From positions 1-20,102 of IMG/VR virus record IMGVR_UViG_3300042516_000050: a stretch of DNA of 20,102 nucleotides, one strand, 5' to 3'. Positions 1 to 20,102 of the stretch are shown here, one piece after another (position 1 is the stretch's first letter; every line of letters starts with the position of its first letter). The position numbers were made by a program, and so were the translations under genes. This stretch comes from a virus. Below the pieces are notes generated by a model. The model was not told the origin of the DNA, did no database searches, and was given only the letters and a program-made list of their open reading frames with translations.

Positions 1-306
1 GCTGGTATCGCTGCACAGCGTTACATGGCTCCGGGCAATACTCCGACCACCATTATCGGTGCGGCTGACGTTTATATGTCGGACTTTGGCACGATGTCGG
101 TTGTTCCTAACCGCTTCATGCGCGCACGCGATGCTCTGATCCTTGATCCTGAGTACGCAGCACTCGCATATCTACGTCCATTCCAGACTAATGATCTGGC
201 TAAGACTGGTGACAGCGAGAATACTCAGCTTCTGGCTGAAGTTACTCTGGAAGTCAAGAATGAGGCTGCTCACGGCATCATTGCTGACTTGAACATGGCT
301 CTGTAA
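1..306 (+). CDS. Major capsid protein, C-terminal fragment (SU10-like)
   Basis: The frame is open from the left window edge and ends with tandem stops TAA TAA at 304-309, so only the last 101 residues of the shell-forming protein are present. The segment around VYMSDFGTMSVVPNRFMRAR, followed by DPEYAALAYLRPFQT and LAKTGDSENTQLL, is how SU10-type (DUF5309-like) major capsid proteins end. An internal ATG at 25 is not the true start, because the same frame runs on to base 1. The downstream adaptor and nozzle genes fit a head-tail module of the same phage type. Assignment is by recognition of the family pattern, without a search. Confidence 0.85.
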   Translation, partial: AGIAAQRYMAPGNTPTTIIGAADVYMSDFGTMSVVPNRFMRARDALILDPEYAALAYLRPFQTNDLAKTGDSENTQLLAEVTLEVKNEAAHGIIADLNMAL

Positions 307-317
307 TAAGTAGCAAA

Positions 318-343
318 TAGCCCCTGCCTCACGGTGGGGGCTA
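318..343 (+). terminator. GC-rich hairpin after the capsid gene
   Basis: An 11-bp stem runs from TAGCCCCTGCC (318-328) to GGTGGGGGCTA (333-343), with a TCAC loop and two G-T wobbles inside. It sits 9 bases after the tandem stops of the capsid gene and before the next gene's ribosome site. No T-run follows, so it may be a weak terminator, a processing site, or a 3' stabiliser that sets the high capsid level relative to downstream genes. Confidence 0.55.
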
Positions 344-358
344 CCTACGAAAGGATTT

Positions 359-661
359 ATGAGTACTCCGATACGGACTCAAACAGCATTTGAAGACGGT
401 GATGGTGGGATTGTCATCGAGACTAAACAGGATGTAACCGAGATTATCGAGGCCAATAAGCGGCAACTGGACTACGACAAATCTCGCCAAGGACACCTAA
501 ACGAGCTTCATCACGTTGCCAGAATACCCTTTACGGTGATTGACGTACTGAATCAGCAGGGGATTATGAAGGGCTTTAACGTGGTGGATGAGATCGGATT
601 TGCTAGGTGGCTGAACGATCCTGATAATGCTGTGTGGAAAACGTACCGGGGAACTGTATGA
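359..661 (+). CDS. Small conserved head-region protein, function unknown
   Basis: This is a 100-residue protein with an AAGGA ribosome site 4 bases before the ATG. It is soluble, with a charged middle (EIIEANKRQLDYDKSRQ) and a C-terminus WLNDPDNAVWKTYRG. An ending of the form WLNDPDN-x-x-[WF]-[KR]-T recurs, from memory, in small proteins coded between capsid and neck genes of related phages. Its stop overlaps the start of the glycosyltransferase as ATGA (658-661), so the two are probably translationally coupled. It could be a minor head, decoration or assembly protein, but nothing in the sequence decides this. Confidence 0.75.
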   Translation: MSTPIRTQTAFEDGDGGIVIETKQDVTEIIEANKRQLDYDKSRQGHLNELHHVARIPFTVIDVLNQQGIMKGFNVVDEIGFARWLNDPDNAVWKTYRGTV

Positions 662-1311
662 GAGTAGGAGTTTGCGTACCGTGTAGGGATGAGGTTCATA
701 CTGGTTTTGCTTTCGACTTTGCAAGGATGACAGCACACGATGCGTCAGTTCGTTGCAAGGACGGTAAAGGTGGACTAAGCCTTTACACAATGCCGGGAAC
801 GCTGATATTTGACCAGCGTGAGAAGTTGGCAGAGGTAGCGTTGAAAGAGGGCTGTGATGCGTTGTTCTTTGTGGACAGCGATATGCGGTTTCCTCCTGAC
901 ATCATTACTATCCTGCTGAGTCGTGAAGTGCCTATAGTTGGCGTTAATGCGACTACGAGAAGGAAGCCTGTAACACCTACGGCTAAGATGATGACGAAGT
1001 ATATGGATGGTGATACGTTAGTCCATAAATGGGAGAACATCGATAGTCGTGGTAAAGAGGGTATTGAGGAAGTTACAGCGATTGGCTTTGGTGCTGTACT
1101 GATCCGCAAAGAGGTATTTGAAAAGACTGGCAGACCTTGGTTTGATGCTGGATGGGGTAAGAATGGAGTCTGTGGCGAGGATGTTTATTTCTGCGTCAAG
1201 GCTGCTTCAGAAGGATTCCCGACCTACGTTGACCATGAACTGTCCATGCACATTCGACACATAGGAACCTATGAGTACGGATGGAAAGATTTTGAGCAAT
1301 TAGAGGAATAA
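658..1311 (+). CDS. Glycosyltransferase, GT-A/family 2-like
   Basis: This 217-residue protein probably transfers a sugar from a nucleotide-sugar donor. It opens with a short strand, MRVGVCVPCRDEV, typical of GT-A folds. It carries a DXD-type metal and donor motif, FFVDSDMRF, with D73-S74-D75, and a later GEDVYFC (residues 173-179) that matches the usual catalytic ED segment. A histidine-rich end (HIRHIG) may complete the metal site. I chose the ATG at 658 because it overlaps the previous stop as ATGA and starts directly at the first strand; the in-frame ATG at 634 would add eight residues with no matching motif. The acceptor is unknown: virion proteins or host surface sugars are both possible. 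Confidence 0.8.
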   Translation: MRVGVCVPCRDEVHTGFAFDFARMTAHDASVRCKDGKGGLSLYTMPGTLIFDQREKLAEVALKEGCDALFFVDSDMRFPPDIITILLSREVPIVGVNATTRRKPVTPTAKMMTKYMDGDTLVHKWENIDSRGKEGIEEVTAIGFGAVLIRKEVFEKTGRPWFDAGWGKNGVCGEDVYFCVKAASEGFPTYVDHELSMHIRHIGTYEYGWKDFEQLEE

Positions 1312-1312
1312 T

Positions 1313-1933
1313 ATGCCTTTTGCTAACTATTCTGAATTAAGGACTACGGTAGCAAGCTATCTAGCTCGTAGTGATCTAACTACCGTCATTCCTGACTTCA
1401 TCCGGTTAGCGGAAGAACGACTGAGGCGAGACATTCGGACTCGTCAGATGCTAGTAGTTGCCACAGCGACAACGACTGGCGGTGACTCTACGGTTGGATT
1501 ACCGACTGATTTCCTTGAGATGCGCGACATACACCTGAACACTAATCCGGTGTTTACGTTGCGCTACAAGGCTCCTAACAGCTTCTACGAGACTGCCAGA
1601 ACGACTGAGAGTGGCAGACCTGTGGACTACACGATTCTCGGCTCAGAGATTCAATTAGCACCAATTCCTGATACCACTTATACGTTGCAAATGTTGTATT
1701 ACTCTAAGCCTACGCTCTTGAGTGATACGAACGCTAGCAATACGTTCTTGGCTAACTATCCTGATGCGTTGCTGTATGCCGCTTTAGGTGAGGCAGAGCC
1801 GTATCTGATGAATGATGCTCGTTTGCAAACATGGTCTGCTTTGTATGATCGTGCGATAGCAGCTATCAATACGTCTGACCAGTCGAGTGAGTACAGCGGT
1901 CAACCTATGTCAATGTCTTATAACGTGAGGTAA
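1313..1933 (+). CDS. Head-tail adaptor protein (SU10 adaptor-like)
   Basis: This 206-residue protein matches the pattern of SU10-type phage adaptor proteins, which bind beneath the portal and join head to tail. The helical N-terminus (MPFANYSELRTTVASYLARS, then IPDFIRLAEERLRRDIRTR) is the recognisable part. It is followed by beta segments around GLPTDFLEMRDIHL and a late helical region, YPDALLYAALGEAEPYL. A GAGGAA ribosome site precedes the ATG, and only one base separates it from the glycosyltransferase stop. Its place after the capsid gene and before tail genes supports the role. Confidence 0.8.
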   Translation: MPFANYSELRTTVASYLARSDLTTVIPDFIRLAEERLRRDIRTRQMLVVATATTTGGDSTVGLPTDFLEMRDIHLNTNPVFTLRYKAPNSFYETARTTESGRPVDYTILGSEIQLAPIPDTTYTLQMLYYSKPTLLSDTNASNTFLANYPDALLYAALGEAEPYLMNDARLQTWSALYDRAIAAINTSDQSSEYSGQPMSMSYNVR

Positions 1934-1936
1934 ATC

Positions 1937-2323
1937 ATGGCAGAAATGAGTACATATCTCGAAGATGCGCTGATTAACGCGACTTTGAGAAATACAACTT
2001 ACACAAGTCCGGCTACGGTCTATGTCGGTCTTTACACTAGCGATCCTACTGACGCGAATACTGGAACTGAGGTTTCAGGTGGTTCGTATGCTCGGACTTC
2101 TGTAACGTTTGGTGCGCCTAGTAATGGTGCGACAACGAACTCAGCGAGTGTGGTGTTTCCTACGGCTACAGGGTCATGGGGAACGATTGGCTGGATCGGG
2201 ATTCTGGATGCTGCTACTAGCGGAAATCTCTTGTATCACACGGCTTTGGACGAGGCTAAGACAGTAGGTACAGGTGATATTTTCACGATTTCGAGTGGCA
2301 ACCTTAGCGTAACGTTAGCTTGA
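1937..2323 (+). CDS. Small beta-rich phage tail protein
   Basis: This 128-residue protein is rich in Thr, Ser and Gly. It starts with a short helix (MSTYLEDALINATLRN), then VYVGLYTSDPTDANTG, GSYARTSVTF and a WGTIGWIGILDAATSG segment. The combination of VGLYTSDPT and GWIGILD is familiar from small phage tail or fibre proteins with no catalytic motif. A GAGGT ribosome site sits before the ATG. It begins a run of beta-rich genes (1937-5285) and is probably displayed on the virion. The exact position in the particle cannot be read from sequence. Confidence 0.7.
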   Translation: MAEMSTYLEDALINATLRNTTYTSPATVYVGLYTSDPTDANTGTEVSGGSYARTSVTFGAPSNGATTNSASVVFPTATGSWGTIGWIGILDAATSGNLLYHTALDEAKTVGTGDIFTISSGNLSVTLA

Positions 2324-2324
2324 T

Positions 2325-2798
2325 ATGCCGTTCGTCGTTAATGACCGTGTAAAGGAAACGACTACCACGACTGGTACGGGTACTGTCACGTTAGACGGTG
2401 CTTCTCCGGGCTACCAGACGTTTGCTGCTGGCATTGGTAACGGCAATGTGACCTATTACGCGATTGTTCTAGCTAGCGAATGGGAAACCGGCATAGGTAC
2501 GGTAGGAAGTGGTACGTTAAGCCGGGATACCGTTCTACAGTCCTCGAATAGCGATGCGAAGGTCAACTTCTCTGCTGGCTCTAAGGAAGTCTTTGTAACG
2601 TATCCAGCGGATAGGGCTGTTTACAAAGAGACATCAGGTAATGCGGTTCTATTCCCGATATGGGAAAACACACCTACGGTATCAGGTGCATATTCGATAA
2701 CGTCAGGAAATCGTGGGATCAGCTACGGTGAAATTACTATTACGACAGGTTCATCGGTAACTGTGCCTACTAGCAGTTCATGGCTAGTTTTTGGTTAA
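2325..2798 (+). CDS. Beta-rich phage structural protein
   Basis: This 157-residue protein has an N-terminal pattern, VNDRVKETTTTTGTGTVTL, then YYAIVLASEWETGIGTV, LSRDTVLQSSN and VFVTYPADRAV. I recognise this pattern from tail or baseplate-associated proteins of many aquatic phages. One base separates it from the previous stop, and the ribosome site is weak, which suggests coupling. The last 50 residues (around GNRGISYGEITITTGSSVTVP) read as a separate beta segment. No enzyme motif is visible. It is likely a fibre-associated or adaptor-type beta protein. Confidence 0.7.
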   Translation: MPFVVNDRVKETTTTTGTGTVTLDGASPGYQTFAAGIGNGNVTYYAIVLASEWETGIGTVGSGTLSRDTVLQSSNSDAKVNFSAGSKEVFVTYPADRAVYKETSGNAVLFPIWENTPTVSGAYSITSGNRGISYGEITITTGSSVTVPTSSSWLVFG

Positions 2799-2807
2799 GG
2801 AAAGAAC

Positions 2808-3239
2808 ATGAGTAACTTAAAAGTTCAGGGCAATGCGAGTGGTACAGGTACACACACTTTGCAATCTGCTAACACTAATAGCAATATCACACAGACGTTG
2901 CCTGACGTTAGTGGAGTTACTTTAGGGTTTTTGAATGTTCCGCAGTCAGGATCGGATAAGACCAGCTCTTATACCTTGGCTACGTCTGACATCGGTGAGT
3001 TTGTTGGTGTTGGCACTAGCGGATCGATCACTATCCCTAACAGCACATTTGCTGCTGGTGACATTGTTTCTATCTTTAACAATACGACAGGCAATATCAC
3101 GATTACCTGCTCGATTACGACAGCTTACATTGCTGGAACGAATACAGATAAGGATACGATGACGTTAGCGACTCGTGGTGTAGCTACAGTTTTATTCATT
3201 AGTGGCACGGTCTGTGTTGTAACTGGCAACGTAAGCTAA
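2808..3239 (+). CDS. Beta-rich phage tail or fibre-associated protein
   Basis: This is a 143-residue protein with an AAGGAAAG ribosome site. The N-terminal part (GTGTHTLQSANTNSNITQTL, then LPDVSGVTLGF) resembles the capsid-distal head of fibre proteins. The C-terminal half (YTLATSDIGEFVGVG, ITIPNSTFAAGDIVSIFNNT, TLATRGVATVLFISGTVCVV) is a small beta domain commonly attached to phage tail proteins. It lies directly before the LamG-domain protein and may share its assembly. Function is inferred from composition and neighbours only. Confidence 0.65.
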   Translation: MSNLKVQGNASGTGTHTLQSANTNSNITQTLPDVSGVTLGFLNVPQSGSDKTSSYTLATSDIGEFVGVGTSGSITIPNSTFAAGDIVSIFNNTTGNITITCSITTAYIAGTNTDKDTMTLATRGVATVLFISGTVCVVTGNVS

Positions 3240-3248
3240 GGGGCTGAC

Positions 3249-5285
3249 ATGAGTGGGATTATGTCAATGCTGCTAGGTGCTGTGTCATCTGCGGCTGCTG
3301 CTGTTGATGAGTTCTTTAACCGTGTCACTTTATTGCTTCCCGGCAACGGTACGAACGGAGCGCAGAACAACACGTTCCTAGACTCGTCTACTAACAACTT
3401 CACGATTACTCGCAACGGTAACACGACGCAGGGTACGTTCTCACCGTTTAGTCAGACGGGGTGGAGTAATTTCTTAAGTGGAGATTATTTAGCAGGTTCA
3501 ACTAACTTATTTTCTACCACCATAAGTACTTTTACTATAGAGGCTTGGTTATATCCAACAGCATTAAATAGCGCCTTGGGTGAAAACATCATCATAGGTG
3601 ATCAAGACCCGATAGGGGCTACACTTACGCTGTCTTCTTATATCAATAACAGCGGTCAAGTGGTTTTGGGTTGGTACGATGGAGCATCAAAAACTTGCGT
3701 TTCTGCCAATACGATAAGTTTAAATCAGTGGAGCTATGTTGCGATAGTAGTTAATAGCAATGCTATTTCCATGTATGTAAACAGCACAACTGCTTCTTCA
3801 TTAACTGGAACCACAACATTAACAAATAGATCGCAGACAAATAATTTCACCATAGGGATGTACGCATCTAGTTTTCGTACAGCAAGATGGGTTGGTTATC
3901 TGAGTAACATCCGTGTATCGACTGTTGCTAGGTCTATTTCATCTATTCCTACTGCGCCTTACACATCGGATGCAGACACAAGGTTGCTTACTTGCCAATC
4001 AAACCGCTTCGTTGATAACAGCAGCAACGCATTTGCCATCACCCCAAGCGGCACACCCTCCGTCCAAGCCTTCAGCCCCTTCGCTCCGACTGCCGCATAC
4101 AGCGCAGCTACTGTAGGTGGTAGTGGGTATTTTGATGGGACGGGGGATGGGCTGGTAGTAGGAAACAACGCGAACCTTGATTTAACTACGGGCGACTTTA
4201 CTGTCGAATGTTGGTTCTATACAACTTCATACGGAGCGATTCGACCCCTAGTTTATAGATTTAACGGTAATGCAGGTTCGCGCAGTGATTTGCAATATGC
4301 AATAGCTCTTTCTTCTGGCGGAAATTTGACAATGGCTCCTTATCAAGGAACCACCAATTTTGATATTACATTTACTTCAGTACCACTTAATCAATGGAAT
4401 CATTGTGCGTTAGTTAGAACAGGCAACACGGTGTATGGCTTTCTTAATGGCGTAAGAAACGCGACAAGCCAAAGTGTAACCGGGGCGATAAATACGAGTA
4501 CATGGTCTACCTATATTGGCACATATGTTGAAGGCGGCGCTACAAGCACATATTTTGGGTACATAAGTGGCGTTCGCGTAACAAAAGGCGGCGCTCTTTA
4601 TACGGGTTCTACATATACAGTTCCTACATCACCTTTCACAACAACAGTAAGCGCAGGTACAGCCCAACTACTTACCAACTTCACCAACGCTGGCATCACA
4701 GACGCTACTGCCAAGAACGTGCTAGAGACCGTAGGTAACGCTTCAATAAGTACAACACAAAGCAAATTTGGTGGTAGCTCAATGTTTTTTGATGGTACGG
4801 GGGATTATTTAACGTCGTATAACGGTGGTGACTTGTTTAGGCTTGGTACTGTTTACACGGTAGAGATGTGGTTCTACACAACGACTGTGGGCGCGGGTAA
4901 TGCCGGTTTGATTAACTTTGCCACCACAATTAGCGGGAATACAGGGTTTAACCTTTACAGGTCAAGCGCTGAAATAATTTGCAACGATGGCGCAGCAGGA
5001 GGTACGGGGCCAAGTTCAGGGGCTTCGTCTGTAAGCGCAAATACTTGGACGCATTTGGCGGTCGTTTCTAATGGAACCACTACAAAACTTTATCTAGATG
5101 GTGTTGAAAAGGGGTCTTACACAGGTACGACTGGTTCGGCAAACTCCATGACCTATGTAACCATTGGCTCTTTCAACGATAAAAGTGCGCCTTTTTCTGG
5201 CTACATCGACGATCTTCGTGTAAGTCGTTTTGCTCGTTACACAGCCAACTTCACGGCTCCGACTTCAGCTTTCGCTTTGCAATAG
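3249..5285 (+). CDS. Large tail/surface protein with three LamG-like domains
   Basis: This 678-residue protein probably binds glycans or another host surface ligand through three concanavalin/LamG-like jellyrolls. Each domain has a strand of the form [IV]E-x-W-[LF]-[YT] (about residues 97, 319 and 538) and ends in a GY[LI]xx[IVL]RV strand (about 216, 437 and 651). FDGTGD precedes domains 2 and 3. A linker near residues 245-285 (LLTCQSNRFVDNSSNAF, then SPFAPTAAYS) joins domains 1 and 2. The first 25 residues are hydrophobic and Ala-rich, which could be an anchor. Base composition swings sharply along the gene, as if domains had been exchanged. AAGGGG precedes the ATG. It may be a receptor-binding or capsid/tail display protein. 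Confidence 0.8.
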   Translation: MSGIMSMLLGAVSSAAAAVDEFFNRVTLLLPGNGTNGAQNNTFLDSSTNNFTITRNGNTTQGTFSPFSQTGWSNFLSGDYLAGSTNLFSTTISTFTIEAWLYPTALNSALGENIIIGDQDPIGATLTLSSYINNSGQVVLGWYDGASKTCVSANTISLNQWSYVAIVVNSNAISMYVNSTTASSLTGTTTLTNRSQTNNFTIGMYASSFRTARWVGYLSNIRVSTVARSISSIPTAPYTSDADTRLLTCQSNRFVDNSSNAFAITPSGTPSVQAFSPFAPTAAYSAATVGGSGYFDGTGDGLVVGNNANLDLTTGDFTVECWFYTTSYGAIRPLVYRFNGNAGSRSDLQYAIALSSGGNLTMAPYQGTTNFDITFTSVPLNQWNHCALVRTGNTVYGFLNGVRNATSQSVTGAINTSTWSTYIGTYVEGGATSTYFGYISGVRVTKGGALYTGSTYTVPTSPFTTTVSAGTAQLLTNFTNAGITDATAKNVLETVGNASISTTQSKFGGSSMFFDGTGDYLTSYNGGDLFRLGTVYTVEMWFYTTTVGAGNAGLINFATTISGNTGFNLYRSSAEIICNDGAAGGTGPSSGASSVSANTWTHLAVVSNGTTTKLYLDGVEKGSYTGTTGSANSMTYVTIGSFNDKSAPFSGYIDDLRVSRFARYTANFTAPTSAFALQ

Positions 5286-5292
5286 GTGACTC

Positions 5293-5616
5293 ATGTACTC
5301 TAAGAACGGAAGTATTCCAAAGCCAGAGACAGACGGCACAGAGGGCTGGATTGAAGTGCCTGATGCGCCTGTTGCACCTGAAGGCAAAGAGGTTGTCTGG
5401 TGGTATCCACCGGGATGGGTTATTCGTGATCCTAAGCCTATGGAGCGTGAGGGCTACAAATGGTCTTGGTCACAGTCAAGTGAGCAATGGGTTGAGTATG
5501 CGCTGCCACAGGCTTTGACTACAGAGGAAATCGTAGCCCTAACTAGTACAGACGTATCAGCATTAGTAAGTGGAGATATTGTAGCTTTAACAACATCACA
5601 GATTAGCGCATTGTAA
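5293..5616 (+). CDS. Small tail protein with C-terminal octapeptide repeats
   Basis: This 107-residue protein has two parts. Residues 1-73 are Trp/Pro-rich (WIEVPDAPVAPEGKEVVWWY, PPGWVIRDPKP), with a W-spaced strand pattern like small fibre-tip or chaperone-like proteins. Residues 74-107 are four tandem octapeptides of the form A-L-x-[TS]-x-[EDQ]-[IV]-[VS], ending in AL. The stop overlaps the next start as TAATG (5614-5618), so it is coupled to the repeat protein downstream. I do not recognise a named family. A role in fibre assembly or as a short structural spacer is inference. Confidence 0.65.
   Translation: MYSKNGSIPKPETDGTEGWIEVPDAPVAPEGKEVVWWYPPGWVIRDPKPMEREGYKWSWSQSSEQWVEYALPQALTTEEIVALTSTDVSALVSGDIVALTTSQISAL
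5512..5613 (+). repeat. Four tandem octapeptide repeats (24-bp period)
   Basis: The encoded units are ALTTEEIV, ALTSTDVS, ALVSGDIV and ALTTSQIS, followed by AL at the stop. Leu, the acidic or Gln residue and Ile/Val keep fixed positions, while the DNA has diverged, so selection has held the protein pattern. An 8-residue amphipathic period suits a helical or solenoid-like stack. Confidence 0.8.
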
Positions 5617-6389
5617 TGTTTGGATTCATACCGTTTTCGGCTGGAACGTTTGCTAGTACAGGTGATAGACCTGTATTAGCGTCTGCGTCTATTACAGCTT
5701 CGGCAACGGTATCAGGATCAGCGTTTGTAGACCACAGGGCTAATGCAGCGGTATCTGCTACTGCTACTGTTACAGCGGCTGCTAGAGCCGATTACAGCGT
5801 TAATGGGGCGATTTCTTGTGCTGCTACGGTAACTGCTGATGCTTACCGTATTGTCCACTTTAGCGGGGCTATAAACGCTTCTGCGACGGTTACAGCAAGT
5901 GGATTTAGACAGGTCTTTGGTAATGGCTCTGTTACTTGTTCTGCAACAGTAACGGCTAGAGGCAATAACACGATTATCGGCTCTGCTGCGATAACGGCAA
6001 ATGCTACTGTTTCTTCTGTTGCAACAGTCATGCGTTATGGCAATGCGGCTATAACGTGTGAGGCTACTGTTACGGCAAGTGGTATCAGAACGCTAACTGG
6101 TGTTGCGTCAGTTGATGCTACGGCTGATGTAACGGCTAATGCTACGGTTTCGTTCTTCCCTGCTGCGAGTATTGCTGTTAGTGTAACGGTTACCGCTGAT
6201 GGGATGATTGTTGGTGAGGAATGGTCACCACTAACACCTGAAACGAATGTTTGGACGGAACAATCTGCGAGTAATGATAGCTGGACTGCTATTACAGCGA
6301 GTTCGGATTCATGGACAAATACGAATCCAAGTTCAAATACTTGGGAATTAAAGCCTACTGGAACTGATACATGGCTACGACAAAACTAA
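5616..6389 (+). CDS. Repeat-built tail protein: 20-residue ATV repeats plus W-x9 repeats
   Basis: This 257-residue protein is made almost wholly of two exact-period repeats. Residues about 22-200 hold nine 20-residue units centred on A-T-V-[TS] (Val at 32, 52, 72, 92, 112, 132, 152, 172 and 192). Their consensus is [AS]-[IV]-x-[AC]-x-A-T-V-T-A, with an aromatic or basic linker. Residues 203-253 hold tryptophans at 203, 213, 223, 233, 243 and 253. Strand-forming Val/Thr and a fixed 20-residue rung suggest a beta-solenoid or stacked trimeric fibre. The start overlaps the previous stop (TAATG), and the last 19 bases overlap the nozzle gene. It is probably a virion fibre or spike; no search was possible. 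Confidence 0.7.
   Translation: MFGFIPFSAGTFASTGDRPVLASASITASATVSGSAFVDHRANAAVSATATVTAAARADYSVNGAISCAATVTADAYRIVHFSGAINASATVTASGFRQVFGNGSVTCSATVTARGNNTIIGSAAITANATVSSVATVMRYGNAAITCEATVTASGIRTLTGVASVDATADVTANATVSFFPAASIAVSVTVTADGMIVGEEWSPLTPETNVWTEQSASNDSWTAITASSDSWTNTNPSSNTWELKPTGTDTWLRQN
5703..6191 (+). repeat. Nine coding repeats of 60 bp (20 residues)
   Basis: The span runs from the first ATV (residues 30-32) to the last (190-192). Eight units carry A-T-V or A-D-V, and the ninth carries V-T-V. The protein spacing is exactly 20 in all cases, while codons and linkers vary. Several units share a Gly or Asn-Gly turn before the first strand and an Arg three to four residues after the TA. Confidence 0.85.
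6222..6374 (+). repeat. Tryptophan decapeptide repeats (W-x9, 30-bp period)
   Basis: Six TGG codons lie exactly 30 bases apart, from 6222 to 6372. The nine residues between them are Ser/Thr/Asn-rich, and units 2-4 (ending NDS, SDS and SNT) are the most alike. The last TGG overlaps the nozzle start codon (ATGG at 6371). Similar W-spaced tails occur, from memory, at the ends of other phage tail proteins. Confidence 0.85.
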
Positions 6390-7795
6390 ATTTTGGAGAA
6401 TGGTTGCCAGATCAGCCCGGAGTTACTGGTGCTGTGACGGATGCTAAGAACTGTTATCCCGTTGCTAACGGTTATGCGCCTTTTAGGTCTGAGGCTGATT
6501 ATTCTGATGCTGCTGCTCAGGATTTGCTTATTGCGTTTGGCGGTAAGTTTTCTGGTGAGGTGGCTTTATTTGCTGCTGGAGCGACTCAGGTTTACAAGTT
6601 TGACTCGTCTGATGCTAGTCTGGATGCTGCAACTACAACAGGCTATTCAACGGTTGAGAGTTGGGATGTAACGCAGTACGGGGCAAAGATGATTCTTGCT
6701 AACGGTCAGGATAAGTTGCAAGCCTTTGAGATCGGCGTATCGACTTATTTTGCGAATCTAGCTGCTGCTGCTCCTACGGCTAAATATGTCACAGTTGTTC
6801 GTGATTTCGTTGTTGCTGCTAACGATGGAACGGATGCGAACAAGGTCTATTGGTCAGACATTAACGATGAGACGGACTGGACTCCGGGTGCAGCTTCTCA
6901 GGCAGATACGCAGATCATCCCTGATGGTGGGGACATAACAGGTCTTTCTGGTGGGGAATACGGTCTAGTATTCCTTGAACGGGCGATTTACCGTATGAGT
7001 TACACGGGTAGCCCTTTCTTTTTCCAATTCGATGCGATCTCTAGGTCTTTGGGATGTATCTCTAATGGCTCAATTGCTCAATATGGCGGTATCACGTATT
7101 TCCTAGCTGATGACGGGTTTTATTCCTGTGACGGTCAATCAGTAAAATCTATCGGTGCTGAGAAGGTCAATAGATGGTTTTTTAACCATGTAATTCCGGG
7201 CGAAATATCTACAGGAATGTCAGCCACAGTTGACCCTATCCGAAAGTTAGTTATCTGGAAATTCAATAACTCTTTCGGTGGTAAAAATCTGTTGGTTTAT
7301 TCGATCAATTTGGATCGTTGGTCATACACAGACACTACAGCTAATTCTATTTCCTTTGTGCTAACGCCTTCAGCGACGTTAGAGCAGGTAGATAACTACA
7401 ATTCGAGTATTGATGCACTAGAGATCCCTCTGGATTCACGGGTATTTGCTGGTGGTCAGCTACTTTTTGCGGGTGTTTCTGGGGCTAAGATTATTGCTTT
7501 CTCTGGTCAGCCTAAGACAGCGAACATTACGACAGGCGATGTAGCCATTGGACGGTCTACGGTGACTTTGGTAAGGCCAACTGTGGACGGTGGAAGCGGG
7601 TCTGTAGCGATTTCTAGCCGTGATTTGCTTAATGAAGTGGTTGAATTTGGCTCTAACGTAGCTGCTGATGCTGAAAACCGTGTTTCCATCCGTTCTAACG
7701 GTGAATATCATCGTCTAAGACTGACTCCGACAGGGGATAACTGGGAAACAGCGGTAGGAATTGACGTAGAAGTAGTCAAGCAGGGTACTCGATGA
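6371..7795 (+). CDS. Tail nozzle / packaged-DNA stabilisation-like protein
   Basis: This 474-residue protein has the pattern of beta-propeller nozzle proteins that close the short tail and hold the packaged DNA (P22 gp10-like and T7 gp12-like in role). Typical parts are KLNFGEWLPDQPGVTGAVTDAKNCYP at the start (residues 5-30), a middle with VVAANDGTDANKVYWSDIND, and YGLVFLERAIYRMSY, then YFLADDGFYSCDG, consistent with propeller blades. The start at 6371 lies within the last codons of the preceding repeat gene, and the ribosome site is weak, so translation is probably coupled. The stop overlaps the next start as ATGA (7792-7795). Confidence 0.75.
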   Translation: MATTKLNFGEWLPDQPGVTGAVTDAKNCYPVANGYAPFRSEADYSDAAAQDLLIAFGGKFSGEVALFAAGATQVYKFDSSDASLDAATTTGYSTVESWDVTQYGAKMILANGQDKLQAFEIGVSTYFANLAAAAPTAKYVTVVRDFVVAANDGTDANKVYWSDINDETDWTPGAASQADTQIIPDGGDITGLSGGEYGLVFLERAIYRMSYTGSPFFFQFDAISRSLGCISNGSIAQYGGITYFLADDGFYSCDGQSVKSIGAEKVNRWFFNHVIPGEISTGMSATVDPIRKLVIWKFNNSFGGKNLLVYSINLDRWSYTDTTANSISFVLTPSATLEQVDNYNSSIDALEIPLDSRVFAGGQLLFAGVSGAKIIAFSGQPKTANITTGDVAIGRSTVTLVRPTVDGGSGSVAISSRDLLNEVVEFGSNVAADAENRVSIRSNGEYHRLRLTPTGDNWETAVGIDVEVVKQGTR

Positions 7796-8580
7796 GGCAA
7801 TTTCGTACATTACCGCCATTTGGAGGGGATCAGAGGGCTGTTGCTGAAGTCGTTCGTGGCATTATGGACGGAAAGACTAATAACACAGGTCTGATTACCC
7901 TAGCGACTAGCAATGCGGTTACAACTACCCTATTTGATGAGCGTATAGGCTTTGAGAGCCTGATTTTCTTCGTCCCGGTATCTGCGGCTGCTGAGGCTGA
8001 TTCGGCTCCCTATGGGGCGTTTCAGGACTCCACAGACCAGACAGCGGCTAATACGACTACAGGGTACGCAGTTACCTTTAACACAACAGATTATTCCAAT
8101 GGAGTTTACGTTTCCAATAGTTCTAGGCTAAACGTCAGGAATTATGGAATTTACAACATCCAGTTCTCGTTCCAGTACAAGAACACGACGAATGACGGTC
8201 AGGATATTGACATTTGGTTCAAGAAGAACGGCACTAACGTTGCTGGTTCCAATAGTCGGTTCCATATGCCAGCTAGAAAAAGTACGGGTGATCCTAGTCA
8301 CCTGATTACTGCGATGAATTATTTTCTGGAAATGAACGCAGGGGATTATGTTGAAGTATTCTGGAGAACTACGGATATTGGTGTTTCATTAGAACAATAT
8401 CCTACGAGTACAAGTCCTGATAGGCCATCAATTCCTAGTGCTATTGTTACGATGGCTTACGTTGCTCCATCGGCTACAACGAATTTGTACGTTTCTACTC
8501 AACAACAAGGTCAGGCAACCATTAGTCATTGGGCTAATAGTACGGCTGACAAAACTTACGGATACATAATAGTCGGATGA
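7792..8580 (+). CDS. Tail protein with a C1q-like beta domain
   Basis: This 262-residue protein has an N-terminal helical segment (FGGDQRAVAEVVRGIMDGK) of the kind seen in phage tail proteins, then LITLATSNAVTTTLFDERIG. A central jellyroll-like part holds YGIYNIQFSFQYKNT and DIDIWFKKNGTNV, near residues 120-150. This resembles C1q/TNF-type domains in fibres. The end (QATISHWANSTADKTYGYI) is a strand pattern common at phage protein C-termini. It overlaps both neighbours by ATGA, which ties it to the nozzle and to the GNAT-like gene. It is probably a fibre or tail-surface protein. Confidence 0.7.
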   Translation: MRQFRTLPPFGGDQRAVAEVVRGIMDGKTNNTGLITLATSNAVTTTLFDERIGFESLIFFVPVSAAAEADSAPYGAFQDSTDQTAANTTTGYAVTFNTTDYSNGVYVSNSSRLNVRNYGIYNIQFSFQYKNTTNDGQDIDIWFKKNGTNVAGSNSRFHMPARKSTGDPSHLITAMNYFLEMNAGDYVEVFWRTTDIGVSLEQYPTSTSPDRPSIPSAIVTMAYVAPSATTNLYVSTQQQGQATISHWANSTADKTYGYIIVG

Positions 8581-8978
8581 CAGAATGGAAATATATCGAG
8601 CCTGACCAACTCAGAAAGTGGTGGATGAGCGTCAAGCCGGGGTTAGACAAAATTAAGAGTGTCAGTTCTGAAAGTTGGATCGTGGAAGATGTGTACACGG
8701 ACTGCTGGAATCAGAAATCTGGCTTATGGGTTGGACTAGAGGATAACCATTTCAAAGCGTTCTTTATATTGCAACCATTGGGGGAAGAACTCCATATCTG
8801 GTGTGCTTGGACGTTAGAAAATGATTATCAGATGGTGCAAAAAGGTTTACAATTCATCAAAAATATGGCAAGGGAAAACGGTAACAAATACCTAACATTC
8901 TCAAGTCATAGACCGGGATGGGATCGTAGAGCTAAGTCTTACGGTTTCAGGCCTAGAAAGTGGATAAGCGAGGTCTAA
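8577..8978 (+). CDS. GNAT-like acetyltransferase-fold protein
   Basis: This 133-residue protein resembles small acetyltransferase-fold proteins coded in the tail region of short-tailed phages. Visible parts are LWVGLEDNHFKAFFILQPLG (residues about 50-69), HIWCAWTLEND, a helix GLQFIKNMARENG, then YLTFSSHRPGWDRRAKSYGF, which fits the end of a GNAT fold. A clear acetyl-CoA loop (Q/RxxGxG/A) is not seen, so it may be structural and not an active enzyme. The start overlaps the previous stop (ATGA), and the next gene follows one base after its stop. Confidence 0.65.
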   Translation: MTEWKYIEPDQLRKWWMSVKPGLDKIKSVSSESWIVEDVYTDCWNQKSGLWVGLEDNHFKAFFILQPLGEELHIWCAWTLENDYQMVQKGLQFIKNMARENGNKYLTFSSHRPGWDRRAKSYGFRPRKWISEV

Positions 8979-8979
8979 T

Positions 8980-9696
8980 ATGGGTGGTGGTGGCGGCGGT
9001 CAAACGCAAACATCAAGAACAGAGATAAGTCCTGAATTTAAGCCTTTTATCACTTATACGCTAGGTGAGGCTCAGAGGCTTTATCAAGGGATGCCAGCGG
9101 CTCCTGAGACCCTAGCGGTATCTCCATCAGAGGCTACTCAGCAAGCCCTACAGATGGCTCAACAACGGGCTATAGGCGGCTCTCCGCTACTCCGTGCTGG
9201 TCAGGCTGAACAACTAGCTACCATTGAAGGTCGTGGCGTTAATCCGTTTCTAGGCGGAGCTTTAGAGCAAGCGAATCGTCTCGCTGGTGAGCGTTATACC
9301 CAGAATATCCAAGAACTACAGTCTCAGGCTTCCTCTGCTGGTCGTTATGGCTCGTCTGCGATGGGACAACAGGCTGGTCGCGCACAAGACATCTTTGCTC
9401 GTGCATTAGCGGAACGAGGTGGTGAACTAGCGTATCAATCGGCTGAGGCTGAGAGGGCTAGACAGGTAGCGGCTGCTCAGGCTGCTCCACAGATGTCTGC
9501 GGCTGACTATGCTGATCTCCAACGACTGCTACAGGTTGGTCAGGCTAGAGAAGGCTACGAGCAACAGGCTATCCAAGGTCGATTGGCTGCTCAAGACCTA
9601 CCTTTGCAAAGATTACAACGTGCTGCTCAAGTTGTTTATGGTGCGCCGTTGGAGACTCGTTCTGAGTCAACATCTACACCGTCTGGAGGCAAATAA
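8980..9696 (+). CDS. Putative internal virion/ejection protein, Gln/Ala-rich
   Basis: This 238-residue protein starts with a Gly run (MGGGGGGQTQTSRTEISPEF), followed by mostly helical Ala/Gln/Arg-rich sequence. The helical part includes QQALQMAQQRAIGG, SAGRYGSSAMGQQAGRAQD and AEAERARQVAAAQAA. An N-terminal Gly stretch followed by a conserved acidic/aromatic start and then helices is seen in phage proteins that travel with the DNA. It has a GAGGT ribosome site. The stop overlaps the next start as TAATG (9694-9698). It is the first of four such genes in a row. The ejection role is inferred from composition and place. Confidence 0.65.
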   Translation: MGGGGGGQTQTSRTEISPEFKPFITYTLGEAQRLYQGMPAAPETLAVSPSEATQQALQMAQQRAIGGSPLLRAGQAEQLATIEGRGVNPFLGGALEQANRLAGERYTQNIQELQSQASSAGRYGSSAMGQQAGRAQDIFARALAERGGELAYQSAEAERARQVAAAQAAPQMSAADYADLQRLLQVGQAREGYEQQAIQGRLAAQDLPLQRLQRAAQVVYGAPLETRSESTSTPSGGK

Positions 9697-10169
9697 TGGG
9701 TGATCCAGTAACTATGGCAATGATTGGTGCTGGCGTAGGTGCTGTCACTAATCGTCGTAATCCATTACAGGGTGCGCTAATGGGTGGTGCGCTAGGTGGC
9801 TTTGGTGGTGCTGCAATGGGTGGGATTAAAGGTGCTAGTGCTGCTGCTAATGCTGCTCAGGCTGCGAATATCTCTGCACAGCCAGCGTTAGGCATGGCGG
9901 CTACACAAACTGCTGCTGGTCAGACATTGAACCAAGGATTAGGTGCAAGTTTGCTGTCGGGTGCTAAAAACGCATTTGGCGGTGTTAACACATTTGCTAA
10001 AGAAAATCCTTTGACTACTCAAGTCGGATTAGGTGCGTTACAAAGTGCAGTAACTCCTGTGCCTCCTCCTGAGATGGCTCCTCCTCCGGGCTTGATGCGT
10101 GGTCAGCAGTTTCAGATGGAACAGCCTACACAGTATGCAATGGGTAGCCCAAGAATTAGTCTGATCTAA
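9696..10169 (+). CDS. Gly-zipper-rich putative ejection protein
   Basis: This 157-residue protein is very Gly/Ala/Met-rich in its first half (IGAGVGAVTNRR, then GALMGGALGGFGGAAMGG). Such GxxxG spacing favours helix packing in membranes. The second half is Gln/Pro-rich, with a PPPEMAPPPG stretch. In short-tailed phages, a small protein of this kind is ejected to help form a channel across the cell envelope. It is coupled to the previous gene through TAATG. No family name is claimed. Confidence 0.6.
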   Translation: MGDPVTMAMIGAGVGAVTNRRNPLQGALMGGALGGFGGAAMGGIKGASAAANAAQAANISAQPALGMAATQTAAGQTLNQGLGASLLSGAKNAFGGVNTFAKENPLTTQVGLGALQSAVTPVPPPEMAPPPGLMRGQQFQMEQPTQYAMGSPRISLI

Positions 10170-10177
10170 GGTGACGT

Positions 10178-11923
10178 ATGGCTATTGAAGATTATCTCCC
10201 TAACGTCTTTGGTGGTGCGCCTACCATGTATCAGGGTTTACTTAACCCAAAGGATCAGGCTGCTCTACAAAAACGTGCAAATCTAGGTGGATTACTAGGA
10301 TTTGCTGGCGCATTGGCTCAGGGCATGAGTCCACAGGGCTATCGTCGATCTGCGTTACAGAACGTCTTATCTGCTCTAGGTGCTGGTTACGGCGGTGCTG
10401 CTCAGACGTATGAATCTGGTATTAACCAGTTAGCGAACGTGCAGAAGTTGCAGCAGTCTCAGGCTCAGATGCAAGCGATTAACCAATTGCTGCAAGACCC
10501 ACGAGTAGCTAACGACCCGATGATGGTTGCTTACATCCGGGCTAATCCTGCTGAGGCTATTAAATACTTTGCTGAGATGGCTCCGTTGCAACAGGCGGTA
10601 GCTGGAACTGCACCAGTAACAACTGCCCGTCCTGTAACTACTACAACTGCTGAGACTGTAACTCCTCCTCCGGCTGTAACAGCGACTATTGCGGAACCTT
10701 CTACTGCGGTTTCTGGTGCTGTTTCAACTACACCAGAAGCGGCTGCTGTACCAGTAAAAGCAGAATTGCCACCAGTTACTGTCCAAGAAAGCCCAACTTT
10801 TGATTTACAGAATCAAAAACAGAGCTTAATGGATGAAATTAATGCGTTAAGTGCAACTAATCAACGTATAGCAAAAGACCCAAGACTTGTAGGTAAAACA
10901 GCCATAGATTTTAGGGCTGCAAATAACGCTCAAATTACAAATTTACAGAATCAAATCAAGGAAATTGATACCCAAATTAATAGGGTTTCTGTAGCAAACT
11001 TTGATTTTAGTTCTGTTATCAATTCGGTTCCAGATCAATTTAAGGGACGAATTAAGGCAATTCAAAATACGGCAAAAGGTGGCACTCTTTCAATGGAGAA
11101 GTTATCTGACCGTATTGACGGTGTTTTGAACGATGCTAATCAATTTTCTTCAAAGCAAGTTGATTTCACCAATGAAAATAGATCATTGTTTGGTTCAATG
11201 TTCAAAAATGCTGATGGAACTCCAAAACCAATGGAGTTAGCAAGTGGTGATGAGTTACGTGGATTTCTTGCAGAAAAGCAAAGGCGTGATAAAGAATTGC
11301 GTATTGCTGGTCGTCCACAAACAACGGTTAATGTCACCGATAAAGTTTTAGCTGGTGAACGTGCTAAGGCTCAATCTCGTGCTGAAGAAGCTGCTATGAA
11401 CGCACAATCAGCAGCCTCTGATGTAAAGGCTATTGTTGATATTTTGCAGCCTTATCGTGGTGGTGCTTGGCAAGACTTTGCAGGTCAGATCGGTGCTTAT
11501 ATGCCGGGTACTAAAGCAGAGCAATTAGCTACTGCTAGACAGACCGCAGAAGCTATTAGGGCTAAATTGGCTCCTACCTTGCGTGTTGAAGGGTCTGGTG
11601 CTACGTCTGACTTTGAAATCAAGTCGTTCCTGTCTGCGATTCCCTCCTTGTTTAATACAAGAGAAGGTAGACAAACATTGGCTACTTATGCTCAACGATT
11701 GGCTGATCGGGCTGCCGCTGCTGCTGACGTTCGTGCTGAATTGATTCAGTCTGACACATTTGGTGTTGAAGCTTTTAGGAAGGCCATGAAAGATCGTGGT
11801 TTAGATAAAGTATTTACTCCTGAAGATTTGAAAATATTGCGTGGTGGTGCTGCTACTACTGATGCTGGAACTAATCTGAGTCCAGAGGGTCAAAAAGCAT
11901 TTGAGAAGTACAGAACGAGGTAA
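10178..11923 (+). CDS. Large putative ejection (internal virion) protein 1
   Basis: This 581-residue protein has an AAGGTGA ribosome site. The N-terminal 135 residues are Ala/Gly/Gln helices (LGGLLGFAGALAQGM, YGGAAQTYESGINQL, KLQQSQAQMQAINQLLQ). A Thr/Pro/Val-rich linker spans about 145-205. A coiled-coil-prone, more AT-rich middle follows (about 205-385, with NAQITNLQNQIKEIDTQINR). The C-terminal part is helical (RAEEAAMNAQSAASDVKAIV, TLRVEGSGATSDFEIKSF). The motif VEGSGATSDFE recurs, from memory, in such large phage internal proteins. Its place between the nozzle/tail genes and the fibre is usual for DNA-ejection proteins. No transglycosylase motif was found. Confidence 0.65.
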   Translation: MAIEDYLPNVFGGAPTMYQGLLNPKDQAALQKRANLGGLLGFAGALAQGMSPQGYRRSALQNVLSALGAGYGGAAQTYESGINQLANVQKLQQSQAQMQAINQLLQDPRVANDPMMVAYIRANPAEAIKYFAEMAPLQQAVAGTAPVTTARPVTTTTAETVTPPPAVTATIAEPSTAVSGAVSTTPEAAAVPVKAELPPVTVQESPTFDLQNQKQSLMDEINALSATNQRIAKDPRLVGKTAIDFRAANNAQITNLQNQIKEIDTQINRVSVANFDFSSVINSVPDQFKGRIKAIQNTAKGGTLSMEKLSDRIDGVLNDANQFSSKQVDFTNENRSLFGSMFKNADGTPKPMELASGDELRGFLAEKQRRDKELRIAGRPQTTVNVTDKVLAGERAKAQSRAEEAAMNAQSAASDVKAIVDILQPYRGGAWQDFAGQIGAYMPGTKAEQLATARQTAEAIRAKLAPTLRVEGSGATSDFEIKSFLSAIPSLFNTREGRQTLATYAQRLADRAAAAADVRAELIQSDTFGVEAFRKAMKDRGLDKVFTPEDLKILRGGAATTDAGTNLSPEGQKAFEKYRTR

Positions 11924-11925
11924 TT

Positions 11926-13611
11926 ATGGCTGTCACTCTCCAAGATTTAGAACAAGCACTTATTAGTGCCGATAAAGCTGGTGATACCACTAGCGCACGT
12001 TTATTAGCTGCTGAGATTTCAAAGATTCAGCAGAGTCAACAGCCACAAGAAGGTGGCGTAATGACTGGTGCTGGTAAGCGTGTTAGCCAAGTTACTGAAG
12101 GCATAAGAGGTACTGGCTTAAGAATTGGCGAGGCTGTAGGTCTTGTTTCTCCTGAAGCTCTAGGTCGTTATCAGCAGCAGATTCAGGAAGAACGCTCTGT
12201 AATGTCTCCGACTTATAGAAGCCTAACCCCAGAGGGGGCTAAGGAGATCGTTGGCTCAACTGGTGTTGACGTTCTTGGCTCTCTTATGGGTGGTCTAGGT
12301 CTTAGGGCTGCTCGTGCTGGATTTAACCCATTGTTGCCGACTACGGTTCCAGAGGCTGCTGCTGGTGGCTCTATTTACTCTTTGACTACACCTAGTGCTA
12401 CTGGCACAGAGATGCTATCTAAGGCTGGTGTAAGTGGTGTCACAGGTGGTATCACTCAGTTTGGCTTACGTCAGGTAGGTTTGGCTCCACAAGTTCCTTC
12501 TGGCCTAAAGGAACAGCAGAAAGAAGTAGCTAGAAGGGCTTTGCAGCAGGGTTTCGTACTTGATCCTACGCAGATTACCGGGATTGGTGGTGAGCTTAAA
12601 GAAGGCATGAAACGTAACTTGCCGATTGCTCGTCGTGCCTTTACTCGTCTTGAGGATGCCAATCAGGAACAGACTAATAACATTGCAAAAACATTAATCA
12701 ATGTTCCTCAGTCTGCTAAGTTGACTAATGAAACGATGCAGACAGCCTATAACTCTGCGTTGCGTAATTACAAGTCGCTTGAGCAAGTTCCTTCAATTAT
12801 GGGGAACCAGAACTATCTGAACGAAATTAACGCTCAGTTGGCAAGGTTGAACAACATTCCTGCTCAACAGCGCAAATCTATTGATAAAAGAGCAATTCGT
12901 ATTCTTAACGAGTACAAAGATTTTGCGACTAATCCTATAACCGGGGAACAGGCGTTTATCCGGGCTAAGGCTATTGGTGATGACTTGTTTGAGGCTCAAA
13001 AGAGTGGCTCAACAATCGCGTCAGACGCTTTTAAAGGGCTTAGGAGATCGTTTGAAGATGCTATCGAGACTCATCTGGCTAGTCCTGCCAATCTCATGCG
13101 TGCCAATGGTCAAGGAGCATTAGATCAGTTCCGCACAGGCAGAAAGACATTAGCAGATTGGTATCTAATTAAAGATGCCTTTAACGAAAGCACAGGCAAT
13201 GTAAGTGCTGCTACGTTGGCTAGAAAGCTGTCTAAAAAGCCTACTTACGGTACGACTGGAGAACCGATAGAAACCGCTGCGATGTTAAGTGGTGCGTTTC
13301 CTCGTGCTTTCCCATCTAGCGGAACTGTTGAAGGTCAGTCGTTTAGAACAGTTGCTGATATTACTGGGTTGGCATTATCGCCATTGGCTTATGCTGCTAC
13401 ATCTCAACCAGTCAGGAATGTTCTCGGTCAGCGATACTTTGGCGCAAAACCAGAGGGTTTAATTGGTCGTGCCTATGGCGGTATCTCAACGGCTGGAGGC
13501 TATTTGCCTGAGCCAGCTAGGACAACATTTGGTCGTGCGCTAACGGCAGCAGAACAGCAGATGCTTAACGAGCAGTTGCAGCCAACCAATTTCGGGCTAT
13601 TGGGTCAGTAA
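11926..13611 (+). CDS. Large putative ejection (internal virion) protein 2
   Basis: This 561-residue protein starts with a helical hairpin (LEQALISADKAGDTTSARLL, then AAEISKIQ) that I know from many phage DNA-ejection proteins. A Gly/Ala-rich, potentially membrane-active part follows (VDVLGSLMGGLGLRAARAG, VSGVTGGITQFGLRQ, about 125-190). The middle, about 200-430, is long and helical (KEVARRALQQGFVLDPTQIT, RAIRILNEYKDF). A GAGGTAATT ribosome site lies 2 bases from the previous stop. It probably leaves the virion with the DNA and spans the host envelope. No catalytic site is visible. Confidence 0.65.
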   Translation: MAVTLQDLEQALISADKAGDTTSARLLAAEISKIQQSQQPQEGGVMTGAGKRVSQVTEGIRGTGLRIGEAVGLVSPEALGRYQQQIQEERSVMSPTYRSLTPEGAKEIVGSTGVDVLGSLMGGLGLRAARAGFNPLLPTTVPEAAAGGSIYSLTTPSATGTEMLSKAGVSGVTGGITQFGLRQVGLAPQVPSGLKEQQKEVARRALQQGFVLDPTQITGIGGELKEGMKRNLPIARRAFTRLEDANQEQTNNIAKTLINVPQSAKLTNETMQTAYNSALRNYKSLEQVPSIMGNQNYLNEINAQLARLNNIPAQQRKSIDKRAIRILNEYKDFATNPITGEQAFIRAKAIGDDLFEAQKSGSTIASDAFKGLRRSFEDAIETHLASPANLMRANGQGALDQFRTGRKTLADWYLIKDAFNESTGNVSAATLARKLSKKPTYGTTGEPIETAAMLSGAFPRAFPSSGTVEGQSFRTVADITGLALSPLAYAATSQPVRNVLGQRYFGAKPEGLIGRAYGGISTAGGYLPEPARTTFGRALTAAEQQMLNEQLQPTNFGLLGQ

Positions 13612-13620
13612 GGAATAATC

Positions 13621-14577
13621 ATGCCAAAGAACAAAGTTAGCGAATACAGCGCAACAGCGGCTAATAACACCGACATTGGTGGAATTAACATTGCTGAAGG
13701 GTGTGCGCCTAGTGGTATCAATAACGCTATCCGTGAGCTTATGGCTCAACTTAAGGATATGCAATCCGGTACTGATGGGGATAGTTTTACCGTTGGTGGT
13801 GGCTTAAGTGTTTCTGGTACTGCTACGTTCTCAAACTCAGTAATTCTAGGTGGATCTGCGACTGCTACGACCCAATCCTCTACGGATGATTCTACTAAGG
13901 TCGCTACTACGGCCTTTGTTAAGGATGTGGCATTGCCTGATACTTCTGGCAACGGCATAGTTGCTCGTACAGGTGCTTTGACCGTAACAAACAGAACGAT
14001 TACTGCTGGGACTGGCATTACCGTTACTAACGGTGACGGGGTATCTGGAAACCCGACGATTGCTAATGATGGTGTTACAAGTGTTGACGGCAAAACAGGT
14101 GCGGTAACTACATTAGTCTCTGGAACTGCGGTTGGTGCATCTGGAACAAGTGTTGAGTTTACTGGCATCCCGTCTTGGGTTAAGCGGGTTACTGTTATGT
14201 TGAGTGGTGTTAGTACAAATGGTAGTAGCGGGTTTTTATTGCAGATTGGTACTTCAGGCGGCATGGAAGATACTGGCTATATATCTGGCACATCTAACGT
14301 TGGTAGCGGTGTCGTAGGATCACTTGTTACATCAACTTCAGGATTTGTAATACTTACTGGAACTGCTGCGACATCTACAAATAGTGGAGCAATAACGGTA
14401 TCTACTTTAGGAAGCAATATTTGGGTTGCTAGTGGAACAATGTACTACTCTGGAGTAGCAACTGTGATGACAGCGGGTACTAAAACAACGTCTGCAACAT
14501 TAGATCGAGTCCGAATTACTACGATTAATGGCACAAACACATTTGATGCTGGAACTATTAACATTCTGTACGAATAA
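13621..14577 (+). CDS. Tail fibre protein
   Basis: This 318-residue protein has the classic phage fibre N-terminus: KVSEYSATAANNTDIGGINI, then AEGCAPSGINNAIRELMAQL. It continues with VGGGLSVSGTATFSNSV and STDDSTKVATTAFVKD, which match fibre shaft segments. The shaft goes on as TALTVTNRTITAGTGITVTN-like beta repeats. The last 150 residues (from about VEFTGIPSWVKRVTVMLSGV) form a beta domain likely to be the tip. AAGGAATAATC gives a good ribosome site. It is the last large virion gene before the membrane and lysis genes, and likely contacts the host receptor. Confidence 0.85.
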   Translation: MPKNKVSEYSATAANNTDIGGINIAEGCAPSGINNAIRELMAQLKDMQSGTDGDSFTVGGGLSVSGTATFSNSVILGGSATATTQSSTDDSTKVATTAFVKDVALPDTSGNGIVARTGALTVTNRTITAGTGITVTNGDGVSGNPTIANDGVTSVDGKTGAVTTLVSGTAVGASGTSVEFTGIPSWVKRVTVMLSGVSTNGSSGFLLQIGTSGGMEDTGYISGTSNVGSGVVGSLVTSTSGFVILTGTAATSTNSGAITVSTLGSNIWVASGTMYYSGVATVMTAGTKTTSATLDRVRITTINGTNTFDAGTINILYE

Positions 14578-14578
14578 C

Positions 14579-14857
14579 ATGGAAAACTTATTCTCTCAAA
14601 TCGTCGTAGGTATTGGTGGTCTAGGTGCAGGAGCTTGGGCTATGTATCAGAAGATTCAGGCCGATAACCGGAACAATAAGTCTGCTGAGATAACCGATGC
14701 TGCATGGCAACAGGTTATTGCTACCTTACGTGAAGAAGTTGAACGTATGTCAGAGCGTCTTGCTAAGGTAGAAGAACAGAACCGTAAGTGCGAGGAGCAT
14801 AACGAGGAATTGCGTCGTGAGTTAAGCGATATAAAGATGCGTCTCCATGTAGAGTGA
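14579..14857 (+). CDS. Small membrane-anchored coiled-coil protein
   Basis: This 92-residue protein has an N-terminal hydrophobic segment (LFSQIVVGIGGLGAGAWAMY, residues 4-23) followed by a long charged helix with a heptad-like pattern (REEVERMSERLAKVEEQNRK). I chose the ATG at 14579 (one base after the fibre stop) over an in-frame ATG at 14528, because the latter overlaps the fibre gene's end and adds 17 residues before the membrane segment. The ribosome site is weak, so coupling is likely. It could be a holin of the single-helix type or a spanin-like accessory. Function is not decided. Confidence 0.65.
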   Translation: MENLFSQIVVGIGGLGAGAWAMYQKIQADNRNNKSAEITDAAWQQVIATLREEVERMSERLAKVEEQNRKCEEHNEELRRELSDIKMRLHVE

Positions 14858-15555
14858 TTGACCCGATCACAATCGCCGCAGCTTACCGCGCTTGCACCAC
14901 AGCCATCGATCTTGCCAAGAAGGGCGTTGAGTTATACAAGCAGATCAAGAGTACCAGCGGAGATGTCAGCGACGTACTGAAAGACCTAAAAGAACAGTAC
15001 CACAAGATAGTCGATCCTAGTCCTGAGCAGAAGAAGCAATATAACGAAGAAGTAAAGAAGGTTCAGGAAGTAGCCAAGGCTGTACCAGATGATGTTCTTA
15101 GCGATATTTGGTCGAATCTAGGTACATTTATCGACCAGTACGAGGCTCTGGTAAAGATTTATGTCCAGAGTGAAGCAGCGGCTAAAGAGGTCTATAGAGG
15201 AGATTTATCGTTAGGCCGTAGGGCATTAGAGAGGATCAGGCTGGAATCCAAACTTAACGAGATGTTGGCTCAGGTCAGGGAGCAGATGGTCTATAACACT
15301 CCACCGGAACTAGGTTCTGTATGGGCAAGGTTTGAGAAGGCATGGGCTGACATCCAGAACGAGCAAGCAGATGCTCTGGCGATAGAGACTAGAAAGATTC
15401 AAGCGGCTCGATGGCAACGAAGGCAACAGATAAATCGGGTAAAAAGTCAGCTGGCATGGATTGGGGCAGTCGTTCTTACAATTCTATGGGCAATAATGCT
15501 AATGGTGCTGATAGTAAGAAGCGAGACGATGAGAACATCCCTTGGACATTATTGA
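14854..15555 (+). CDS. Helical protein with a C-terminal membrane anchor
   Basis: This 233-residue protein starts at GTG, overlapping the previous stop as GTGA (14854-14857). Residues 1-195 are charged and helical (DLAKKGVELYKQIKS, LKDLKEQYHKIVDP, RARLE-like runs around RRALERIRLESKLNEM). Residues 200-221 are a strong membrane segment (LAWIGAVVLTILWAIMLMVL), followed by a short basic tail. It resembles conserved small-phage proteins in the same place before the endolysin, whose function is unknown. The last 145 bases overlap the next gene in another frame. It may be an anchored cytoplasmic or periplasmic protein of the late stage. Confidence 0.65.
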   Translation: MIDPITIAAAYRACTTAIDLAKKGVELYKQIKSTSGDVSDVLKDLKEQYHKIVDPSPEQKKQYNEEVKKVQEVAKAVPDDVLSDIWSNLGTFIDQYEALVKIYVQSEAAAKEVYRGDLSLGRRALERIRLESKLNEMLAQVREQMVYNTPPELGSVWARFEKAWADIQNEQADALAIETRKIQAARWQRRQQINRVKSQLAWIGAVVLTILWAIMLMVLIVRSETMRTSLGHY

Positions 15556-15716
15556 TTACTGTCATGGCGGTGTTATTAACTTTCTTTATCGTAATGCCGA
15601 TCATCGGATTTATGCTCTGGGACATGCACGTAGCGACTCAGGCTGCTGTTCATGAAGTCCGAAGGATGAAAGAGTTACGGCGAGACATACTGTTAGAGAG
15701 GATGTATCGTGATTGA
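15411..15716 (+). CDS. Single-helix membrane protein, overlaps previous gene
   Basis: This 101-residue protein has a polar start, a membrane segment at about 46-70 (TLLITVMAVLLTFFIVMPII), then a charged helical tail (HEVRRMKELRRDILLERM). Its first 145 bases overlap the preceding gene in another frame. In-frame ATGs at 15456 and 15486 would shorten the overlap, and none of the three has a strong ribosome site, so the true start is uncertain. The membrane segment lies almost wholly after the overlap, so the gene is likely real. It sits directly before the endolysin and could be a holin or antiholin of the single-helix type. Confidence 0.6.
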   Translation: MATKATDKSGKKSAGMDWGSRSYNSMGNNANGADSKKRDDENIPWTLLITVMAVLLTFFIVMPIIGFMLWDMHVATQAAVHEVRRMKELRRDILLERMYRD

Positions 15717-16347
15717 TCGTAAGGCTTGGAGAAAGTTTATCCCTAACTCAAAGTACCCGGATCAATGGTACGAGGCTTTGTTTGGCAAGCAACATGAACT
15801 CGGTGGGAAGTCACTACTAGAAGAATACGAAATAACGACTCCTAACCGTATAGCGGCTTTCCTAGCCCAATGTCACCATGAATCAGGTGGATTCGTGTGG
15901 CTAACGGAGAACCTGAACTACTCTGCTCAAGGTCTCCTTAAAGTATTCCCTAAGTATTTCCAAACTGATTCACAGGCTAAGGCTTACGCTAAACAGCCGG
16001 ATAAGATCGCTAACTACGTCTACGCTAACCGTATGGGTAACGGTGATGAGGCTAGCGGGGAGGGGAGTCTGTACAAGGGAAGGGGTCTAATTCAATTAAC
16101 GGGCAAAGACAACTATTTTTGGTTTGCTGCTAGCCTAGAGATGACCCCAGAAGAAGCCTCAGAATACACCCAAAGTTACGAAGGAGCATCCCAGTCTGCT
16201 TGCTGGTTCTGGGAGACAAATAAGCTGAATAGATTTGCGGACGCTACAGACCTACGTGGTATGACTCGCGTGATTAACGGTGGTTACAAGGGCATGGAAG
16301 ATCGGGAGATTCAGTATGCGAACGCTTTACGTCTTGTTCATTCTTAG
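15709..16347 (+). CDS. Endolysin, GH19 (chitinase-like lysozyme)
   Basis: This 212-residue muralytic enzyme cuts peptidoglycan glycan strands. The GH19 pattern is clear: FLAQCHHESGGFVWLTENLN with catalytic Glu58, NYVYANRMGNGDEASGEG with the second acidic residue in the 110-118 stretch, and the core YKGRGLIQLTGKDNYFWFA. No signal peptide or N-terminal membrane anchor is seen, so release by a holin is expected. The start is GTG at 15709, supported by GAGAGGA at 15696-15702; it overlaps the previous gene by 8 bases. Its end overlaps the lipoprotein gene. Confidence 0.92.
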   Translation: MIDRKAWRKFIPNSKYPDQWYEALFGKQHELGGKSLLEEYEITTPNRIAAFLAQCHHESGGFVWLTENLNYSAQGLLKVFPKYFQTDSQAKAYAKQPDKIANYVYANRMGNGDEASGEGSLYKGRGLIQLTGKDNYFWFAASLEMTPEEASEYTQSYEGASQSACWFWETNKLNRFADATDLRGMTRVINGGYKGMEDREIQYANALRLVHS

Positions 16348-16498
16348 TCTCGTAGGCTGTGAGGATAGATTTAGGTATCCCTGCCAAGATAACAAGAACT
16401 GGAATAAACCTGAGTGTCAGCGTCCTACCTGTGCTGTAACTGGGACTTGTCCTGACCAGCTAGTACCTGCTGCTGACTTTAAGCCGGAGGAAAAATGA
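16316..16498 (+). CDS. Small Cys-rich lipoprotein of the lysis cassette
   Basis: This 60-residue protein has a lipoprotein signal (MRTLYVLFILSLVGC), with lipobox L12-V13-G14-C15. The mature part, EDRFRYPCQDNKNWNKPECQ and onward, has four further Cys at 23, 34, 39 and 45. A longer frame opens at 16280, but the ATG at 16316 is preferred: it begins the signal peptide directly and has GGGAG nine bases upstream. It overlaps the endolysin end by 32 bases in another frame. Similar DRxRYPCQD lipoproteins occur, from memory, beside phage lysis genes. The role is unknown; outer-membrane disruption or exclusion are possible. Confidence 0.75.
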   Translation: MRTLYVLFILSLVGCEDRFRYPCQDNKNWNKPECQRPTCAVTGTCPDQLVPAADFKPEEK

Positions 16499-16905
16499 AG
16501 TGGACTCCTGACCAGATTGATTCTGTCATCAAGCTAGTTATCGGTACGACGTTCTGTGCTGTTCTGCTAATGATGTCTAGCCTAGCGATGTATTCGGTAG
16601 TCTTTGTGACTCAACCGATGAACGCTATAGCACCTGCGGATAAGCAGTTCTTTATGTTGCTCTCCGATATGTCTAAGTACATACTTGGGGCGTTAGCGAC
16701 ATTGCTTGCCATTAAAGGTAAGGATGGGGTTGCTAAGTTGATCGATCCGCCACCGGGAGTCTCTAAGGCGAGTGATTGGACTGATCCACCTAAAGCACCA
16801 CCACCGTCACCCACACAGGCTCCTGTACGCATGGAACCTAGCATTGCGCCAATTTATGACCCTAAAGCTAAACCTGAACAACCACCACACCCGGAGGTAG
16901 CATGA
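16495..16905 (+). CDS. Two-helix membrane protein, holin candidate
   Basis: This 136-residue protein has two hydrophobic segments, at about 13-38 (TTFCAVLLMMSSLAMYSVVF) and 52-73 (FFMLLSDMSKYILGALATLL). A long Pro-rich cytosolic tail follows (PPKAPPPSPTQAP, KPEQPPHPEVA). A GGAGG ribosome site and an ATGA overlap with the lipoprotein gene fit strong, coupled expression. Two helices, small size and a place between endolysin and spanins fit a class II-like holin, though the Pro-rich tail is unusual. The other small membrane genes (14579 and 15411) are competing holin candidates. Confidence 0.65.
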   Translation: MKWTPDQIDSVIKLVIGTTFCAVLLMMSSLAMYSVVFVTQPMNAIAPADKQFFMLLSDMSKYILGALATLLAIKGKDGVAKLIDPPPGVSKASDWTDPPKAPPPSPTQAPVRMEPSIAPIYDPKAKPEQPPHPEVA

Positions 16906-17084
16906 TTGCGTTACGTATGGTTGGAACTGTGTTTTTTAGTTTATTTCTTGTGTTTAACATTCATGCAGGAGAGACTAAAAAAGTCTGTAATGCCCAAAAA
17001 GACAAGAAGGGTAAAGAGGTTCAGGTCTGCCGTGAGGTCAAGATACACAAGAAACTTGATGCCACGAAAGTGCCGCCGAAATGA
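16902..17084 (+). CDS. Small secreted protein, two cysteines
   Basis: This 60-residue protein has a signal peptide of about 22 residues (MIALRMVGTVFFSLFLVFNI, then HA before the likely cut). The short basic mature part, GETKKVCNAQKDKKGKEV and onward, has Cys29 and Cys43, which could form one disulphide in the periplasm. GGAGGT precedes the ATG, which overlaps the previous stop as ATGA; its own stop likewise overlaps the Rz start. The mature C-terminus is Lys-rich. I do not recognise a family. The operon place suggests a lysis accessory. Confidence 0.7.
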   Translation: MIALRMVGTVFFSLFLVFNIHAGETKKVCNAQKDKKGKEVQVCREVKIHKKLDATKVPPK

Positions 17085-17539
17085 ACCCTTACGTCATCAT
17101 TGGCGTTGTTTTCGCAATCGGTGCAGCCGGAGCAGGAGGCTTATACCAAGGCCACAAGCTAGGTAAGGCTGAGGTTCAACAGGCTTGGGATAAAGAGAAG
17201 GCTGCACAATACGCAGAGTACGCCAAGGGACAAGAAGAAGCCCGTAGGAGAGAGCAAGAGCTACAGGCTAATGCGGATCAATTAAGGAGGGAAAAGGATG
17301 CGGAAATCAGGAACATTAACGCTAGGGCTACTGCTCTCTCTAACAGCTTGCAGCACCGTCAGTCCCGTTCCGAAGCAGATTCCTTGTCCAGTTCCTCCGG
17401 TGCTAGACAGACATCCTGTAGTGGAAAAGAGCTTTACCGAGAGGATGGGCAATTTCTTGTCAGGATCGCTGGAGAGGCCGACGAACTCAGAACAGCCCTC
17501 AAGCAATGCTACACCCAGTACGAAGCCCTAAGAAAGTGA
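17081..17539 (+). CDS. Rz: Inner-membrane spanin Rz
   Basis: This 152-residue i-spanin joins inner and outer membranes with Rz1 to complete lysis. It has an N-terminal anchor (IIGVVFAIGAAGAGGLYQGH, about 5-24) and a long periplasmic coiled coil (AQYAEYAKGQEEARRREQEL, LRREKDAEIRNINARA). The C-terminus, KELYREDGQFLVRIAGEADE, then LRTALKQCYTQYEALR, is typical of Rz-type proteins in phages of Gram-negative hosts. The start overlaps the previous stop (ATGA). The o-spanin gene is fully nested inside in the +1 frame. The stop region overlaps the end of the leftward gene by 12 bases. Confidence 0.88.
   Translation: MNPYVIIGVVFAIGAAGAGGLYQGHKLGKAEVQQAWDKEKAAQYAEYAKGQEEARRREQELQANADQLRREKDAEIRNINARATALSNSLQHRQSRSEADSLSSSSGARQTSCSGKELYREDGQFLVRIAGEADELRTALKQCYTQYEALRK
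17298..17531 (+). CDS. Rz1: Outer-membrane spanin Rz1, nested in Rz
   Basis: This 77-residue lipoprotein is wholly inside Rz in the +1 frame. The signal MRKSGTLTLGLLLSLTAC has lipobox L15-T16-A17-C18. The mature part is Pro-rich (STVSPVPKQIPCPVPPVLDR), as in known o-spanins. AGGAGGGAAAAGG directly upstream is a strong internal ribosome site. Acylated at Cys18, it would sit in the outer membrane and bind the Rz C-terminus across the periplasm. The fully nested layout matches the classic lambda Rz/Rz1 pair. Confidence 0.9.
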   Translation: MRKSGTLTLGLLLSLTACSTVSPVPKQIPCPVPPVLDRHPVVEKSFTERMGNFLSGSLERPTNSEQPSSNATPSTKP

Positions 17540-17734
17540 CTCTGAGGCTTGCGTAGCGATCTCTGAAGCCGTTTTTATCATCTGGTCATAGGTCTGACCA
17601 CTACCCCTAGCTATTAAGCCTCCTAGAGCCGCTGCGAAGAAGATGCGCCAATCATCGTTGACTGGTACTCCCGTAACTTGTTCTGCCACAGGTTGCCACT
17701 TAGGATCATCAGGATTCTTACGAGGTCTGCCCAT
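17528..17734 (-). CDS. Small protein with AT-hook-like N-terminus
   Basis: This 68-residue protein starts MGRPRKNPDDPKWQPVAEQV. GRPRKNP resembles an AT-hook or other minor-groove contact, and such starts are common in small phage DNA-associated proteins. A hydrophobic stretch follows (IFFAAALGGLIARG). AGAGGG lies upstream of the ATG on the minus strand. It is the last gene of the leftward run, and its end overlaps the Rz stop region by 12 bases. Its start overlaps the 58-residue gene by 17 bases. Function is unknown; a small terminase-like or DNA-binding part is possible but unsupported. Confidence 0.65.
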   Translation of the reverse strand: MGRPRKNPDDPKWQPVAEQVTGVPVNDDWRIFFAAALGGLIARGSGQTYDQMIKTASEIATQASESLS

Positions 17735-17894
17735 TACGTCCCTCTTGTACTTGAATTAGTTGAAATTTGTTGCGTATTGTTTGTGGTAACGATGGTCTTA
17801 GGTTTGGCGGTAGCAAAACATCAATTTGTTTTGACCCGTTAATAAATGCAATATTGGCAACTACATTTACTAAATCTTGCTCTGATTTATTCAT
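17718..17894 (-). CDS. 58-residue protein, function unknown
   Basis: I translated the minus strand here by hand: MNKSEQDLVNVVANIAFING, SKQIDVLLPPNLRPSLPQTI, then RNKFQLIQVQEGRNGQTS. The ATG (17892-17894) overlaps the stop of the zinc-ribbon gene as ATGA, and the end overlaps the following gene by 17 bases. Such two-sided coupling in an operon supports a real gene. It is probably soluble and helical, with no metal, membrane or catalytic motif. Confidence 0.6.
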   Translation of the reverse strand: MNKSEQDLVNVVANIAFINGSKQIDVLLPPNLRPSLPQTIRNKFQLIQVQEGRNGQTS

Positions 17895-18079
17895 GGCAAT
17901 TGAAAAAGTCGTTTAACGTGGGCTGATGGAGTGGGTTTACCAGATAGGTTCCTGTAGATACTTGGGGATTTCTTTTCAATACAAGACTTGCATATCCAGC
18001 GGTTAGTGCGTTTACCACGCCTAAATATCCCACCGTCTTCATCTCTCATGGCTTGGCAACTTGTACAAAATCTAGTCAT
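17891..18079 (-). CDS. Small zinc-ribbon protein
   Basis: This 62-residue protein has two CxxC pairs: CTSC (5-8) and CKSC (30-33), separated by about 21 residues. That is the spacing of a small treble-clef or zinc-ribbon fold likely to bind one Zn. A basic C-terminus follows (RNLSGKPTPSAHVKRLFQLP). It overlaps the membrane gene upstream and the 58-residue gene downstream as ATGA. It may be a small nucleic-acid-binding or host-takeover factor, but no specific family is recognised. Confidence 0.7.
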   Translation of the reverse strand: MTRFCTSCQAMRDEDGGIFRRGKRTNRWICKSCIEKKSPSIYRNLSGKPTPSAHVKRLFQLP

Positions 18080-18270
18080 AGTCTACGCTGGCAGGTAAAG
18101 GCTTGGATGTCTACGCGAAATGCCCCTGCAAATTTGCAATCAGAGGCTATCCGAGATTCTGTTTGAATCCCACCGATATACCAGCCGATAACGCAGAGGA
18201 TGATGGCAACGATAGACTTAGCCCACCATTTATTGACCATCTCGATTGCTTTAGTGATGTCATTTGTCAT
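18076..18270 (-). CDS. Small single-helix membrane protein
   Basis: This 64-residue protein has one membrane segment, SIVAIILCVIGWYIGG (about 19-34). The C-terminal part, SDCKFAGAFRVDIQAFTCQR, has two Cys that could pair if periplasmic. The CKFAGAFRVDIQAFTC arrangement looks like a known small phage membrane protein, from memory. The start is inside the MazG-like gene's last codons (11-base overlap), and its stop overlaps the next gene. Its role is unknown. Confidence 0.65.
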   Translation of the reverse strand: MTNDITKAIEMVNKWWAKSIVAIILCVIGWYIGGIQTESRIASDCKFAGAFRVDIQAFTCQRRL

Positions 18271-18568
18271 CTTTAACGAATACCCCTTCTTTGTTTAGAT
18301 AGCCTTTACGATCCTTAATCTGCTCGTAGGCTGACTGGAAGCATTGCTTTAGATCGACATCTTCAATAGCAGCAACCATAGTAAGGCATACAAGAACATC
18401 CCCAAGTCCATCGATAATTGATTCACGGTCTCGCTTGGTAATCGCATCTGCTAACTCTCCCATTTCAGAAAAAGCCTTCAATAGCTGCGTCTTAGCGTCA
18501 GAGTTCTGAATAATCCCTCTAGCCTCACCCCAACGTACCACTAATAGTTCTGTAGCCTCGTAGCTCAT
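18260..18568 (-). CDS. MazG-like nucleotide pyrophosphohydrolase
   Basis: This 102-residue all-helical protein is likely to cleave nucleoside triphosphates to monophosphate and pyrophosphate. The motif KAFSEMGELADA supplies E35 and E38, and DGLGDVLVCLTM supplies D53 and D57. Together these form the four-acid metal site of MazG-like enzymes (EXXE followed by [DE]xxxD). Phage copies may adjust nucleotide pools or the stringent alarmone. The start overlaps the XRE gene stop as ATGA. Substrate is not readable from sequence. Confidence 0.85.
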   Translation of the reverse strand: MSYEATELLVVRWGEARGIIQNSDAKTQLLKAFSEMGELADAITKRDRESIIDGLGDVLVCLTMVAAIEDVDLKQCFQSAYEQIKDRKGYLNKEGVFVKDDK

Positions 18569-18756
18569 AGGAAGCTCTCAATCTCAACGATAGGCATATT
18601 GAAAGCCTTGTGAATGGCGATCTTAGTCTCAGCCGATACCCCGTTATGACCGTTACGAATCTTGCTAATCGTAGGCATTGATACACCTATTCTTAGGGCT
18701 AGTTGACGGTCGTTCTTGATCTTGTGCGTTTCTTTCAAATAGTCCAACAGTTTCAT
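18565..18756 (-). CDS. XRE/Cro-type helix-turn-helix regulator
   Basis: This 63-residue protein is little more than one DNA-binding domain. Helices 2 and 3 read NDRQLALRIGVSMPTISKIR (about 15-34), with the recognition helix SMPTISKIRNG. The spacing and the end, ETKIAIHKAFNMPIVEIESF, fit the Cro/CI-like family. TAGGAGAAATC before the ATG is a good ribosome site. A short hairpin lies in the leader. It is likely to control the early operon. With no integrase in the window, a lysogeny role cannot be assumed. Confidence 0.88.
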   Translation of the reverse strand: MKLLDYLKETHKIKNDRQLALRIGVSMPTISKIRNGHNGVSAETKIAIHKAFNMPIVEIESFL

Positions 18757-18774
18757 GATTTCTCCTAAGTTAAT

Positions 18775-18790
18775 GCCCGTCTTTCCGGGC
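18775..18790 (-). promoter_or_regulatory. Leader hairpin before the XRE gene
   Basis: GCCCG (18775-18779) pairs with CGGGC (18786-18790) across a 6-base loop. On the minus strand it reads GCCCGGAAAGACGGGC and ends 18 bases before the XRE start. No T-run follows. It may be a weak pause or terminator, or a block to ribosome loading. Confidence 0.4.
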
Positions 18791-18852
18791 TGTCTGCATA
18801 CTCACATAGAAGGGGAGACAAACGTAAAGGAGCTATGCGTATGCTGCGTAGG

Positions 18853-18939
18853 TTACTTGCCACCTATCGCTAGGCCGAAGGGTGAGGTACTCGCAGCACC
18901 AGTTCTATCCTTGACGATTATTAATCGAAAAGCTGGCAT
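18853..18939 (-). CDS. Possible 28-residue peptide
   Basis: A short frame on the minus strand reads MPAFRLIIVKDRTGAASTSP followed by FGLAIGGK. GAGGG sits 7 bases before the ATG. It starts 16 bases after the stop of the Cys-rich gene and lies in the same direction. At this length an open frame can arise by chance, so it is only a candidate. If real, it has a short hydrophobic strand and a basic middle. Confidence 0.3.
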   Translation of the reverse strand: MPAFRLIIVKDRTGAASTSPFGLAIGGK

Positions 18940-18955
18940 TAGCTTTCCCTCATGG

Positions 18956-19102
18956 TTAATAGCAGTTCGTATTACATGAGGCTCCATAACAGCAAGTTGT
19001 ACAATTTACGCATCGACCAGCATCACAGTATGTATGATAGGTACAAGTAGCGTAAACGAGTGGTGCTGTAACGGCTAACCAAAGTGCGAATAGGTATTTC
19101 AT
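18956..19102 (-). CDS. Exported 48-residue peptide with eight cysteines
   Basis: I found this gene by hand on the minus strand. The signal peptide MKYLFALWLAVTAPLVYA (1-18) ends in a good cleavage site. The mature 30 residues (TCTYHTYCDAGRCVNCTTCC, then YGASCNTNCY) hold Cys at 20, 26, 31, 34, 37, 38, 43 and 47, enough for four disulphides. GAGGAGGAG, two bases before the ATG, is the strongest ribosome site of the leftward run. It overlaps by two bases the stop codon of the SSB-like gene upstream. The product likely goes to the periplasm. I know no function. Envelope modification or superinfection exclusion is a guess from place and export. Confidence 0.7.
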   Translation of the reverse strand: MKYLFALWLAVTAPLVYATCTYHTYCDAGRCVNCTTCCYGASCNTNCY

Positions 19103-19111
19103 AACTCCTCC

Positions 19112-19351
19112 TCAAAATGGCGCGTCATTTAGATCATCGTCCTGAAACTCAACCTTCTTTGCTGGCTTTTTAGTTTCTTTCTCCTTAACCGCTAGAGAGA
19201 AAAACTTACCGTTCTTGCCCTCCTTAAGCCAGCCAGAGAGCCAGTAATCCTTGCCATCAATGTTGATCGTTCCGCTATAGTCCGGGTGCTTGTCAGACTG
19301 CTTGTTAGTGTTGCGACCCAACATACCGCGATTAGTGTTGTCGTATTCCAT
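19112..19351 (-). CDS. Small SSB-like protein with acidic Pro-Phe tail
   Basis: This 79-residue protein reads MEYDNTNRGMLGRNTNK, then HPDYSGTINIDGKDYWLSGW and a basic stretch. It ends in FQDDDLNDAPF. The acidic tail ending Pro-Phe is the mark of bacterial and phage single-strand DNA-binding proteins, whose tails recruit repair and replication enzymes. The body (SGTINIDGKDYWLSGWLKEG) looks like a small OB-type beta sheet and is shorter than a normal SSB. It follows the ERF gene, and its ribosome site AAAGGA lies inside the ERF stop region. The pairing with a single-strand annealing protein fits a recombination role. Confidence 0.7.
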   Translation of the reverse strand: MEYDNTNRGMLGRNTNKQSDKHPDYSGTINIDGKDYWLSGWLKEGKNGKFFSLAVKEKETKKPAKKVEFQDDDLNDAPF

Positions 19352-19353
19352 GA

Positions 19354-19374
19354 TTATCCTTTAGTAAATTTCTT
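19354..19374 (-). repeat. Gene-junction repeat, copy 1 (ERF end)
   Basis: These 21 bases match 19990-20010 at 19 positions. On the minus strand they encode the ERF C-terminus (KKFTKG and stop) and also hold the ribosome site AAAGGA for the next gene. The two differing bases are adjacent. Confidence 0.75.
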
Positions 19375-19986
19375 GATTGCTGATCGTTGCTTGCTATCCA
19401 ACTGGCTCCAGAGTGCAGTCTTCCAATCTGCGTCTAGTTCCAGAGAATTGATGTACTCCACAGCTTCCGCTACCTGATCCTTGTGAATCATCAGGATAAT
19501 GTCTGCTGCGTAGCTACGAATCTCATCTTGAGATTGTTCGTCTAACGTATCGAATACGGACTTAGTAATCGGTTTAGCGGACTTAGGTTCTTCTTTTTGA
19601 ATAGTTGCATCTACTGCGTCGTGTTCTGTAATCTCAAGGGCATTAAGAAAAAGGTAACGACGTAAGTAGGTATGCTGGCTTCCAAGTGCCTGAATCGGTG
19701 GTGCTTTGCCACTAGACGCATCAGCTAATGGACTGCGAAAACAGACTTCACCACCGCTGTCACAGTCAACTATCGTGAGCAATGCGGATTCAGAGTAGAT
19801 GCTGAATACAGAGCAAAGGTTCAATTCTGCAAATATCGTATTTACTGACGGTAAAAAATCACTAAGCTCAAAGTATTTGAACCCAGCATAAGAGTTATAG
19901 CCAGATTTCTTTAGCTCCATTGATTGAAGTTTGATTCGTGCTTGTTGTAGCTTTGCGTACACGAGCCATTGTTGATTGGTATCCAT
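19354..19986 (-). CDS. erf: ERF-family single-strand annealing protein
   Basis: This 210-residue protein would pair complementary single strands in phage recombination or genome circularisation. The ERF pattern is visible: GYNSYAGFKYFELSDF (29-44), then a central beta/helix core, then LGSQHTYLRRYLFLNALEIT with EHDAVD (101-126). The C-terminal part (about 130-210) is helical and ends KKFTKG. AAAGGATAAATA before the ATG is a good ribosome site. It lies between a partial upstream gene and the SSB-like gene, a typical recombination cluster. Confidence 0.88.
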   Translation of the reverse strand: MDTNQQWLVYAKLQQARIKLQSMELKKSGYNSYAGFKYFELSDFLPSVNTIFAELNLCSVFSIYSESALLTIVDCDSGGEVCFRSPLADASSGKAPPIQALGSQHTYLRRYLFLNALEITEHDAVDATIQKEEPKSAKPITKSVFDTLDEQSQDEIRSYAADIILMIHKDQVAEAVEYINSLELDADWKTALWSQLDSKQRSAIKKFTKG

Positions 19987-19989
19987 TAT

Positions 19990-20010
19990 TTATCCTTTAG
20001 CGAATTTCTT
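19990..20010 (-). repeat. Gene-junction repeat, copy 2 (partial gene end)
   Basis: This is the partner of 19354-19374 (19 of 21 bases identical). It ends the partial upstream gene as KKFAKG plus stop, and supplies the ribosome site for ERF. The shared C-terminal peptide suggests one junction was copied from the other. Confidence 0.75.
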
Positions 20011-20102
20011 ATTGAAGATGATATTGTTAGGTTGTGCTTCCTTAGTAGCTTGTATCTTTGCAGCCTCCTTTTGCTCTTTGCGAATACGGTCAAAAGTTTT
20101 AC
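19990..20102 (-). CDS. Partial gene upstream of ERF, C-terminal end only
   Basis: The frame is open from the right window edge and stops at 19990-19992. The last 36 residues (KTFDRIRKEQKEAAKIQATK, then EAQPNNIIFNKKFAKG) are basic and helical, then end in KKFAKG. Nothing in this fragment identifies a family. In the order partial gene, ERF, SSB-like, an upstream exonuclease or recombination partner would be usual, but this is inference from place only. Confidence 0.5.
   Translation of the reverse strand, partial: KTFDRIRKEQKEAAKIQATKEAQPNNIIFNKKFAKG

What the first reader, a model, noticed from the sequence alone, without database searches (positions are those of the whole stretch)
18956..19102. 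Eight-cysteine exported peptide in the early operon
The 48-residue gene has a clean signal peptide, a mature part with eight Cys in 30 residues, and the strongest ribosome site of its operon. It lies between an SSB-like protein and a regulator, not in the lysis cassette. Early expression of an exported, disulphide-rich microprotein suggests envelope modification, such as superinfection exclusion or inhibition of a host periplasmic target. It is also below most gene-caller length limits.
Basis: partly seen in the sequence, partly recalled or inferred. Interest (0 to 1): 0.75.

Follow-up and report, generated by a model that had tools for sequence, protein, structure and literature searches.

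The report
Phage-encoded exported disulphide-stapled mini-protein family
A tiny gene next to this phage's DNA-recombination genes encodes a secreted, 30-residue, cysteine-rich peptide that belongs to a large, apparently undescribed family found in hundreds of environmental phages, and it probably acts on the envelope of the infected bacterium.

Summary
The 48-codon gene (18956-19102, minus strand) is real. More than 500 relatives occur in IMG/VR, under strong purifying selection (pN/pS about 0.12) and with six invariant cysteines. No Pfam, PHROGs, NCBIfam or PDB family matches, and no cellular homologue was found. The window's copy belongs to an eight-cysteine branch; the two extra cysteines occur together or not at all (46 and 75 of 121 sequences), although the tree needs only one change. 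All relatives tested have a signal-peptidase-I-type leader (AxA site) and none has a lipobox. AlphaFold2 with the family alignment gives a three-stranded beta-meander whose register places all eight cysteines as four cross-strand pairs, and every indel in the mature part falls in one of the two turns. The gene follows the SSB/Erf module and is a clean present/absent cassette: 35 of 64 related loci have it, 29 do not. Best reading: an exported, non-lipidated effector acting in the host periplasm or outer membrane, most likely superinfection exclusion or envelope takeover, comparable to Llp or Rtp45 in action but not in ancestry. Target and timing are untested. Incidentally, a conserved structured RNA with no Rfam match starts 4-7 nt after the stop codon in most of 136 (of 338) loci.

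The parts
18956..19102 (-). CDS of the Cys-rich exported mini-protein (48 aa)
   Evidence: >500 relatives; pN/pS 0.12
19049..19102 (-). signal peptide, residues 1-18, ending in Val-Tyr-Ala (AxA site); no lipobox in 109 of 109 relatives
18959..19048 (-). mature peptide, residues 19-48; predicted strands 18-27, 30-39, 42-47; inferred cross-strand disulphides C20-C37, C26-C31, C34-C47, C38-C43
   Evidence: AlphaFold2 with 26-row alignment, pLDDT about 82-85 in the mature part; indels only in the two turns; C26/C31 present or absent together. The pairing is my inference from the register; no coordinates were read.
19105..19113 (-). Shine-Dalgarno GAGGAGGAG, overlapping the TGA of the SSB-like gene (19112-19114)
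19112..19351 (-). SSB-like protein, directly upstream (context)
   Evidence: PHROG 7364, E 2.7e-18
19354..19986 (-). Erf-type ssDNA-annealing protein (context)
   Evidence: PF04404, E 3e-11; PHROG 155
18759..18955 (-). conserved structured non-coding RNA element directly after the stop codon (context; also present in phages without the Cys gene)
   Evidence: no Rfam match
18565..18756 (-). Cro/CI-type HTH regulator (context)
   Evidence: PF01381, E 1.6e-7
18260..18568 (-). MazG-type pyrophosphohydrolase (context)
   Evidence: PF03819, E 1.4e-9

Best explanation
A phage effector exported by Sec and cleaved by signal peptidase I. It folds in the host periplasm into a 30-residue, three-stranded beta-meander held by three (family core) or four (this branch) cross-strand disulphides. 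Translated from a very strong ribosome site that overlaps the SSB stop codon, it is made together with the recombination/replication proteins. Once outside the cytoplasm it binds a conserved periplasmic or outer-membrane component of the host and changes or blocks it, most likely excluding competing phages or remodelling the envelope during infection. Shown: gene, conservation, selection, leader type by sequence, operon position, cassette behaviour. Predicted: fold and disulphide pairing. Inferred: export in vivo, timing, target and purpose.
For: Six Cys invariant in 109 distinct complete proteins. Purifying selection on saturated synonymous sites, pN/pS 0.12 in the 8-Cys set, with Cys codons freely switching TGC/TGT. 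Uniform AxA-type leader and 0 of 109 lipoboxes. Meander prediction, consistent with the indels confined to the turns and with the joint presence/absence of C26 and C31. SSB/Erf/RecT/Sak/RecE-like module upstream in 118 of 135 loci with at least 3 kb upstream, on the same strand in 86. Precise cassette gain or loss, typical of an accessory, non-structural function. No true hit among 84,980 species genomes by pattern scan or about 800 genomes by profile, so it is a gene of viruses and not a common prophage gene. Small periplasmic beta-hairpin/disulphide proteins are a proven phage strategy: T5 Llp jams FhuA (PMC9586334) and Rtp45 distorts LptD (PMC12685063).
Against: No experiment, no target and no promoter evidence. 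Llp is encoded beside its receptor-binding protein (PMC9586334); this gene is not. The mature sequence is nearly constant across unrelated phages, which is unexpected for a receptor-specific exclusion protein. Nearly half of the related loci do without it (29 of 64). The model has moderate confidence (pTM 0.41), and the AlphaFold predictions for Llp and Rtp45 were inaccurate according to those papers.
Confidence: 0.4

Rival explanations
1. Inhibitor of a conserved host envelope machine or periplasmic enzyme (for example a beta-barrel assembly or LPS-transport component, or a periplasmic protease), for takeover rather than exclusion. The tiny sheet with its usually aromatic last residue might add an edge strand to its target.
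For: Near-constant mature sequence across diverse phages, as expected for a conserved target; C-terminal F or Y in 157 of 167 distinct hits; open beta edges in the predicted meander.
Against: The OMP beta-signal pattern (own knowledge) is not met apart from the last residue: position -2 is Asn, Ser or Thr, not aromatic, and a few members end in N or L. No binding data.
Confidence: 0.22
2. Lysis-timing factor: a periplasmic antiholin or anti-endolysin that delays lysis, in the manner of T4 RI.
For: Exported and small, and T4 RI also lies outside the lysis cassette (own knowledge).
Against: Found in phages with at least two different endolysin types (clusters 22 and 28); in the window encoded on the opposite strand from the lysis genes.
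Confidence: 0.1
3. Peptide released from the cell, acting on neighbouring bacteria as a bacteriocin-like agent or signal.
For: Size, disulphide ladder and beta-hairpin form resemble secreted antimicrobial peptides (own knowledge); strong ribosome site.
Against: Little net charge (one Asp, one Arg, one His in the mature part), no recognisable immunity gene beside it, and mature sequence constant rather than diversified as in arbitrium-type signals.
Confidence: 0.1
4. Metal- or redox-binding periplasmic peptide (metallothionein-like, or a sink for the host disulphide machinery).
For: Eight Cys in 30 residues, CxxCC motif.
Against: Export to the oxidising periplasm; Cys spacing and parity fit cross-strand disulphides; conserved Thr and aromatic residues are not metallothionein-like.
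Confidence: 0.07
5. Chance ORF, not translated.
For: None found.
Against: Conservation, purifying selection, stops in the other frames of most relatives, a ribosome site in nearly all.
Confidence: 0.01

Closest known systems
T5 Llp and the Cor family (superinfection exclusion lipoproteins acting on FhuA)
   Same: Small phage protein sent across the inner membrane, with an intramolecular disulphide, expressed early in infection (Llp; PMC9586334 and its references).
   Different: Llp and Cor are lipoproteins and Llp is encoded beside the receptor-binding protein gene; here no lipobox in 109 of 109, no receptor-binding gene adjacent, three or four inferred disulphides, no sequence match.
Rtp45 of phage Rtp (exclusion protein bound to LptDE)
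   Same: About 6 kDa, periplasmic, disulphide-bonded, with a beta-hairpin, adds a strand to an outer-membrane protein (PMC12685063).
   Different: Lipid-anchored, one disulphide, no sequence match.
UniProt A0A6J5M8Q5, 'Lipoprotein' of an uncultured Caudovirales phage
   Same: Same family: 49 aa, 47% identity, Foldseek E 7e-5, TM 0.72.
   Different: The name is probably automatic; family members examined here lack a lipobox.
Unannotated gene of Manatee Spring phages MW202462/MW202544
   Same: Full-length 6-Cys relative, 54% identity.
   Different: Lacks the second Cys pair; lies outside the recombination operon on the other strand; missed by the depositors' annotation.
Cystine-ladder beta-hairpin peptides (tachyplesin, protegrin)
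   Same: Cross-strand disulphides on a hairpin (recalled from memory, not tested).
   Different: Those are cationic animal peptides with one hairpin; this one has three predicted strands and little net charge.

Membership tests
Llp/Cor/Rtp45-type exclusion lipoproteins | lipobox [LVI][ASTVI][GAS]C and lipid anchor | tested here: not met
   0 of 109 members; box is [WY]AxC or AWAC
Llp/Cor/Rtp45-type exclusion lipoproteins | sequence homology to solved members (Llp and Rtp45 complexes are deposited in the PDB) | tested here: not met
   no PDB chain at E up to 10 with the family profile; I did not check separately that both chains are in this copy
Llp/Cor/Rtp45-type exclusion lipoproteins | gene beside the receptor-binding protein gene (stated for Llp) | tested here: not met
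   neighbours are SSB, Erf, HTH and MazG; replication/recombination genes in most loci
Llp/Cor/Rtp45-type exclusion lipoproteins | blocks infection by related phages at the receptor | not testable with these tools
   needs expression and adsorption assays
The Cys-rich exported mini-protein family described here | AxA leader, six invariant Cys with spacing C-x13..14-C-x2-CC-x4..8-C-x3-C, mature part of about 30 residues | tested here: met
   alignments A3/A4, column census
Inhibitor cystine knot / VI-VII framework peptides | C-C-CC-C-C order with I-IV, II-V, III-VI pairing | tested here: inconclusive
   the order of the six core Cys matches, but the predicted strand register implies I-III, II-VI, IV-V; pairing not measured
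Metallothionein | cytosolic, Cys-rich, no aromatic residues, metal thiolate clusters | tested here: not met
   signal peptide and conserved Tyr/Phe; metal binding itself not testable

The most novel reading that the evidence does not exclude
A widespread new class of phage takeover protein: one of the smallest known stapled beta-meanders, carried as a swappable cassette in the recombination operon and aimed at one conserved envelope machine of (probably) betaproteobacterial hosts, with its mRNA often followed by a previously undescribed structured RNA.
Probability: 0.15. Interest if true: 0.85.

Novelty: new variant of a known kind. Interest (0 to 1): 0.6.

Why it matters
The family has over 500 members in one viral collection, yet no entry in the curated family libraries searched, and it is missed even in deposited genomes. 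Its near-constant 30-residue mature part, kept by phages that share little else, points to a conserved envelope target in environmental Gram-negative bacteria. A peptide this small can be synthesised and tested directly, and natural pairs of nearly identical phages with and without the cassette make its function testable.

Tried and rejected
Cellular homologues: the seven hits in 399 genomes were leader-only matches (for example MerP-like proteins) or frames with stops; the single genome-contig hit L151 is unrelated DNA. Pfam EptA_B_N and LPAM_1 matches are weak and leader-based. PDB fold hits are generic, E of at least 0.4. Repeated covariation of C26/C31: rejected as statistics, because the tree needs only one change. 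Single-sequence AlphaFold model: poor (pLDDT 60). DNA comparison of the operon with cultured phages: no match. Plasmids: no match. Promoter/terminator scan: not above shuffles. Literature on small Cys-rich phage exported proteins: no paper found with the terms used. Lipoprotein reading: rejected.

Full report
WHAT IS THERE. The minus-strand ORF 18956-19102 encodes MKYLFALWLAVTAPLVYATCTYHTYCDAGRCVNCTTCCYGASCNTNCY. It has the strongest Shine-Dalgarno of its operon, overlapping the stop codon of the SSB-like gene. None of 200 shuffled versions of the window yields an ORF with such a Cys density.

A LARGE CONSERVED FAMILY. 345 loci held here (some overlapping) carry a hit, with 167 distinct sequences. 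The core is roughly C[ST]TH[TS][IY]xxxGRxVTCTTCC[YF]xx[NS]CxT[NST]C[FY]-stop. In 109 distinct complete proteins the six core Cys, T36, T45 and A18 are invariant. pN/pS is 0.12 within the 8-Cys set; in the 6-Cys set it is 0.21 in the mature part and 0.44 in the leader. No family match was found in Pfam, PHROGs, NCBIfam or the PDB. One UniProt entry named 'Lipoprotein' is a member, and two deposited Manatee Spring genomes hold an unannotated one.

EXPORT. Every member has a basic start, a hydrophobic stretch and an AxA site with Trp or Tyr in the middle, followed at once or after one residue by the first Cys. None of 109 has a lipobox. I therefore infer signal peptidase I cleavage after Ala18 and a soluble 30-residue product.

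FOLD. AlphaFold2 with 26 family members gives a leader helix and strands 18-27, 30-39 and 42-47, with mature pLDDT about 82-85 and pTM 0.41. With two-residue turns at 28-29 and 40-41, residues facing each other sum to 57 in the first hairpin and 81 in the second. This pairs C26-C31, C20-C37, C38-C43 and C34-C47, using all eight Cys. Two further features agree: all indels in the mature part lie in those two turns, and C26/C31 are present together or absent together (42/67; 46/75). The tree shows one change only, so this is a single event and not a statistical covariation. A diverged tandem paralogue in eight loci keeps the exact eight-Cys spacing while most other residues change and the AxA site is lost.

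CONTEXT. In 118 of 135 loci with at least 3 kb upstream, an SSB, Erf, RecT, Sak or RecE-like exonuclease gene lies upstream, on the same strand in 86; families were named with PHROGs, except cluster 7, which I call RecT-like from its sequence without a library match. Among relatives of the window's Erf gene with room downstream, 35 of 64 carry the Cys gene and 29 do not. Alignment of nearly identical phages shows a precise insertion or deletion of the gene with its ribosome site between the SSB stop codon and the downstream RNA element. Six- and eight-Cys versions occupy the same slot in related phages. So the gene is an exchangeable accessory cassette, cotranscribed with replication genes by position; there is no sign of a promoter of its own.

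HOST. The closest cultured relative of the window's tail protein is Methylophilales phage Venkman (46%). For a portal protein from another carrier, cultured relatives include Xanthomonas phage PBR31 (44%) and Rhodoferax phage P26218 (39%). A betaproteobacterial host is a reasonable guess for this lineage, no more. Another carrier (L113, 56 kb contig) has a PolA related to gammaproteobacterial phages, so the family crosses phage groups. No true homologue came from 84,980 species genomes by pattern or from about 800 by profile, so prophage carriage is rare or absent. Those searches had no positive control among cellular genomes.

MECHANISM. The anatomy (Sec leader, stapled sheet, strong ribosome site, replication-gene position, dispensability) fits an exported effector acting on the envelope of the infected cell. 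Small periplasmic phage proteins are known to distort outer-membrane proteins: Llp on FhuA (PMC9586334) and Rtp45 on LptD (PMC12685063). The family works plausibly like them, but the membership features tested (lipobox, homology, linkage to the receptor-binding gene) are not met. The constancy of the mature peptide suggests one conserved target rather than the phage's own receptor. I put 0.4 on an exclusion/envelope effector in the broad sense and 0.22 on inhibition of an envelope machine for takeover.

INCIDENTAL RNA. Directly after the stop codon lies a conserved non-coding element (18759-18955). Thirteen versions fit a 39-pair structure with 99.6% of cells paired and nine pairs with double changes, values reached by none of 500 shuffles. 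Related sequences can exceed such shuffles without structure, but the slid controls fall to 25-48% paired. It has no Rfam match. Its first domain (stem-GAAAG...AGUA-stem) lies just after the Cys stop codon in 136 of 338 loci, nearly always with a gap of 4-7 nt; 211 places were seen against 12 in shuffled loci. The element also follows the SSB gene where the Cys gene is absent.

Noticed in passing
window 18759-18955 (-); many loci: Conserved structured RNA of about 200 nt between the Cys gene and the HTH gene, several domains, compensatory pair changes, no Rfam match. The first domain (stem-GAAAGC...GCGAGUA-stem-ACC, resembling a bulged-G motif) lies 4-7 nt after the Cys stop codon in nearly all of 136 of 338 loci and occurs in tandem in some (L267, L271).
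   Followed up: partly
L006, L008, L010, L020, L021, L024, L025, L026: Diverged tandem paralogue MTYLLAISLSLPPPDTLEKCFWRHYCTLEKCVSCSICCYESSCMKSCF with identical eight-Cys spacing but a degraded leader, about 255 nt upstream of the normal gene.
   Followed up: partly
L184, L190, L212: Short conserved 37-aa relative MAKRILAALSI(A/V)LATSAWAQCTTHAITANGRVVTCTV that stops after the first hairpin, in three contigs that also carry the full gene; on the opposite strand in L184.
   Followed up: partly
L293 1250-1700: Here the Cys gene lies between the first and second RNA domains, with a further first-domain-like copy upstream: gene and RNA domains look like separately movable pieces.
   Followed up: no
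L338 6344-6419: tRNA-Thr (TGT) about 190 nt downstream of the Cys gene.
   Followed up: no
L349 832-898 (-): int-alpA RNA (RF02996) match in a carrier contig.
   Followed up: no
MW202544 14777-15019 / MW202462 33654-33896: Annotated hypothetical protein (UOF78377/UOF77143) lies opposite the family gene and is probably a mis-called ORF.
   Followed up: partly
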